From the NCBI RefSeq assembly GCF_014202935.1, contig NZ_JACHHX010000003.1:1-64000 (forward strand): 64,000 bases of DNA, given 5' to 3'. Made by a program: the position numbers and the translations under genes. The DNA comes from Rehaibacterium terrae (lineage in GTDB: Bacteria; Pseudomonadota; Gammaproteobacteria; Xanthomonadales; Xanthomonadaceae). The stretch's first letter is position 1, and the number at the start of each line of letters is the position of its first letter. The notes under the pieces are model-generated. The model saw nothing but the letters and a program-made list of their open reading frames with translations. It did no database searches and was not told the DNA's origin. Below, in pieces: positions 1-64,000 of the stretch.

Positions 1-70
1 ATAGGCTGGGTGTGTAAGCGCAGCAATGCGTTGAGCTAACCAGTACTAATGATCCGTGCGGCTTGACCAT
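1..70 (+). rRNA. rrl: 23S ribosomal RNA, 3' end (partial)
   Basis: The first ~70 bases match the conserved 3' end of bacterial 23S rRNA: GGCTGGGTGTGTAAGCGCAG, then a stretch containing GAGCTAACCAGTACTAAT, then GTGCGGCTTGACC. The gene enters from outside the window. The exact 3' end is set by analogy with E. coli and could be off by several bases. A 5S gene follows on the same strand about 200 bases later, so this is the distal end of an rRNA operon. I see no tRNA in the 71-266 spacer. Confidence 0.93.
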
Positions 71-266
71 ATAACCTCAAGTGGCTTCGATGCGGACCCC
101 TCCGCAACAGCCCGGCCATCCCCGGCCGGACTTTCCACAGAAGCCGCCTTGACCTCGGCGACCACGTCGACCGTTGTCGAAAACCTTGCTACGTCCCAAG
201 TCCCCATGCGAGTGTGGCGCGACCGCCTGCAGATCCCTGCGCGCAGACCGCGACCCTCCACCCTCT

Positions 267-381
267 CCCTGGTGACAATAGCTGTGTGGAACCACCCGAT
301 CCCATCCCGAACTCGGAAGTGAAACGCACACGCGCCGATGGTAGTGTGGCCCAAGCCATGCAAGAGTAGGTCATCGCCAGG
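267..381 (+). rRNA. rrf: 5S ribosomal RNA
   Basis: About 115 bases with the hallmarks of 5S rRNA: CCTGGTGACAATAGC near the start, the loop-B/C stretch ACCCGATCCCATCCCGAAC, GTAGTGTGG in the middle, and GAGAGTAGG-like GCAAGAGTAGGTCATCGCCAGG at the end, pairing with the start. It lies about 200 bases after the 23S tail. It is followed directly by a hairpin and T-run terminator and then by two partial copies of its own 3' end (see the repeat entry). End points are approximate to a few bases. Confidence 0.93.
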
Positions 382-393
382 GGCTTTACCCTG

Positions 394-427
394 AAACCCC
401 CAGCCACCCGCTGGGGGTTTCGCTTTT
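394..427 (+). terminator. Intrinsic terminator of the rRNA operon, copy 1
   Basis: AAACCCCCAG pairs with CTGGGGGTTT across a short loop (CCACCCG), followed by CGCTTTT. It lies 13 bases after the 5S gene on the same strand. Confidence 0.85.
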
Positions 428-474
428 GGCGCGCAGCGCGACCCGCAACAGGTCATCGCCAGGGGCTTTACCCC

Positions 475-512
475 AAAGGGGCCGATCCCAAAGGGTTGGC
501 CCCTTTAACTTT
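475..512 (+). terminator. Intrinsic terminator of the rRNA operon, copy 2
   Basis: AAAGGGGCC (475-483) pairs with GGCCCCTTT (498-506) and is followed by AACTTTT. It sits in the second 5S-tail unit, so the rRNA operon ends in two tandem but non-identical terminators. Confidence 0.75.
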
Positions 513-684
513 TGCGCGCAGCGCGACCCGCAACAGGTCATCGCCAGGGGCTTGTCCGGGGTCTGGGGGGTGGCGGCCCGCCTGACGTCCCTGTGGCGTC
601 ATTTTTGCCTGCCTGCTGTCAGGCAAATCAATGCCCTACGCGATTAGCTGTGGAACTTGCGCTTGCGGTGGCGGCAGCGAGTGG

Positions 685-1620
685 TCAACGCAAGGCGTAG
701 CCGAACTGCTGACGGAACTGTTCGGCGAATTCTTCGTAATCGAACCGCTGGTTCTGCGGGCCGAGGTGCTCGATCTTGAGAGCGCCCATCAACGAGGCGA
801 TGCGACCGGTGGTGGCCATGTCCATGCCGTTCATGAGCCCGAAGATCAGCCCGGCGCGATAGGCGTCGCCGCAGCCGGTCGGGTCGACCACGCGCATGGC
901 GTTGGCCGGGGGAATGTGCAGCTCGCCGTCCCGGCTGTGGATTTCGGAGCCCTTCGGGCCGCGGGTGATGATGTAGCCCTTCACACGCTCGGCGATCTGG
1001 CGGGTGCTCAGGCCGGTACGCTCCTGCAGCAGGCTCGATTCGTAGTCGTTCACGGTCACATAGGTGGCCTGCTCGATCATCGTGGTCAGCTCCTTGCCGT
1101 TGAACAGCGGCATGGCCTGGCCGGGATCGAAGATGAACGGGATGCCCAACTCGGCGAATTCGCGGCTGTTCTGCAGCATGGCCTCGTAACCGTCCGGGCC
1201 GACGATGCCGAACTTCACGCCAGGCACGTCGCGGACGTGATTCTCGTACGAACGCATCATCGCGCCGGGATGGAAGGCAGTGATCTGGTTGTCGTCCAGG
1301 TCGGTGGTGATGAAGGCCTGGGCGGTGTACAGGTCCGGGATTTCCTTGACATGGTCCAGGGTGATCCCGCAGGCCTCGAAGTGTTCGCGATACGGGCCGA
1401 AGTCCTGCCCGACGGTGGCCATCGGGATCGGATCGCCGCCGAGCAGCTTGAGGTTGTAGGCGATGTTGCCGGCGCAGCCGCCGAACTCCCGCCGCATCCG
1501 CGGCACCAGGAAGGAGACGTTCAGGATGTGGACCTTGTCCGGCAGGATGTGGTTCTTGAACTGGTCCTGGAACACCATGATGGTGTCGTAGGCGAGCGAG
1601 CCGCAGATCAGGGCAGACAT
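685..1620 (-). CDS. PfkB-family carbohydrate/nucleoside kinase (adenosine kinase-like)
   Basis: 311 residues. PfkB (ribokinase-like) enzymes phosphorylate sugars or nucleosides using ATP in the cytoplasm. Seen: an N-terminal MSALICGSLAYDTI strand, the GGCAGNIAYNL substrate-binding stretch (about residues 47-57), and the C-terminal signature DPTGCGDAYRAG, in which GxGD supplies the catalytic Asp and anion hole. Length is normal for the family. By recollection, this subtype in beta- and gammaproteobacteria is usually annotated adenosine kinase or 'carbohydrate kinase'; the substrate cannot be told from sequence alone. It runs opposite to the flanking rRNA operon and mre cluster. A TTTGCCTG/CAGGCAAA inverted repeat (604-627) lies just past its stop. 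Confidence 0.85.
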   Translation of the reverse strand: MSALICGSLAYDTIMVFQDQFKNHILPDKVHILNVSFLVPRMRREFGGCAGNIAYNLKLLGGDPIPMATVGQDFGPYREHFEACGITLDHVKEIPDLYTAQAFITTDLDDNQITAFHPGAMMRSYENHVRDVPGVKFGIVGPDGYEAMLQNSREFAELGIPFIFDPGQAMPLFNGKELTTMIEQATYVTVNDYESSLLQERTGLSTRQIAERVKGYIITRGPKGSEIHSRDGELHIPPANAMRVVDPTGCGDAYRAGLIFGLMNGMDMATTGRIASLMGALKIEHLGPQNQRFDYEEFAEQFRQQFGYALR

Positions 1621-1722
1621 CGGGCGGAAAGGCTCCGTGGTGGGGGATGCCGCGCGGGACGGCGGCGGGCGACATGGTACCGCGCAGAACGCGCCCAGGC
1701 ACCGGATTCACGAGATTTTTCC

Positions 1723-1751
1723 TTGCCGGGTCAAGGGGGCGTTGTTAGGCT
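1723..1751 (+). promoter_or_regulatory. Possible sigma70 promoter of mreB
   Basis: TTGCCG (1723-1728) and TAGGCT (1746-1751) are separated by 17 bases, 42 bases before the mreB start. This is inferred from consensus resemblance only; the -10 match is weak. Confidence 0.35.
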
Positions 1752-1753
1752 AG

Positions 1754-2839
<1,086 letters not shown>

Positions 2840-2913
2840 TGGCGACGCGCCAGCGCTTCCATTTCGAGACAGGACAGAGGCATGCCGCGCGCGTGCCCGG
2901 GTGATCGGTCGCC

Positions 2914-3798
2914 TTGGCCTACGCGAGTTCGAGCAACGCACGGTTCGGCGAGGGCGCAGCAGGTACGCTGCGTCTGCTGGGCTATCTCGCGGCTGCGCTG
3001 CTGCTGATGGTGGCCGATCATCGTGGCGGCTGGCTGACCTCGGTGCGTCAGCACGCGGGGCTGCTGGTCGAGCCGCTGTACTGGATGGCGGCGGCGCCGG
3101 CCCGCATCGCGCATGCCGCGCGGGCAGGGCTGGTCAGCCGCGCTGCACTGGTCGACGAGAATGCCCGTCTGCGCGAGCAATTGCTGCTGGCCAACGCGCG
3201 TCTGAGTCGGCTGGAGGCGGTGGCGCAGGAGAACCACCGTCTGCGCGAGCTGCTCGACGGCAAGCGCGGTTACCTTGTCAGCGTGCAGCTGGCGACGATT
3301 CTCGACGTCGATCTCGATCCGTTCCGCCACCGCGTCGTGCTCGATGTCGGCAGTCGCGACGGGGTCAGTCCGGGTCAGGCGCTGATCGATGCCGACGGGG
3401 TGGTCGGCCAGATCGTCGAGTTCACCGGCCGGCGCTCGATCGCGCTGCTGATCACCGATCCCGACCACGCGGTACCGGTGCAGGTGGTGCGCAGCGGCCT
3501 GCGGCTGATCGCCTACGGCACCGGCGAGCGCGACCGTCTGCGCGTGCCGAATATCCCGCAGAGCGGCGACATCCGTCCGGGCGACCGGCTGGTGACCTCG
3601 GGCATCGGCGGCAATTATCCGGCCGGATTCGCGGTGGGGGAGGTGCTGCGGGTCGAGCCCGACGAGACCCGGCTGTTCGCCGTCGCCGAGGTGCGGCCGG
3701 CGGCGGCGCTCGACCGCCGCGGCGAGGTGCTGCTGGTGTGGAACGTGCCGGCGGAGACCGAGGTCGGTCCTCCCGGCACGGCGGAGCACCGGCCATGA
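2914..3798 (+). CDS. mreC: Rod shape-determining protein MreC
   Basis: 294 residues. MreC is a bitopic inner-membrane protein whose periplasmic part links MreB to PBP2. Seen: one hydrophobic segment (about residues 18-36), a heptad-like coiled coil (LVDENARLREQLLLANARL onwards, ~75-110), then the two beta-barrel region with DVGSRDGVSPGQALIDADGV and RPGDRLVTSGIGGNYPAG, both typical of MreC. The only start after an in-frame TGA at 2902-2904 is TTG at 2914. The stop overlaps the mreD start by four bases (ATGA), consistent with translational coupling. Confidence 0.95.
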   Translation: MAYASSSNARFGEGAAGTLRLLGYLAAALLLMVADHRGGWLTSVRQHAGLLVEPLYWMAAAPARIAHAARAGLVSRAALVDENARLREQLLLANARLSRLEAVAQENHRLRELLDGKRGYLVSVQLATILDVDLDPFRHRVVLDVGSRDGVSPGQALIDADGVVGQIVEFTGRRSIALLITDPDHAVPVQVVRSGLRLIAYGTGERDRLRVPNIPQSGDIRPGDRLVTSGIGGNYPAGFAVGEVLRVEPDETRLFAVAEVRPAAALDRRGEVLLVWNVPAETEVGPPGTAEHRP

Positions 3799-4286
3799 GT
3801 CGCCTGCGCGGCAGCGGGATCCTGTTCTACGGCAGCCTCGGGCTGGCCGTGCTGCTCGGCCTGATGCCCATGCCCGAGCTGCTGGCCCCGTTCAAGCCGT
3901 ACTGGCTGGGCCTGGTGCTGATCTATTGGCTGCTGGAGGCGCCGGAGCGTGCCGGGTTGGGGATGGCCTTCGGCATCGGGCTGGTGGCCGATCTCGTCTT
4001 CGGGACGCTGTTTGGTGAGCAGGCGCTGCGGCTGGTGATGCTGGCCTTCATCGTGCAGCGGTTCCGGCCGCGGTTGCGCTTCTTCCCGTTGTGGCAGCAG
4101 GCATCGGCCGTGTTCGCGCTCCTGCTCAACGACCGTGTCATTGCGGCGGCGGTGAGGCTGTTCAGTGGCGAGACGCTGCCGCCGCTGGCGTTCTGGCTGA
4201 GCCCGTTGACGGCGCTGCTGCTGTGGCCGTGGTTGTTCCTGCTGCTGGATGAGTTGCGTCTGCGCGGCCGGGCCCGCGAGTCATGA
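3795..4286 (+). CDS. mreD: Rod shape-determining protein MreD
   Basis: 163 residues, almost entirely hydrophobic, with about five predicted membrane helices, as expected for MreD, the integral-membrane member of the elongasome. Visible landmarks are LGLMPMPELLAPFKPYWLGL and GIGLVADLVFGTLFGEQAL (the conserved G-x-x-x-D-x-x-x-G region of the family). The start ATG is embedded in the mreC stop (ATGA) and its own stop overlaps the mrdA start in the same way. Identification rests on both the membrane pattern and its position between mreC and mrdA. Confidence 0.93.
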   Translation: MSRLRGSGILFYGSLGLAVLLGLMPMPELLAPFKPYWLGLVLIYWLLEAPERAGLGMAFGIGLVADLVFGTLFGEQALRLVMLAFIVQRFRPRLRFFPLWQQASAVFALLLNDRVIAAAVRLFSGETLPPLAFWLSPLTALLLWPWLFLLLDELRLRGRARES

Positions 4287-6139
4287 AGCGCCTCCGCCGT
4301 CGACCGCTCAAGGATGCCTACGCCGAGGCGGCGGCGTTCCGGCGGCGCGCGCTGGTCAGCTTCGTGCTGGTGACGCTCGGGCTGATGCTGCTGGCCGGCT
4401 GGTACTTCCGCCTGCAGGTGACGATGCACGAGGAGTACCGCACGCGCTCGGAGGCCAATCGCATCAAGCCGCGCCCGGTGGTGCCGGCACGGGGGCTGAT
4501 CTACGACCGCAATGGCCGGCTGCTGGCCGACAACGTGCCCGCCTACCGCCTGGAGGTGGTGCCCGAGCAGGTGCGCGACATGGCAGCGACGCTGGAGGGC
4601 CTGGCCGGGATCCTGCCGTTGAGCCAGGACGAGATCGAGCGCTTCCAGGCCGCGCGACGCGCTACCCGCAGCTTCCACCCGGTGCCGCTCAAGCTGCGCC
4701 TGAGCGAGGCGGAAGTGGCGCGCTTCGCGGTCAACCGCCACCGCTTCCCCGGGGTGGATGCGGTGCCCTACCTGACCCGCCGCTACCCACACGGCGAGTT
4801 GTTCGCGCACGTGGTCGGCTACGTCGGCCGGATGGACGCCGACGACCTGCAGCGGCTCGGCGACAGCCGCCTGGCCGCCTTCAGCCATGTCGGCAAGTCC
4901 GGCATCGAGCGCTACTACGAGGATCGGCTGCGCGGCGAGATTGGCTACGCACAGGTCGAGCAGAACGCGCGTGGCCGCGACATCCGCGTGCTCAACCGCA
5001 TTCCGGCACGGCCCGGCCACGACCTGTTCCTGACCATCGACGCCGAGCTGCAGGCGGCGGTGGTCGAGGCCTTCGCCGGCCAGCACGGCGCGGCGGTGGT
5101 GATGGACCCGCGCAATGGCGAAGTACTCGCCCTGGTCAGTCTGCCCGCCTTCGACCCCAACCTGTTCGTCAACGGCATCTCGCATGCCGACTATCGCGCG
5201 CTGGTCGATTCGCCCTCGCGACCGCTGTTCAACCGCGCCGTGCTCGGCGGCTACGAGCCCGGCTCGACGATCAAGCCGTTCATCGGGCTGGTCGGCCTCG
5301 AGCTCGGCCTGCGCCGACCGGAAGACAGGACGTTTTCCGACGGCGCATTCCGCCTGCCCGGTCAGGATCGCGAGTACCGCGACTGGCGGCGTGGCGGTCA
5401 CGGCTGGGTCGATCTGCGCGAATCGCTGGCGCAGTCGGTCAACACCTACTACTACCAGTTGGCCCTGGACATCGGCATCGACCGCCTGAGCGCGGAGATG
5501 GCGAAATTCGGCTTCGGCCGGGCAACCGGCATCGATCTCAGCGGCGAGGCCAGCGGCATCCTGCCTTCGCGCGAGTGGAAGCGCAGCGCGCGCAACCAGC
5601 CCTGGTTCCCGGGCGAGACGGTGATCGCCGGCATCGGCCAGGGCTATTGGGTGACGACCACGCTGCAGCTGGCGCAGGCCACCAGCATCCTCGCCGCCGG
5701 CGGATGGCGTCACCGGCCGCACCTGCTGCGGGCGACCCAGCGCGGTTTCGGCACCGAGCCGGTGCCCGAGCCGCAGCCGGCGCCGGAGCGGGTGACGGCG
5801 AATGTCCGTCACATCGAGGCCGTGCGTGACGGTCTGGTCGCGGTGATGCACGGCCCAACCGGCACCGCACGTGCCGAGGCGACCGGTCTGGACTACCTGA
5901 TCGCCGGCAAGACCGGCACCGCGCAGCGTGTCACCCGCCGCGGTGACGCCAGCCTGAACCTGGACGAGCTGCCGTTCCACCTGCGTCACCGCGCGCTGTT
6001 CATCGCTTTTGCGCCGGCCGACGATCCGCAGGTCGCGCTGGCGCTGGTGGTCGAGAGCGGCGGCTCCGGTTCGCGCGCGGCCGCGCCGGTGGCACGGCGC
6101 ATATTCGACGCCTGGCTGCTGCGGGAGCGGCGCGAATGA
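4283..6139 (+). CDS. mrdA: Penicillin-binding protein 2 (elongasome transpeptidase)
   Basis: 618 residues. PBP2 is the monofunctional DD-transpeptidase that cross-links peptidoglycan during side-wall growth, working with the glycosyltransferase RodA. Seen: one N-terminal membrane segment (~residues 24-45); the class B dimerisation region starting RGLIYDRNGRLLADN; and the three active-site motifs: STIK with nucleophile Ser328, SVN at ~385-387 and KTGT at ~543-546. All catalytic residues are present and the length is typical. ATGA overlaps on both sides tie it to mreD and rodA. Confidence 0.96.
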   Translation: MKRLRRRPLKDAYAEAAAFRRRALVSFVLVTLGLMLLAGWYFRLQVTMHEEYRTRSEANRIKPRPVVPARGLIYDRNGRLLADNVPAYRLEVVPEQVRDMAATLEGLAGILPLSQDEIERFQAARRATRSFHPVPLKLRLSEAEVARFAVNRHRFPGVDAVPYLTRRYPHGELFAHVVGYVGRMDADDLQRLGDSRLAAFSHVGKSGIERYYEDRLRGEIGYAQVEQNARGRDIRVLNRIPARPGHDLFLTIDAELQAAVVEAFAGQHGAAVVMDPRNGEVLALVSLPAFDPNLFVNGISHADYRALVDSPSRPLFNRAVLGGYEPGSTIKPFIGLVGLELGLRRPEDRTFSDGAFRLPGQDREYRDWRRGGHGWVDLRESLAQSVNTYYYQLALDIGIDRLSAEMAKFGFGRATGIDLSGEASGILPSREWKRSARNQPWFPGETVIAGIGQGYWVTTTLQLAQATSILAAGGWRHRPHLLRATQRGFGTEPVPEPQPAPERVTANVRHIEAVRDGLVAVMHGPTGTARAEATGLDYLIAGKTGTAQRVTRRGDASLNLDELPFHLRHRALFIAFAPADDPQVALALVVESGGSGSRAAAPVARRIFDAWLLRERRE

Positions 6140-7245
6140 ACCCGTTGACCTGCCTGCTTCGTGACTTGGCCGGCCGCTTCCTCGCCGCCATCGACCTGCC
6201 GTTGCTGCTGGCGCTGCTGGCCCTGCTCGGTATCGGCCTGGCGGTGCTGCACAGCGCCGGTGGCGAGCAGGTCGCGCTGCTCTATCCGCAGGCGATGCGT
6301 TTCGCCGTCGGCCTCGGCGCGTTGCTGCTGCTGGCGCAGGTGCCGCCCGCCAAGCTGCGGCTGTGGACGCCGTGGCTGTTCCTCGCCACCGTGCTGCTGC
6401 TGGCGCTGGTGCCGGTGTTCGGCACCGGCCGCAGCGGACGCCACTGGCTCAATCTCGGCGTGGTCTACCTGCAACCGGCCGAGCTGATGAAGCTGACCGT
6501 GCCGATGATGACCGCCTGGTTGCTGCACCGGCAGCCGCTGCCGCCGGGCTGGGGCGCGCTGGCGGCCTGCGCGGCCATCATCGGCCTGCCGTTCGGCCTG
6601 ATCATGCTGCAGCCCGATCTGGGCACCGGCGTGCTGGTCGCGGCCAGTGGCGCATTCGTGGTGTTCCTCGCCGGCATGCACTGGTGGCGCATCGGTCTGC
6701 TCGCCGGCCTGGGACTGGCCGCGTTGCCGGTCGCCTGGCAGTTCCTGCAGGACTACCAGCGTCACCGCATCCTCACTTTTCTCGACCCGGAGAGCGATCC
6801 GCTCGGCACCGGCTGGAACATCATCCAGTCCAAGATCGCGGTCGGCTCCGGCGGACTGACCGGCAAGGGCTGGGGGCAGGGTACCCAGGCGCATCTGGAC
6901 TTCCTGCCCGAGCAGACCACCGACTTCATCTTCGCCGTGCTGGCCGAGGAGTTCGGCTGGGTCGGCGTGGTGGTCACCCTCGGGTTGTACCTGTTCGTGG
7001 TCGGACGCTGCCTGTGGATCGCGGCCGAAGCCCGCGATACCTACTCGCGATTGCTGGCCGGCGCGCTCGGGCTGGCGTTCTTCGTCTACGTGTTCGTGAA
7101 CGGCGGGATGATTTCCGGCCTGCTGCCGGTGGTGGGCGTGCCGATGCCACTGCTCAGCTACGGCGGCACCTCGGCGGTCACGCTGCTGGCCGGTTTCGGC
7201 ATCGTGATGGCGGTGCGCGCGCACAAGCGTTTCATGGGCGCCTGA
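6136..7245 (+). CDS. rodA: Peptidoglycan glycosyltransferase RodA (SEDS family)
   Basis: 369 residues with about ten membrane helices. RodA polymerises lipid II into glycan strands in the inner membrane as partner of PBP2. Seen: the SEDS features NLGVVYLQPAELMKL (invariant Gln-Pro-x-Glu region), LQPDLGTGVLV, HLDFLPEQTTDFIFAVLAEE with the catalytic Asp region, and the C-terminal PVVGVPMPLLSYGGTS signature. The start overlaps the mrdA stop (ATGA). Downstream at 7272-7297 there is a GC hairpin (CGCGGCCGC/GCGGCCGCG) without a T-run, separating it from mltB. Confidence 0.96.
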   Translation: MNPLTCLLRDLAGRFLAAIDLPLLLALLALLGIGLAVLHSAGGEQVALLYPQAMRFAVGLGALLLLAQVPPAKLRLWTPWLFLATVLLLALVPVFGTGRSGRHWLNLGVVYLQPAELMKLTVPMMTAWLLHRQPLPPGWGALAACAAIIGLPFGLIMLQPDLGTGVLVAASGAFVVFLAGMHWWRIGLLAGLGLAALPVAWQFLQDYQRHRILTFLDPESDPLGTGWNIIQSKIAVGSGGLTGKGWGQGTQAHLDFLPEQTTDFIFAVLAEEFGWVGVVVTLGLYLFVVGRCLWIAAEARDTYSRLLAGALGLAFFVYVFVNGGMISGLLPVVGVPMPLLSYGGTSAVTLLAGFGIVMAVRAHKRFMGA

Positions 7246-7354
7246 GCCGGGCGCCTGAGCTGGTGGTGAATCGCGGCCGCGCGCCGGTGCGGCCGCGCTG
7301 GGGCGGGCGCGGCCCGCGTGGTAAATTTCCCGCGAATACGCCATCGAGACCGTG

Positions 7355-8326
7355 ATGAATCCCCTGCGCCTGCTGCCTGTCTTCGCCCTGTGTCTCGCCC
7401 TGCCGGCCGCCGCCGACGAGGCCCGCCGTGCCTTCATCGACGAGGTGGTCAGGACGCACGGGGTGGAGCGTGCCAAGGTCGAGGCGATGCTGGGCGAGGC
7501 CAGGTACCGTCAGAGCATCATCGACGCCATCACCCGGCCGGCCGAGGCCAGGCCGTGGAAGGCCTACCGGCCGATCTTCCTGACCGACCGCCGCATCGCC
7601 GACGGCCGCGCCTTCCTGGCCGAGCATCGCGAGGCACTGGCCAGGGTCGAGGCCGAGACCGGCGTGCCGGCCGCGTTGATCGTGGCCATCCTCGGCGTCG
7701 AAACCAGTTATGGCCGCATCACCGGCAGCCACCGTGTGATCGACGCGCTGTACACGCTGGGCTTCCACTACCCGCCACGTCAGAGTTTCTTCCGCAGCGA
7801 GCTGGCGCATCTGTTCGCGCTCGCCAACGAGGAGGGGCTGGACATTCCCTCGCTCATGGGCAGCTACGCCGGCGCGATGGGTTGGGGCCAGTTCATGCCC
7901 TCCAGTTACCGCGCCTACGCGAAGGACGGCGACGGCGACGGCCGCCGCGACCTGTTCGGCTCGTTGCCGGACGTGTTCGCCTCGGTGGCCAACTACTTCG
8001 TCGCCCACGGCTGGGAGCCGGGTCAGCCGGTGGCCGTGCGCGCGCAGGTTGCCGCCGACGCCGAGAGCTTCGTCGCCGGCACGCTGGAGCCCAAGTTCGA
8101 GGTCGCCGAACTCAGCCGCAAGGGCTACGTCCCCGAGGGCGGCATCGGGCACGACAAACGCGCCACCCTGGTGACGCTGGAAGGTGATGCCGGTCCCGAG
8201 CACTGGATCGGCTTCCGCAATTTCTACGTCATCACCCGCTACAACCGCTCGCCGCTGTACGCGATGGCGGTGCATCAGCTGGCCGAGGCGATCGCCGCCG
8301 GCGAAGGTGGCCGCCCGGCGCCATGA
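7355..8326 (+). CDS. mltB: Membrane-bound lytic murein transglycosylase B
   Basis: About 323 residues. MltB cleaves the glycan strand of peptidoglycan in the periplasm, leaving 1,6-anhydro ends. Seen: a signal peptide (LLPVFALCLALPAAA); the catalytic Glu in AILGVETSYGR; GWGQFMPSSYRAYA; and DLFGSLPDVFASVANYF, all signatures of the SLT_2/MltB family. There is no lipobox, so it is probably soluble, unlike E. coli MltB. A GTG lies immediately upstream (7352); the ATG at 7355 is preferred. The stop overlaps rlpA (ATGA), and this pairing of murein hydrolase genes next to rodA is a common arrangement. Confidence 0.93.
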   Translation: MNPLRLLPVFALCLALPAAADEARRAFIDEVVRTHGVERAKVEAMLGEARYRQSIIDAITRPAEARPWKAYRPIFLTDRRIADGRAFLAEHREALARVEAETGVPAALIVAILGVETSYGRITGSHRVIDALYTLGFHYPPRQSFFRSELAHLFALANEEGLDIPSLMGSYAGAMGWGQFMPSSYRAYAKDGDGDGRRDLFGSLPDVFASVANYFVAHGWEPGQPVAVRAQVAADAESFVAGTLEPKFEVAELSRKGYVPEGGIGHDKRATLVTLEGDAGPEHWIGFRNFYVITRYNRSPLYAMAVHQLAEAIAAGEGGRPAP

Positions 8327-9297
8327 GCGCGCGTCTGGCGCTGATCGCGCTGAGCCTGCTGCTGGCCGCCTGCGCGCGTGCGCCTAAGAAACCGTCCGCG
8401 CCACCCGTCGCGTCCGCGCCGCTCGCCACGCCGCTGGGCGAGGCCAGCGGCGACGATCCCTGCGCGGTGATCTACGAGCACAGCGAGGCCGATTACACGC
8501 CGGGCGGGCTGTACCGTCCCGGCCAGCGCGACAGCGGCCCGGCCCGGCCGCCGGACCTCAGCCGCATTCCCGAGCCGGTGCCGCGCGCCGAGCCGCGCGC
8601 CCGCTACGGCAACCGCTCGCCCTACACCGTGCTCGGCAAGACCTACCACGTCATGGAGGATGCGCGCGGCTACGTCGAGCGCGGCATCGCCTCCTGGTAC
8701 GGGCAGAAGTTCCACGGCCGGCCGACGTCGAGCCTGGAGCCCTACGACATGTGCCAGTTCACCGCCGCGCACAAGACCCTGCCGCTGCCCAGTTATGTGC
8801 GCGTCACCAATCTGGAGAACGGGCGCAGCATCATCGTGCGGGTGAACGATCGCGGGCCGTTCCACGAGGGGCGGATCATCGACCTGAGCTATGTCGCCGC
8901 GCTCAAGCTCGGCGTACATGCCAAGGGCACCGCGCCGGTGGAGGTGCGCGCGATCGATCCGGACGACGTGGCCGCGAGCGCGGCGTCGGTGAAGGCCAGG
9001 CCCGCGCGGAGCAGCACACGGCGCGTGGTGCGCGAGCGCGCGACGCGCGGGTCGGAGACGGTCGCCGCGTCGCGCTGGCTGCAGGTCGGCAGCTTCGGCG
9101 AGCGCGACAATGCCCAGCGGCTGGCGGCACGGCTGGAGTCGGCCGGCATCGGGCCGGTCGAGCTGCGTCCCGCCGAGGTCGATGGCCGCCGCGTCTGGCG
9201 CGTGCGTGTCGGCCCGGTCAGCGCCGCCGAAGCCGAGGCGCTCGGTGCCCGATTGCGTGATCTTGGCATGGGCAGCCCGCGCCTGCTCAGCGAATGA
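8323..9297 (+). CDS. rlpA: Septal ring lytic transglycosylase RlpA (DPBB + SPOR)
   Basis: 324 residues. RlpA family members are outer-membrane lipoproteins that bind, and in Pseudomonas cut, denuded glycan strands at the septum. Seen: signal peptide with lipobox LLLAAC; the double-psi beta-barrel with GIASWYGQKFHGRPTSSLEPYD (residues ~120-140), LPLPSYVRVTNLENG and VRVNDRGPFHEGRIIDLSY, containing the catalytic-type Glu/Asp residues; and a C-terminal SPOR domain (WLQVGSFGERDNAQRLAARL, ~245-320). Coupled to mltB by an ATGA overlap. Confidence 0.95.
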   Translation: MSARLALIALSLLLAACARAPKKPSAPPVASAPLATPLGEASGDDPCAVIYEHSEADYTPGGLYRPGQRDSGPARPPDLSRIPEPVPRAEPRARYGNRSPYTVLGKTYHVMEDARGYVERGIASWYGQKFHGRPTSSLEPYDMCQFTAAHKTLPLPSYVRVTNLENGRSIIVRVNDRGPFHEGRIIDLSYVAALKLGVHAKGTAPVEVRAIDPDDVAASAASVKARPARSSTRRVVRERATRGSETVAASRWLQVGSFGERDNAQRLAARLESAGIGPVELRPAEVDGRRVWRVRVGPVSAAEAEALGARLRDLGMGSPRLLSE

Positions 9298-9352
9298 GTT
9301 CCCTTCCATCCGCCGGTCCGCACGGCCGGCTCCAGCGAAACCGGAAACCGCA

Positions 9353-10564
9353 ATGATGTATCGCCGACTTTTCCTCGCCGCCTGGCTGGCCGCCCTCACC
9401 CTGACTGCGTTCGCGCAGCCGACTCCTCAGCCCGTGCCAAGTCCCGCCGCGCCGGCCACCGCACCCGGGCCGGCACCGGTACCGCCGCCGCCGAGCGTCA
9501 CCGGCACCGCCTGGCTGCTGATGGACTACGCCAGCGGCCAGATCCTGGCCGGGGAGAACATCCACGCCCGCGTCGAACCGGCCAGCATCACCAAGGTGAT
9601 GACCTCCTATGTGGTCGCCGCCGAAATGGCGGCCGGCAAGGTCGGCGCCGACGACCAGGTCCAGATCAGCGAGAACGCCTGGCGTGGCGGTGGCGCCGGC
9701 ACCGACGGCTCGACCAGCTTCCTGCCGCTGGGCAGCCGTGTCCGGCTGCAGGACCTGCTGCACGGCATGATCGTGCAGTCCGGCAACGATGCCTCGATCG
9801 CGCTGGCCGAGCACGTCGCCGGCAGCCACGAGGCCTTCGCCGCGCTGATGAACGAGTACGCGCGCAAGCTGGGCATGAACGGCACCCACTTCGTCAACGC
9901 CCACGGCCTGCCGCACGACGACCACTACACCACCGCCCACGACATCGCGCTGATGGCGCAGGCGATGATCCGCGACTTCCCCGAGGCCTACGCCTATCAC
10001 AAGGTGAAGGAATTCACCTTCAACAACATCCGCCAGCACAACCGCAACACCCTGCTGTGGCGCGACGACAGCGTCGACGGCATCAAGACCGGCCATACCT
10101 CGCGCGCTGGCTACTGTCTGCTCAGCTCGGCCAAGCGCGGCGATCAGCGGCTGATCGCGGTGGTGATGGGCTCGACCAGCGAGAAGCAGCGCGCCGACGA
10201 CAGCCAGGCGCTGCTCAACTGGGGCTTCCGCTTCTTCGAGACCCACCAGGTCTACGCAGCCGGCGCGCAGGTCGCCGAGTACAAGGTGTGGAAGGGCGCG
10301 ACCGACCAGGTGCGCCTGGGCGTCGCCCAGCCGGTGCTGGCGACCGTGCCGCGCGGCCGCTACGAGCAGGTCAGGGCCGAGATGGACGTCCCGACCACCC
10401 TGGTCGCACCGATCGCGGCCGGGCAGCCGATCGGCACCCTGCGCCTGAGGCTCGACGACCGTCTCGTGGTCGAGCAGCCGCTGGTCGCACTCGAGGCCGT
10501 GCCCGAGGGCGGGTTCTTCCGCCGGCTGATGGACGAGTTCTGGATGTGGTGGGCGTCCGAGTAG
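9353..10564 (+). CDS. dacC: D-alanyl-D-alanine carboxypeptidase (PBP5/6 family)
   Basis: 403 residues. These enzymes remove the terminal D-Ala of peptidoglycan stem peptides in the periplasm. Seen: signal peptide ending AFAQ followed by a Pro-rich linker; SITK with nucleophile Ser78; SGN at ~143-145; KTGHT at ~245-249; a C-terminal PBP5_C-like beta domain (AEYKVWKGATDQVRLGVAQ onwards); and a final amphipathic stretch (GGFFRRLMDEFWMWW), typical of the membrane anchor. Two adjacent ATGs (9353, 9356) can start it. It is 55 bases after rlpA and ends the peptidoglycan cluster. Symbol by family; dacA is equally possible. Confidence 0.93.
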   Translation: MMYRRLFLAAWLAALTLTAFAQPTPQPVPSPAAPATAPGPAPVPPPPSVTGTAWLLMDYASGQILAGENIHARVEPASITKVMTSYVVAAEMAAGKVGADDQVQISENAWRGGGAGTDGSTSFLPLGSRVRLQDLLHGMIVQSGNDASIALAEHVAGSHEAFAALMNEYARKLGMNGTHFVNAHGLPHDDHYTTAHDIALMAQAMIRDFPEAYAYHKVKEFTFNNIRQHNRNTLLWRDDSVDGIKTGHTSRAGYCLLSSAKRGDQRLIAVVMGSTSEKQRADDSQALLNWGFRFFETHQVYAAGAQVAEYKVWKGATDQVRLGVAQPVLATVPRGRYEQVRAEMDVPTTLVAPIAAGQPIGTLRLRLDDRLVVEQPLVALEAVPEGGFFRRLMDEFWMWWASE

Positions 10565-10845
10565 CGGGGCGCGCGTTGTCGGGAGCGAGACGGCAGGCGA
10601 CGGGTCGGCGTGTCGAAGCCTGGCGCGTCGTGCACCCGTCACGCGACACCGGCAGGCAGGCGGTCGAAAAAACAGCCTGCCTGGCGGGCCCTGGGCGGCT
10701 CGCATTGCGGATCGATCGCTGCAAGCGATTGGTCGCTCGGGCTCAATTGAAGCCAGGCGCGGCCGCGAAGCGGCCGCACACGTCCGGGCATGCGACGCAC
10801 GCGTGACCCGACAGACACACGGGATGTGCGTTTACCAATGGGACG
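10565..10845. other. 281-base intergenic region with two hairpins
   Basis: No gene seen. It contains CAGGCAGGC (10653-10661) paired with GCCTGCCTG (10675-10683), and a very strong stem GCGGCCGC-GAA-GCGGCCGC (10759-10777). Neither is followed by a T-run. They lie between convergent genes (dacC, plus; DUF1820, minus) and may act as bidirectional transcription barriers or mRNA 3' ends. Confidence 0.6.
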
Positions 10846-11172
10846 CTAGCTCTTCGGCCTGGACGGCAGCGGGAACGGCGTGACGACCCTCTCGCCGGTG
10901 GCGGCATCGCGGATGGTGAGCTGACCCTTGCGCTCGACTTCCTCGATGCGGACGATGCTCTGCATCGGCAGGTGCAGCATCCTGGTCGCGGCGAATTCGT
11001 CGCGCAGGCGCTCTTCGGTGGGGTCGATCACCACCGACTCGCCCAGGTCGAAGACCAGCTCGCCGACTTCGGTGAAGCCCCACAGCGCGCTGCCGGCGAC
11101 GTGCCGGGCGTACAGCTCGTAGACCTTGCCGTGGTTGAGGAAGGTGACCTTGTAGAGTTTCTTCGCGGACAT
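10846..11172 (-). CDS. DUF1820 family protein
   Basis: 108 residues, cytoplasmic, no signal or membrane segment. Visible landmarks are MSAKKLYKVTFLNHGKVYEL, ALWGFTEVGELVF and VIDPTEERLRDEF, which I recognise as the conserved core of the DUF1820 family of small proteins in gamma- and betaproteobacteria. Function is unknown. It is the last gene of a minus-strand group (ExeA-like, GspB, rhomboid, DUF1820), 22 bases after the rhomboid gene, so it is probably co-transcribed. Confidence 0.85.
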   Translation of the reverse strand: MSAKKLYKVTFLNHGKVYELYARHVAGSALWGFTEVGELVFDLGESVVIDPTEERLRDEFAATRMLHLPMQSIVRIEEVERKGQLTIRDAATGERVVTPFPLPSRPKS

Positions 11173-11194
11173 GACGCGATTATAGGGCGCCCCT

Positions 11195-11884
11195 TCAGTG
11201 TGCCCGCAGCCGTCTGGCGATCGCCGGGCGCGAGAGCATGGCGAAGATCACGCCGAAGATGAAGCCGGCCAGATGCGCCCACCAGGCCACCGCACCGAAG
11301 GCCGGACCGACGAAGGTGAACAGCAGCTGCAGCAGCGCCCAGATGCCGATCAGCAGCGAGGCCGGCGCGCGCACGAACTCGAGGAACAGGCCCAGCGGCA
11401 CCACGATGCCCAGCCGCGCGCGCGGGAACAGTGCCAGATAGGCGCCGATCACCGCGGACACCGCGCCGCTGGCGCCGACGATCACCCGGTTCGGCGCGTC
11501 CATCAGCGCGGCGGCGGCGAGGTTCGCCAGCGCGCCGCCGAGCAGGTACAGCAGCAGGAAGCGCCACGGCCCGGTGGCGCGCTCGGCCGGCAGGCCGAAG
11601 ATCACCAGGAACAGCATGTTGCCGAGCAGGTGGCTCCAGTCGGCATGCACGAACAGCGCGGTGAGCAGGCTCAGCAGCCGGCCGCCGGTCAGCGCCTCCC
11701 ACCACTCGGCCGGCGTCGCCGGCAGCGCGCCGGACACCGCGCCCCAGCGCAACAGCATGGCGCGGCGCGCGGCCTCGCCGTCGAGGCTGACCAGCCAGAA
11801 GAAGCCGGCCATGCACAGCAGCACCAGCAGCGGGCTGGCCCAGCGTGGCGGCGGCGGTCTGCGGGAGGGAACCTTGAGGAACAT
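11195..11884 (-). CDS. Rhomboid family intramembrane serine protease
   Basis: 229 residues with about six membrane helices. Rhomboids cleave membrane proteins within or near their transmembrane segments. Seen: HADWSHLLGNM (the H-x-x-x-x-H-x-x-x-N oxyanion region, residues ~80-90), VGASGAVS with nucleophile Ser139, and AHLAGFIFG with the dyad partner His204. Both catalytic residues are therefore present. No extra cytosolic domain is seen. It sits between GspB and DUF1820 on the same strand; its substrate is unknown. Confidence 0.93.
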   Translation of the reverse strand: MFLKVPSRRPPPPRWASPLLVLLCMAGFFWLVSLDGEAARRAMLLRWGAVSGALPATPAEWWEALTGGRLLSLLTALFVHADWSHLLGNMLFLVIFGLPAERATGPWRFLLLYLLGGALANLAAAALMDAPNRVIVGASGAVSAVIGAYLALFPRARLGIVVPLGLFLEFVRAPASLLIGIWALLQLLFTFVGPAFGAVAWWAHLAGFIFGVIFAMLSRPAIARRLRAH

Positions 11885-11903
11885 CCGGTGGCCGGCGGCG
11901 TGT

Positions 11904-12701
11904 CTACGGGCGCGGCAGCAGCACGCGACGGCCGCCGAGGTCGAGGACGACGCCGTCGCGACGGATCGCCTCGAGTCGCAGTGAATCGCCGAGCAGGGTG
12001 CCCTCGGTGCGGCGCTGGCCGTCGAGGATGACGAAGCGTTGTGCCGGATCCTCGGTGTACACGTGCATGGTCAGCCGCAGCGGCGGCAGCGCACTGCGCT
12101 CGGCGGCGGAAAGCAGGTCGATCGGCAGCGGGGCGTCCGTCGCGTCGGCCGCTGCCGGGAGTGCGGCGGCCGGCGCGCGCGGCGGCGCTGCGGCTGTCGC
12201 GGCCGCCTCGAGGCGGGCGCGCAGGGCGGCCAGTTCGGCGTCGCTGGCCGGGCCACTGCGGGCATTGGCCGCCGCGGCCGCTTCGGACCCGCCGGATACG
12301 GGGGGCGTTGCAGCGGGCGGCGCGGGCCGCGGCATGGCGGGTGTCGGCGCGACGCTTGCCGTGCTTGTCGTTGCGCCCGGTGTGGCCGGCGCCGGCAGGG
12401 GGCTTTCCATGTCGGCGGGCGGAGCCGCAGCCGGCGTCGGCGAGGCGGTCGGCGCTACGACCGGCGGTGTGTCGGGTGACGCGACCGGCGGATAGGCCGC
12501 GCCCGGCAGGGTGGCCTGGCGCTGGCCGAGCCACCAGGCACCCGCCGCCACCGCGATCAGCGCCCCGGCGAACAGCAGCCCGCGCCGGGCGCGGCGGCGC
12601 GGTGGCACGGCTTGGGCGGGCAGCGGGGCGAGCAGGTCCGGGACCTGGCCGAGGCGGCGCTCGGCTTCGGACTTGCGCAGGGCTTCGAGGATCAGCGACA
12701 T
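11904..12701 (-). CDS. gspB: General secretion pathway protein B (GspB-like)
   Basis: 265 residues. GspB/ExeB works with an ExeA-type ATPase to place the type II secretion secretin through the cell wall. Seen: MSLILEALRKSEAERRLG, the conserved cytoplasmic start of this family; one membrane helix (~residues 40-58); a long Pro/Ala/Thr-rich periplasmic linker (~60-185); and a C-terminal domain with LTMHVYTEDPAQRFVILDG and VLDLGGRRVLLPRP, characteristic of the GspB C-terminus. The ATPase gene lies 7 bases upstream on the same strand, the usual pairing. Confidence 0.9.
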   Translation of the reverse strand: MSLILEALRKSEAERRLGQVPDLLAPLPAQAVPPRRRARRGLLFAGALIAVAAGAWWLGQRQATLPGAAYPPVASPDTPPVVAPTASPTPAAAPPADMESPLPAPATPGATTSTASVAPTPAMPRPAPPAATPPVSGGSEAAAAANARSGPASDAELAALRARLEAAATAAAPPRAPAAALPAAADATDAPLPIDLLSAAERSALPPLRLTMHVYTEDPAQRFVILDGQRRTEGTLLGDSLRLEAIRRDGVVLDLGGRRVLLPRP

Positions 12702-12708
12702 GCGGGCC

Positions 12709-14322
12709 TCACAGCAGACTGCGACGCAGTTCCGGGCCGCTGCCGTTGTCGGCGGTCAGGGCGAGCAGCGTCTCCAGCCCGACGATGCCGTCCGGGATCA
12801 GGCCGCGGGCGGTCTGCAGCCGGCGTACCTCGGCCTCGGTGTCCGGGTCGAACAGCGCCGGGCCGACGGCAAGCAGGCGCTGTGGTTCGGCGAGCAGCCG
12901 GTCGCGCAGCCAGTCCGCCGCCGGGCCGGTTTCGCCGCGGCGCAGCGGCAGGGTGATGAAGTCCGGTGCGCGCCACAAGGTGTGGAACTCGCCGTTCCAC
13001 AGCCGCTCGAGCTGGGTGCGGTCGACGTCGAAGGTTTCGCCCGACAATGCCAGCCGCACCCGCACCGCGTCCAGGCCCAGCAGCAGCGCCCAGGCCTCGC
13101 GCCCCTCGTAGCTCAGACGCAGGATCGCCGGCCGCCCGAGTGCGGCCAACTTGGTCAGGTTGCCGCGCGAACGCAGGCAGAACACGCCGGCGGCGACTTG
13201 CGGCGGGCAACGCATCGCGCTGTCGACGTCGACCTGGTCGGCGCGCAGCAGCCACAGCGCGAGCAGGCGGTTCCAGGCCGGCAGGTGCGAGTGTTCGCCG
13301 GCGCCGAGCACACGCAGCACGAAACTCTCGCCGTCGAGGTAGGTGACCGCCGGCGGCGGCACGCTGCGAGGCGCGGGAGCGGGCGCCGGCTCGGCGGTGG
13401 TGGGCTCGGTCTCGGCCGTGTGCGGCCAGTACCAGAACGCCAGCAGCACGGCCACCAGCCCGATCGCCACCACCACGGGCAGCCGTGGCGGGCGTATGCG
13501 CCGGAGCGGAGGCGCGAGCGTCTCGCGGGCGGCGCGCTCGACCAGGCGCTCGTTGATCTGCGGCAGATCACGGGCGTAGCCGGCCAGCAGTGCGCGTTCG
13601 GCGATCACATTGATCAGTCGCGGTATGCCGCCGGAATGCTGGTGCAGCTTGCGCAGCGCCAGCTTGCTGAACGGAAAGCGCGGGCAGCCGGCGACGGCCA
13701 GGCGGTGACGCACGTAAGCTTCGGTCTCCTCCTCGTCCAGCGGCATCAGGTGGTAGCGCGCGGTGATGCGCTGGGCGAGCTGGCGCAGGTCCGGACTGGC
13801 CAGCACCTCGCGCAGCTCGGGCTGGCCGAGCAGGATGATCTGCAGCAGCTTCTGGGTCGGGGTTTCCAGGTTGGTCAGCAGACGCACCTGCTCGAGCGCG
13901 TCGCGCGAGAGTTCCTGTGCCTCGTCGATGATCAGCACCACCCGCAGGCCTTTGGCGTAGGCGTCGAGCAGGTAGTCGTTGAGTGCGTCGACCAGCGCCT
14001 TGCGGCTGTAGACGCGGTGGCGCAGGTCGATGTGCAGCTCCTGGCAGATGGCCTCCAGCAGCTCCAGCGGCGTGACCTGGGGATTGAGCACCAGCGCGAC
14101 GCGGGTATTTTCCGGCAGTTGCTCCAGCAGCAGCCGGCACAGCGTGGTCTTGCCGGTGCCGACCTCGCCGGTGAGCTGGACGAAGCCGCCGCTGCCGCCC
14201 TGGCCGATGCCGAACAACAGGTGCGCCAGCGCATCCCGGTGACGCTCCGACAGGTAGACGAAGCGCGGGTCCGGGGTGATCGAGAACGGCGGCTCCCTGA
14301 GGCCGTAGTACTCGAGATACAT
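12709..14322 (-). CDS. gspA: ExeA/GspA-like ATPase with C-terminal peptidoglycan-binding domain
   Basis: 537 residues. It is a membrane-spanning AAA+ ATPase of the ExeA type, assisting secretin assembly. Seen: MYLEYYGLREPPFSITPDP, the typical start; Walker A GEVGTGKT (~residues 50-57); Walker B VVLIIDEAQEL; LLGQPELREVL and HSGGIPRLINVIAERALL (sensor regions); one membrane helix (~290-308); a Pro-rich linker; and a C-terminal peptidoglycan-binding repeat (VRRLQTARGLIPDGIVGLET). I chose the ATG at 14322; an open frame extends 61 codons further upstream but lacks family resemblance. It forms a two-gene unit with gspB. Confidence 0.9.
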   Translation of the reverse strand: MYLEYYGLREPPFSITPDPRFVYLSERHRDALAHLLFGIGQGGSGGFVQLTGEVGTGKTTLCRLLLEQLPENTRVALVLNPQVTPLELLEAICQELHIDLRHRVYSRKALVDALNDYLLDAYAKGLRVVLIIDEAQELSRDALEQVRLLTNLETPTQKLLQIILLGQPELREVLASPDLRQLAQRITARYHLMPLDEEETEAYVRHRLAVAGCPRFPFSKLALRKLHQHSGGIPRLINVIAERALLAGYARDLPQINERLVERAARETLAPPLRRIRPPRLPVVVAIGLVAVLLAFWYWPHTAETEPTTAEPAPAPAPRSVPPPAVTYLDGESFVLRVLGAGEHSHLPAWNRLLALWLLRADQVDVDSAMRCPPQVAAGVFCLRSRGNLTKLAALGRPAILRLSYEGREAWALLLGLDAVRVRLALSGETFDVDRTQLERLWNGEFHTLWRAPDFITLPLRRGETGPAADWLRDRLLAEPQRLLAVGPALFDPDTEAEVRRLQTARGLIPDGIVGLETLLALTADNGSGPELRRSLL

Positions 14323-14742
14323 GCAGGCGGCGTGTCCGTCGGGGGCCTCTAGCCTGCCACGAAATGCGCAGCGAGCAACGGCCCGCCGGCGACAACTTGA
14401 CGGCGGGCCGGCACGGGCGCACCCTTCCGGCGTGCCGAAGCTTCGGGGGCGAGGGTTCTCGTGACCGGTTCGAAGCCTGTGCCATCGCTGCCGCAGTGCA
14501 GTCACTGGAAGGCCCGCGCCACCGCCGCGCGGCCTCCGGCAGGGGGACTGCGTGCGCCCGCCCGCCGGCTACCCCGCCGGCTACCGATACCGCTTTCGCC
14601 CGATGCGTCGTGGCCGCCCGCGCGGCCGCGACGCGACCTGCTGTCGACGTCGATGCCTCCCCCGCCCGGCCGGGTCGGGCAGTGCCTGGGGAACGCTGGC
14701 TGACGCGACGCACGGTGACGGCACGACAGGGGAGGAAGCGGG
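14323..14742. other. 420-base divergent intergenic region
   Basis: No gene supported. It separates the ExeA-like gene (minus) from the caa3 oxidase operon (plus). Contents: hairpin GGCCCGCCG (14380-14388) with CGGCGGGCC (14401-14409), and an exact 12-bp tandem duplication CCGCCGGCTACC at 14562-14573 and 14574-14585. A strong ribosome site (GGGGAGGAAGCGGG) stands right before coxB. No clear -35/-10 pair was found by eye. Confidence 0.6.
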
Positions 14743-16140
14743 ATGGCAATCGCGATCGCGGTGATCGTTCTGGTGCTGGCCTCGGTGGTGTTCTATTTCC
14801 TGAGTCCGTGGCACCTGACGCCACTGGCGTCGAACTGGGGGGCGATCGACGCGACCATCGGCATCACCTTCTGGGTCACCGGGGTGGTGTTCGTTCTGGT
14901 CAATCTGTTCCTGGCCTGGGCGATCATCCGCTACCGTTACGACCGCCGGCGGCGCGCCAGCTACGAGCCGGAGAACAGGAAGCTGGAGGCGTGGCTGACC
15001 GTGGTCACCACGCTCGGCATCGCCGCGCTGCTGGCGCCGGGCCTGTGGGTGTGGGCGCAGTACGTGAGTCCTCCGGACGACGCCCACGAGGTCGAGGTGG
15101 TCGGCCAGCAGTGGCACTGGAGTTTCCGCTATCCCGGTGCCGATGGAAAACTCGGCGCCGTTCACACCAGCCTGATCGACGACGACAACCCGTTCGGCAT
15201 GCGTCCGGACGATCCGCACGGTCGTGACGATGTGCTCGTCCACAGCCCGCGGCTGGTGCTGCCGCTGGACCGGCCGGTCAAGCTGCTGCTGCGCTCCAAG
15301 GACGTCATCCACAATTTCCAGGTCGCGCAGTTCCGCGCCAAGATGGACATGGTGCCGGGGCAGGTGTCCTATCTCTGGCTGACGCCCACGCGCACCGGCG
15401 AGTTCGAGATCCTCTGCGCCGAGCTGTGCGGCCTCGGGCATTTCGCGATGCGCGGCCGGGTCGAGGTGATGGAGGCGGCCGATTTCGATGCCTGGCTCGC
15501 GCGGCAGCCGACCTGGGCCGAGCAACTGGCGGCGCCGGCGGGCGATCCCGCCAGCGGCGCGGCGCTGTACGCCGTCTGCGCAGCCTGCCACGGCCCGCGC
15601 GGCGAGGGCAGCCTGGCGCTGAACGCGCCGCGGCTGGCCGGCATGGAACCGTGGTACGCACGTCGCCAGCTGCGCTACTTCCGCGATGGCGCGCGTGGCG
15701 CCCATCCGGACGACACCCATGGCGCGCAGATGCGCGCGTTCGCCGCCGTGCTGGCCGACGATCGCGCCATCGCCGACGTCGCGGCCCATCTCGCCACGCT
15801 CGACGCGCCGCGGCCGCGCAACACGGTGCACGGCGACCTGCGTCGCGGCGAGCGCCTGTACCGCACCTGCGCGGCCTGCCACGGCAACGACGCCCAGGGC
15901 ATCCGCGCGGTGCGTGCGCCACGCCTGGCCGGCCTCGACGACTGGTACCTGGAGCGCCAGCTGCTGAATTTCCGGCAGGGCATCCGCGGCCGCCATCCCG
16001 ACGACCACTACGGCTGGCAGATGGCCGAGATGTCGCGGGTGCTGGCCAGCGAGCAGGCGGTCAGGAACGTGGTCGCCTATATCGCCACGCTCGGCGTCGC
16101 CGGCGCCGCCAGCGAGGCCAATGCCCAAGGGGAGGACTGA
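14743..16140 (+). CDS. coxB: caa3-type cytochrome c oxidase subunit II fused to two cytochrome c domains
   Basis: 465 residues. It accepts electrons and passes them through the CuA centre to subunit I of the terminal oxidase. Seen: two N-terminal membrane helices (~residues 2-20 and 38-62); the cupredoxin domain with QQWHWSFRYPG; the CuA ligand set in CAELCGLGHFAM (Cys-x3-Cys-x3-His-x2-Met, with the Glu); and two C-terminal haem-binding sites, both CAACH, each followed by a P-R-L-A-G stretch. A dihaem tail makes this longer than common caa3 subunits, which have one. Operon: 3 bases before coxA. Confidence 0.95.
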   Translation: MAIAIAVIVLVLASVVFYFLSPWHLTPLASNWGAIDATIGITFWVTGVVFVLVNLFLAWAIIRYRYDRRRRASYEPENRKLEAWLTVVTTLGIAALLAPGLWVWAQYVSPPDDAHEVEVVGQQWHWSFRYPGADGKLGAVHTSLIDDDNPFGMRPDDPHGRDDVLVHSPRLVLPLDRPVKLLLRSKDVIHNFQVAQFRAKMDMVPGQVSYLWLTPTRTGEFEILCAELCGLGHFAMRGRVEVMEAADFDAWLARQPTWAEQLAAPAGDPASGAALYAVCAACHGPRGEGSLALNAPRLAGMEPWYARRQLRYFRDGARGAHPDDTHGAQMRAFAAVLADDRAIADVAAHLATLDAPRPRNTVHGDLRRGERLYRTCAACHGNDAQGIRAVRAPRLAGLDDWYLERQLLNFRQGIRGRHPDDHYGWQMAEMSRVLASEQAVRNVVAYIATLGVAGAASEANAQGED

Positions 16141-16143
16141 CCG

Positions 16144-17925
16144 ATGGCCCAGCTCGGACACGATGCCGTTTCCTATGCGCCGCCGGCCGAAGTGGAGGAG
16201 ATGGAGCTCCCGCATGCGCACAGCTTCGTCACGAAATACATCTTCAGCCAGGACGCCAAGGTCATCGCGATCCAGTATTCGATCACCGCGGTGGCGATCG
16301 GCCTGGTGGCGCTGGTGCTGTCGCTGCTGATCCGCCTGCAGCTGGCCTTTCCCGACAGCTTCGAGCTGATCGACCCGGGCAACTACCTGCAGTACGTGAC
16401 CATGCACGGGATGATCATGGTGGTGTACCTGCTGACCGCGCTGTTCCTGGGCGGCTTCGGCAACTATCTGATACCGCTGATGTGCGGCACCCGCGACATG
16501 GTGTTCCCGTACCTGAACATGCTCAGCTACTGGTTCTACCTGCTGGCGGTGCTGGTGCTGGTGGCGAGCTTCTTCGTTCCGGGTGGCCCGACCGGCGCCG
16601 GCTGGACGCTGTACCCGCCGCAGGCGATCAGCCCGGGAACGCCCGGCATCGACGGCGGCATCGTGCTCATGCTGGTGTCGCTGGCGCTGTTCATCGCCGG
16701 CTTCACCATGGGCGGCCTGAACTACATCGTCACCGTGCTGCAGGCGCGCGCCCGCGGCATGACGCTGATGAGGCTGCCGCTGACGATCTGGGGCATCTTC
16801 ATGGCCACGGTGCTGGCAATGCTGGCCTTCCCGGCGCTGTTCGTGGCGGCGCTGATGATGCTCTTCGACCGGCTGCTCGGCACCAGTTTCTTCATGCCGG
16901 AGATGCTCGGCATGAGCGGCCACGAGGGCGGCAGTCCGCTGCTTTTCCAGCACCTGTTCTGGTTCTTCGGCCACCCGGAGGTCTACATCGTCGCGCTGCC
17001 GGCGTTCGGCATCGTCTCCGACCTGATCGCGGTGCACGCGCGCAAGAACATCTTCGGCTACCGGATGATGGTGTGGGCCATCGTCGCCATTGGTGCGCTC
17101 AGTTTCGTGGTCTGGGCCCACCACATGTACGTCAGCGGGATGAATCCGTATTTCGGCTTCCTGTTCGCCACCACCACCCTGATCATCGCGGTGCCGACCG
17201 CGATCAAGGTGTACAACTGGGTGCTGACGCTCTGGCGCGGCAATATCCGCCTCACGGTGCCGATGCTGTTCGCGATCGGCTTCATCTTCACCTTCGTAAA
17301 CGGCGGCTTGTCCGGCCTGTTCCTCGGCAACGTCACCGTCGACGTGCCGCTGTCGGACACCTACTTCGTGGTCGGCCATTTCCACATGGTGATGGCAGTG
17401 GCACCGATCCTGGTCATCTTCGGCGCGATCTACCACTGGTATCCGAAGATCACCGGCCGGATGCTCAACGAGCTCGGCGGCAAGATCCACTTCTGGGTGA
17501 CCTTTCTCGGCACCTACGCGATCTACTACCCGATGCACTTCCTCGGCCTGCAGGGCGTGCCGCGGCGCTATTACGCCTACGGCGAGACCGCCTTCATCTC
17601 CGAGTCGGTGCAGGACGTGAACGTGGCGATCACCATCGCCGCACTGGTGGTCGCCGCCGCCCAGCTGCTGTTCCTGTTCAACCTCGTGTGGAGCTGGTTC
17701 CACGGTGAGGAGGCCGGACCCAATCCGTGGCGGGCGACCACGCTGGAGTGGCAGACCGAGCACACGCCGCCGCGGCACGGCAACTTCGGCCCCGAGCTGC
17801 CGGTGGTCTACCGCTGGGCGTACGACTACAGCGTGCCGGGCGCGAAGGAGGACTTCATCCCGCAGAACGTGCCGCCCGAAGCGGTCGAGCGTGCCGAGCC
17901 GGCGACCGGAGGGGTGCGCGCATGA
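16144..17925 (+). CDS. coxA: Cytochrome c oxidase subunit I (caa3 cluster)
   Basis: 593 residues with about twelve membrane helices. It holds haem a and the haem a3-CuB site that reduces O2 and pumps protons. Seen: the low-spin haem His in MHGMIMVVYL; the CuB/K-channel signature FWFFGHPEVYI; WAHHMYVSG (CuB His-His pair); and VVGHFHMVM (haem a3 and haem a ligands). It has a longer C-terminal tail (EWQTEHTPPRHGNFG onward) than the second subunit I at 25345. Stop and next start overlap (ATGA). Confidence 0.96.
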   Translation: MAQLGHDAVSYAPPAEVEEMELPHAHSFVTKYIFSQDAKVIAIQYSITAVAIGLVALVLSLLIRLQLAFPDSFELIDPGNYLQYVTMHGMIMVVYLLTALFLGGFGNYLIPLMCGTRDMVFPYLNMLSYWFYLLAVLVLVASFFVPGGPTGAGWTLYPPQAISPGTPGIDGGIVLMLVSLALFIAGFTMGGLNYIVTVLQARARGMTLMRLPLTIWGIFMATVLAMLAFPALFVAALMMLFDRLLGTSFFMPEMLGMSGHEGGSPLLFQHLFWFFGHPEVYIVALPAFGIVSDLIAVHARKNIFGYRMMVWAIVAIGALSFVVWAHHMYVSGMNPYFGFLFATTTLIIAVPTAIKVYNWVLTLWRGNIRLTVPMLFAIGFIFTFVNGGLSGLFLGNVTVDVPLSDTYFVVGHFHMVMAVAPILVIFGAIYHWYPKITGRMLNELGGKIHFWVTFLGTYAIYYPMHFLGLQGVPRRYYAYGETAFISESVQDVNVAITIAALVVAAAQLLFLFNLVWSWFHGEEAGPNPWRATTLEWQTEHTPPRHGNFGPELPVVYRWAYDYSVPGAKEDFIPQNVPPEAVERAEPATGGVRA

Positions 17926-18611
17926 CCGTCAGTCTGCTGGTCCTGGTGCTGCTGATGGCGGCGCTGGTCACCTGGCTGGTACGGCAGTCCTTCGCCGGGC
18001 TGCCGTGGGTCGCCGGTGCCGTCGCCGGGCCGGCACTGCCGCGCCGCTGCACCGCGACGCGGCTCGGTCTGGGCGCGTTCATCGCGGTGGCCACGTCGAT
18101 CTTTTCGCTGACCATCAGCGCCTACGTGATGCGGATGGCGGTCAGCCCGGAATGGGAGCTGCTGCCGCAGCCGGCGCTGGCGTGGATCAACACCGGCTGG
18201 CTGGTGCTGGGCAGCATCGCGCTGCAGCTGGCGTGGAACGCCGCGCGCGCCGGCAAGCCGGCACGGCTGCGGCCGGCCCTGGCTGCCGGCGCGGCGTGCA
18301 CGCTGGCCTTCTTCATCGGCCAGTATCTGCTCTGGCGTGAGCTCGCCAGCGCCGGTTATGCGCTGGCGTCGCATCCGGCCGCGGCCTTCTTCGTGCTGAT
18401 GTCGGCACTGCACGCACTGCATCTGGCCGGCGGGCTGTGGGTGCTGTGGCGCACGCTGCGGCGGGCCTGGCGGGGCGAACCGATGGCGCGGCTGCGCGAA
18501 ACCGTGGCCTTGTGCGCGGTCTACTGGCACTACCTGCTGCTGGTCTGGGGCGTGCTGTTCACCGTGCTGTTCGTGGGGGCGGGGCCGCTGTACGAACTGT
18601 GTCGGGTCTGA
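17922..18611 (+). CDS. Cytochrome c oxidase subunit III-like membrane protein
   Basis: 229 residues, about six hydrophobic segments. The C-terminal part carries subunit III landmarks: SALHALHLAGGLWVLW and AVYWHYLLLVWGVLFTVLF. The N-terminus (VLVLLMAALVTWLVRQSF) is unlike canonical subunit III. A second subunit III-type gene follows at 18670, so the cluster holds two such proteins. Similar pairs occur in caa3/ba-type clusters, where this member is often annotated 'heme-copper oxidase subunit III family'. Coupled to coxA by a 4-base overlap. Confidence 0.82.
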   Translation: MTVSLLVLVLLMAALVTWLVRQSFAGLPWVAGAVAGPALPRRCTATRLGLGAFIAVATSIFSLTISAYVMRMAVSPEWELLPQPALAWINTGWLVLGSIALQLAWNAARAGKPARLRPALAAGAACTLAFFIGQYLLWRELASAGYALASHPAAAFFVLMSALHALHLAGGLWVLWRTLRRAWRGEPMARLRETVALCAVYWHYLLLVWGVLFTVLFVGAGPLYELCRV

Positions 18612-18669
18612 ACGACGCGCGGCGACGCGCGCCGGCGCCCGGCGACGAACCTGGCGGGAGGATCGTGCG

Positions 18670-19380
18670 ATGACGCAACCGGCAACCTCGGGGCCCACGC
18701 TGGCCCCCGGCCTCAAGGGGATGCTCAGCGACTGGGCGTCCGACCAGCGGGCGTTCAAGGGCGTCACCTGGGGCAAGGCGATGATGTGGATCTTCCTGCT
18801 CAGCGACACCTTCGTGTTCGCCTGCTTCCTGATCGGCTACATGACGGTGCGCATCTCGACCCCCGAGCCGTGGCCCGACGCCAGCCAGGTGTTCGCGCTC
18901 ACCGTGGCCGGCGAGTCGGTGCCGCTGCTGCTGATCGCGATCATGACCTTCATCCTGATCAGCAGCAGCGGGACGATGGCGCTGGCGGTGAAGTACGGCT
19001 ACGCCAGGGACCGCAAGCGGACCGCGATCCTGCTGCTGCTCACCGCCGCGCTCGGCCTGACCTTCGTCGGCATGCAGGCCTTCGAGTGGAGCGTGCTGAT
19101 TTCCGAGGGCGTGCGGCCGTGGGAGAACCCGTGGGGCGCGGCGCAGTTCGGTGCGACCTTCTTCCTGATCACCGGTTTCCACGGCACCCACGTCACCATC
19201 GGCGTGATCTTCCTGATCATCATGACGGTGAAGGTGTTGCGCGGCGCGCTGGACGACCAGCGGCCGGGCTTCCTCACCGGACGGCGCGGTCGCTACGAGA
19301 TGGTCGAGACGCTGGGCCTGTACTGGCACTTCGTCGATCTGGTGTGGGTGTTCATCTTCGCGTTCTTCTACCTGTGGTGA
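18670..19380 (+). CDS. coxC: Cytochrome c oxidase subunit III (caa3 cluster)
   Basis: 236 residues with about five to six membrane helices. Subunit III stabilises the oxidase core and the proton uptake path. Seen: WIFLLSDTFVFACFLIGYM, TFFLITGFHGTHVTIGVIFL (the conserved Gly-Phe-His-Gly motif) and GLYWHFVDLVWVFIFAFFYLW at the C-terminus. An N-terminal soluble stretch of about 35 residues resembles quinol/caa3-type subunits. It follows the other subunit III-like gene by 58 bases and precedes the subunit IV gene by 10. Confidence 0.93.
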   Translation: MTQPATSGPTLAPGLKGMLSDWASDQRAFKGVTWGKAMMWIFLLSDTFVFACFLIGYMTVRISTPEPWPDASQVFALTVAGESVPLLLIAIMTFILISSSGTMALAVKYGYARDRKRTAILLLLTAALGLTFVGMQAFEWSVLISEGVRPWENPWGAAQFGATFFLITGFHGTHVTIGVIFLIIMTVKVLRGALDDQRPGFLTGRRGRYEMVETLGLYWHFVDLVWVFIFAFFYLW

Positions 19381-19390
19381 GGAGGCGGCC

Positions 19391-19708
19391 ATGTCGCAGG
19401 ACCATGCGCAGCAGCATCCCCTGAGCACCTACCTGTGGGTCTGGTTCCTGTTGTTCCTGTTGAGCGTGTTTTCGTACATGGTCGACTACGTCGGCTTCGA
19501 AGGCCTGCTCAAATGGTCGCTGATCACCTTGTTCATGCTGCTCAAGGCCGGCCTGATCGTGGCGGTGTTCATGCACATGGTGTGGGAGCGGCTGGCGATC
19601 GTCTGCGCGGTGCTGGTCCCGCCCGGCGTGCTGGTGTTCCTGATGCTGCTGATGGCGCTGGAAGCCGACTACACGCTGTCGATGCGGTTGCGGTTCTTCT
19701 CCGGCTGA
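19391..19708 (+). CDS. Cytochrome oxidase subunit IV-type small membrane protein
   Basis: 105 residues with three hydrophobic helices (LWVWFLLFLLSVFSYMVDY, WSLITLFMLLKAGLIVAVFM and the VCAVLVPPGVLVFLMLLMA region). Size, topology and position at the end of the oxidase operon match prokaryotic subunit IV (CyoD/CaaD-like), which aids assembly of the core. The H-M-x-W motif after helix two is typical of the family. No catalytic residues expected. Confidence 0.88.
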   Translation: MSQDHAQQHPLSTYLWVWFLLFLLSVFSYMVDYVGFEGLLKWSLITLFMLLKAGLIVAVFMHMVWERLAIVCAVLVPPGVLVFLMLLMALEADYTLSMRLRFFSG

Positions 19709-19730
19709 GACCGGCGGACGCGCGAACACC

Positions 19731-19759
19731 GACGCCCCGGCCCGGTCGGCCGGGGCGTC
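19731..19759. terminator. Hairpin between convergent caa3 operon and small membrane gene
   Basis: GACGCCCCGGCC (19731-19742) pairs perfectly with GGCCGGGGCGTC (19748-19759), with a 5-base loop. It follows the last oxidase gene by 22 bases. On the plus strand it is followed by GCCGTTTCC, a poor T-run. Confidence 0.65.
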
Positions 19760-19781
19760 GCCGTTTCCGTGGCGGGTCCGG

Positions 19782-20351
19782 TCAGGGGAAGGTCTGGGTG
19801 AAGAACCGCTTCAGGCGGTACTGCCACATCACGATCCAGTGCGGGGCGCCGATGTCGGTGCCGGCCGGGACGACGCCGGGATGGCGGCGCACGGTCTCTT
19901 CGAGGATCTTCGACTGGCCGGGCTCCAGATCGACGAAGAACACGTGCTTGCCCTCCCGCAGCGCCTGCTCGAAGCGGCGGAAGCGGACGTTCGGGGTCTG
20001 TATGCCCCACAGCCCGCCTTCCCAGGCGAAGAAGCCGAGCGCGATGATCGCCAGAAAGATGAAGGGCAGCCAGCCGGCCGGGCTCTGGGTCCAGCTGGCG
20101 GTGTACGCGACCGCCAGCACCAGCACGGCAGCGACCAGGCCGACGGCGGCACCGATCAGCGTGGAGTGGACGATGTCCTGCTTCATCAGCGAGGTCACCT
20201 TGTGAAGGTGCGTGTGCTGGTCGGCGTGGGTGTCGTCCAGCGTCAGCAGATGGATCTGCGGGGTGACGATGCCGGCCTGCTCGAGGTCCTGCTCCAGGCG
20301 TTCGAGGTCGTCGAGATCGGTGCTGATGAAAAAATGCCGCGTCATCTTCAT
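19782..20351 (-). CDS. Conserved two-helix membrane protein of unknown function
   Basis: 189 residues. Start chosen at the ATG for MKMTRHFFIS, which has GGGGAGGCAGTC upstream. Seen: an N-terminal soluble part (STDLDDLERLEQDLEQAGI, then HIHLL-like PQIHLLTLDD), two membrane helices (IGAAVGLVAAVLVLAVAYT and PFIFLAIIALGFFAWEGGL), and a C-terminal soluble part with GKHVFFVDLEPGQSKILEE. I recall similar uncharacterised proteins in Pseudomonas and Xanthomonas; some carry doubtful 'NAD/FAD-utilizing' labels that nothing here supports. Lies convergent to the caa3 operon, upstream of nothing obvious. Confidence 0.75.
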   Translation of the reverse strand: MKMTRHFFISTDLDDLERLEQDLEQAGIVTPQIHLLTLDDTHADQHTHLHKVTSLMKQDIVHSTLIGAAVGLVAAVLVLAVAYTASWTQSPAGWLPFIFLAIIALGFFAWEGGLWGIQTPNVRFRRFEQALREGKHVFFVDLEPGQSKILEETVRRHPGVVPAGTDIGAPHWIVMWQYRLKRFFTQTFP

Positions 20352-20538
20352 GACTGCCTCCCCTCTCCGAATATCACCGTGTGCGCCAGCCCGGCTGGCG
20401 GTGAAGTCCAAGGAGGTGCGGCGGGCCCGAGGCGGGCCGTCGACCTCCTGCGAACGAGGTCAAAGCCATTGAAGCGGCGACCGGACGGGCCGGTCCTGCG
20501 AACGATGCTACTGCAAGCCCCTGGAGGAGGGTAGGGGC

Positions 20539-20564
20539 GCGCCGCCCCACAGGCGGGGCGGCGC
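20539..20564 (-). terminator. Hairpin after putA
   Basis: GCGCCGCCCC (20539-20548) pairs with GGGGCGGCGC (20555-20564) around a 6-base loop, 16 bases past the putA stop on the minus strand. There is no T-run after it, so termination would be weak or factor-assisted. The rest of 20352-20579 shows no gene. Confidence 0.5.
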
Positions 20565-20579
20565 GACGGCAGCCGGGGA

Positions 20580-23500
20580 TCAGTCGCCCAGCGTGAGCAG
20601 ACTGGCGTTGCCGCCGGCGGCGGTGGTGTTGATGGTGAGCGTGCGTTCGGTGGCGAAGCGGGCCAGGTAGTGCGGGCCGCCGGCCTTGGGGCCGGTGCCG
20701 GACAGGCCCTCGCCGCCGAACGGCTGCACGCCGACCACTGCGCCGATCATGTTGCGGTTGACGTAGCAGTTGCCGGCCTTCACCCGGCTGGCGATCCTGG
20801 CCACGGTGTCGTCGATGCGGCTGTGGATGCCGAGGGTGAGGCCGTAGCCGGTGGCGTTGATCTGGTCGATGACCCGGTCCAGGTCCGCCGCGTCGTAGCG
20901 GATCACGTGCAGCACCGGGCCGAACACCTCGCGCTCGAGCTGGTCGAGCGATTTGAGCTCGTAGGCACGCGGGGCGAAGAAGGTGCCGTGTGCGCAGTGG
21001 TCCGCCAGTGGCACCTCCCGGATCAGCCGGGCCTCGCGGTTCATGCGCTCGGCGTGGGCCTGCAGGGTCGCCAGCGCGTCGGCGTCGATCACCGGGCCGA
21101 CGTCGGTGGACAGCAGCCCCGGGTCACCGACGCTCAGCTCGTCCATCGCGCCGGCGAGCATGTCGATCACCTTGTCGGCGATGTCCGACTGCACGAACAG
21201 CACGCGCGCCGCCGAGCAGCGCTGGCCGGCCGAGCCGAAGGCCGAGCTCATGGTGTCCTTGACCAGCTGCTCGGGCAGCGCCGAGGAGTCGGCGATCATC
21301 GCGTTCTGGCCGCCGGTTTCGGCGATCAGGATCCCGATTGGAGCGGCATCGCGCGCGGCCAGCGCGCGGTTGATGGCGCGGGCGGTCTCGGTCGAGCCGG
21401 TGAAGGCCACGCCGGCAACGCGCGGGTCGCGGGTCAGCGCGGCGCCGACCGTGGCGCCGTCGCCGGGCAGGAACTGAAGCACGTCCTCGGGGACGCCGGC
21501 CTCATGCAGCAGCCTGACCGCGTGGAAACCGGTCAGCGTGGTCTGCTCGGCCGGTTTGGCGATCACGCTGTTGCCGGCGGCCAGTGCCGCGGCGACCTGG
21601 CCGATGAAGATCGCCAGCGGGAAGTTCCACGGACTGATGCAGACGAACACGCCGCGGCCGTGCAGGCGCAACTCGTTGGACTCGCCGGTCGGCCCCGGCA
21701 GCTTCTCGGGCTGGCCGAACAGGCGGCGCGCCTGCAGGGCGTAGTAGCGCAGGAAATCGATCGCCTCGCGCACCTCGGCCACGCCGTCGGGCAGGGTCTT
21801 GCCGGCCTCGCGGGTGCACAGGGCCATGAATTCGGCCATGCGCGCCTGCAGCAGGTCGGCGGCGTGTTCGAGGATCCTGGCGCGGCCGGCGGCCGGCACC
21901 GCGTCCCAGGCCGGCTGGGCGGCGACGGCATTCGCCAGCGCCTTGTCGACGGTGGCGGCGTCGGCGGCCTGCCATTCGCCGACCCTGACCCGCCGGTCGG
22001 CGGGGAAGTGCACCGGAACCGTCTCGCCGGCCGGCACGGCGCCGGGTACCAGTGGCCGGGCCTGCCAGGGCTGGATGGCGGCGTTGATCCGGTCGGCCAG
22101 CGCCTTGAGTTCGAGATCGTTGGCGAGATTGACGCCCATGGAATTGGTCCTTTCGTGGCCCTGGCTGCGGTACAGGTCGACCGGCAGCGGAATCTTCGGG
22201 TGCGGCTTGGCGTCGAACGCGGCGACCGTGGCCACCGGGTCGGCGACCAGGTCGGCTGCGGAGACGGCGGGGTCGGTGATGCGGTTGACGAAGCTGGTGT
22301 TGGCGCCGTTCTCCAGCAACCGGCGCACCAGGTAGGGCAGCAGGTCCTCATGGCTGCCGACCGGCGCGTAGACGCGGCAGGGCGCATCGAGCCCGTCCTT
22401 GCCGATCACCTCGCCGTAGAGGTCGGCGCCCATGCCGTGCAGGCGCTGGTACTCGAAGTCGCGGCCCTGGCTCATCGCGTGGATGGCGGCGATGGTGTGC
22501 GCGTTGTGGGTGGCGAACATCGGATAGAAGGCGTCGGGTGCGGCGAACATGCGCCGTGCGCAGGCCAGGTAGCTGACGTCGGTGTTCGGCTTGCGGGTGA
22601 ACACCGGGTAGCCGGCCAGGCCGTCGACCTGGGCACGCTTGATTTCCGAATCCCAGTAGGCGCCCTTGACCAGCCGCACCGGCATGCGCCGGCCGGCGGC
22701 GCGGGCGGCGGCGGCCAGGGCGTCGAGCACGAACGGCGCGCGCTTCTGGTAGGCCTGCACCGCCAGGCCGTAGCCGTTCCAGCCGGCCAGGCTGGGGTCG
22801 GCGAAGGCGTCGAGGATCACGTCCAGGCTCAGCTCCAGCCGGTCGGCCTCCTCGGCGTCGATGGTGAAGCCGATGCCCTGCGCCTTGGCCAGTTGCGCCA
22901 GCGCGAGCACGCGCGGGGTCAGCTCGGCCCGCACGCGGGCGCGCTTGGCGTGCTCGTAGCGCGGGTGCAGGGCCGAGAGCTTGACCGAGATGCTCGGGGC
23001 GGCGAACACGTCCGGGTAGGGGCCGCCGGCACCGATCGCGAGGATCGCCTTGCGGTAGGCCTCCAGGTAGCGGGCGGCGTCCCTGGCGGTGAAGGCCGCC
23101 TCGCCGAGCATGTCGAAGGAGTAGCGGTAATCGGCGTTGTCGCCCTTGCGGCTGCGCCGGAGCGCCTCCTCGATGCTGCGGCCCATCACGAACTGGTGGC
23201 CCATGATCCGCATCGCCTGGCGCACCGCCAGCCGGATCACCGGCTCGCCGGCGCGTCCGATCAGCCGGCGGAAGGCGCCGGCGACGTTGCGGTGGGTCTC
23301 CTCGCTGAGCGTGACCAGCTTGCCGGTCAGCATCAGGCCCCAGGTGGAGGCGTTGACCAGCGCCGAGTCGCTGCGGCCCAGGTGCGCCTCCCAGTCGGCG
23401 TCGCCGAGCTTGTCGCGGATCAGCCGGTCGGCGGTGGCCTGGTCGGGGATGCGCAGCAGCGCTTCGGCCACGCACATCAGCAGTACGCCCTCCTCGCTGG

Positions 23501-23738
23501 ACAGGTCGTACTCGCGCATGAAGGCCTCGATCACGCCCTGCCGGTCGGCCTTGGCGCGCACCCGCTCCACCAGTGTCACGGCGGTGCGTTGCACCCTGGC
23601 GGCGGTATCGGGCGGCAGGGTGGCGTCGCGCAGCAGTTCGTCCAGGTGCTGCGTTTCGTCGCGCAGCCAGGCCTCGGTGATGCGGGTTCGCAACGGGTCG
23701 GTGCCCGCGGGCAACTCGGGGGAGAGGATGGCGGTCAC
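20580..23738 (-). CDS. putA: Bifunctional proline dehydrogenase / P5C dehydrogenase PutA (no RHH domain)
   Basis: 1052 residues from a GTG start (23738). PutA oxidises proline to P5C (FAD) and then to glutamate (NAD+). Seen: the helical arm; the PRODH barrel with VRLVKGAYWDSEIK, FATHNAHT and EYQRLHGMG; the aldehyde dehydrogenase domain with ISPWNFPLAIFIGQ, GVAFTGSTETA, the general-base Glu in LIAETGGQNAM and the nucleophile in FGSAGQRCSA; and a C-terminal tail. It lacks the N-terminal ribbon-helix-helix DNA-binding domain of E. coli PutA, so it should not be an autorepressor. An upstream extension of 106 codons is rejected as non-conserved. Divergent from the aa3 oxidase cluster. Confidence 0.95.
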   Translation of the reverse strand: MTAILSPELPAGTDPLRTRITEAWLRDETQHLDELLRDATLPPDTAARVQRTAVTLVERVRAKADRQGVIEAFMREYDLSSEEGVLLMCVAEALLRIPDQATADRLIRDKLGDADWEAHLGRSDSALVNASTWGLMLTGKLVTLSEETHRNVAGAFRRLIGRAGEPVIRLAVRQAMRIMGHQFVMGRSIEEALRRSRKGDNADYRYSFDMLGEAAFTARDAARYLEAYRKAILAIGAGGPYPDVFAAPSISVKLSALHPRYEHAKRARVRAELTPRVLALAQLAKAQGIGFTIDAEEADRLELSLDVILDAFADPSLAGWNGYGLAVQAYQKRAPFVLDALAAAARAAGRRMPVRLVKGAYWDSEIKRAQVDGLAGYPVFTRKPNTDVSYLACARRMFAAPDAFYPMFATHNAHTIAAIHAMSQGRDFEYQRLHGMGADLYGEVIGKDGLDAPCRVYAPVGSHEDLLPYLVRRLLENGANTSFVNRITDPAVSAADLVADPVATVAAFDAKPHPKIPLPVDLYRSQGHERTNSMGVNLANDLELKALADRINAAIQPWQARPLVPGAVPAGETVPVHFPADRRVRVGEWQAADAATVDKALANAVAAQPAWDAVPAAGRARILEHAADLLQARMAEFMALCTREAGKTLPDGVAEVREAIDFLRYYALQARRLFGQPEKLPGPTGESNELRLHGRGVFVCISPWNFPLAIFIGQVAAALAAGNSVIAKPAEQTTLTGFHAVRLLHEAGVPEDVLQFLPGDGATVGAALTRDPRVAGVAFTGSTETARAINRALAARDAAPIGILIAETGGQNAMIADSSALPEQLVKDTMSSAFGSAGQRCSAARVLFVQSDIADKVIDMLAGAMDELSVGDPGLLSTDVGPVIDADALATLQAHAERMNREARLIREVPLADHCAHGTFFAPRAYELKSLDQLEREVFGPVLHVIRYDAADLDRVIDQINATGYGLTLGIHSRIDDTVARIASRVKAGNCYVNRNMIGAVVGVQPFGGEGLSGTGPKAGGPHYLARFATERTLTINTTAAGGNASLLTLGD

Positions 23739-23855
23739 GGAAATCCTGGTGAGCGGGGCGCAGGGTCGCCCGAGGCGGCCAAGTTTAGTGCCCGGCGGGT
23801 CGCCGAGAAAGGCGGCCGTCTTCACATTACCGACGCGGCGCGATCGCGCGTTTGC

Positions 23856-23885
23856 TTGATCGGGATCAAGGCGGAGCGGTACCAT
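23856..23885 (+). promoter_or_regulatory. FNR/ANR-type box overlapping a candidate promoter
   Basis: TTGAT-CGGG-ATCAA (23856-23869) is a perfect match to the FNR/ANR consensus TTGATN4ATCAA, flanked to give CTTGATC-GG-GATCAAG. TTGATC (23857-23862) can also serve as a -35, with TACCAT (23880-23885) as -10 at 17-base spacing. The box would then sit over the -35, a position expected to repress. It precedes the DUF2244-coxBA operon by about 55 bases and lies 118 bases before putA. The match is seen; regulation is inferred. Confidence 0.7.
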
Positions 23886-23926
23886 TCGCGGGTTTCCCCG
23901 CCTGCGGGGAGGCCGAGTCTTTCCGA

Positions 23927-24427
23927 ATGATCGAGGAGTTCCCGCCCGCGGTCGCGGCAAGTCCGGAGACCCGTCTGGTGCTCCGGCCGAACCGCGCGCT
24001 GACGGCGCGGCAGCTGACGTCGGTATTCGGGGTGCTGGCCTTCTCGATGTGCGCAATCGCCCTCTTCAGCTACTCGCAGGGCAACGCCTACGCGCCCGCG
24101 TTCGCGTTGCTCCATGCCGCTTTCGTCGGTCTGGCCCTGCGCCTGGCCTGGCGGCGGGGCGATCGCCGCGAGGAGATCGCCGTCAGCGAGCGCGCCGTCG
24201 AGGTGCGCCGCTCGACGGAGCCGGTGCCGGCATTCAGCGCGCATCCCTGCTGGGTGCGGCTGTCGGTCGACGAGCGCCGGGGGGAGACACGCGTGCTGCT
24301 TGGCGTTTCCGGGCGCCGGGTGGAGGTGGGGAGCTTCCTCGCTCAGGACGAGCGCCGCTGCCTCGCGCAGCGCCTGGACGGATTGTTGGCGGCGGCCTCC
24401 GGTCGCGGCCTCGGAAAAGTTGGATGA
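23927..24427 (+). CDS. DUF2244 family membrane protein at head of aa3 oxidase operon
   Basis: 166 residues. Two adjacent hydrophobic helices (SVFGVLAFSMCAIALFSY and PAFALLHAAFVGLALRLAW, ~residues 30-70) are followed by a soluble PH-like beta-rich part (IAVSERAVEVRRS, CWVRLSVDE, VEVGSFLAQDERRCLAQRL). This architecture and its place before coxB fit DUF2244, a family repeatedly found next to cytochrome oxidase genes and of unknown role. Start is the ATG giving this layout; the ribosome site is weak. 15 bases separate it from coxB. Confidence 0.83.
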   Translation: MIEEFPPAVAASPETRLVLRPNRALTARQLTSVFGVLAFSMCAIALFSYSQGNAYAPAFALLHAAFVGLALRLAWRRGDRREEIAVSERAVEVRRSTEPVPAFSAHPCWVRLSVDERRGETRVLLGVSGRRVEVGSFLAQDERRCLAQRLDGLLAAASGRGLGKVG

Positions 24428-24442
24428 CATCGGGGTAGACCC

Positions 24443-25318
24443 ATGAAAGCAGGTCATATGCTGCGGATCGGACTCGGACTGGCGGCCCTCGCCGGCAGCG
24501 GTGCGGCGCTCGCCAACCCGGAGCGCTGGCAGCTCAACATGTCGCTGGGCGTCACCACGATCGCGCAGAACGCCTACAACGCGCACATGCTGGCGCTGTG
24601 GATCTGCGTGGCGATCGGCCTGATCGTGTTCGGGGCCATGGCTTACGCCATGTTCCGATTCCGCAAGTCGAAGGGCGCGGTGCCGGCCAAGTGGAGTCAC
24701 AACACCACCGCCGAGGTGATCTGGACGGTGATTCCGGTGCTGCTGCTGGTGGTGATGGCGCTGCCGGCCACCCGCTACCTGATCCAGATGTACGACACCT
24801 CCGATGCCGAGATGACCGTCAAGATCACCGGCTACCAGTGGATGTGGCGCTACGAGTACCTCGGCGAGGACGTCGGCTTCACCAGCCGCCTGGACCGCGA
24901 CAGCGAGGCCACCCGCATGCTCCGCTCGGGCCTCGATCCGCGCGCGGTGGTCGACAATGAGGGTTTCAACAGCTACCTGCTGAACGTCGACAACCCGCTG
25001 GTGCTGCCGACCGACACCAAGATCCGCTTCGTCATCACCGCCGACGACGTCATCCACGCCTGGTGGGTGCCGGCCTTGGGCTGGAAGCAGGACGCGATCC
25101 CCGGGATCGTCAATGAGGCATGGACCGAGATCAAGGTGCCCGGCACCTATCGCGGCCAGTGCGCCGAGCTGTGCGGCAAGGACCACGGCTTCATGCCGAT
25201 CGTCGTCCGCGCCGTGCCGAAGGCTGAATTCGAGAGCTGGCTCGCCGCCCAGAAGGGCGATGCGGGCGAGGCCGCCCGCACCGTCGCCGTCGCCGCCAGC
25301 GCGGCCGACGAGGGCTGA
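24443..25318 (+). CDS. coxB: Cytochrome c oxidase subunit II (aa3 type)
   Basis: 291 residues. Seen: signal peptide (GLGLAALAGSGAALA), two membrane helices (~residues 45-70 and 88-110), the aromatic patch YQWMWRYEYLG, and a complete CuA site in CAELCGKDHGFM. No haem c domain is present, unlike the subunit II at 14743, so this is an aa3-type oxidase using soluble or membrane cytochrome c. In operon with DUF2244 upstream and coxA downstream (26 bases, with a GAGAGGATCAAGG ribosome site). Confidence 0.96.
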   Translation: MKAGHMLRIGLGLAALAGSGAALANPERWQLNMSLGVTTIAQNAYNAHMLALWICVAIGLIVFGAMAYAMFRFRKSKGAVPAKWSHNTTAEVIWTVIPVLLLVVMALPATRYLIQMYDTSDAEMTVKITGYQWMWRYEYLGEDVGFTSRLDRDSEATRMLRSGLDPRAVVDNEGFNSYLLNVDNPLVLPTDTKIRFVITADDVIHAWWVPALGWKQDAIPGIVNEAWTEIKVPGTYRGQCAELCGKDHGFMPIVVRAVPKAEFESWLAAQKGDAGEAARTVAVAASAADEG

Positions 25319-25344
25319 CCGGATCACGAGAGGATCAAGGGACC

Positions 25345-26961
<1,617 letters not shown>

Positions 26962-27029
26962 ACCGACGCCCGCCGCGGCCCGAAGCCGGGCCTGCGGCGG
27001 GATGCCGGCGGCAGCCGAACGGAGCGACG

Positions 27030-27164
27030 ATGAACACGCACAGCGACAAGCCCAGCTTCGATCCGGCCGAGCGCCGTGGCGGGGTCGTGCGCACGGCGCT
27101 GATCGTGGGTGCGATCGCACTGGCGATCTACGTCGCCTTCCTGGCAGGGTTGATCGGGCGATGA
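27030..27164 (+). CDS. Small single-helix cytochrome oxidase-associated protein
   Basis: 44 residues: a polar N-terminus ([13 protein letters not shown]) and one membrane helix ([20 protein letters not shown]). The ATG at 27030 is preceded by GGAGCGACG. Its stop overlaps the ctaG start (ATGA). Tiny proteins of this kind between coxA and ctaG are seen in many beta/gammaproteobacteria ('cytochrome oxidase small assembly protein'). Function is inferred from position only. Confidence 0.75.
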
Positions 27165-27742
27165 GCGGACACGCCGACAACCGTCGGGTGCTGCGCAACA
27201 TCGCACTGGTTGCGGTGGGTTCGTTCGTGTTCGCGTTCTCGCTGGTGCCGCTCTACCGCATCGCCTGTGAAAAGGTGTTTGGCATCACCCTGGAACAGGG
27301 GCCGGCCGGCGCGCAGCGGGTGGCCGGCATGCAGGTCGACGAGTCGCGCGAGATCACCGTGCAGTTCGACGCCACCGTCAATTCGCGGCTGCCGTGGAGC
27401 TTCCGTGCCGCGCAGCTGACGATGCGGGTGCGCCCCGGCGAGCTGTACGAGGCGACCTACTTCGCCCGCAACGAGTCCGACCGGCCGATCGTCGGCAACG
27501 CGGTGCCTTCGGTGGCGCCGTCGTCGGCCTCGGCTTTCTTCAGCAAGACCGAGTGCTTCTGCTTCACCGAGCAGCTGCTGCAGCCTGGCGAGGAGCGCGA
27601 GATGCCGGTGCGCTTCATCGTCGATCCGGCGCTGCCGGCCGGTGTGCGCACGGTGACGCTGTCCTACACTTTCTTCAACAACGAGCAGGCGACCGCCCGG
27701 GTGGCGGCGCAGGCACAGGCCGGCGCGCGCGCCGCGCCCTGA
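27161..27742 (+). CDS. ctaG: Cytochrome c oxidase assembly protein CtaG/Cox11
   Basis: 193 residues. CtaG/Cox11 inserts copper into the CuB site of subunit I. Seen: one N-terminal membrane helix ([20 protein letters not shown]), followed by R-I-A-C and the periplasmic beta domain with the copper-binding [13 protein letters not shown] (Cys-Phe-Cys). Length is normal. It overlaps the small upstream gene by four bases and precedes subunit III by 31 bases. Confidence 0.96.
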
Positions 27743-27773
27743 TCGAGAACTTCCGGAGTCCCAGGGAACCGCC

Positions 27774-28646
27774 ATGGCCCACACCCACGACGCCAACGTC
27801 TATTACGTCCCGCACGACAGCAAGTGGCCGATCATCGGCGCCATCGGCCTGTTCATCACCATGTTCGGTGTCGCCAACTGGATGAATGGCGTCGGCTGGG
27901 GCATGTGGGTGTTCTTCGGCGGCCTGGCGATCGTGCTGGGCATGATCTCGGGCTGGCTGGCCGAGGTCGTGCACGAGTCGGTGTCCGGCTACTACAACAA
28001 GCAGGTCGACATGTCCTTCCGGATGGGGATGATCTGGTTCATCTTCTCGGAAGTGATGTTCTTCGCCGCCTTTTTCGGCGCGCTGTTCTACGCCCGCGTG
28101 CTGTCGGTGCCGTGGTTGGGCGGCGAGGGCAGCGGCGCGTTGACCAACGCCCTGCTGTGGAGTGGCTTCGAGGCGGCCTGGCCAACCAACGGACCGGCCG
28201 CCCTCGGTGGCGAGTTCGAGACCATCCCGGCCTGGGGCATCCCGCTGCTCAACACCCTGATCCTGCTGACCTCGGGCATCACCATCACCATCGCCCACCA
28301 TGCGCTGAAGGCCGGCAACCGCACCCAGCTGCTGATCTGGCTGGCGGCGACGGTGCTGCTGGGTGCGGTGTTCCTGTTCTATCAGGCGGAGGAGTACATC
28401 CACGCCTACCGCGACCTGAACCTGACCCTGGGCTCGGGCATCTACGGCTCGACCTTCTTCATGCTGACCGGCTTCCACGGCCTGCACGTGACGCTCGGCG
28501 CGATCATGCTGGTGGTGATCTGGTTCCGCTGCGCCAAGGGCCACTTCAGCAAGGACGACCATTTCGGCTTCGAGGCGGTGGCCTGGTACTGGCACTTCGT
28601 CGACGTGGTCTGGCTGGCCCTGTTCCTGTTCGTTTACGTGCTCTGA
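27774..28646 (+). CDS. coxC: Cytochrome c oxidase subunit III (aa3 type)
   Basis: 290 residues, seven hydrophobic helices. Seen: YYVPHDSKWPIIGAIGLF at the start, WFIFSEVMFFAAFFGALFY with the conserved Glu, FYQAEEYIHAY, FFMLTGFHGLHVTLGAIML and a final WYWHFVDVVWLALFLFVYVL, all canonical for proteobacterial subunit III. It closes the structural part of the aa3 operon. A hairpin follows at 28674-28694. Confidence 0.97.
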   Translation: MAHTHDANVYYVPHDSKWPIIGAIGLFITMFGVANWMNGVGWGMWVFFGGLAIVLGMISGWLAEVVHESVSGYYNKQVDMSFRMGMIWFIFSEVMFFAAFFGALFYARVLSVPWLGGEGSGALTNALLWSGFEAAWPTNGPAALGGEFETIPAWGIPLLNTLILLTSGITITIAHHALKAGNRTQLLIWLAATVLLGAVFLFYQAEEYIHAYRDLNLTLGSGIYGSTFFMLTGFHGLHVTLGAIMLVVIWFRCAKGHFSKDDHFGFEAVAWYWHFVDVVWLALFLFVYVL

Positions 28647-28673
28647 GCCGGGACGGACGGGCGATCCCGCGCG

Positions 28674-28694
28674 AGGGCCGGCGCTGCCGGCCTT
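28674..28694. terminator. Hairpin between convergent coxC and DUF2909 genes
   Basis: AGGGCCGGC (28674-28682) pairs with GCCGGCCTT (28686-28694) around GCT, with one G-T pair. Followed by CGTCGTGT on the plus strand. Placement between convergent genes suggests a shared terminator. Confidence 0.6.
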
Positions 28695-28721
28695 CGTCGT
28701 GTCTGGAGTTCCGCAAGAACC

Positions 28722-28931
28722 TTACGGCTGGACGCCGTGCGGCTGGATGATCCCGGTCCAGATGCCGAGGACGACCAGCACGATCAGTACCACGGACAGG
28801 CCGATGCGCCAGGTCAGCGAGTTGACCATGCGCCTGCTGCCACCCTTGTCGACGAGCATGTAGTAGAGCCCCGCCCCCAGGTTGTAGACGATCAGGACGA
28901 GGAAACCGACGATCAGCAGTTTCTGCAGCAT
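28722..28931 (-). CDS. DUF2909 twin-transmembrane protein
   Basis: 69 residues with two helices (LLIVGFLVLIVYNLGAGLYY and IGLSVVLIVLVVLGIWTG) joined by a polar loop (DKGGSRRMVNSLTWR). Size, helices and location between coxC and SURF1 match the DUF2909 'twin transmembrane' family often found in oxidase clusters. It is the only minus-strand gene inside this cluster. The start ATG at 28931 was chosen because the upstream open frame is not protein-like. Confidence 0.85.
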   Translation of the reverse strand: MLQKLLIVGFLVLIVYNLGAGLYYMLVDKGGSRRMVNSLTWRIGLSVVLIVLVVLGIWTGIIQPHGVQP

Positions 28932-29009
28932 GGGACGGGCCGAGAGCGAGATGAGACGCACATTATCCCAGTTCGCCGCGGCGCCCGCAGTGACGCGGGG
29001 CGCAGCCCA

Positions 29010-29711
29010 GTGAGCCGGATCCTGCTCTGGGTGCTGGCTCTGGCCGTCTGCCTGCTGTTCGTCGCGCTCGGGCGCTGGCAGTGGGCGCGCGCGCTGGAGA
29101 AGGAGGCGCTGCTCGCCGCCCAGGCGCAGGCGCTGGCCGAACCCGTGCCGCTTCCGCTGGCGCGTGCGCTGGCCGATGGCGATGGTGGCCTGCGGTGGGT
29201 CGAGGGTGAGGGCGTATTCGTCGATGCGCCAGCGATTCTGCTCGACAACCAGCAGCGCGGCGGGCGGGTCGGGGTGAAGGCCTATCGCCTGTTCCGGCCG
29301 CTCGACGGCGACCACGAAGTGCTGGTCGACCTGGGTTGGCTGCCGTTGCCGCCGGATCGCGCCTTGCCGGCGATTGCGCGTCCGGAAGGTGTGCAGCGTG
29401 TGCGCGGCCTGCTGGCGCCGCCGCCGGCGATCGGTCTGCGGCTGGCGACGGCCGGCGTTCAAGCCGATGGCACCCGCTTGCTGCTGTACCTGGACACCAC
29501 CGAGCTGGCGAACGAGCTGCAGCGTCCGCTCGCCACCCGTGTGCTGCGCCTGGATCCGGCGCTGCCGCTGGGTTACGCACGCGATCTCGACCTGCTGCCC
29601 AATACGCTTCCCCCGGAAAAACACCGTGGCTACGCGCTGCAGTGGTGGGGCCTGGCCGCCGCGGTGGCGGTGATCGCCCTGCTGCTCGGCGTCCGCCGGA
29701 GAAAGGCATGA
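29010..29711 (+). CDS. SURF1 family cytochrome oxidase assembly protein
   Basis: 233 residues from a GTG start. SURF1 (Shy1) helps deliver haem a to subunit I. Seen: an N-terminal membrane helix followed by the family mark GRWQWARALEKEAL; GEGVFVDAPAILLDNQQRGG; VLVDLGWLPLPPDR (the W-V/L-P motif); HRGYALQWWGLAAAVAVIAL at the C-terminal helix. ATGA overlap with the Sco-like gene downstream. Confidence 0.92.
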   Translation: MSRILLWVLALAVCLLFVALGRWQWARALEKEALLAAQAQALAEPVPLPLARALADGDGGLRWVEGEGVFVDAPAILLDNQQRGGRVGVKAYRLFRPLDGDHEVLVDLGWLPLPPDRALPAIARPEGVQRVRGLLAPPPAIGLRLATAGVQADGTRLLLYLDTTELANELQRPLATRVLRLDPALPLGYARDLDLLPNTLPPEKHRGYALQWWGLAAAVAVIALLLGVRRRKA

Positions 29712-30253
29712 CTCCCAAGACCCGTTCCCGCCTCGTGCTGCTGCTGATCTTCGCGATGTTCTTCGTGTCGTTCGGCGTGGCGTTCTTCCTGCGCATGAGC
29801 GGCTGGGAGCCGGAGGTCACGCGCAACGCCGGCGAGCTGCTCGATCCGGTGATCGACCTGCGCGACCTCACGTTGCGTCATGCCGATGGTGAGCCTTACC
29901 CGTGGCAGCCGGAGCGGCGCCTGTGGCGCGTGGTGGCGGTGGCGCCGACGGACTGCGATGCGTCTTGCACGCAGATGATCGACCTGCTGCGCCGCGTCTG
30001 GATCGGCGAAGGCCGTCACGCCGAGCGCGTGCACGTGCTGTGGTTCGGCGAGATCCCGGCTGACGCACCGATCTTCCGCGCCCTCTATCCGATGCAGCGC
30101 GACCGGGAGCTGCTGGCGCGTCTGCCGGATGCGTCGGCGCCGGGCGCGATCCCCGTGTATCTGGTCGATCCATCCGGCTTCCTTGTGATGCGCTACACGC
30201 CGGGCTTCGACCCCGGGGGGCTGCGCCGGGATCTGGCGCGGCTGCTGAAGTGA
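29708..30253 (+). CDS. Sco1-like thioredoxin-fold protein lacking the usual copper His
   Basis: 181 residues: one N-terminal membrane helix (~residues 9-28) and a periplasmic thioredoxin-like domain. CDASC (Cys83-x3-Cys87) sits where SenC/Sco proteins have their CxxxC copper motif. YLVDPSGFLVMRY matches the Sco strand after the cis-Pro region. However, the conserved His that normally precedes that strand is not visible (residues there read ASAPGAIPV). It may therefore be a thiol oxidoreductase for CuA or a degenerate copper chaperone. Its place between SURF1 and ctaA supports an oxidase assembly role. Confidence 0.75.
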   Translation: MTPKTRSRLVLLLIFAMFFVSFGVAFFLRMSGWEPEVTRNAGELLDPVIDLRDLTLRHADGEPYPWQPERRLWRVVAVAPTDCDASCTQMIDLLRRVWIGEGRHAERVHVLWFGEIPADAPIFRALYPMQRDRELLARLPDASAPGAIPVYLVDPSGFLVMRYTPGFDPGGLRRDLARLLK

Positions 30254-30299
30254 TGGGTCTCCGCGACCGGTTGCCGCCACTCCTCGAACATCAACCACG

Positions 30300-31439
30300 G
30301 TGAAGACGCCGATGTCCCCACACCGCCATTTCCATCGCCTCGCCTGGGCCGCCGTGCTGCTGGCCGTCTGCGTGATCGTGTTCGGCGCCTTCGTGCGCCT
30401 CTCCGACGCCGGCCTGAGTTGCCCGGACTGGCCGACCTGTTACGGCCAGGCCACCTGGCCCAGGCACGAGGCGCAGATCGCCGCCGCCAACGAACGCTTC
30501 GAGCGTCCGGTGGAGGTGCACAAGGCCTGGCGCGAGCAGTTCCATCGCCACATCGCCGCCCTGCTCGGGCTGATGGTGCTGGGGCTGGCGGCACTGGCCG
30601 CGCGCCGGCGCCGCTTCGGCCTGGCCACGGTGTTCGGCGCCAGCGCGCTGGTGGCGATCGCCATCCCGCTCTACATGGCCGAGCGGTACGTGACGTCGAG
30701 CGTGCTGGTGGCGGTCGCGCAGGCCTGGCTGCTGGTGTTCGCCTTCCGCAGCACCCAGCCGGACTTCTCGCGGCTGGCGACGGTGACGCTGGCGGTGATC
30801 ATCGTCCAGGCCATGCTCGGCATGTGGACGGTGACCTGGCTGCTCAAGCCGGCGGTGGTGATGGCACACCTGCTCGGTGGCCTGACCACCTTCTCGCTGC
30901 TGGTCTGGCTGGCCTGGCGCAGCACGCCGGAGGCGAGGATCGCGCGCCCCGACAGTGCGCGCCTGCGCCCCATGCTGGTCGTTGGCCTGGTGCTGCTCGG
31001 CATCCAGATCGCGCTCGGCGGCTGGACCTCGGCGAACTATGCGGCGCTTGCCTGCGGCACCGATTTCCCGACCTGTCTGGGCCAGTGGTGGCCGCAGACC
31101 GATTTCCGTGAGGGCTTCGTGCTGTGGCGTGGCATCGGCGTGGACTACGAGGGCGGCGTGCTGGATGGGCCGGCGCGTGTCGCCATCCAGATGAGCCACC
31201 GGATCATGGCGCTGCTGGTGTTCGGCCATCTGCTGTTCCTCGCCCTGCGCCTGCGCCGCACGCCGGGGCTGGGGCGCTGGGGCTGGGCGCTGGGCATCGC
31301 GCTCGGCACGCAGGTGGCGCTGGGGATCGGCAACGTCGTCCACGGCCTGCCGTTGTGGATGGCCACCGCGCACAATGCCGGCGCGGTCGTGCTGTTGTTC
31401 ATCCTGGTCTCGCTGCTGGCGCGCCTGCGGCCGGCATAG
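30300..31439 (+). CDS. ctaA: Haem A synthase CtaA/Cox15
   Basis: 379 residues, eight membrane helices. CtaA oxidises the C8 methyl of haem O to give haem A. Seen: FVRLSDAGLSCPDWPTCYG, then EVHKAWREQFHRHIA (haem ligand His and the conserved Glu region), LGGWTSANYAALAC, CGTDFPTCLGQWWPQ and QMSHRIMALLV, duplicated halves as in the Cox15 family. GTG at 30300 and ATG at 30312 are both possible starts. Upstream Sco-like gene is 46 bases away. Confidence 0.95.
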   Translation: MKTPMSPHRHFHRLAWAAVLLAVCVIVFGAFVRLSDAGLSCPDWPTCYGQATWPRHEAQIAAANERFERPVEVHKAWREQFHRHIAALLGLMVLGLAALAARRRRFGLATVFGASALVAIAIPLYMAERYVTSSVLVAVAQAWLLVFAFRSTQPDFSRLATVTLAVIIVQAMLGMWTVTWLLKPAVVMAHLLGGLTTFSLLVWLAWRSTPEARIARPDSARLRPMLVVGLVLLGIQIALGGWTSANYAALACGTDFPTCLGQWWPQTDFREGFVLWRGIGVDYEGGVLDGPARVAIQMSHRIMALLVFGHLLFLALRLRRTPGLGRWGWALGIALGTQVALGIGNVVHGLPLWMATAHNAGAVVLLFILVSLLARLRPA

Positions 31440-31453
31440 GAGGGGGCAGCCGG

Positions 31454-31495
31454 GCAGTGTGCGCTGAGCGGGAGCCTGCGCTCACCGCACACTGC
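31454..31495 (+). repeat. Long intercistronic hairpin between ctaA and ctaB
   Basis: GCAGTGTGCG (31454-31463) pairs with CGCACACTGC (31486-31495). Inside, TGAGCG (31465-31470) pairs with CGCTCA (31479-31484), for about 16 base pairs in total. No T-run follows on the plus strand, and ctaB starts 51 bases on. Could adjust ctaB expression or stabilise upstream mRNA. Confidence 0.65.
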
Positions 31496-31545
31496 CGACC
31501 GCTCACTTGTCATCGCTCCCCACAACGGCCACCCTACGCCCCGCC

Positions 31546-32454
31546 ATGCCTTCGACCGCCAGCCAGTACTGGGCGCTGACCAAGCCCCGCGTCGTCGCCC
31601 TGATCGTGTTCACCGCGCTGGTGGGCATGTTCCTGGCCGTGCCCGGCCTGCCGCCGTGGCGTGCGCTGGTGTTCGGCAGCCTCGGCATCTGGCTGGCGGC
31701 GTCCTCGGCGGCGGCGATCAACCACCTGCTCGACCAGCGCATCGACGCGCTGATGGCGCGCACCGCGCACCGCCCACTGCCGACCGGCTCGCTGCGCTCC
31801 TGGCAGGTGCTGGCCTTCGCGCTGCTGCTCGGCGCGCTGTCGATGGGGCTGCTGGTGTGGCAGGTCAATGCGCTGACCGCCTGGCTGACCTTCGCCTCGC
31901 TGATCGGCTACGCCGTCGTCTACACCGGCTGGCTCAAGCGCGCCACGCCGCAGAACATCGTCATCGGCGGCATCGCCGGCGCCGCGCCGCCGGCGCTGGG
32001 CTGGGCGGCGGTCACCGGCGAACTGCACCCGCACGCGCTTTTGCTGGTGCTGATCATCTTCGTCTGGACCCCGCCGCACTTCTGGGCGCTGGCGATCTTC
32101 CGTCGCGACGACTACGCCCGCGCGATGATCCCGATGCTGCCGGTCACCCACGGCGTGCCCTACACGCGCTGGCAGATCCTGTTCTACACCGTGCTGCTGG
32201 TGGTGGTGAGCGTGCTGCCCTGGGCCACCGGCATGAGCGGGCTGTTTTACCTCGGCGGCGCGCTGGTGCTCGGCGCGGTGTTCCTCTACTACGCCATCCG
32301 CCTGATGAACCCGCCGAACGAGCTGTTCGCCATGCAGGTGTTCAACTACTCGGTGGTCTACCTGATGGCGCTGTTCGCCTTCCTGCTCGCCGACCACTGG
32401 CTGCTGCCGCCGCCGGAACTGGTGCCCGCGATCCCGTTCGAGCCGGTGGGCTGA
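31546..32454 (+). CDS. ctaB: Protohaem IX farnesyltransferase (haem O synthase) CtaB
   Basis: 302 residues, UbiA-type prenyltransferase with about nine helices. It adds a farnesyl group to haem B, the first step to haem A. Seen: the first Asp-rich motif [32 protein letters not shown], and [20 protein letters not shown] followed by [15 protein letters not shown], characteristic of haem O synthases. The ATG at 31546 is preferred over the upstream TTG because it gives the usual N-terminus. It completes haem A synthesis together with ctaA. Confidence 0.96.
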
Positions 32455-32473
32455 AGTCCCTGACGCCACGAAC

Positions 32474-32500
32474 GGAACGGCCCGCGTGACGGGCCGTTCC
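32474..32500. terminator. Strong bidirectional hairpin between ctaB and S9 peptidase
   Basis: GGAACGGCCCG (32474-32484) pairs perfectly with CGGGCCGTTCC (32490-32500), with a 5-base loop. It lies between convergent stops at 32454 and 32518. Confidence 0.8.
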
Positions 32501-32517
32501 GGCTTCCCTGCTACGGA

Positions 32518-34461
32518 TCAGTCGCCGAGCAGATGCGTCTGCCAGAACAGCATCGAGGCGGCGTTGTAGTAGTCGGCGTTGCTCTTCTTGGCGAAGCCGT
32601 GACCTTCGTCCTTGAACAGCAGGTACCACACTTCGCCGCCGTTGCCGCGCACCGCGCGGACGATCTGTTCGGCCTCGGAGGCCGGCACGCGCGGGTCGTT
32701 GGCACCCTGGGCGACGAACAGCGGCCGGCTGATGCGGTCGGCGTTGTTCAGCGGCGAGATCCGCTCCAGGAAGGCGCGCATCTTCGGGTCGCGCTCGTCG
32801 CCGTACTCGGCGCGGCGCAGGTCGCGGCGGTAGCTCTCGGTGTTCTCCAGGAAGGTCACGAAGTTGGAGATGCCGACCACGTTGATGCCCGCACGCAGGC
32901 GGTCGTTGTAGTGGACCATGGAGGCCAGCACCATGTAGCCGCCGTAGCTTCCGCCCTGCACGCCGACGCGGCCGGCGTCCAGCTCGGGCTGCTGCGCGAT
33001 CCAGTCCAGCAGCGCGCCGATGTCCTTGACCGCGTCCTCGCGCTTGTAGCCATTGTCGAGCTGCAGGTAGGTCTTGCCGTAGCCGGACGAGCCGCGCACG
33101 TTCGGCACCAGCACCGCCACCTTCAGCTCATTGACCAGGAACTGCGCGGTCGGGTTGAAGCCAGGGCGTGCCTGCGCCTCCGGGCCGCCGTGGATGTTGA
33201 TCACTACCGGGAACGGGCCCTCGCCGGCCGGGCGGTAGTAGAAGGCCGGGATGGTGCGCGGCCGGCCATCGACCTGGTCGAAGGTCGGGTAGCGGATCAG
33301 GGTCGGGGCGACGAAACGGCTGGCGTCGAGGCCGCCGACTTCGCTTTCGGTCCAGCGCGTCAGCCTGGCCGCGTCCAGGTCGATCACGTAGACATCGCTT
33401 GGCGAGGTGGCCGAGTTCAGCGTCAGGGCGAGACGCCGGCTGTCGGCCGAGAAGCCGCCGAGGCCGACCAGGCCGACCGGCAGTTCGGGCAGCGCGATCT
33501 CGCCACCGTTGCGCAGGTCGAGCAGGTGGACCTTGTCGATGCCGTCCTCGTTGCTGACGAAGGCGAGGTAGGCGCCGTCGTCGGAGAGCGCGAATTGGGT
33601 GACGTCCCAGGGAATGTGCGCGCTCAGGCTGCGGGTGCGGCCAGTGGCCAGCTCGCGGTAGCGCAGCTCGCGGAACTCGCCGGTCTCGTCGGAGACGTAG
33701 TACAGGCCCCGGCCGTCGGCGGCGAAGGCCAGGCCGAAGTAGGCGGCGGGACGGCGGCGGTCGTACAGCGGCGTCATCCTGCCGCTGGCGAGGTCGACCA
33801 GGTAGGGCCGCGACTCGTTGATCGAGATGTACTGCGAGACCAGCAGCTGGCTGTCGTCCGGCGACCAGCCGGCGACGAACCAGGCGCCCTCGCGCTCGAC
33901 CACCGGCACCGAACGGCCGTCCAGATCGACGATGTGCACATCGGTGTCGCGGCCGTTGCGGCGGGTGGTGCCGTAGGCGATGCGGTCGCCCCGGCGCGAC
34001 CACACCGGCCCCTGGTTGCGGCTGCGGCCGTCGGTGAGCATCCGCGCCGTGCGGGTGTCCAAGTCGAAGTAGAACAGCTGCCAGAACTCCGAGCCGCCCA
34101 CATCCTTGCCGAACACGAAGCCGTTGGCACCGCCGGCCGGCGCCGGGCGCAGGCTGTTGATCGGCTCCTTGAAGAAGGTCAGCTGCTCGCGTGCGCCGCC
34201 GGCCATGCGCAGGCGGTGTGCCTGGTTGGTCTCGCCGAAGCGGGTGGTGATCAGCAGGCTGCCGTCGGCCAGCCAGCCGGCGGCACTGGCGCCGCGGGTG
34301 TTCTGGTATTGCGCCAGGCGCTCGGCCAGCGTCTCGGGAATCGCCGGGATGTTCTCGCTGATGCGGTTGCCGACCTCGACGCGCTGCACGTCGGGCGCAT
34401 CGGCGGCGAAAGCGGGTGTGGCGGCGAAGGCCAGCGCGAGGGTCAGCAGGGATGCACGCAT
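32518..34461 (-). CDS. Secreted prolyl oligopeptidase-family peptidase (S9)
   Basis: 647 residues. Start at the ATG giving the signal peptide MRASLLTLALAFAATPAFAA. S9 enzymes cut short peptides, often after Pro or acyl-residues. Seen: an N-terminal beta-propeller with WD40/TolB-like repeats (GDRIAYGTTRRNG, WSPDDSQLLVSQY, LSDDGAYLAFVS), then an alpha/beta-hydrolase domain with GGSYGGYM (nucleophile Ser) and DEGHGFAKK (catalytic His); the Asp lies in the ANDPRV stretch. Follows dnaG on the same strand, 147 bases away, where rpoD is found in enterobacteria. Confidence 0.93.
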   Translation of the reverse strand: MRASLLTLALAFAATPAFAADAPDVQRVEVGNRISENIPAIPETLAERLAQYQNTRGASAAGWLADGSLLITTRFGETNQAHRLRMAGGAREQLTFFKEPINSLRPAPAGGANGFVFGKDVGGSEFWQLFYFDLDTRTARMLTDGRSRNQGPVWSRRGDRIAYGTTRRNGRDTDVHIVDLDGRSVPVVEREGAWFVAGWSPDDSQLLVSQYISINESRPYLVDLASGRMTPLYDRRRPAAYFGLAFAADGRGLYYVSDETGEFRELRYRELATGRTRSLSAHIPWDVTQFALSDDGAYLAFVSNEDGIDKVHLLDLRNGGEIALPELPVGLVGLGGFSADSRRLALTLNSATSPSDVYVIDLDAARLTRWTESEVGGLDASRFVAPTLIRYPTFDQVDGRPRTIPAFYYRPAGEGPFPVVINIHGGPEAQARPGFNPTAQFLVNELKVAVLVPNVRGSSGYGKTYLQLDNGYKREDAVKDIGALLDWIAQQPELDAGRVGVQGGSYGGYMVLASMVHYNDRLRAGINVVGISNFVTFLENTESYRRDLRRAEYGDERDPKMRAFLERISPLNNADRISRPLFVAQGANDPRVPASEAEQIVRAVRGNGGEVWYLLFKDEGHGFAKKSNADYYNAASMLFWQTHLLGD

Positions 34462-34608
34462 GCTCGGGCGTTCCTCTCTCATGGGAAGCGAATGCCCGAG
34501 GGTAACGGCCCCAGGCATGCGGGCCGTAGCCCATAAGTCACGATCGTTGCGACCGAAGCGATGTCCGCAGCAGTGCGCGGCACGGCCGGTGTCCGTCCCG
34601 CGTGGCGG

Positions 34609-36333
34609 TCAACGCAGCCTCAGCGCGAGCAGGGCGCGCAGTTCGTCCTTCTCGGCGTCGCTGAGGCCGGTTTCGCGCTGGCGCTGCAGCAGCTCAGTGC
34701 GGCGTTGCGCATGGGTCTGTTCTTCTAGACGGGCGAGGGCGTCTGCGAACTCGTTGCGCCAGCCCTCCGGGTCACCGGGGAGGTCGACGACGGCGAGCTT
34801 GTGCAGCGCCTCGGCCTCCTCGCGCTCGGCGAAGTGTTCGAGGATGGCGCCGGTGCTGATGCCGGGGCGCGCGCGTGCCAGCTCGATCAGTTCGACCAGC
34901 AGGGGGATGCCCGGTTGGCGCAGGGCGACGAAGCGGTAAGGCGGCGTGGCCGCCTCGGCCAGCGCCGGCTGATGCAGCAGCAGGGCGATGGCGCTGCGCA
35001 CCAGGCTGCGCTTGGGCGCCGGTGTGGTCGCGCCACGGCGCGGCAGGCGTGGTGGTGATTGCACTTCGACGGCGGCGGCGCGGCCGACGCCGGTGAGTTC
35101 GGTCAGCCGCTGCTGCATCAGGTCGCGGAAGGCGCCGTCGGGGATCTGCGCCAGCATCGGTTTGGCGCGCTCGGCCAGCCGTGCCTTGCCGTCGAGTGTG
35201 CCCAGGTTCACGTCGCGCGACAGCTCGGCGTAGAAGAACTCCGACAGCGGCGTGGCCGCGCGCAGCCGCGCGTCGAAGCCGTGCGCGCCCTCGCTGCGGA
35301 CGATGGTGTCCGGATCCTCGCCCTCGGGCAGGAACAGGAAGAACGCCTGGCGGCCGTCGCGCATCCGCGGCAGCACCGACTCGAGCGCCTTCCACGCCGC
35401 ACCGCGGCCGGCGCGGTCGCCGTCGAAGCAGAAATACACGTCGCCGGCATTGCGGAACAGCAGCTCGGCGTGGTCGGGCGTGGTGGCGGTGCCGAGCGTG
35501 GCGACGGCGGTGTTGACGCCGTACTGGAACAGCGCCACCACGTCCATGTAACCCTCGACCACGATCAGCCGCGGGATCTTCGAATGCGCCTGCCGCACCT
35601 GCCACAGGCCGTACAGCTCGCGGCCCTTGTGGAACAGCGGGGTCTCGGGCGAGTTGAGGTATTTCGGGCTGTCGTCCTTGTCGAGGACGCGGCCGCCGAA
35701 GGCGATCACCCGGCCGCGGCGGTCGTGGATCGGGAAGATCACCCGGTCGCGGAACTTGTCGTAGACGCGGTTGGAGTCGCTCTTCGAGAGCAGGCCGACC
35801 TTGTCGAGCAGGGCGAGCCGGCGCTCGTCGGTGCCGAGCGCGGCCTTGAGCGCGTCCCAGGCATCGGGCGCGTAACCGATGCCGAAGCGGGCGCGGTTGT
35901 CGGCGTCGACGCCGCGCTTGTCGAGGTAGGCCTGCGCCTTCGCGCTGGCCGCGAGCTGCTGCTGGAAGAACCTCGCCGCTGCCTCGCAGGCGGCGTAAAG
36001 CTCGCTGAAGTCGCCGCGCTGGTGCTGCTGGCGCGTCTCGCGCGGCACCTCGACGCCGGCACGCCTGGCCAGTTCCTCGACCGCGTCGAGGAACTCCAGC
36101 CGGTCGTATTCCATCAGGAACTTGATCGCCGTGCCGTGCGCGCCGCAGCCGAAGCAGTGGTAGAACTGCTTGGTCGGCGAGACGGTGAAGCTGGGCGAAC
36201 GCTCGTCGTGGAACGGGCAGCGCGCCGTGTATTCGCGTCCCTGCCGCTTGAGCGGCACGCGCGCGGCGATCACCTCGACGATGTCGGTGCGCGCGAGCAG
36301 GTCGTCGATGAAGGCATCGGGGATGCGGCCCAT
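34609..36333 (-). CDS. dnaG: DNA primase DnaG
   Basis: 574 residues. It makes RNA primers for replication. Seen: the zinc-binding domain CPFH...CFGCG (CHCC ligands, residues ~40-64: ARCPFHDERSPSFTVSP and FYHCFGCGAHG); the catalytic core with FGGRVLDKDDSPKYLNSPET, VVEGYMDVVALFQYG, the TOPRIM acidic CFDGDRAGRGAAWKALES; and a C-terminal helicase-binding region. The overall order rpsU-yqeY-dnaG is the macromolecular synthesis operon. 50 bases downstream of yqeY. Confidence 0.96.
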   Translation of the reverse strand: MGRIPDAFIDDLLARTDIVEVIAARVPLKRQGREYTARCPFHDERSPSFTVSPTKQFYHCFGCGAHGTAIKFLMEYDRLEFLDAVEELARRAGVEVPRETRQQHQRGDFSELYAACEAAARFFQQQLAASAKAQAYLDKRGVDADNRARFGIGYAPDAWDALKAALGTDERRLALLDKVGLLSKSDSNRVYDKFRDRVIFPIHDRRGRVIAFGGRVLDKDDSPKYLNSPETPLFHKGRELYGLWQVRQAHSKIPRLIVVEGYMDVVALFQYGVNTAVATLGTATTPDHAELLFRNAGDVYFCFDGDRAGRGAAWKALESVLPRMRDGRQAFFLFLPEGEDPDTIVRSEGAHGFDARLRAATPLSEFFYAELSRDVNLGTLDGKARLAERAKPMLAQIPDGAFRDLMQQRLTELTGVGRAAAVEVQSPPRLPRRGATTPAPKRSLVRSAIALLLHQPALAEAATPPYRFVALRQPGIPLLVELIELARARPGISTGAILEHFAEREEAEALHKLAVVDLPGDPEGWRNEFADALARLEEQTHAQRRTELLQRQRETGLSDAEKDELRALLALRLR

Positions 36334-36383
36334 AGGCGGCTAGGATGCCATGCCCGGCCGGGCCCGGATCGGGCTGGCGACGC

Positions 36384-36830
36384 TCAGCCGGCCAGCAGTC
36401 GCCTCACCAGCGCCGAGGCCTGGCCCATGTCGGCGCGGCCGGCGATGCGCGGCTTGAGCACGGCCATCGCCTTGCCCATGTCCTGCGGGCCGGCGGCGCC
36501 GGCCTCGGCGATGGCGGCGCGCACGGCGGCCTCCAGCTCGGCGGCATCCATCTGCGCCGGCAGGTAGGCCTGGATCACGTCGATCTCGTAGCGCTCCTGC
36601 GCGGCCAGGTCCTCGCGGCCGGCGGCCTGGTACTGGCTCACCGAGTCCTTGCGCTGCTTGAGCATCTTCTCCAGCACCGCCAGGACCTGGGCGTCGTCGA
36701 GCTCGACGCGTTCGTCGACCTCGCGCTGCTTGACCGCGGCCTGGATCAGCCGGATCACCTGCAGGCGCTCCTTGTCGCCGCCCTTCATGGCGGCCTTCAT
36801 GTCATCGGTCAGGCGGGCCTTGAGGCTCAT
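36384..36830 (-). CDS. GatB/YqeY domain-containing protein
   Basis: 148 residues. Seen: MSLKARLTDDMKAAMKGGDK, RLIQAAVKQREVDE, RKDSVSQYQAAGREDLAAQE and IQAYLPAQMDAAELEAAV, the all-helical YqeY fold related to the C-terminus of amidotransferase subunit GatB. The C-terminal GKAMAVLKPRIAGRADMGQA is typical. It probably binds tRNA or acts in translation, but its cellular role is not established. Commonly placed between rpsU and dnaG, as here. Confidence 0.93.
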   Translation of the reverse strand: MSLKARLTDDMKAAMKGGDKERLQVIRLIQAAVKQREVDERVELDDAQVLAVLEKMLKQRKDSVSQYQAAGREDLAAQERYEIDVIQAYLPAQMDAAELEAAVRAAIAEAGAAGPQDMGKAMAVLKPRIAGRADMGQASALVRRLLAG

Positions 36831-36875
36831 CGCGGCTACTCCGGCAGGCGGTGGAAATCGGGGCGCAGAAACGCA

Positions 36876-36908
36876 AGAAGCCGGCGGCGCAGGGCGCGGC
36901 CGGCTTCT
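36876..36908 (-). terminator. Hairpin between rpsU and yqeY (attenuator or partial terminator)
   Basis: AGAAGCCGGC (36876-36885) pairs with GCCGGCTTCT (36899-36908). On the minus strand it follows the rpsU stop by 16 bases and is followed by TGCGTTTCTG. The rpsU-dnaG operon of enterobacteria also has a terminator at this point that lowers primase output; the same role is inferred. Confidence 0.65.
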
Positions 36909-36924
36909 CGCGGGGCGCAGCGGC

Positions 36925-37140
36925 TCAGTACAGGCGCTGGCGCTTGGTCACGTCGCGGCCGACGCGACGCAGATGGCGCTTCACCGCGGCGGCACGCTTG
37001 CGCTTGCGCTCCTGGGTCGGCTTCTCGTAGAACTCGCGCTTGCGGGTCTCGGCCAGGATGCCGGCCTTCTCGCAGGTGCGCTTGAAGCGACGCAGCGCGA
37101 ACTCGAACGGCTCGTTCTCGCGGACTTTGACGTTGGGCAT
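36925..37140 (-). CDS. rpsU: 30S ribosomal protein bS21
   Basis: 71 residues, Lys/Arg rich: [19 protein letters not shown], then [20 protein letters not shown] and a basic tail ending KRQRLY. It is full length and matches gammaproteobacterial S21, which helps mRNA selection at initiation. The real start is the ATG at 37140; a longer open frame upstream is non-coding. First gene of the rpsU-yqeY-dnaG unit; its promoter lies in the divergent gap with tsaD. Confidence 0.97.
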
Positions 37141-37164
37141 GGGGTAATCTCGGTTCGGGTTTTG

Positions 37165-37219
37165 GCCCGACGAGTCGGGCGAGCCGCGTATGATACGCCC
37201 CTGAAACCGCCGCGTGCAA
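37165..37219 (-). promoter_or_regulatory. rpsU promoter and leader hairpin
   Basis: Read on the minus strand, TTGCAC (complement of 37214-37219) and TATCAT (complement of 37190-37195) are 18 bases apart, a good sigma70 pair. The leader, about 45 bases, contains GCCCGACTCGTCGGGC (37165-37180), a perfect inverted repeat with a minimal loop. Promoter by consensus; a role for the hairpin is inferred. Confidence 0.6.
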
Positions 37220-37294
37220 GCCAAGTGCCTGAAATCCGGCCCAAATGGCGGCCCGCGGCTGGATTTCCGGTCCCCGCCCCCCATCTCGACCCCC

Positions 37295-38314
37295 ATGCGC
37301 GTCCTCGGCATCGAAACCTCCTGCGACGAAACCGGCGTGGCCGTCTACGACACAGCCGCCGGCCTGCGCGCGCATGCGCTGTACAGCCAGGTGGCGCTGC
37401 ATGCCGAGTACGGCGGGGTGGTGCCGGAGCTGGCCAGCCGTGACCACGTGCGCAAGCTGCTGCCGCTGATCCGGCAGACGCTGGCCGAGGCCGGGCTGAC
37501 CATCGACGACCTCGACGGTGTGGCCTACACCGCCGGCCCCGGCCTGATCGGCGCCCTGCTGGTCGGTGCCGGGGTGGCGCGGGCGCTGGCCTGGGCGCGG
37601 GAGATCCCCGCCATCGGCGTGCATCACATGGAAGGCCACCTGCTGGCCCCGCTGCTGGAGGACGATCCACCGCAGCCGCCGTTCGTGGCCCTGCTGGTGT
37701 CCGGCGGCCACACCCAACTGGTGGCGGTGGAGGGCATCGGCGACTACCGCCTGCTTGGCGAGTCGCTCGACGATGCCGCCGGCGAGGCTTTCGACAAGAC
37801 CGCCAAGCTGATGGGTCTGCCGTATCCGGGTGGCCCCGAGCTGGCGAAACTGGCCGGGCAGGGGCGGCCGGACGTCTACACCTTCGCGCGGCCGATGACC
37901 GACCGGCCGGGGCTGGACTTCAGCTTTTCCGGGCTCAAGACCCAGGTGCTGCTGGCCTGGCAGAAGTCCGACCGCAGCGCGCAGACCCGCGCCGACATCG
38001 CCCGCGGCTTCGAGGAGGCGGTGGTCGACACGCTGGCGATCAAGTGCCAGCGCGCGCTGGAGCAGACTGGCCACCGTACGCTGATCGTCGCCGGCGGCGT
38101 CGGTGCCAACCGCCGCCTGCGCGAGAAGCTCGACGCGCTGGCCCGGCGTCGTGGCCTGCGCGTGTGCTTCCCGCGGCCGGCGTTCTGCACCGACAACGGC
38201 GCGATGATCGCCTTTGCCGGCGCGCTGCGGTTGGCCGCCGGCCAGCGCGAGGCGGCCACGGTGGCCGTGCAGCCGCGCTGGGACATGGCGAGTTTGTCGC
38301 CGGTCGCCCCGTGA
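37295..38314 (+). CDS. tsaD: tRNA N6-adenosine threonylcarbamoyltransferase TsaD
   Basis: 339 residues. TsaD transfers threonylcarbamoyl to A37 of ANN-decoding tRNAs. Seen: [19 protein letters not shown] at the start; the metal-binding [12 protein letters not shown] (H-x3-H); [23 protein letters not shown]; and the C-terminal [10 protein letters not shown] with the third metal ligand Asp. Length is typical. Divergent from rpsU, as in E. coli. The ATG at 37295 was chosen over an upstream TTG/GTG extension with no conservation. Confidence 0.97.
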
Positions 38315-38346
38315 GGCACGGCTGAATTTCCCGAGAGGAGAAGGAT

Positions 38347-38718
38347 TTGGACGTCGTATTCATCGAGGATCTCAGGATCGAGACCGTCATCGGCATCTAC
38401 GACTGGGAGCGCAAGATCCGCCAGACCGTCGCGTTCGATATCGAGATGGCCTTCGACAACGCGGTGCCCGCTGCCAGCGATGCGATCGCGGACACGCTCG
38501 ACTACAAGGCCGTCGCCAAGCGGCTGATCGCTTTCGTCGAGAGCAGTCACTTCGAACTGGTAGAAACGCTTGCCGAACGCTGCGCGCAGATCCTGCGCGA
38601 GGAGTTCGGTGTGCCCTGGCTGCGGTTGAAGCTGAGCAAGCCAGGTGCGGTGACCGGCTCGCGCGCGGTCGGCGTGATCATCGAGCGCGGCGTGTGGCCG
38701 GACGGCGCAGGCCGGTGA
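38347..38718 (+). CDS. folB: Dihydroneopterin aldolase FolB
   Basis: 123 residues. FolB splits 7,8-dihydroneopterin to hydroxymethyl-dihydropterin in folate synthesis. Start is TTG at 38347, chosen because a strong GAGGAGAAGGA ribosome site precedes it and the product begins MDVVFIEDLRIETVIGIYDWE, the usual N-terminus. Also seen: TLDYKAVAKRL, FELVETLAERCAQIL (Glu of the active site) and LKLSKPGAVTGSRAVGV with the catalytic Lys. It overlaps a GTG that could start folK. Confidence 0.94.
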   Translation: MDVVFIEDLRIETVIGIYDWERKIRQTVAFDIEMAFDNAVPAASDAIADTLDYKAVAKRLIAFVESSHFELVETLAERCAQILREEFGVPWLRLKLSKPGAVTGSRAVGVIIERGVWPDGAGR

Positions 38719-38720
38719 AC

Positions 38721-39236
38721 ATGCTCATGCCGACGGCGTATCTGAGTCTGGGCAGCAACGTCGATCCGCAGCGCAATCTGTGCGCGGCGGCTGCCGCATT
38801 GGAAAAGCGATTCGGCCGGGTCGAGCTGTCGCCCCTGTATCGGACACCTGCCGTCGGATTCGAAGGGGACGATTTTCTCAACGCAGCGGCCCGGATCGAG
38901 ACCGGGCTGTCGCCAGATGCACTCGACGACTGGCTTCACGCCCTGGAAGACGCGCAAGGCCGTCGTCGCGACGTGCCGCGGTTCTCCAGTCGCACGCTCG
39001 ACATCGATCTGGTGCTTTACGACGACCTGGTCTATCGCGGCAAAGGCAACCTCGAGCTCCCGCGTCCGGAGCTGCTCACCCAGCCCTTCGTGCTGCGGCC
39101 GATGGCCGACATTGCTCCCGACGTACTGCACCCCGTGGTTGGCCGCTCCCTGTCGGCGCTATGCGCCGCAAACCCGGAGGCTTGCAGGATGAATCCATTT
39201 GCGACGGGCGAATGGTGGCGTGGGTCTGGCGGCTGA
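38721..39236 (+). CDS. folK: 6-hydroxymethyl-7,8-dihydropterin pyrophosphokinase FolK
   Basis: 171 residues. HPPK transfers pyrophosphate from ATP to the pterin, the next step after FolB. Seen: AYLSLGSNVDPQRNL, LSPLYRTPAVGFEGDDFLNA, RDVPRFSSRTLDIDLVLYDD (metal-binding Asp pair in LDIDL) and LPRPELLTQPFVLRPMADIAP. GTG at 38715 (overlapping the folB stop), ATG at 38721 and ATG at 38727 are alternative starts. A pteridine reductase-like gene is nearby on the opposite strand, completing a small pterin group. Confidence 0.94.
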   Translation: MLMPTAYLSLGSNVDPQRNLCAAAAALEKRFGRVELSPLYRTPAVGFEGDDFLNAAARIETGLSPDALDDWLHALEDAQGRRRDVPRFSSRTLDIDLVLYDDLVYRGKGNLELPRPELLTQPFVLRPMADIAPDVLHPVVGRSLSALCAANPEACRMNPFATGEWWRGSGG

Positions 39237-39245
39237 GCTGCCGGC

Positions 39246-40088
39246 TCAGGCCGTTACGGCCGGCTCGACGGCGCGGTCGGGCTCCGGGTCCGATGTCGGT
39301 GGCGCCAGGAGAGCCGAACATTCGCGCATGAACGAGGCCACCATCAGGCCCAGATCCTCGACGAAGAAGAAGGTGTTGGCTGGGTCCCACAGGAACTCGT
39401 CGCCGACGAAGCTGCGGCGGAGGATCAATGTCCGATAGGAGCGCCCGGCGATGCGGTCGGCGCGCTCGACCGGGTCGATTTTGTAGCCGCCGCTGACGGT
39501 GGCGCCGTGCAGTGTCGACGGGCAGTGATCCGCAAGCTTGGTACCCGGAGGGATGGCTGCTTCCGGCGCACGCAGGCAGACGGTGGCCTGGTCGATTTTG
39601 AGGTCGATGCTGAGCCAAAGGACCACCGGCATGCCGTGGTGCGCCGCTTCCAGGCGGTAGCTCGCCGTCGATGCGTCGCGGGTCAAGCCGACTTCCAGCT
39701 GTACTGGCGGGCGCTCGGGGCGCACGCGCGCCGCACGCAAGCGTTTGCCGCGATAAGCGACCATGCCCAGCGATGGATCCTGCGGTGCAAGATCCACGTG
39801 GCTCAGCGCGCGGGGAACGATGTCGAGGAAAAGCGCCGTCTTGCGCGCTTCCACGGCCCGGATGCCCGAGCGTGCCGTGACCACCAGCAGAGCCAGCGCG
39901 AACAGAGGGACGCCGGCGCCGAGCGAATAGGCGGCCGCCTGGATCAAGGCCGAATGCTCGGTGTTCGGCGAGTGCACGAACAGGTAGGCGCAGAAAAGTC
40001 CGATCGCCACCTGCAATGCGAGCAGCAGGAACACGACGGCCTTGGTCAGGCGTGGCGTCTGTCCGAGTCGGAGTTGCTTGAGGTCCAT
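39246..40088 (-). CDS. Uncharacterised two-helix membrane protein
   Basis: 280 residues, not recognised. Seen: a short cytoplasmic N-terminus (MDLKQLRLGQTPRLTKA), two membrane helices (AVVFLLLALQVAIGLFCAYL and an AAAYSLGAGVPLFALALLVV stretch), then about 200 soluble residues with alternating hydrophobic strands. Notable stretches are SLGMVAYRGKRLRAARV, GGYKIDPVERADRIAGRSYR and FVGDEFLWDPANTFFFVEDL. No known catalytic motif. Base composition appears lower in G+C than most of the window. It follows the pteridine reductase-like gene by 16 bases, so co-transcription is likely. Confidence 0.7.
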   Translation of the reverse strand: MDLKQLRLGQTPRLTKAVVFLLLALQVAIGLFCAYLFVHSPNTEHSALIQAAAYSLGAGVPLFALALLVVTARSGIRAVEARKTALFLDIVPRALSHVDLAPQDPSLGMVAYRGKRLRAARVRPERPPVQLEVGLTRDASTASYRLEAAHHGMPVVLWLSIDLKIDQATVCLRAPEAAIPPGTKLADHCPSTLHGATVSGGYKIDPVERADRIAGRSYRTLILRRSFVGDEFLWDPANTFFFVEDLGLMVASFMRECSALLAPPTSDPEPDRAVEPAVTA

Positions 40089-40104
40089 GGATTGTGGGTT
40101 CCGG

Positions 40105-40845
40105 TCAGAGCGTAAGGCATCTGCCGCCGTCGAGGCGGAGTACTTCACCGGTCATGAAGCCGGCCTGGAAGAGTAGCCACTGGACGGCGTCGGCGATTTC
40201 GTCTGGCGAGCCGGCGCGACCGAGCGGGGTGCGGTCGATGATGTGCCGGATGTCGTCCACGCTTTTGCCTGTTTCGGGCCAGATGACGGCGCCGGGTGCA
40301 ATGCCGTTCACGCGTACTTCCGGTGCCAGCGAGAGCGCCAGTGCCTTGGTCAGGGCCGTCAGTGCCGCCTTCGAGCCTGCATAGGCCGCGAGCTCGGCCA
40401 ACGGCCGCTCGGCATAGATATCGAGAATGTTGACGATCGCCCCGCGCGCGGCGCGCAGGTGCGGGGCGGCGGCCTGGGCGAGAAACAGCGGCGCCTTGGC
40501 GTTGGAAGCGAACAGTTCGTCCCACTGCGCCTCGGTGATCGTGCCCAGTGGCGTGGCGTAGAAGGTCGAGGCGTTGTTGACCAGCCCGTCGAGCCGGCCG
40601 AAATGGGCGGCCGTGCGCTCGATGAGCCCGGGCAGCGCGGCGGTGTCGGCCAGGTCGGCCTGCAGGGCGAGGGTGCTGCCCGGACGCTCGGCTTCGAGCG
40701 CGTCCACCAGCGCCTGCATTTCCCCGGCCGAATGGCGGTAGTGCAGGGCGAGGTCGCAGCCGGCGGCGTGCAGGTGACGGGAGATGGCGGCGCCGATGCG
40801 CTTGGCAGCGCCGGTGACCAGGACGACGGGGCGGGCGGGGCTCAT
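40105..40845 (-). CDS. Pteridine reductase-like short-chain dehydrogenase
   Basis: 246 residues, SDR fold. Seen: NAD(P)-binding VTGAAKRIGAAISRHLH, with Arg in place of the usual third Gly, as in pteridine reductases; LVNNASTFYATPLG; catalytic Tyr and Lys in AAYAGSKAALTAL; and NGIAPGAVIWPE. Closest by pattern to PTR1/FolM-type enzymes, which reduce dihydrofolate or dihydrobiopterin. The neighbouring folB-folK pair supports this. Substrate not proven; a general SDR role is possible. Confidence 0.85.
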   Translation of the reverse strand: MSPARPVVLVTGAAKRIGAAISRHLHAAGCDLALHYRHSAGEMQALVDALEAERPGSTLALQADLADTAALPGLIERTAAHFGRLDGLVNNASTFYATPLGTITEAQWDELFASNAKAPLFLAQAAAPHLRAARGAIVNILDIYAERPLAELAAYAGSKAALTALTKALALSLAPEVRVNGIAPGAVIWPETGKSVDDIRHIIDRTPLGRAGSPDEIADAVQWLLFQAGFMTGEVLRLDGGRCLTL

Positions 40846-40912
40846 CGGGGGCTCCGGCGGGAAGGGTGCGCGGCAGTATCGCCGCGGCCGGTGAAGCGCG
40901 CGTCGGCGCCGC

Positions 40913-41218
40913 TCACTGCAGCTGCACCCACATCCGCAGCAGCACCGTCATCGCCAGCGGCACGCCCATCAGGGCGATGAAGCGGCGGTGCCGCAGCGGC
41001 CAGGCGAACCAGGGGCGGCGGTCGATCTCGTCGAGCAGGCCGAGGAACGCCTCGACCTGTTCGTGACGGCGCCATGGCAGCAGCTGCGGGCGGGCGGCCG
41101 ATTCGCCGTTCACCTCGCGCAGCACCGGCAGCACATAGCGGTAGTACAGGTGGTTGTCGAACAGCATCCAGGCGATCGCCAGCAGGGCGACGACGATGAA
41201 GTGGGCCTCTATGCTCAT
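40913..41218 (-). CDS. Small uncharacterised membrane protein
   Basis: 101 residues: helix one HFIVVALLAIAWMLFDNHLY, a polar middle (ESAARPQLLPWRRHEQVEAF, GLLDEIDRRPW) and helix two FIALMGVPLAMTVLLRMWV. No family recognised. It lies 7 bases after the AMP nucleosidase stop and 67 before the pteridine reductase-like gene, all on the minus strand, so it is likely in their operon. Confidence 0.7.
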   Translation of the reverse strand: MSIEAHFIVVALLAIAWMLFDNHLYYRYVLPVLREVNGESAARPQLLPWRRHEQVEAFLGLLDEIDRRPWFAWPLRHRRFIALMGVPLAMTVLLRMWVQLQ

Positions 41219-41225
41219 CGCCGGC

Positions 41226-42002
41226 TCACTCGTCGAAGCGCAGGTGCTTGACCGACTTGCCGTGGCGCCGGATCAGTTTCAGCGCCTCGATGCCGATCTG
41301 GATGTGCGCCTCGACGAAGTTCTGTGTCACCACCCGGTCGCTGGCCTCGGTCTTCACGCCCTCGGGGATCATCGGCTGGTCCGACACCAGCAGCAGCGCG
41401 CCGGACGGAATGCCGTTGGCGAAGCCGGCGGAGAAGACCGTGGCCGTCTCCATGTCGATCGCCATGCAGCGCAGTTTGCGCAGGTAGGCCTTGAACTCCC
41501 CGTCATGCTCCCAGACCCGGCGGTTGGTGGTGTAGACGGTGCCGGTCCAGTAGTCGTGGCCGAGGTCGCGGATCATGGTCGACACCGCGCGCTGCAAGGC
41601 GAAAGCCGGCAGCGCCGGGACCTCGGGCGGCAGGTAGTCGTTGGATGTGCCCTCGCCGCGGATGGCGGCGATCGGCAGGATCAGGTCGCCGAGCTGGTTC
41701 TTCTTCTTCAGTCCGCCGCACTTGCCGAGGAACAGCACTGCCTTGGGGCCGTACGCGCTGAGCAGGTCCATTACCGTGGCGGCGTTGGCGCTGCCCATGC
41801 CGAAGTTGATCATGGTGATGCCGTCGGCGGTGGCGCTGGGCATCGGCCGGTCGCGGCCCACCACCTGCGCGCCGGTCAGGCGCGCGAAGGTGTCCAGGTA
41901 GCCGCCGAAGTTGGTCAGCAGCACGTGCTGGCCGAAGCTTTCGACCGGCATGCCGGTGTAGCGCGGCAGCCAGTTGGTGACGATCTCGTGCTTGTCCTTC
42001 AT
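41226..42002 (-). CDS. amn: AMP nucleosidase (short form)
   Basis: 258 residues. It hydrolyses AMP to adenine and ribose 5-phosphate. Seen: NFGGYLDTFARLTGAQVVG, MINFGMGSANAATVMDLL, FLGKCGGLKKKNQLGDLILP (phosphate/ribose site of the nucleoside phosphorylase fold), AIDMETATVFSAGFANGIP (the MET catalytic Glu motif) and LLLVSDQPMIPEGVK. It lacks the N-terminal regulatory domain of E. coli Amn (about 480 residues), like the Bacteroides/Xanthomonas type. Start is the ATG at 42002, with AAAGGAGACC upstream. Confidence 0.9.
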   Translation of the reverse strand: MKDKHEIVTNWLPRYTGMPVESFGQHVLLTNFGGYLDTFARLTGAQVVGRDRPMPSATADGITMINFGMGSANAATVMDLLSAYGPKAVLFLGKCGGLKKKNQLGDLILPIAAIRGEGTSNDYLPPEVPALPAFALQRAVSTMIRDLGHDYWTGTVYTTNRRVWEHDGEFKAYLRKLRCMAIDMETATVFSAGFANGIPSGALLLVSDQPMIPEGVKTEASDRVVTQNFVEAHIQIGIEALKLIRRHGKSVKHLRFDE

Positions 42003-42135
42003 CCGTTGTGGTCTCCTTTTCCCTGCCATTCTAGACGCCGGGCGAGGCAGGCATGACTTTCGGCCCACTGGCGGCACATGGCGAAGCCGGCTAGGGTCGG
42101 GGGCCACCTGCTCCACAACACGATGAGGAGTCTCC

Positions 42136-43521
42136 ATGCGCAAGCTTGCCCTGACCGGGCTGGCCGCCGCCCTGCTGGCCATGGGCGGGCCGGCGTCGGC
42201 CGCCGACCCGGCGCCCGGTCCCTATGCGAGCACCTACCGCGCCGTGCCCGCGGCGCCGGTACTGATCCGCAACGCCACCGTGCTGACCGGCACCGGCGAG
42301 CGCCTGGACGGCGCCGATGTGCTGATGGCCGACGGAAAGATCGCCGGGGTCGGCCACGGCCTGCAGGCGCCGGCCGGCGCCCAGGTGGTCGACGGCAGCG
42401 GCAAGTGGGTGACGCCCGGCATCATCGACGTGCACTCGCACCTGGGCGTGTACCCGAGCCCCGGCGTGAGCGCGCACAGCGATGGCAACGAGATGACCCA
42501 GCCGGTCACGCCCCATGTCTGGGCCGAGCACGGCGTGTGGACGCAGGATCCGGGTTTCGCCACCGCCTTGGCCGGCGGCGTCACCACGCTGATGGTGCTG
42601 CCCGGGTCCGGCAACCTGATCGGCGGGCGCGGCGTGACGCTCAAGAACGTCTATGCCGACAGCGTGCAGGCGATGAAATTCCCCGGTGCGCCGCACGGCC
42701 TGAAGATGGCCTGCGGCGAGAACCCCAAGCGCTTTTATGGCGGCAAGGGCCAGTCGCCGATGACCCGCATGGGCAACATGGCCGGCTATCGCGCCGCCTT
42801 CATCGACGCCCGCGAGTACCTGCAGCAGCAGCGCGCCGCGCAGGGCGACGGCAAGGGCAGGGGCAAGTCGGCCGGCAACGGCAAGCCGCCCAAGCAGGAT
42901 CTGCGGCTGGAGACGCTGGCCGGCGCGATCAGCGGCGAGATCATGGTGCATATCCATTGCTACCGCGCCGACGAGATGGCGCTGATGCTCGATCTGGCCA
43001 GGGAGTTCGGGTTCAGGATCGCCGCCTTCCACCATGGTGTGGAGGCCTACAAACTGGCCGACCGGCTGGCCGAGGAGGGCGTCTGCGGCGCGCTGTGGGC
43101 CGACTGGTGGGGCTTCAAGATGGAGGCCTACGACGGCATCCAGGAGAACATCGCCCTGGTCGACCGTCCCGAGGGCGGCTGCGCCATCGTCCACTCCGAC
43201 TCGGCCGAGGGCATCCAGCGGCTCAACCAGGAGGCCGCCAAGGTGATCGCCAAGGCGCGCCAGGCCGGCATCGACATCCCGCCCGAGCGCGCGATCCGCT
43301 GGCTGACCAGCAACGCCGCCCGCTCGCTGGGCATCGCCGAGGTCACCGGCACGCTGGAGGCCGGCAAGATGGCCGACGTGGTGCTGTGGAACGGCAACCC
43401 CTTCAGCGTCTACGCCAAGGCCGAGCAGGTCTGGATCGACGGCGCCCGGCTCTACGACCGCAACGATCCGGCCCTGCAGCCGGTGTCCGACTTCATGCTC
43501 GGCCAGGAGGTGGCGGAATGA
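42136..43521 (+). CDS. Secreted metal-dependent amidohydrolase
   Basis: 461 residues. Signal peptide LTGLAAALLAMGGPASAA. Seen: the metal-binding DVHSHLG (residues ~98-104), HIHCYRADEM, FHHGVEAYKLAD, IVHSDSAEG with the catalytic Asp, and the C-terminal NAARSLGIAEVTGTLEAGKM and ADVVLWNGNPFSVY. This is the imidazolonepropionase/dihydroorotase-like part of the superfamily; the substrate is unknown but acts in the periplasm. Immediately coupled (ATGA) to a second amidohydrolase gene. Two such enzymes in tandem suggest a heterodimer or sequential action. Confidence 0.9.
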   Translation: MRKLALTGLAAALLAMGGPASAADPAPGPYASTYRAVPAAPVLIRNATVLTGTGERLDGADVLMADGKIAGVGHGLQAPAGAQVVDGSGKWVTPGIIDVHSHLGVYPSPGVSAHSDGNEMTQPVTPHVWAEHGVWTQDPGFATALAGGVTTLMVLPGSGNLIGGRGVTLKNVYADSVQAMKFPGAPHGLKMACGENPKRFYGGKGQSPMTRMGNMAGYRAAFIDAREYLQQQRAAQGDGKGRGKSAGNGKPPKQDLRLETLAGAISGEIMVHIHCYRADEMALMLDLAREFGFRIAAFHHGVEAYKLADRLAEEGVCGALWADWWGFKMEAYDGIQENIALVDRPEGGCAIVHSDSAEGIQRLNQEAAKVIAKARQAGIDIPPERAIRWLTSNAARSLGIAEVTGTLEAGKMADVVLWNGNPFSVYAKAEQVWIDGARLYDRNDPALQPVSDFMLGQEVAE

Positions 43522-44807
43522 AGCGCATCGCCCTTTCCCTCGCACTGGCCGCCGCCAGCCTGGGCGCGTCCGCGCAGGACCTGCTGATCCGCGGCGCCAC
43601 CGTTCACACCGCCGGCCCGCAGGGCACGCTGCGCGATGCCGACGTGCTGGTGCAGGGCGGCGTGATCCGCGCCGTCGGGCCCGGCCTGTCCGCGCCGGCC
43701 GGCGTGGCGGTCGTCGATGCCCGCGGCCGCCCGCTCACGCCCGGGCTGTTCGCCGGCCTGACCGGCATCGGTCTGGAGGAAGTCTCCGCCGAGCAGCCCA
43801 CCAACGACACCACCGTGGTGCTCGGCGCGCCGGCGCCGGGCATCGTCGCCCAGACCCGCCCGGAGTTCGACGTCACCCTGGCCTACAACCCGCGCAGCAC
43901 CCTGGTACCGGTGACCCGCATCGAGGGCCTGACCTACACCGTGCTGGCGGCCGGCACCGCGCCGGGCGGTTCGATCATCGCCGGCCAGGGCGGCGCGGTG
44001 CGGCTGGATGGCGGCTACGAGGTGCCCTATGCGGGCCGGCGCGCGCTGTTCGTCAACCTGGGCGGCGCCCTCGCCGCGCTGACCGGCAATTCGCGCGCCG
44101 GCCAGTACCTGCTGCTGCAGCAGGCCATCGACGAGGCGCGCGGCCGCGGCCTGCCGGCCGGCAGCCAGGGCGCGTTGCTGACGCCCGCCGGCCGCAGCAC
44201 GCTCGCCGGCTACCTCGACCGGCGCGGCAAGGTGGTGATCACCGTCGACCGCGAGGCCGACATCCGCCAGGTGCTGAAACTCGCCGAGCGCGAGAAGCTC
44301 GACCTGGTACTGACCGGAGCCGCCGAGGGCTGGCGGGTCGCACGCGAGCTGGCGGCGGCGAAGGTGCCGGTGTTCGTCGACGGCCTGGCCAACCTGCCAA
44401 CGAGTTTCGACAGCCTGGCCGCCACCCTCGAGAACGCTGCCCGCCTCCATGCCGCCGGCGTGCCGGTGAGCTTCACCCAGGGGGGCGATGCCAGCCACAA
44501 CGCCCGCAAGGTGCGCCAGCTGGCCGGCAACGCGGTGGCGCATGGCCTGCCGTGGGAAGCGGGCCTGGCCGGCCTGACCCGCGTGCCGGCCGAGGCCTTC
44601 GGGCTGGCCGACCGGCTCGGCAGCATCGAGGTCGGCAAGCGCGCCGACCTGGTGCTGTGGAGTGGCGACCCGCTCGACGTCGCCCATGCCGCCGAGCAGG
44701 TCTGGATCGACGGCCGGGCGATCCCGATGCGTTCGCGCCAGACCGAGCTGCGCGACCGCTACCTGCGCGCCCCCGGCCCGCTGCCGCGCGCCTACCCGGC
44801 CCGCTGA
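43518..44807 (+). CDS. Amidohydrolase-like secreted protein lacking the HxH motif
   Basis: 429 residues with a signal peptide (IALSLALAAASLGASAQ). The composite domain strands are kept (DLLIRGATVHTAGP, DADVLVQGGVIRAVGPG; C-terminal GSIEVGKRADLVLWSGDPLD). At the place of the metal-binding His-x-His, however, it reads LTPGLFAGLTGIGLEEVSA, with no His. No His replaces the later metal ligands convincingly, apart from ASHNARK. It is probably a non-catalytic or altered partner of the upstream enzyme, with which it is translationally coupled. Confidence 0.85.
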   Translation: MKRIALSLALAAASLGASAQDLLIRGATVHTAGPQGTLRDADVLVQGGVIRAVGPGLSAPAGVAVVDARGRPLTPGLFAGLTGIGLEEVSAEQPTNDTTVVLGAPAPGIVAQTRPEFDVTLAYNPRSTLVPVTRIEGLTYTVLAAGTAPGGSIIAGQGGAVRLDGGYEVPYAGRRALFVNLGGALAALTGNSRAGQYLLLQQAIDEARGRGLPAGSQGALLTPAGRSTLAGYLDRRGKVVITVDREADIRQVLKLAEREKLDLVLTGAAEGWRVARELAAAKVPVFVDGLANLPTSFDSLAATLENAARLHAAGVPVSFTQGGDASHNARKVRQLAGNAVAHGLPWEAGLAGLTRVPAEAFGLADRLGSIEVGKRADLVLWSGDPLDVAHAAEQVWIDGRAIPMRSRQTELRDRYLRAPGPLPRAYPAR

Positions 44808-44812
44808 GCCCC

Positions 44813-44841
44813 GCCCGGGGCGGCCAGCGGCCGCCCCGGGC
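44813..44841 (+). terminator. Hairpin after the amidohydrolase pair
   Basis: GCCCGGGGCGGCC (44813-44825) pairs perfectly with GGCCGCCCCGGGC (44829-44841) around AGC, 13 base pairs, five bases after the stop. A T-run is poor (GCTTCTCC). Region 44842-45041 holds no gene but a second hairpin, GACGAGGCC (44996-45004) with GGCCTCGTC (45011-45019), just before the EF-hand gene. Confidence 0.7.
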
Positions 44842-45041
44842 GCTTCTCCGCATCGCGCCATTCTGCGCAGCCAATGGCTGCCGCCTTCCCGGGTTGTCCC
44901 GTGGGCAGGCCGGGCCTTGCCGCTACGCCGGCTGGACCGTTGCTGAAGCCGCTGCCCGGGTGGCGACGGAAAGCGCCGGACCCCGCGTTGAAAGTGACGA
45001 GGCCCGCCACGGCCTCGTCCTTCCCCAACGAGGATCCGCCC

Positions 45042-45461
45042 ATGACCATCCGCCATTCCCGCCTGCTGCTCGCCTGCGCCGTCGGCGCCCTGTTCGCCGC
45101 CGGTGCGGTCCACGCGCAGGGTGAACGCAGCGCCAAGCCGCATCCCGGACTGCCGATCGGCGTGGCCGAGCTGGAAGAGCGCCTGGCCGCGCGCAGCGCC
45201 GAGATCGACGCCGACGGCGACGGCTACATCAGCTTCGAGGAACTGCGCGCCTGGCGCGAGGCGCAGCGCGAACAGCGCATGCGCGAACGTTTCGCCAGGC
45301 TCGACACCGATGGCGACGGCCGCGTGTCGGTGGCCGAGTTCGAAGCCCGTCATCGCGAGCGCGTCGCACGCATGGATGCCGACGGCGACGGCATCGTCAC
45401 CAGGGAGGAGTTCCGCGCGTACCGCGGCAAGCATGGCCGCATGCACCGGCGCGACCGCTGA
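45042..45461 (+). CDS. Secreted EF-hand protein
   Basis: 139 residues. Signal peptide LLLACAVGALFAAGAVHAQ. Three EF-hand calcium loops are visible: DADGDGYISFEE (residues ~58-69), DTDGDGRVSVAEFE and DADGDGIVTREEFR, all with Asp/Gly/Glu ligands in register. So it is probably a calcium-binding periplasmic protein. The C-terminus is basic (KHGRMHRRDR). It precedes the ECF sigma-factor gene by 195 bases; the intervening hairpin element begins at its stop codon. Confidence 0.88.
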   Translation: MTIRHSRLLLACAVGALFAAGAVHAQGERSAKPHPGLPIGVAELEERLAARSAEIDADGDGYISFEELRAWREAQREQRMRERFARLDTDGDGRVSVAEFEARHRERVARMDADGDGIVTREEFRAYRGKHGRMHRRDR

Positions 45462-45608
45462 GAGCTTGTGAATTTTTTTCAAGCTCTCAGCCCCCGGCCA
45501 TGGATGGCCGGGCGCGGATCGAGCACGTAAGTGCTTGAGCCGCGGGAGTGAGTTCGGGCATGTACCGGACTCACGACTGAAAAAATGCACAGGACGTGCA
45601 TTTTTTCA
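45458..45608. repeat. Intergenic multi-hairpin element (five inverted repeats)
   Basis: Five consecutive inverted repeats: (1) CTGAGAGCTTG 45458-45468 with CAAGCTCTCAG 45480-45490; (2) CCCGGCCAT 45493-45501 with ATGGCCGGG 45504-45512; (3) GAGCAC 45521-45526 with GTGCTT 45531-45536; (4) GTGAGTTCGG 45548-45557 with CCGGACTCAC 45565-45574, one wobble; (5) TGAAAAAATGCAC 45578-45590 with GTGCATTTTTTCA 45596-45608. The fifth is a bidirectional terminator type. The whole resembles a REP/MITE-like mosaic; I could not identify its family. Confidence 0.8.
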
Positions 45609-45655
45609 CAGGCGCTGAGCGATGATGCGAGGGGCGCCAATCCCGGCGCCAGTCG

Positions 45656-46249
45656 ATGAACCTCCCCCGGATGCGGCCGTCGGATGCCGACAGTGACGAC
45701 GACCAGGCGCTGGTGCGCCGGATCGGAGCGGGCGACCGCGCCGCCTGCGCGGCGCTGGTCGACCGCTACCTGTCGCGCATCCACGCCTTCGCCGCGCGCG
45801 TGCTCGGCGATCCCGCCGATGCCGAAGAGGTCGCGCAGGACGTGTTCCTGCGCGTCTGGGAGCATGCCGCGCGCTGGCGGCCGCAAGGCGCGCGCTTCTC
45901 GACCTGGCTGTACCAGGTCGCGCTCAACGCCTGCCGCGACCGCCTGCGCCGCCGTCGCGAGCTGCTGCCACTGGACGAAGGCGCGGCGGCCTCGCCCGAG
46001 CAGTCGCCGGAGTGGCGCATGCAGGAGGCCAGCGTGTCGGCACGGGTGCGCGATGCCATGAGCGAACTGCCCGAACGCCAGCGCGAGGCGCTGGTTCTGT
46101 GCCACTTCCACGAGCTGCCGCAGGCCGAGGCCGCGGTCGTGCTCGGCGTGTCGGTCGATGCGCTGGAGTCGCTGTTGGCGCGCGGCCGACGCGGGCTGCG
46201 CCAACGGCTGCTGGACGAGCGCCCGCATCTCACCGGAGACCTGCCATGA
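45656..46249 (+). CDS. ECF-type RNA polymerase sigma factor
   Basis: 197 residues. Region 2: LVRRIGAGDRAACAALVDRY and DAEEVAQDVFLRVWEHAARW, recognising the -10. A linker and then region 4: LPERQREALVLCHFHELPQA and VSVDALESLLARGRRGLRQ, recognising the -35. There is no C-terminal extension. ECF sigma factors are held by an anti-sigma factor until a signal arrives; the next two genes, each ATGA-coupled, are the likely anti-sigma and its sensor partner. Subgroup not determined. Confidence 0.94.
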   Translation: MNLPRMRPSDADSDDDQALVRRIGAGDRAACAALVDRYLSRIHAFAARVLGDPADAEEVAQDVFLRVWEHAARWRPQGARFSTWLYQVALNACRDRLRRRRELLPLDEGAAASPEQSPEWRMQEASVSARVRDAMSELPERQREALVLCHFHELPQAEAAVVLGVSVDALESLLARGRRGLRQRLLDERPHLTGDLP

Positions 46250-46683
46250 CCACGCCCCTGTCGCCGCAACGCTTCGCCGACCTGCTCGCGGCCCACGGCG
46301 CCGACCCGCGCCGCTGGCCGCAGGCCGAGCGCGCCGCAGCGCTCGCCTTGCTGGCGGCCTCGCCCGAGGCGCGTCGCCAGCAGCATGAGGCCGCGCGACT
46401 CGACGCCCTGCTCGATGCCTGGCAACCGCCCGCCCCCTCGCCCGACCTGCGTTTGCGCCTCCTGCACGCCATGCCGCTGCCGCAGCGTGCCGAATCGCTG
46501 CTGCATCGGCTGTGGCGCGAGCTCGGCGGTTGGCGGCTGGCCGCGCCGGCACTGGCCGGCGCGCTGGCGTTGGGCATCGCCATCGGCGTGTTGCTGCCGG
46601 CGATGGAGGCCGGCGACGACTTGCTGGCCGAATGGCTGTCGCTGGCCCAGCTCGACGACCCCTACGAGGAATACACGCCATGA
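46246..46683 (+). CDS. Putative membrane anti-sigma factor
   Basis: 145 residues: a cytoplasmic N-terminus with SPQRFADLLAAHGADPRRWP and helical stretches (ERAAALALLAASPEARRQQH), one membrane helix (LAAPALAGALALGIAIGVLL, ~residues 97-118), and a short periplasmic tail ending DDPYEEYTP. It lacks the H-x3-C-x2-C zinc anti-sigma motif. Anti-sigma function is inferred from topology and position after the sigma gene, with four-base overlaps on both sides. Confidence 0.75.
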   Translation: MTTPLSPQRFADLLAAHGADPRRWPQAERAAALALLAASPEARRQQHEAARLDALLDAWQPPAPSPDLRLRLLHAMPLPQRAESLLHRLWRELGGWRLAAPALAGALALGIAIGVLLPAMEAGDDLLAEWLSLAQLDDPYEEYTP

Positions 46684-47183
46684 GCGACGCCCTGACCCGC
46701 CCGTTCCGTCTCGCCCTGCTGGCCTCGCTGCTGCTCAACGCCGCGCTGGCCGGCGTGCTCGGCGCGCTGTGGCTGCGTTCGGCCGGCGACACCGGCGATG
46801 TGGCGAGCAGCGAGCGCAGCGAGGACGCGCGCACGCCGTCGCCGGGCCGGCTTGGTCGTGAGCTCGCGCCGGAGCAGCGCGCGCTGATGCGCGAAACCTT
46901 CGCGCGCCACCGAGCGCCGATGCGCGAGCACGCCGAAGCCGCGCGCGCCGCGCGCCGCGCGGTCGCCGCCGTCCTGCGCAGCGAACCCTACGACCGCGAC
47001 GCGCTGGCGGCCGCCTTCGCCGAACTGCGCGCGCGCGACGGCGAGGCCGCCGCCGTCACCCACGCCATGCTGCTCGATCTGGCCGACCGGCTCGATGCCG
47101 AAGGGCGCGAGCGATTGGCGGCACGCATCGAGCGTGCCGGTCGCCATCATCGCGGTGGACGCGGCGCGACGCCGAAGAAGTGA
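46680..47183 (+). CDS. Periplasmic heavy-metal sensor-like (CnrX/ZraP-type) protein
   Basis: 167 residues: one N-terminal membrane helix (LALLASLLLNAALAGVLGAL) and a periplasmic helical domain rich in Arg/Ala/Glu with LAPEQRALMRETFARHRAPM, YDRDALAAAFAELRARDGEA and AVTHAMLLDLADRLDAEG, resembling the helical hairpin of CnrX/CpxP/ZraP proteins. Few Cys or His residues beyond one or two His, so metal binding is uncertain. It may sense a periplasmic signal for the sigma factor. Ends with basic HHRGGRGATPKK. Confidence 0.75.
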   Translation: MSDALTRPFRLALLASLLLNAALAGVLGALWLRSAGDTGDVASSERSEDARTPSPGRLGRELAPEQRALMRETFARHRAPMREHAEAARAARRAVAAVLRSEPYDRDALAAAFAELRARDGEAAAVTHAMLLDLADRLDAEGRERLAARIERAGRHHRGGRGATPKK

Positions 47184-47368
47184 GCGCCACCTTCGCGCCG
47201 CGCCTGGCCGGCGGCTCACGGCCCGTCCGTGTGGCCGCGGTCCGGGCATGCCACGTCGAGCGGGCGATTTCACGCGCTGGGAAAACGCGCCTGATCCTGT
47301 ACACCCGGCCCGTCCCCTCCGACGTCGCTGCGTTCATTTCGGCAGCCGCGTTCTGCCCAGCGTGAGGC

Positions 47369-47668
47369 CGGCTTCAGGCTCCGGATCGCGTCGCGCCGCA
47401 GCTCGCAGTGCATCGTCATCTTGTCCAGCATCGCCTTGAGCCTCTCGATTGCTTCGTCCCGTGCGTCGGCCTCGCGTGCCTTCAGGGCCGCCACGCCCGA
47501 AGCGACAAACGCCTCGCGCCACGCAATCAGCTTCGCTGCCGTGACCTTCAACTCACGCGACACCGTGTCCAAGCCCTCATTGTGCAGCAGCCTGAGCAGC
47601 GCATCACGCCTGGACTTCGCCGACCGGCTGCCGTGCCCCTTCACCCGCTCGATCTTCCCCGGCCTCAT
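47369..47668 (-). pseudogene. Remnant of an IS3-family transposase orfA
   Basis: From an ATG at 47668, about 100 codons encode an HTH-type transposase start: [59 protein letters not shown] and DEAIERLKAMLDKMTMHCEL, the HTH plus leucine-zipper pattern of IS3 orfA. After that the frame turns into unrelated sequence and no orfB (DDE domain) follows. It is therefore a truncated, inactive copy. The family is by pattern recognition; the exact IS is not identified. Confidence 0.72.
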
Positions 47669-47733
47669 CCCGGACTCTCCTCTTGAAGAGGGGTTTCGCA
47701 AGAGCGTGTCCAAGGAAATCGAGGGGCGGAGGA

Positions 47734-47826
47734 CTGGCCCAGAACGCTTACGGCGAGATCACCGGCGCAGTCAGTGCCGATGCCCTGCTCGGGCGGATCT
47801 TCGCCAGTTTCTGCATCGGCAAATGA
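47734..47826 (+). pseudogene. mnmE: 3' fragment of mnmE (tRNA modification GTPase)
   Basis: The frame reads [20 protein letters not shown], then [10 protein letters not shown] and stop. This matches the invariant C-terminus of MnmE/TrmE, where FCIGK carries the catalytic Cys. Only about 30 codons are present; the rest of the gene is absent upstream, where an IS-like end abuts at 47712. The last 18 bases (47809-47826) correspond to the known trmE attachment site used by SGI1-type islands. Remnant identification is strong; how it arose is inference. Confidence 0.8.
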
Positions 47827-47868
47827 AGCGATGAGGCTTGTGCGTTGATCGTGGCGTGGGGTGCAGGC

Positions 47869-48315
47869 CTACTGCCGGATCACCTCACGCTGCATCGGTG
47901 CCAGGATCGCCAGCAGCTCGTTCTGGGCCGACAGCGGCACGCCGCGCGCACGCATCGCGTCCACGAGGTGTTCCACGAGGGCGTTGAAGTCGGCCTCGGT
48001 CAGGCCAAGCCCAGCATGCGCGGCGCGCATGTCGCGGCCGGTGTAGGTGCAGGGGCCGCCTGACAGTGCGCAGAGCTGCTCGACCAGGCGTTCGTGCAGG
48101 TTCACCAGGTCGGCTTCGGCGAAATCGTCGGCGATGCGCGGGTCGGCGACGCTGCGGGCCAGCAGGTCGAAGGTGATGGCATCGATGCCCTCGCTGCCAC
48201 CGAGGCGCTCGTAGAGGCTGACCTTCGGGGTACCGCTACTGGCGCAACCGGCCAGCAACAGGGCGAGCAGCGCGGCGCACAGGCCGCGCTCAGTGGCTGA
48301 TCTGCACCGAGACAT
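47869..48315 (-). CDS. Truncated haemoglobin lipoprotein (group I-type globin)
   Basis: 148 residues. Signal peptide with lipobox LLAGC (Cys24), so it should be a membrane-anchored periplasmic lipoprotein. The globin part: SLYERLGGSEGI (residues 34-44), LARSVADPRI, then AAHAGLGLTEADFNALVEHL with the proximal haem His100. The usual distal Tyr (B10) is replaced by Leu52 in my alignment by eye. Truncated globins bind O2 or NO. Exported versions are unusual. Its start lies 26 bases inside the DUF3034 gene, the last member of a four-gene operon. Confidence 0.85.
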   Translation of the reverse strand: MSRCRSATERGLCAALLALLLAGCASSGTPKVSLYERLGGSEGIDAITFDLLARSVADPRIADDFAEADLVNLHERLVEQLCALSGGPCTYTGRDMRAAHAGLGLTEADFNALVEHLVDAMRARGVPLSAQNELLAILAPMQREVIRQ

Positions 48316-49177
48316 ACCAGGCCTCCTGTCGGTCGAGGGTGGCAATGCTGCCGAGGTCGGCGTAGGCCGCGACCACCGCCACGCGCTTGTTGGGGAACCA
48401 GCCCACGAACACGTCCTTCCAGTCGTGCTCGCGGGCGAAGCCGAGGTTGTCGGGCTTCTGCCGGTACTCCACGCCCACCGCCCAGCGCGGGTCGAGCAGT
48501 ACCGCCACGCTGGCCTCACCGAGCAGGGAGCGGCCACGCCGTGCATCGCCGCCGAAGCCGAGCAGGCCGGTCTGGTTGGCATTGCTGCTGCGGAGCACGC
48601 CATTGAGGAGCAGGTTCCGGCCGCCAGCGCCACCGAGGAACAGCTTGGTCGCGGCGAGGTAGACATCGTTGCCGGAATCATCCACTGCTCCCACCAGCGA
48701 GGGCACGAGGAAATCACGTTGGCGCTTGTGCTGCAGGCCAAGGCTGAGTTGCGGCCACGGGCTGTAGACGAGGTCGCCGGCGAGGCGAAGCTTGGCGTGG
48801 GCGATGTCCTGGCGGAAGTGGCGGGTTGGCAGGGCCAGCGCGTCGGCCAGGGTGGGCAGGCCGAAGTCCTGGCGTGCCAGGCCGATCTCCACGCGGTTGC
48901 GCCAGCCCAGCGCGATGCCGCGGCTGGTCAGTGTGTAATCGCCGCTGTCGACGCGGGTGGCGAAGGCCGCGCCGCCCCATTGCTCGTCGGTGCCGTAGCC
49001 GGCGATCACCGCCCAAGGCACGACACCGCCTCCGGCGCTGCCTTCGATGCTGCTGGCGCCGCCGGTGGCGAGCAGGCGGCCAGCGTAGCCCTTTGCGGCA
49101 GGGGTGGCGATGTCTCTGGCAAGGATTTCCGGGCTGCCCAGTAGTGCGGCGGCAAGGAGGAGGCTGGGGTATCTCAT
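48290..49177 (-). CDS. DUF3034 family protein (probable outer-membrane beta-barrel)
   Basis: 295 residues. Signal peptide (LLLAAALLGSPEILA). The remainder has alternating hydrophobic strands and aromatic ends typical of barrels: GDYTLTSRGIALGWRNRVEI, LVYSPWPQLSLGLQHKRQRD, SVAVLLDPRWAVGVEYRQKP, NKRVAVVAAYADLG and a C-terminal YVSVQISH. I recognise it as DUF3034, whose members occur with cupredoxin and GGDEF-EAL genes. Function is unknown. The ATG overlaps the GGDEF-EAL stop by four bases. Confidence 0.83.
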   Translation of the reverse strand: MRYPSLLLAAALLGSPEILARDIATPAAKGYAGRLLATGGASSIEGSAGGGVVPWAVIAGYGTDEQWGGAAFATRVDSGDYTLTSRGIALGWRNRVEIGLARQDFGLPTLADALALPTRHFRQDIAHAKLRLAGDLVYSPWPQLSLGLQHKRQRDFLVPSLVGAVDDSGNDVYLAATKLFLGGAGGRNLLLNGVLRSSNANQTGLLGFGGDARRGRSLLGEASVAVLLDPRWAVGVEYRQKPDNLGFAREHDWKDVFVGWFPNKRVAVVAAYADLGSIATLDRQEAWYVSVQISH

Positions 49178-51543
49178 GCGGCGTGGTCCTCCATCTGCTC
49201 CTGACGACGACGCAGCCAGTCGAGCAGGGCTTCGCAGGGAAGCGGGCGGCTGAAATGGTAGCCCTGCGCCACATCACAGCCCAGACGGAGCAGGACTTCG
49301 AGACCGATTTCGTTTTCCAGGCCTTCTGCGACCACCTTGATGCCAAGGGCATGGCCGAGCTGCACGATAGACTGCACGATGCGTTCATCATCGGTGCCGG
49401 GTGCCAGCTGCAGCACGAAGCTCTTGTCGATCTTCAGCTCATCGGCTGGCAGACGCTTGAGCTGGGCCAGCGAGCTTTGTCCGGTCCCGAAATCATCCAC
49501 GGAAACCCGGAATCCCTCCGAACGCAGGCGCTTCAGAGTCTGTACGGCGCGCTCCATATCGGCCAGGACGGCGCTCTCGGTCACCTCGAGAATGATGTCG
49601 CCGGCGGTCACCCGGTGATGTTGCAACCGGTCGAGTACCGTCGAGGCGAGATTTGGATCGGCCAGGTCGATGGCGGAGAGGTTGATCGCCACCCCGTGAT
49701 CGAAGCCAGCCGTCCGCCATGCGGCGAGCTCGGCGAAGGCGTGATCGATGACCCAGTGGGTCAGGGCACCGATGAGTCCTGCGCGTTCGGCCAAGGGGAT
49801 GAACTCGTCAGGACCAATCCGGCCCAGCTGGGGATGGGTCCAGCGCAGCAGGGCTTCGACATGACGAACCCGGCGGGTACGGAGATCGACCTTGGGTTGA
49901 TAGTGAAGGCTGAACTGATCGCCCTCGATGGCGTTACGCAATTCACCAACGATGGCCAGCTGGCGCAGATGCCGCTCATCCATGCCCTCGCGATAGAGAC
50001 CGATCCGTCGTCCTTCACGTTTGGCGCACTGGTTGGCGATCTCCACCCGGCGCAGCAGCGTGCGGGCATCGGGCAGGCTGCCGTCCTGCAGCCGCGCGAA
50101 AGGCACCAGGCCGAGATCCACCTCCAGCCGCAGCGGTACACCCTGCACGTCCATGGGGGCGGCCAATAGTTCGGCCAGTGCCTCGAAACGGGTGTGGGCC
50201 TGCTCGGCGTCCATGGTCCAGAGAGCAACCAGGAACTCGTCACCCCCCAGGCGGGCTAGCAGATCGTCGCCGCGCACGGCGGCGCGCAGGCGGTTGGCCA
50301 CCTCGATCAGGGCGAGATCACCATGGACATACCCGAGCTGGTCATTGACCTCATGGAAATGGCGCAGGTCGATCATCGCAAGGGTGCCCTGGCGGAGTGC
50401 GGGGTCGGCCAGGCGTTCGCTGAGCAGGTTCAGGGCCCGCTCCCGGTTGGGCAGGCCGGTGAGGGCGTCGTGCCCGGCCTGGTGGAGAATGCGCTGCTCG
50501 CGCTCGGCGATGCCCTGCTGCATGGCATTGAAGGCTTCGGCGAGGAGGGCGAATTCGTCGCTGCCCTCGACCGGCAGCGTGGCGCCGTACTCGCCACGGC
50601 GGATGCGCGATGCGGCCCGTGCCAGCTCACTCACTGGGCCGCTGACGCGCCGGCCGATGAGGGCGGCGGCCAGCATCGCCAGCGCGGCGGCGGCGAGCGA
50701 CAGCACCAGGACCTGGGCCTGCAGCCCGGCATAGGGCGCCATCGCCAGCCCGCGGTCTGCTTCGATGACGAGGTAGACCGGGGTAAGGGATTCGGCAGAG
50801 AGCCGCAGCGCCAGCCGCGGGCCGCCACCGTCCTCCGGCTCCAGCGCGATGCGCAACGCGCCGGTGTCCAGCGCTGCCAGGTCGGCGCTGCCCACCTCGA
50901 CGCCCTGCACCGTGCGCCAGTGGTCCATGTCGCGCAGCACCACGTTCGGCGCGAGACCGGTGATTTCGGCCAGCTCGTCCGTTTCCCCGGTGCCGAAGGG
51001 TTGGCCCAGGGCCAGCCAGCCGACGAGATCGGGGGCGAACACCGGCACCAGGGCATAGCTCACCGGCTGGCCGGAAAGGGCGACGATGCCGGCTGAAAAA
51101 CCGTCTTTCCGGGCTTCCGCCACCAGGCCGCGCAAGGCGGACTCCGGCAGCGCGACCCCGGCGTGCAGGCGCGTTGCCAACACGTGGGCATCCGGAGCGA
51201 GTACCGCCCCGAAAGGCGTTCCGATGCGTTGGTGGGCACTTTCCAGTACGGATTCCAGGGTGGGACCATCCTGCAGCGCGATGGCCTCCCGGAAACCAAA
51301 GTCTTCGGCCAGCACCGAGACCCGCTCCAGCAATTGCCTCAGCTTCGTCTCGTGCAGCCGGTTCCAGACCTTCTCGCCCACCCGCAGCTGGGCCTCGAGC
51401 TGCTGCTTGATGCTGCGTTCCACCGCCACCCGCACCGTGAGCCAGCCGGCGACCTGCAGGCCCACCACCAGGCCGGCCAGCAGCAGCACCAGCTTGGTGC
51501 CGAAGCGCAGGCCGCGTCGCCGAAGAGCCGCCGCCTCGTCCAT
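49174..51543 (-). CDS. Membrane GGDEF-EAL c-di-GMP signalling protein with periplasmic sensor
   Basis: 789 residues. Order: membrane helix (~15-35), a periplasmic sensor of about 225 residues (dCACHE-like; WLTVRVAVERSIKQQLEAQL, LESAHQRIGTPFGAVLAPDA), second helix (~265-290), HAMP (RRVSGPVSELARAASRIRRG), GGDEF with intact GGDEF (~432-436), EAL with intact E563-A-L (VEALLRW), NLSAIDLADPN, DDFGTGQSSLAQ and VAEGLENE. Both catalytic sites look complete, so it could make or degrade c-di-GMP. The upstream cupredoxin gene stops 3 bases before it. Confidence 0.93.
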   Translation of the reverse strand: MDEAAALRRRGLRFGTKLVLLLAGLVVGLQVAGWLTVRVAVERSIKQQLEAQLRVGEKVWNRLHETKLRQLLERVSVLAEDFGFREAIALQDGPTLESVLESAHQRIGTPFGAVLAPDAHVLATRLHAGVALPESALRGLVAEARKDGFSAGIVALSGQPVSYALVPVFAPDLVGWLALGQPFGTGETDELAEITGLAPNVVLRDMDHWRTVQGVEVGSADLAALDTGALRIALEPEDGGGPRLALRLSAESLTPVYLVIEADRGLAMAPYAGLQAQVLVLSLAAAALAMLAAALIGRRVSGPVSELARAASRIRRGEYGATLPVEGSDEFALLAEAFNAMQQGIAEREQRILHQAGHDALTGLPNRERALNLLSERLADPALRQGTLAMIDLRHFHEVNDQLGYVHGDLALIEVANRLRAAVRGDDLLARLGGDEFLVALWTMDAEQAHTRFEALAELLAAPMDVQGVPLRLEVDLGLVPFARLQDGSLPDARTLLRRVEIANQCAKREGRRIGLYREGMDERHLRQLAIVGELRNAIEGDQFSLHYQPKVDLRTRRVRHVEALLRWTHPQLGRIGPDEFIPLAERAGLIGALTHWVIDHAFAELAAWRTAGFDHGVAINLSAIDLADPNLASTVLDRLQHHRVTAGDIILEVTESAVLADMERAVQTLKRLRSEGFRVSVDDFGTGQSSLAQLKRLPADELKIDKSFVLQLAPGTDDERIVQSIVQLGHALGIKVVAEGLENEIGLEVLLRLGCDVAQGYHFSRPLPCEALLDWLRRRQEQMEDHAA

Positions 51544-51546
51544 GGC

Positions 51547-52206
51547 TCAGGGGCGTGACGGGGTGCGCAGGCGTTCCTGCAGGGCGCGCAGGCGCTCATC
51601 GCCGCGAGGCGGGGGCGGCGGGGCGAGGGGAAGTTCGAGCACTTCGGCGGCGGCGACCGGCAGGGTGAGGCGGCGCTTCGGCGCCGCATCGATCGACGGC
51701 AGGCGTTCGTGCCAGGCAGTGAGCAGGTACTCGCCTGGCGGTGCCTCCAGCCGGACCCGGCCCTCGGCATCACTGAGGGCGAAATGCGGGGTGTCCACCA
51801 CCACGATATAGCCCTTCATCCAGTCGTGGATATTGCAGCCCAAAGTCACCACACCGGTGCGGTCGAACAGCACCGGCTCGGGCGGTGTGCCTGTATAGAG
51901 CGGCAGCTCGAAGCGCTTGGCCGGCGAGAAGGAATAGACCTGGTGGCGGATGCGGTCGCGGTTGGGGAAATGCACCCGCGAGCCCTTGGTCACCACCAGC
52001 ACGCGCGGTTCGAACTCGCTGTTCACCTGGTCCATCACCGCTTCCATCGGGGTGACGGTGGCGGCGCGGCCGACCGGGCTCAGGGTGACGACGGCGTTGG
52101 CGACCGGGCGGCCCTCGCTGAGGACGCGTACCTCCACGGCGGCGGCAGGGAGGGCCGCGAGGACGAGCAGGCCGGCAAGCAGCGCGGCGCGAAGGCGTGT
52201 GGCCAT
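51547..52206 (-). CDS. Secreted cupredoxin-like protein
   Basis: 219 residues. Signal peptide LAGLLVLAALPAAAVE. The cupredoxin fold is shown by RVHFPNRDRIRHQVYSFSPA with His88 and VTLGCNIHDWMKGYIVVVD with Cys124, His127 and Met130, a complete type 1 copper site. A C-terminal beta/immunoglobulin-like part follows (GEYLLTAWHERLPS). Often annotated 'methylamine utilization protein', but no methylamine genes are nearby. It is the first gene of the cupredoxin/GGDEF-EAL/DUF3034/globin operon. A type 1 copper centre suggests electron transfer or redox sensing in the periplasm. Confidence 0.88.
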   Translation of the reverse strand: MATRLRAALLAGLLVLAALPAAAVEVRVLSEGRPVANAVVTLSPVGRAATVTPMEAVMDQVNSEFEPRVLVVTKGSRVHFPNRDRIRHQVYSFSPAKRFELPLYTGTPPEPVLFDRTGVVTLGCNIHDWMKGYIVVVDTPHFALSDAEGRVRLEAPPGEYLLTAWHERLPSIDAAPKRRLTLPVAAAEVLELPLAPPPPPRGDERLRALQERLRTPSRP

Positions 52207-52359
52207 GCACGGCTCCCATGGTTCCAGTTGTGCCCGAGCATAACCCGGCCGCTGGGCCCGTTGTGTGCGGCGTGTCAGACGTCGCCGTCGTTTGACCAGC
52301 CTTCACCGGTACCGCGCTGGAACACCCGGTCGGTGTCCAGACACTGCGCCAGCCGGTAG

Positions 52360-52695
52360 CATGGGCTGCCTGGCCTGGCGGGTGCAGATTGGCGCGAAGG
52401 CCGCGCCGGCGACAGCCCGCAGGCGCTGGCGCCGGTCGCCGCACGGCTGGGTATCGACGACATCGCCGCCGCCATCGCCGCGCCGGCGGTGAAGGCGCGG
52501 CTGCGCGAGAACTTCGAGGCCGCCGTCGCCGACGGCGTGTTCGGCGTGCCGACCTTGGCGGTCGGCGGCGAACTGTTCTGGGGCGAGGACGCGCACGACT
52601 TCGCCGAGGCCGTGCTGGCCGACCCGTCGCTGCTCGACGATCCCGAGTTCCGCCGTGTGACGGCGCTGCCGATGGCGGCCGTGCGCGGCGGATGA
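52360..52695 (+). pseudogene. C-terminal fragment of a DsbA-family 2-hydroxychromene-2-carboxylate isomerase-like gene
   Basis: From an in-frame TAG at 52357 onward, the frame reads WREGRAGDSPQALAPVAARL, then AVKARLRENFEAAVADGVFG and VPTLAVGGELFWGEDAHDF, the C-terminal half of HCCA isomerase/DsbA-like proteins (GVFGVPT and ELFWG motifs). The first half is missing; only an internal GTG at 52489 could start a 68-residue peptide. So it is a 5'-truncated gene. Its stop overlaps the terminator of the next minus-strand gene. The region 52207-52359 shows no other gene. Confidence 0.75.
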
Positions 52696-52720
52696 AAAAA
52701 CGCCCCGGCGAACCGGGGCG
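52695..52720 (-). terminator. Intrinsic terminator of the metzincin gene
   Basis: On the minus strand, CGCCCCGG-TTCG-CCGGGGCG (52701-52720) is followed by TTTTTT (complement of 52695-52700), a textbook rho-independent terminator with a UUCG-type tetraloop. It lies 28 bases after the 52749 stop and overlaps the stop of the isomerase fragment. Confidence 0.9.
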
Positions 52721-52748
52721 CGTTGGCAAGCTCGCCAGGGGAAGGGGT

Positions 52749-54809
52749 TCAGTTGCTTCGGCAGCTGTTGCTGGCGTCGAAACTGCCGACGTGGCTGCCG
52801 CTGACCGCGGTCACGCAGAAGGTGATGCCGCCGCCGCGGTAGTTGCCGCTGCCGAAGCTGACCTGGCCGACACCGTCGGTGGTGGCGGTCGAGCAACCGC
52901 TGGTGGCGCCGGAGAAGCAGCCGGTGACGCTGGCGCCGGTGAGCGGCCTGCCGTGCTGGTCGACGATGCTGGCGATGGCGGTGGTGCTGACGTTCTTGCC
53001 GCGGCTGCTGCTGCTCAGCGTGATCGTGCCGACCCTGGCCACGGTGTCGCTGACCGGCGCGGTGACCTTCAGGCTGGTCGAGGCCGAGGCGTTGCCGCCA
53101 CTGCTGCGGGTGGCGCTGGCCGAGACCGTGTAGGTGCCGCTGGCGGTGTTCTCGGTGGTGGTCACCGACAGGGTGGTGCTGGCGGTAGCCCCCGGGCTCA
53201 CCGAGAGTTTGCTGGCGGCGAAGCTGCCGCTCCAGCCGCTGGGCAGGGCGCGGGTCAGGTCGAAGGTCGCGCTGGCGCAGGCCGAGCTGTCGTTGTTCTT
53301 CAGGCTGACGGTGTAGCTGGTGCCTTGGCCGGCCAGCACTTCGGCGGCGCCGCCGCTCAGGCTGAGCGTGGGCGTGGCGGCCGAACAGGACGGGGCCGGC
53401 CCGCTGCCGCCGAAGGCGACGTCGACCGCGGCGGTGGTGCCGTCGGCCCAGGCCAGGGTCAGGCGCAGGTCGTTGGCGGCGTCGACGAAGGTCGCGCCGG
53501 GTACCAGGGCGCCGTCCTCCATGTCCCAGGTGCGCATGGAGCTGCTCTTGGGGGTCATGTCGAGGAAGAAGCTGCTGTCGCTGTCGCCTTCGGTGGCGCG
53601 GCGGACGATCACGCCGGAGGTGAGATTGCCGACGCTGCCCAGGCTGCCGTCGTAGCCGGCCGGGCGACGGTATTCGACGAAGTAGTACTGCTGGCGGCCG
53701 CCGGCATCCTTGCCGGCCGGCACCCGCAGCGCCTTGGGGGCGTTGTCGCCGGCCGAGTAGGCGTCGATGTAATAGCGCTCGCTGCGGGTGGCGGCGAGCA
53801 CCTGCGGCGAATGCTCGGTGCCCAGCCAGCCCAGCAGCATCTTGTTGAAGGCGCCGAAGTGGGCGGCGCGGCGGTTGCCCATGCTGTCGGCCGGGTCGCC
53901 GTAGGTCAGCACCACGCAGTTCAGGCTGGTGCTGTCGTCACAGCTCAGCGCCTTGGCGTGGCGCAGGCCGAAGTTGTGGCCGAGCTCGTGGCTGATGTTC
54001 TGCACGGTGAACACGCCGTTGATCCAGGCCTGCGAGGGATTGCCGCCGACCGTGGCCAGTCCGGCCCAGCCGCAGGCGTTCCTGGGGAACATGTAGACGC
54101 GGCGGCTGTAGTCGCTCACCTTGACGCCGGCCTGGGTGGCGCGCTTCTCGGCCTCGCTGGCGATCTGCCCGCTGTTGCAGGAGGTCGAGCTGACCGGAAT
54201 GGTGTACCAGCCGACGGTGTCGCCGGCGAGCCAGGTCTGCCCGGCGGAGTTTTCGCGGAAGTAGTCGCCGACGGTGCCGAACACCAGGCTGTGCGCGCTG
54301 GCGCGGCTCATCGGCTGGCTGGTGTCGTCCTGGAAGTTGACCAGCATCACCAGCGTGCGCTGCTCGCCGAGGGTGTTTGGCAGGGTGCCGCTGCTGGCGA
54401 CGGTGCTCTGGGTGCTGACGCTGTCGCCGCTCTCGACGTACAGCGCTTCCAGGTCGGCGCTGAAGGGGCGGCCGCGCACGGTGGCGCGGGTGCCGGTCAG
54501 CAGCTGCGGCGGACGGCCGCGGAAGTGCAGCTCGACCGGGCGGCCGTTGGCGCGCAGGAAGTAGCGGGTCTCCGCATGTTCGGCGTAATCCTCGACCAGC
54601 ACCTCGATCTCGCCCTCGACGCGGATCTCCGGGGTGTCAGGGCGGGCGCGCTCGGAGGCCTGCGGCGGCAGCGCGTGGTTGCCGTGTGCCTGCACGGACG
54701 ACGGCGCGGCGGCGAAGGCGAGGGCAAGGGCGAGCGGGAAGGCGAGCGAAAGGGAGGCGCCGGTGAGCGCGGTCGGGCGCGGCGCGGGTGTGCGTGGGGT
54801 GAAGTTCAT
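52749..54809 (-). CDS. Secreted zinc metalloprotease (gametolysin/M12-like metzincin)
   Basis: 686 residues. Start ATG at 54809 gives a signal peptide (LSLAFPLALALAFAAA). Seen: a propeptide-like N-terminal domain (ELHFRGRPPQLLTGTRATVR-type region), the catalytic domain with HELGHNFGLRH (~272-282), which has the HExxHxxGxxH-like metzincin pattern of zinc ligands, and DPADSMGNRRAAHFGAFNK further on. Then a NEW3-like Ig domain (TYTVSLKNNDSSACASATF) and a C-terminal Ig-like repeat (VRVGTITLSSSSRGKN-type). So it is an extracellular protease, probably exported by the type II system. Terminator downstream; a divergent amidohydrolase gene upstream. Confidence 0.9.
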   Translation of the reverse strand: MNFTPRTPAPRPTALTGASLSLAFPLALALAFAAAPSSVQAHGNHALPPQASERARPDTPEIRVEGEIEVLVEDYAEHAETRYFLRANGRPVELHFRGRPPQLLTGTRATVRGRPFSADLEALYVESGDSVSTQSTVASSGTLPNTLGEQRTLVMLVNFQDDTSQPMSRASAHSLVFGTVGDYFRENSAGQTWLAGDTVGWYTIPVSSTSCNSGQIASEAEKRATQAGVKVSDYSRRVYMFPRNACGWAGLATVGGNPSQAWINGVFTVQNISHELGHNFGLRHAKALSCDDSTSLNCVVLTYGDPADSMGNRRAAHFGAFNKMLLGWLGTEHSPQVLAATRSERYYIDAYSAGDNAPKALRVPAGKDAGGRQQYYFVEYRRPAGYDGSLGSVGNLTSGVIVRRATEGDSDSSFFLDMTPKSSSMRTWDMEDGALVPGATFVDAANDLRLTLAWADGTTAAVDVAFGGSGPAPSCSAATPTLSLSGGAAEVLAGQGTSYTVSLKNNDSSACASATFDLTRALPSGWSGSFAASKLSVSPGATASTTLSVTTTENTASGTYTVSASATRSSGGNASASTSLKVTAPVSDTVARVGTITLSSSSRGKNVSTTAIASIVDQHGRPLTGASVTGCFSGATSGCSTATTDGVGQVSFGSGNYRGGGITFCVTAVSGSHVGSFDASNSCRSN

Positions 54810-55190
54810 TCGGATGTCGGACCGTGCGTTGGGAAGTACAAGGCGGGCCCGGAAACCCGCCGCGGACGGCTCCTGCCCCTGGCGGAGCCATGGATGCGCC
54901 GTAGGCGCGCGAGCTTCCCTGCTTCGGTATCGGGCCGGGCCGTCCTCACCGGGGTGGGCGGCGGCGCTGCGCAGGGTCCGGAAAACCGGCGGCGGGTTTT
55001 GTGACGGGGTGCGCGCATCTGGGCGTGTCCGCCGGGTTTTTGGCGAATTTGTGACGTATCGCGTCCTTCGGCTGACGTATCGCGTCAGTCCGGGCGGGGC
55101 GTGGCAGCCGCGGGCGGGACTTCCGTCCCACGCCACGCCGGCCGGATTCGGCTAGCCTGACGGCTTCCCTGTACCTTCGGAGGCCGCCCG
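54810..55190. promoter_or_regulatory. Divergent intergenic region with paired 14-bp direct repeats
   Basis: No gene seen. TGACGTATCGCGTC occurs at 55052-55065 and again at 55073-55086, exactly 21 bases apart (two helical turns), 104 bases before the amidohydrolase start. Each copy is itself an imperfect palindrome (GACG...CGTC). A third, weaker match (TTTGTGACGGGGTGCGC) lies near 55000. This spacing suggests a regulator binding to one DNA face; the regulator is not identified. Confidence 0.6.
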
Positions 55191-58481
<3,291 letters not shown>

Positions 58482-58548
58482 ATACAGTCCCGGTGCCGGC
58501 GGGCGGCAGTCACGGCTGCCGCCCTGGCCTGGTACCGGCCCCAGCCGC

Positions 58549-59226
58549 ATGATGCCGATTCCGGTTCTGGTCTCGTGGAGTGGCGGCAAGGACGCCGCCT
58601 GGATGCTGCACAGGCTGCGGCAGGGTGGCGACTACGCGCCGGCGGCGCTGCTCACCACCTTCACCGAGGGCTACGAACGGGTGGCCATGCAGGGCATCCG
58701 CCGCGAGGTGCTGCAGGCGCAGGCCGAGGCCGTGGGCCTGCCGGTGATCGAGGCCTGGCAGCCGCAATCGCCCGACAACGCCAGCTACGAGGCGGCCTTC
58801 GCCAGCGCCTTGGCGCTGGCGCGCGCGCGCTGGCCCGGATTGGCGCACATCGCCTTCGGCGATCTGTTTCTGGAAGACATCAAGGCCTTCCGCGACGCGC
58901 TATGCGCGCGCCACGGCTGGACGCCGCTGTACCCGCTGTTCGGCCGCGACACCGCACGGCTCGCACGGGAGATGCTCGACGGCGGCCTGCGCGCACGGCT
59001 GTGCTGCGTGGACACGGCGCAGCTCGACGGCGACTTCGCCGGCCGCGAGTTCGACGCCGCATTGCTCGACGAACTGCCGCCCGGCACCGACCCCTGCGGC
59101 GAGCGCGGCGAGTTCCACACCTGTGTGTACGCCGGGCCGATGTTCGCGCAGCCGCTGCGGCTGGCCGGCGGCGAAACGGTCCTGCGCGACGGCCGCTTCC
59201 TCTACACCGACCTGCGGCTGGCATGA
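58549..59226 (+). CDS. PP-loop ATPase, diphthine-ammonia ligase-like
   Basis: 225 residues. Seen: the PP-loop VSWSGGKDAAWML at the start, QGIRREVLQAQAEAVGLPV, and HIAFGDLFLEDIKAFRDAL, with C-terminal PCGERGEFHTCVYAGPMF, which match the diphthine-ammonia ligase (DUF71/ATP_bind_4) family. Diphthamide does not exist in bacteria, so the bacterial member must act on another substrate. 67 bases after the amidohydrolase. Neighbouring PEP carboxylase is on the other strand. Confidence 0.9.
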   Translation: MMPIPVLVSWSGGKDAAWMLHRLRQGGDYAPAALLTTFTEGYERVAMQGIRREVLQAQAEAVGLPVIEAWQPQSPDNASYEAAFASALALARARWPGLAHIAFGDLFLEDIKAFRDALCARHGWTPLYPLFGRDTARLAREMLDGGLRARLCCVDTAQLDGDFAGREFDAALLDELPPGTDPCGERGEFHTCVYAGPMFAQPLRLAGGETVLRDGRFLYTDLRLA

Positions 59227-59303
59227 CTGCGGCGGCCATCGCGGCCGGCTTGCCTGCATGGCATGGGGGTCGTGACTCCCGTCGCTTCCACCGCAGGCCA
59301 GAC

Positions 59304-62138
59304 TCAGCCGGTGTTCTGGATGCCGGCGGCGATGCCGTTGACGGTGGCGAACAGGGCACGCAGCAGGCAATCGTCCTCGCGCCCGCCCTCGCGCCAGCGG
59401 CGCAGCAGTTCGACCTGCAGCAGGCTGATCGGATCGACGTAGGGGTTGCGCAGGCGGATCGACAGCCGCAGCCGGCGGTCGTGGGCGAGCAGCTCGTCGC
59501 TGCCCTTGAGCGCCAGGATGGCGTCGCGGGTGCGGACGAATTCGTCGGCGAGGTCGGGGAAGAAGCGCGCGTGCAGCGGGCCGGCCAGGCGCGAGTAGCG
59601 CTCGAAGATGGCCAGGTCGGACTTGGCCAGCACCATCTCGACGTCGTCGAGCAGGGCGGCGAAGAACGGCCAGTCGCGCGCCATTTCGGCCAGCGTGTCG
59701 CGGCCGTGGCATGCGATGCCCTCGGCCAGCGCCGTGCCGACGCCGTACCAGGCGGTGAAGCCGGCGCGGTTCTGCGACCAGGCAAACACCCACGGGATGG
59801 CGCGCAGGCGTTCGATGCCTGTCCTGAGCTCTGTCGAAGGGCCTGTCCTGAGCTCTGTCGAAGGGCCTGTCCTGAGCTCTGTCGAAGGGCCTGTCCTGAG
59901 CTCTGTCGAAGGGGCGTGGTGGCCGGCGCGCTTGCTCGGGCGCGAGCCGATGCGCAGGCGCTCGATCACGTCGATCGGCGTGGCGGCGCGGAAATAGTCG
60001 GGGAAATCGGGCGTGGCGTAGACCAGGCCGCGGTAGCGGGCGCGCGCGGTGTCGGCGAGCGAGGATACGATCTCGCGCCAGCGCGCCTCGCGCGGCTCCG
60101 GCGGGCGCGGGCGCAGGGTGGCGCGCAGCACCGCGCCGGTGGTCTGTTCGAGGTTGCGCAGGGCGATGGCGCGGATGCCGTACTTGCGGTGGATCACCTC
60201 ACCCTGCTCGGTGACGCGCAGGCTGCCGTCCACCGAGCCGCGCGGCGCGGCGATCACCGCGCGCTCGGTCTTGCCGCCGCCGCGCGACACCGAGCCGCCG
60301 CGACCGTGGAAGAAGGCGATGCGCACGCCGGCTTCCTTGGCCAGCGCGGTCAGCGCCAGTTGCGTGCGCTGCAGCGACCAGCGCGAGGCGACGATGCCGC
60401 CGTCCTTGGCGCTGTCGGAGTAGCCCAGCATCACCACCTGGCGGTCGCCGCGGGCGGCGAGGTGGGCGCGGTAGTGCGGGTCGGCGAACAGCGAACGCAG
60501 CACGGACTCGGCGGCGTCGAGGTCGTCCACCGTCTCGAACAGCGGCGCGACGTCGAGCGGCACCCGGCCGTCGCCGTCGACGCAGCCGGCGACGCGCGCC
60601 AGCGCCAGCACCGCCAGCGCATCGGCCGCGCTGCGGCTCATGCTGACGATGTAGGGGCCGAAGGCGCGCGCGCCGTAGCGCGGCAGCGCGTCGGCCACGG
60701 TGCGGAACACCGCCAGCGTCGATGCCGCGTCGTCCGCGGCAGGCGCGGCGACGTCGGGCCGGCCGTCGAGCAGCGGCCGCAGGCGGGCCAGGCGCTCGCT
60801 CACACTGCGCGTGGGGTAGTCCGGGTCGGCCAGCAGCGCGGCCAGTGCGGCATCATGCACGGCCGAGTCCTGGCGCAGGTCGAGCGTGGCCAGGTGGAAG
60901 CCGAAGGTCTCGGCACGGCAGATCACCCGCCGCACCGCGAATTCGCCGGCGCGTTCGCCGCGGTGCGCGTGCAGGCTGTCGCGGATCAGGTACAGGTCGG
61001 CGAGGAACTCGCCGGCGTCGGCGTAGCCCTCCGGACGCCCCTTCGCAGTGGCCGCCAGCCGCGCCGACATCAGCGCGAGCAGCGTGCGGTACGGCATGTC
61101 GGCATGGCGCGGCTTGAGCCGGGCCGCGGCCTTCGGCAGCCGGCGGCGGTAGTCGTCGATGCGCGCCAGCAGCGCCGGCGCGACTTCGACGCGTGAAAGC
61201 GACTGGGTCAGCAGCGTGCCGAGCTTGGCCAGGTCGCGCCGGTAAGCCGCCAATACCAGCGCACGCTGGCTGGCCAAGGTGGCGGCGATGGTGTCGGCGC
61301 CGACATTGGGGTTGCCGTCCATGTCGCCGCCCACCCAGGAGCCGAAGCGCAGCAGTGGCGGCAGCGCGCCCGGCTCGCCGAACTGCGTGCGCAGCGCGTC
61401 GGCGAACACTTCGTGGAACACCGGCAGCACACGGTAGAGCACGTCGCTGAGGTAGAACGCGACGTGCTCGAACTCGTCGGCCACACTGGGCTTTTCCGGC
61501 GCGGTCTCCGCCGTCTGCCAGGCGGCGGTGAGTGCCATGCGGATGCGCTCGATCCCGGCGCGGCGTTCCTGCGGCGTCAGTCCGCGGTCGATGTCCTCGA
61601 CCAGCGCGCGCACGATCGCCTGTTCCTTCTCCAGCAGCGCGCGCCGCACCGCCTCGGTCGGATGGGCGGTGAACACCGGTTCGATGCAAAGCCGCGGCAG
61701 CAGCGCGAACACCTCCTCGGCGGTCACGCCTTCGGCGTGCAGGCCGGCTAGCACGGCATGCAGCCCGCCCGGCTGCGGGCCGGCGTCGGCCTTCTGGTAG
61801 TCGCGGCGGCGGCGGATGCGGTGCACCCGCTCGGCGAGATTAACCGCCTGGAAGTAGGTGGCGAAGGCGCGCACCAGCGCCTCGGCGTGCGTCAGCGGCG
61901 CGGCGGCCAGTTCGGCGGCCAGTGCGTCGACCGCCGCCCCCGCTTCGCGGCGTGCGATCGCGGCGCGGCGGATGCGCTCGACCTCGGCGAGGAAGTCCGC
62001 GCCGACCTGCTCGGCGAGGATCTCGCCGACCAGCGCACCCAAGCGCTTCACGTCATCGCGCAGCAGCCTGTCGGTGGGTGGGAAGTCGATGTCGCGCAGG
62101 CTGTCACCGGCCTGCCCGGGCAGGGTGATTTCGGACAT
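59304..62138 (-). CDS. ppc: Phosphoenolpyruvate carboxylase
   Basis: 944 residues. PEPC makes oxaloacetate from PEP and bicarbonate. Seen: catalytic His in EPVFTAHPTEAVRRALLEKE, the FHGRGGSVSRGGGKTE loop, SLRVTEQGEVIHRKYG, IGSRPSKR and LRAIPWVFAWSQNRAGF, and the C-terminal tail ending GIQNTG. The ATG at 62138 starts a family-like N-terminus (MSEITLPGQAGD); longer frames are rejected. Four in-frame copies of an 8-residue unit PSTELRTG separate IGSRPSKR from LRAIPW, an expansion of about 32 residues right at a conserved active-site region. Confidence 0.95.
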   Translation of the reverse strand: MSEITLPGQAGDSLRDIDFPPTDRLLRDDVKRLGALVGEILAEQVGADFLAEVERIRRAAIARREAGAAVDALAAELAAAPLTHAEALVRAFATYFQAVNLAERVHRIRRRRDYQKADAGPQPGGLHAVLAGLHAEGVTAEEVFALLPRLCIEPVFTAHPTEAVRRALLEKEQAIVRALVEDIDRGLTPQERRAGIERIRMALTAAWQTAETAPEKPSVADEFEHVAFYLSDVLYRVLPVFHEVFADALRTQFGEPGALPPLLRFGSWVGGDMDGNPNVGADTIAATLASQRALVLAAYRRDLAKLGTLLTQSLSRVEVAPALLARIDDYRRRLPKAAARLKPRHADMPYRTLLALMSARLAATAKGRPEGYADAGEFLADLYLIRDSLHAHRGERAGEFAVRRVICRAETFGFHLATLDLRQDSAVHDAALAALLADPDYPTRSVSERLARLRPLLDGRPDVAAPAADDAASTLAVFRTVADALPRYGARAFGPYIVSMSRSAADALAVLALARVAGCVDGDGRVPLDVAPLFETVDDLDAAESVLRSLFADPHYRAHLAARGDRQVVMLGYSDSAKDGGIVASRWSLQRTQLALTALAKEAGVRIAFFHGRGGSVSRGGGKTERAVIAAPRGSVDGSLRVTEQGEVIHRKYGIRAIALRNLEQTTGAVLRATLRPRPPEPREARWREIVSSLADTARARYRGLVYATPDFPDYFRAATPIDVIERLRIGSRPSKRAGHHAPSTELRTGPSTELRTGPSTELRTGPSTELRTGIERLRAIPWVFAWSQNRAGFTAWYGVGTALAEGIACHGRDTLAEMARDWPFFAALLDDVEMVLAKSDLAIFERYSRLAGPLHARFFPDLADEFVRTRDAILALKGSDELLAHDRRLRLSIRLRNPYVDPISLLQVELLRRWREGGREDDCLLRALFATVNGIAAGIQNTG
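59818..59913 (+). repeat. Four tandem copies of a 24-bp repeat inside ppc
   Basis: CCTGTCCTGAGCTCTGTCGA plus AGGG occurs four times without any mismatch at 59818-59841, 59842-59865, 59866-59889 and 59890-59913. All six frames stay open. On the minus strand it adds PSTELRTG x4 to PEPC. The unit resembles the dispersed CTTCGACAG...TCAGGACAGG-type repeats I recall from many bacterial genomes; this is recollection, not a search. No other copy was seen elsewhere in the window. Confidence 0.9.
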
Positions 62139-62232
62139 GCGGGGCAGCCTACACGAGCTGGCCGCCCCCGGGCACGCGTGCGTTGTCCCCATTGCCTGGC
62201 CCTCCCCGGGCCGCCGTCTGGAAGATCCCCCG

Positions 62233-63903
62233 ATGAAACGCCTAACCCTCACCGTTCTCGCGTGTGCGGTCGCGCTCGCCGTCGCCGGCTGCGGACGCGC
62301 GCCGGACAGCCAGACCGCCGCCGATGCCGTGCCCGATGCCGACCGCCCGGTGCTGTTCGACAACCTCGGTCACCTCAGCCGTCCGATCGGCGCCGCCGAC
62401 CCGGACGCGCAACGCTGGTTCGACCAAGGGCTGCGGCTGGCCTACGCCTTCAACCACCAGGCCGCCGAGCGCGCCTTCGCCGAGGCGGCGCGCCTGGACC
62501 CCGACTGCGCCATGTGCTTCTGGGGCCGCGCGCTGGTGCTCGGCCCCAACATCAATCTGCCGATGCTGCCGGAGGCGATGCAGCCGGCCTACGAACATGT
62601 GCAACGGGCGCTGGCGCTGGCCGGCAAGGCGACGCCGGCCGATCGCGCACTGATCGAAGCCTTGGCCACGCGTTATGCCTGGCCGGCGCCGGAGGATCGC
62701 GGCGCGCTCGATCGGGCCTATGCCGACGCGATGCGCGCGGTGGTGGCACGGTTTCCCGACGACAACGACGCCGCCGCGCTGTTCGCCGAGTCGCTGATGG
62801 ATCTTTCGCCGTGGTCGTACTGGGGGCCGGACGGCCAGCCCAACGAGCACACCGGCGAGATCCTCGCCGCGCTGGAGGGCGTGCTGGCGCGCGACCCCGA
62901 CCACATCGGCGCGATCCACTACTACATCCACGCCACCGAGGCCTCCAACGAGCCGCACAAGGCCGAGCCGCACGCCGACAGGCTGGCGATGCTCTCGCCC
63001 GGCGCCGGTCATCTGGTGCACATGCCGGCGCACACCTACATCCGCGTCGGCCGTTACCACGACGCCACGCTGACCAACCTCGCCGCCACCGAGGCCGATG
63101 CGGCCTTCCTGTCGATCTGTCGCGGCAGCAGCGGCGTGTATCCGCTCGGCTACGTGCCGCACAACTGGCACTTCGCCACCATGACCGCCGGGCTGGAGGG
63201 CGCCAGCCGCGTCGCACTCAACGCCGCCGAGCAGAGCCTGCGCCGCGTCGACGTCGCCGCCATCGACCAACTGAGCTTCATGCAGCAGTTCGCGGTGGCG
63301 CCGCTGATGACACAGTTGCGCTTCGGTCGATGGGATGCGGTGTTGGCGCAGTCGGCGCCGCCGGTGGATCGTCCCTACCCGACCGCGATCTGGCATTTCG
63401 CGCGCGGCCTGGCGCGGGCGCGCACCGGCGACATCGACGGCGCCCGCGCCGAGCTGGCCGCGCTCGAACCGCTCGCCGCCGACCCGGCGATGGCGCAGGT
63501 GCCGCTGTGGGACATCAACGCCGCCGACAAGGTGCTGGCGGTGGCGGTGCCGTTCCTGCGCGGCGAAATCGCCGCGGCCGCCGGCGACCGCGACACCGCC
63601 ATCGCCGAACTGACCGCCGCCGTCGCCGCCGAGGACGCGCTCGGCTACAACGAGCCGCCCGACTGGCTGCTGCCGGTGCGGCCCTACCTGGGCGTGGCAT
63701 TGCTCGACGCCGGCCGTGCCGCCGAGGCCGAGGCCGTGTTCGCCCGCGACCTGCGCGTGTTCCCGGAGGCCGGCTGGTCGCTGTTCGGCCTGGCGCAGGC
63801 CCAGCGCGCGCAGGGCAAGACCACCGAGGCCGACGCCACCCAGGCCCGCTTCGAACGCGCCTGGCAGTGGGCCGACGTCACATTGGAGCGCGCGCGGTTT
63901 TGA
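62233..63903 (+). CDS. TPR-repeat lipoprotein of unknown function
   Basis: 556 residues. Signal peptide with lipobox LAVAGC, so membrane-anchored. Helical repeats of TPR type: WFDQGLRLAYAFNHQAAERA, then MCFWGRALVLGPNINLPM, HYYIHATEASNEPHKAEPHA, HMPAHTYIRVGRYHDATLTN, and GEIAAAAGDRDTAIAELTAA at the C-terminus. His residues in HYYIHATE and HMPAHTYIRVG are notable and resemble those of a family of TPR proteins found next to oxidoreductases. No catalytic domain recognised. Divergent from ppc. Confidence 0.82.
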   Translation: MKRLTLTVLACAVALAVAGCGRAPDSQTAADAVPDADRPVLFDNLGHLSRPIGAADPDAQRWFDQGLRLAYAFNHQAAERAFAEAARLDPDCAMCFWGRALVLGPNINLPMLPEAMQPAYEHVQRALALAGKATPADRALIEALATRYAWPAPEDRGALDRAYADAMRAVVARFPDDNDAAALFAESLMDLSPWSYWGPDGQPNEHTGEILAALEGVLARDPDHIGAIHYYIHATEASNEPHKAEPHADRLAMLSPGAGHLVHMPAHTYIRVGRYHDATLTNLAATEADAAFLSICRGSSGVYPLGYVPHNWHFATMTAGLEGASRVALNAAEQSLRRVDVAAIDQLSFMQQFAVAPLMTQLRFGRWDAVLAQSAPPVDRPYPTAIWHFARGLARARTGDIDGARAELAALEPLAADPAMAQVPLWDINAADKVLAVAVPFLRGEIAAAAGDRDTAIAELTAAVAAEDALGYNEPPDWLLPVRPYLGVALLDAGRAAEAEAVFARDLRVFPEAGWSLFGLAQAQRAQGKTTEADATQARFERAWQWADVTLERARF

Positions 63904-63928
63904 TGGGCGGGAATCGGTGGCCGGTAAT

Positions 63929-63977
63929 CGGTAACCGGAGAGCAGGAGCGCCGTTTCGCGCGCTTTTCCGGTTGCCG
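63929..63977. repeat. Imperfect inverted repeat at the window end
   Basis: CGGTAACCGGA (63929-63939) pairs with TCCGGTTGCCG (63967-63977), one T-G mismatch. The flanks carry direct CGGTAATCGG/CGGTAACCGG and CCGGTTGCCGG/GTTTCCGG units. It follows the TPR gene stop by 25 bases and may be a terminator or the start of an intergenic repeat array continuing outside the window. Confidence 0.5.
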
Positions 63978-64000
63978 GTTTCCGGCTACCGTCCCTCGAT

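Follow-up and report, generated by a model that had tools for sequence, protein, structure and literature searches.

A conserved cupredoxin and dCache_3 receptor gene set, with a predicted DUF3034 barrel and an exported globin, on a transferred cassette of Rehaibacterium terrae

The window analyzed here, 64,000 nucleotides of Rehaibacterium terrae (GCF_014202935.1, contig NZ_JACHHX010000003.1, positions 1-64,000 of the forward strand), carries four adjoining genes on the minus strand at 47869-52206, in the order cupredoxin, receptor, DUF3034, globin. They encode a predicted amicyanin-like type 1 cupredoxin of 219 aa (51547..52206), a 789-aa receptor of the inner membrane with the architecture TM-dCache_3-TM-HAMP-GGDEF-EAL (49174..51543), a 295-aa DUF3034 protein predicted to form an outer-membrane beta-barrel (48290..49177), and an exported group 1 globin with a lipobox (47869..48315; 148 aa from the chosen ATG). 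For the globin, the mechanical open reading frame start lies too far upstream, and we chose an ATG with AGGAGG 7-8 nucleotides upstream. The cupredoxin and receptor genes are separated by a 3-nucleotide gap, the receptor and DUF3034 genes overlap in an ATGA, and the DUF3034 and globin genes overlap by 26 nucleotides, spacing that would fit a single transcript from a tight operon. A promoter scan of 47200-52800 found no sigma-70-like promoter, the same outcome as expected from shuffles. The first-pass annotation of this DNA had described just such a tightly packed set, composed of a type 1 copper protein, a membrane c-di-GMP protein with a periplasmic sensor, a barrel-like DUF3034 protein and a globin-lipoprotein, and both its layout and its four assignments held up.

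The flanks are gene remnants, as had also been proposed. On the left lie the last 30 codons of mnmE (47734..47823, plus strand), and beyond them a transposase-like open reading frame fragment (47273..47713, minus strand) with a weak IS3-type HTH match below cut-offs. The right side begins with the last 31 codons of what is presumably phhA (phenylalanine 4-monooxygenase; 52278..52370, minus strand), followed by the C-terminal half of a DSBA-fold protein (52381..52695, plus strand; profile positions 113-189 of 191). The N-terminal half of this DSBA-family gene is missing at the locus, and no other copy was found in the genome. A block at 47746..52409 is shared with genome G665 at 84% DNA identity by blastn, the only match within the 40 kb of G665 compared. 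The suggestion that the cassette had been inserted is therefore well founded: it came by horizontal transfer, with the mnmE and phhA tails of its donor. Insertion mediated by a tRNA was rejected, as no tRNA was found in the window. A phage origin was also rejected, since none of 68 phage records matching the receptor covers 80% of it (five listed cover 53-55%, corresponding to the GGDEF-EAL part). The GC content of the cassette (68.6%, versus 69.9% for the window) differs too little to inform on an island origin.

The cupredoxin falls below all Pfam and NCBIfam cut-offs. Its profile matches PDB chains of copper nitrite reductase (E 2e-7) and amicyanin (1aac, E 5e-4), and its putative copper ligands H88, C124, H127 and M130 are invariant in 35/35 aligned rows. 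This His, Cys, His, Met set with a C-x2-H-x2-M loop is that of a type 1 site of the amicyanin type, so that the protein is best regarded as an amicyanin-like type 1 copper protein with a predicted copper site. It also carries a signal peptide, judged by eye, and a C-terminal carboxypeptidase-regulatory-like stretch below cut-off. In a single-sequence PDB search the top match, a weak one (E 0.057), was the blue copper domain protein 5fc9, which reportedly oxidizes NO. Orthologs on two plasmids bear the PGAP name 'methylamine utilization protein'. A role in methylamine metabolism (the mau system) was rejected, as no other mau gene recurs in 60 DUF3034 neighbourhoods, and three annotated plasmid stretches hold no mau-named gene besides the cupredoxin itself.

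The receptor scores above Pfam cut-offs for EAL (257 bits), GGDEF (101), HAMP (53) and dCache_3 (PF14827; 29.8, cut-off 25.7), with the double Cache domain lying between two TM helices and followed by HAMP. An AlphaFold2 model of residues 1-346 (pLDDT 90.7) gave, among the Foldseek matches listed, DctB, PctA, Tlp3 and the LuxQ periplasmic domain 3c38; the solved CHASE4 domains 8wct and 8z6n are matches as well. In the alignment, no His, Cys or Met of the periplasmic dCache part is invariant or close to it. The receptor in the window keeps both catalytic motifs, the EAL set and GG[DE]EF. Among 101 distinct aligned GGDEF-EAL proteins, the EAL set (EXLXR plus metal-binding residues) is intact in 100, the exception being cut by a contig end, and GG[DE]EF is present in only 19; from these motifs, the conserved catalytic activity of the type would be c-di-GMP degradation.

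The third gene product matches DUF3034 (PF11231) with 364 bits against a cut-off of 25, and a signal-like N-terminus was found by a hydropathy rule in 118/122 DUF3034 loci. The predicted model (whole-model pLDDT 67.5) is a barrel of about 12 strands, with most barrel blocks at pLDDT 70-87 and residues 1-60 below 50, and the protein is thus, by prediction, an outer-membrane beta-barrel with a signal peptide. The best comparison was with FapF (VIA-align Z 19.4, rmsd 3.0, 218 aligned), and KdgM, NanC and COG4313 channels were among the other matches listed; as the model is only moderately confident, these nearest folds are not assigned as relatives. Literature mentions of DUF3034 appear, in the excerpts available, to refer to other families: one is a figure legend otherwise concerned with DUF3037, the other an actinobacterial list entry.

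These folds bear on two other accounts of the module. The barrel might be a substrate porin for extracellular small-molecule sensing, with the dCache domain binding the ligand itself and the copper protein being structural or catalytic. Receptors for amino acids or carboxylates have dCache domains that bind the ligand directly. The matches of the sensor to DctB, PctA, Tlp3 and LuxQ, those of the barrel to KdgM, NanC and COG4313 channels, and the occurrence of other barrel-like proteins next to the cupredoxin at loci lacking DUF3034 all agree with such a role. It would leave the invariant copper site and the strict pairing of cupredoxin and receptor (below) unexplained, and we judge it improbable. 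Copper uptake or sensing, in which the barrel admits copper, the cupredoxin carries it and the dCache domain reads the load to set c-di-GMP, with the globin as a side partner, is slightly less unlikely. This reading is disfavored by the usual role of amicyanin-type sites, whose copper serves electron transfer, whereas the invariance of the ligands favors it. The barrel model does match the copper channel PcoB, but at a lower Z of 13.2 (rank 29) than FapF and KdgM, and a fold match gives no function. ORF clustering across the 60 neighbourhoods found no further recurrent gene family beside the set, only the four genes being widely conserved, so there is no recurrent copper exporter or regulator. 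On the other side, the periplasmic CHASE4 domain of the GGDEF-EAL protein PA14_37690 is described, in the available part of the report, as binding copper (PMC13277305).

The globin scores 57.7 bits for Bac_globin (cut-off 21) and matches HbN (1idr) by profile with E 4e-24. It has a 2-on-2 globin profile, a lipobox (LLAGC) and, in 49/49 sequences, the proximal His F8 (His100 in the 148-aa numbering), as in group 1 truncated haemoglobins; a Cys pair, Cys82/Cys89, is invariant in the subfamily. In group 1 truncated haemoglobins Tyr B10 and Gln E11 hold O2, a pair that is characteristic, not strictly defining. The exported subfamily has neither: E11 is L, F or I in 49/49, and B10 is L, V, M or I in 46/49 and S, T or N in 3/49, with Tyr in none, versus Tyr B10 in 7/7 and Gln E11 in 6/7 control globins from related genomes. 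These residues suggest a distinct subfamily of truncated haemoglobins. Because the distal pocket is apolar, we predict poor O2 binding and a preference for NO or CO. Literature on exported truncated haemoglobins was searched for, and no 'truncated hemoglobin' text occurred among the matches listed.

Looking for the same gene order in other genomes, a check proposed with the first-pass annotation, we found the exact order in 27/60 neighbourhoods fetched by DUF3034, and both cupredoxin and receptor in 36/60. Many genomes of the phylum carry the set, as do plasmids of Betaproteobacteria and Alphaproteobacteria, and it is therefore not a chance association within a single species. Across 60 related genomes, all 22 that bear DUF3034 also carry the globin and the cupredoxin: counts of both, DUF3034 only, partner only and neither were 22/0/7/31 for the cupredoxin (Fisher p 1e-10) and 22/0/2/36 for the globin (p 2e-14), p values that overstate independence since the genomes are related by descent. 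The globin adjoins DUF3034 in 55/60 neighbourhoods. In 17/60 no cupredoxin scoring 120 bits or more lies near the DUF3034-globin pair (one of the 17, L122, carries a lower-scoring cupredoxin-like gene, and another, L082, is a contig of 4 kb), and in 16/60 the pair has neither a local cupredoxin nor a local receptor. The globin is thus tied more to DUF3034 than to the receptor and, as the pair occurs without the other two genes, may serve a separate function. Of the 14 relatives with DUF3034 but no adjoining cupredoxin, 13 have a cupredoxin-receptor pair at another locus; none was found in G676. PADLOC returned no defence-system match for any of the four proteins, and the literature searched held no description of the four-gene system.

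The constancy of the DUF3034-globin pair (55/60), the sharing of one operon by a haem protein and a copper protein, and the weak top match of the cupredoxin to 5fc9 would suit detoxification of NO or redox stress by a globin and a cupredoxin that exchange electrons, the c-di-GMP enzyme only monitoring or being co-expressed. However, the cupredoxin can do without a neighbouring globin, as shown by the many cupredoxin-receptor pairs that have none nearby, and neither a reductase nor a cytochrome family is a recurrent part of the set. We consider this reading improbable.

With a cupredoxin profile built from cupredoxins adjoining DUF3034, and a receptor profile refined on the same paired loci, 110/117 loci found by the cupredoxin alone adjoin a receptor of one sensor family. 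These comprise 34/37 diverse loci (every cupredoxin match of at least 125 bits outside DUF3034 neighbourhoods) and 76/80 named loci (the best 80 of 597 matches, mostly Pseudomonas, three of them sharing contigs with DUF3034-set loci); none of 14 weaker cupredoxin-like loci has such a receptor. The outputs behind this sensor family are of GGDEF-EAL, Ser/Thr kinase, nucleotide cyclase and histidine kinase types. Pfam confirmed GGDEF+EAL, Pkinase, Guanylate_cyc and HisKA+HATPase_c in representatives, mostly behind dCache_3 and HAMP; L094 falls below Pfam cut-offs, and the kinase label of L210 and L211 comes from local phmmer comparison alone. Output type needs five changes on a sensor-domain tree of 97 rows (shuffled mean 28.4) and six on a cupredoxin tree of 128 rows (shuffled mean 31.5), where the kinase group falls on one side of a branch. 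This swapping of outputs behind a constant cupredoxin and sensor, absent from the first-pass annotation, is to us the most telling fact at these loci. Strong cupredoxin loci with no adjoining receptor found are L108, L072 and L084 (DUF3034 set), L199, L227, L286, L303, L309, L311 and L229, the last with a receptor 1.7 kb away. No fusion of cupredoxin to receptor was seen in 183 loci. Given pairing with one sensor family in 110/117 loci despite swapped outputs, the receptor probably has this cupredoxin as its cognate partner in the periplasm. A passively inherited neighbourhood with no functional coupling would be helped by horizontal travel of the cassette, which keeps genes together. Yet pairing persists while gene order and strand vary (divergent, downstream, or receptor upstream), and it holds in trans in relatives and through output swaps, making such neutrality very improbable.

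What computation shows is that the genes are linked and inherited together, that outputs are swapped, that the copper ligands are conserved, that barrel and dCache folds are predicted and that the haem pocket is altered. We think it reasonably likely that the genes encode an envelope-spanning sensory module, with the cupredoxin dedicated to the dCache_3 receptor as its partner. The periplasmic cupredoxin would partner the dCache_3 domain and set the activity of the cytoplasmic output, here c-di-GMP turnover, mainly by the EAL phosphodiesterase. DUF3034 would form the outer-membrane barrel, and the exported globin would bind haem and accompany the barrel, either in the periplasm or at the outer membrane. 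The dCache domain would read the chemical state of the cupredoxin, whether Cu(I) or Cu(II), or loaded or apo, and this state would be set by redox or NO chemistry of the envelope involving the globin. That cupredoxin and receptor make physical contact, what the signal is, which ligand the globin binds and which way c-di-GMP responds are what we infer. Of the earlier overall reading, a redox- or gas-responsive c-di-GMP system, the conserved set, the evolutionary tie of cupredoxin to dCache receptor and the insertion stand; the signal itself may be redox, Cu or NO, and the globin may feed the sensor. More tentatively, and somewhat against the balance of our judgment, the cupredoxin could be the first messenger of a new class of dCache receptors in several phyla gated by an electron-transfer protein, relaying the redox state of its copper as c-di-GMP, cyclic-nucleotide or phosphorylation signals; the disulfide-bearing, O2-excluding exported globin and the barrel would then be the upstream NO/redox input.

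This offers a likely role for DUF3034, for the receptor-adjoining cupredoxins named 'methylamine utilization protein' and for the exported truncated-haemoglobin subfamily, a role that rests on their tie to receptors running c-di-GMP, kinase and cyclase signalling. Should the cupredoxin gate the receptor, bacteria would be reading envelope redox, copper or NO by way of a soluble metalloprotein, and the question of how the redox state of the periplasm is conveyed to second-messenger control would have an answer. As outputs are swappable, the common input could be tested with one reporter.

Several known systems resemble parts of this arrangement. In LuxP-LuxQ, a soluble periplasmic protein acts via the dCache-type domain of a membrane receptor, as proposed here; LuxP is of the sugar-binding type and reads AI-2, whereas here a predicted type 1 copper protein takes its place, and c-di-GMP turnover, Ser/Thr kinase and cyclase are among the outputs. 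In YfiB-YfiR-YfiN and NspS-MbaA, outer-membrane or periplasmic partners control an inner-membrane c-di-GMP enzyme, control that is by proposal in our case; the envelope partners here are instead a cupredoxin, a globin and a barrel, and no YfiR, YfiB or NspS family occurs among the profile matches of the four proteins. In DosC-type globin-coupled diguanylate cyclases a globin is likewise linked to c-di-GMP control, but as a cytoplasmic domain of the enzyme, not as a separate exported protein. The cupredoxin shares its fold and the C-x2-H-x2-M ligand-loop spacing with amicyanin, and differs from amicyanin and mau in its extra C-terminal stretch, in having no other methylamine gene recurring beside it and in being paired with signalling receptors. 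The globin shares with HbN (1idr) the proximal His and the EF-loop motif; unlike HbN-type group 1 truncated haemoglobins, it is exported, has an invariant Cys pair and lacks Tyr B10 and Gln E11. Finally, in Pseudomonas aeruginosa IsmP (PA2072), PA14_37690 and PA14_53310, the periplasmic sensor domain binds iron, copper or haem, according to the available parts of the reports (PMC10904736, PMC13277305). These too have a periplasmic sensor domain on a c-di-GMP enzyme, and CHASE4 structures match the sensor fold in the window; unlike that group, whose own sensor binds the metal or haem as far as those parts describe it, the module here has separate copper and haem proteins, and its sensor scores as dCache_3.

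The four genes lie on the minus strand at 47869-52206 of the window, which is positions 1-64000 of contig 3 in a 2.9 Mb genome of 34 contigs, and are transcribed in the order cupredoxin (51547-52206), receptor (49174-51543), DUF3034 protein (48290-49177) and globin (47869-48315). As the first-pass annotation had proposed, they are tightly packed: the junctions, in transcription order on one strand, are a 3-nt gap, an ATGA overlap and a 26-nt overlap, and AGGAGG stands directly upstream of the globin start, within the DUF3034 gene. The dCache_3, HAMP, GGDEF and EAL domains of the receptor, the DUF3034 protein and the globin (Bac_globin) all score above their Pfam cut-offs. The cupredoxin falls below every cut-off in Pfam and NCBIfam, and a profile of its relatives matches PDB chains of Cu nitrite reductases, amicyanins and pseudoazurins. 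Immediately left of the cassette, a sigma factor, a small protein of no assigned family and a Metal_resist-family protein are encoded in a row (45656-47183); also adjoining it, 52749-55136 encodes a large metallopeptidase-like protein that has gametolysin-like and NEW3 domains.

Three genome sets were searched for DUF3034, which was detected in 15 of the 274 from the class, 39 of the 398 from the phylum and 22 of the 60 relatives, 71 distinct genomes in all. We sampled 60 DUF3034 neighbourhoods from 58 of the 71, choosing them by eye without prior sight of their gene content; the 13 genomes outside this sample include three with partial matches (G207, G521 and G663). A globin adjoins DUF3034 in 55 of the 60 neighbourhoods, directly downstream on the same strand in 54, and cupredoxin and receptor are both present in 36. 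When other genomes were searched for the same four-gene order, as suggested at the outset, it was found on a single strand in 27 of the 60 neighbourhoods. The receptors of these 27 loci comprise 25 of the GGDEF-EAL type (one, L070, with broken reading frames), one kinase (L090) and one without an output domain (L087); in other neighbourhoods the cupredoxin-receptor pair is divergent or downstream. Outside the set, ORF clustering gave no cluster present in over 14 of the 60 neighbourhoods; for the clusters present in 14 and in 8, the example ORFs are frames that overlap the four genes themselves. DUF3034 occurs in 13 plasmid records, and gene content was taken from three of them, two from Caballeronia and one from Novosphingobium, all carrying the four genes. 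NCBI names those of Caballeronia 'methylamine utilization protein', 'EAL domain-containing protein', 'DUF3034 family protein' and 'group 1 truncated hemoglobin', and the Novosphingobium cupredoxin 'carboxypeptidase regulatory-like domain-containing protein'.

Among the 60 relatives, all 22 with DUF3034 have globin and cupredoxin somewhere in the genome; seven further genomes have the cupredoxin and two the globin, all lacking DUF3034 (24 globin genomes at E <= 1e-30, a count that leaves out a weaker match in genome G683 that is itself a family member). Fisher p values for co-occurrence with DUF3034 are 1e-10 for cupredoxin and 2e-14 for globin, which are optimistic, the genomes being related. 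A second DUF3034-globin pair in R. terrae (contig 1, 210542-211785), 49-52% identical to that of the window, adjoins a CHRD-domain protein, with no cupredoxin or receptor within the 16 kb examined. Four DUF3034 neighbourhoods without globin (L069, L075, L079 and L080) encode proteins 34-44% identical to the window DUF3034, and in L069 and L075 a nearby oxidoreductase-like gene resembles, by eye, sulfide:quinone reductase. At four Pseudomonas loci (L103, L104, L241 and L262) the four genes have a further receptor of this sensor family nearby.

The cupredoxin follows the receptor and not its output, the pair persisting through output swaps. From a cupredoxin-only search, with a profile built from cupredoxins adjoining DUF3034, we examined 50 loci outside DUF3034 neighbourhoods in the genome sets (38 + 12) and 80 named loci, three of which repeat contigs of the DUF3034 set. 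All matches of at least 125 bits in the genome sets were considered, and a same-family receptor is adjacent, up- or downstream, in 34 of these 37 loci; it also stands beside the cupredoxin in 76 of the 80 named loci, the best 80 of 597. No such receptor was found at 14 weaker cupredoxin-like loci (13 plus L122 of the DUF3034 set, a minority of the weak matches). An adjacent receptor is lacking at L199, L227, L229, L286, L303, L309 and L311; at L229 it lies 1.7 kb away. By local comparison against Pfam-confirmed domains, the outputs of the 34 are Ser/Thr kinase (18), GGDEF-EAL (9), cyclase (3) and histidine kinase (1), with one cut by a contig end and two unclassified (L336 and L337); those of the 76 are GGDEF-EAL (67), cyclase (5) and histidine kinase (3), with one cut. 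In representative receptors Pfam confirmed Pkinase, Guanylate_cyc, HisKA/HATPase_c and GGDEF/EAL behind dCache_3 and HAMP. The exceptions are L228 (dCache_1 instead), L090 (no Cache model), L222, L234 and L203 (dCache_3 below cut-off), L094 (weak throughout) and L087 (no match). Quick trees of 97 sensor domains, extending to Nitrospirota, Rokubacteria and Methylomirabilota, and of 128 cupredoxins need 5 and 6 output changes, versus shuffled means of 28.4 and 31.5, although many inner branches are weakly supported and label clustering is expected from shared descent.

Kinase receptors (dCache-HAMP-Ser/Thr kinase) are paired with the cupredoxin in relatives of the same order (L198, L200-L202, L204-L208, L212-L216 and L233), and dCache-HAMP-nucleotide cyclase receptors at L220, L224, L225, L254, L273, L280, L297 and L308, with L254 and L308 outside Pseudomonadota.

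All 35 aligned cupredoxins carry H88, C124, H127 and M130, from which a complete type 1 copper site is predicted. Of 101 distinct GGDEF-EAL receptors, 100 retain the whole EAL catalytic set (the remaining one is cut) but only 19 retain GG[DE]EF, which points to c-di-GMP hydrolysis as the conserved reaction; the window receptor keeps both. Its modelled sensor (pLDDT 90.7) has a double Cache fold. The DUF3034 model, of moderate confidence, is a 12-strand barrel nearest to FapF (Z 19.4), KdgM and NanC. Where DUF3034 is absent, barrel-like proteins often stand beside the cupredoxin (L263, L275, L300, L223, L286, L305, L310, L303, L309, L294 and L304); of nine run against Pfam, six gave sub-cut-off matches (Porin_4, OMP_b-brl, BBP2, SlipAM) and three none. 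This recurrence, largely judged by eye, is a pattern and no proof.

Each of 49 globin sequences has Cys82, Cys89, Met96 and His100 (148-aa numbering). Position E11 holds Leu, Phe or Ile in every one of them; at B10, 46 carry Leu, Val, Met or Ile and the other 3 carry Ser, Thr or Asn, with Tyr in none. Three further relatives of this family share its altered pattern. Ordinary truncated haemoglobins of related genomes have Tyr B10 (7/7), Gln E11 (6/7) and no Cys pair (0/7). Truncated haemoglobins that lose the Tyr B10/Gln E11 network bind O2 less tightly and come to prefer NO or CO. Of 120 globin loci judged with a simple hydropathy rule, 115 have a likely export signal and 77 a likely lipobox.

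The view that the cassette is inserted between gene remnants was borne out by comparison with G665, a genome of the same family. A single DNA block (47746-52409, 84% identity) is common to the window and the 40 kb of G665 compared, with no other match. G665 and a Silanimonas MAG share the arrangement yidC, mnmE, cassette, phhA, lrp, where mnmE rests on PF12631 and the others are genes we take to be yidC, phhA and lrp. In the window, mnmE is reduced to its final 30 codons (93% to G665) on one side of the cassette and phhA to its final 31 (64.5%) on the other; next to these stand a transposase-like fragment and a DSBA-family gene of which the C-terminal half is left. The intact mnmE of R. terrae is on contig 8, with no cassette there. 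Since the cassette proteins are 81-93% identical to those of G665, versus 65% for mnmE and 52% for yidC, a two-gene baseline, the cassette most likely arrived horizontally from a G665-like donor.

Two reports describe P. aeruginosa sensors that bind iron, copper or haem directly via the periplasmic domain (PMC10904736, PMC13277305), and by analogy a copper or haem input to the four-gene module would be plausible. The same precedent also offers a rival reading. The best reading is that the four genes form a trans-envelope sensory module, with the cupredoxin as cognate periplasmic partner of the receptor. In the literature covered, with most subscription papers and preprints outside its scope, we found no description of a cupredoxin or truncated hemoglobin tied to such GGDEF/EAL receptors. 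Periplasmic proteins control membrane signalling enzymes in LuxPQ and YfiBNR, and the proposed module would work alike, yet it is a member of neither system.
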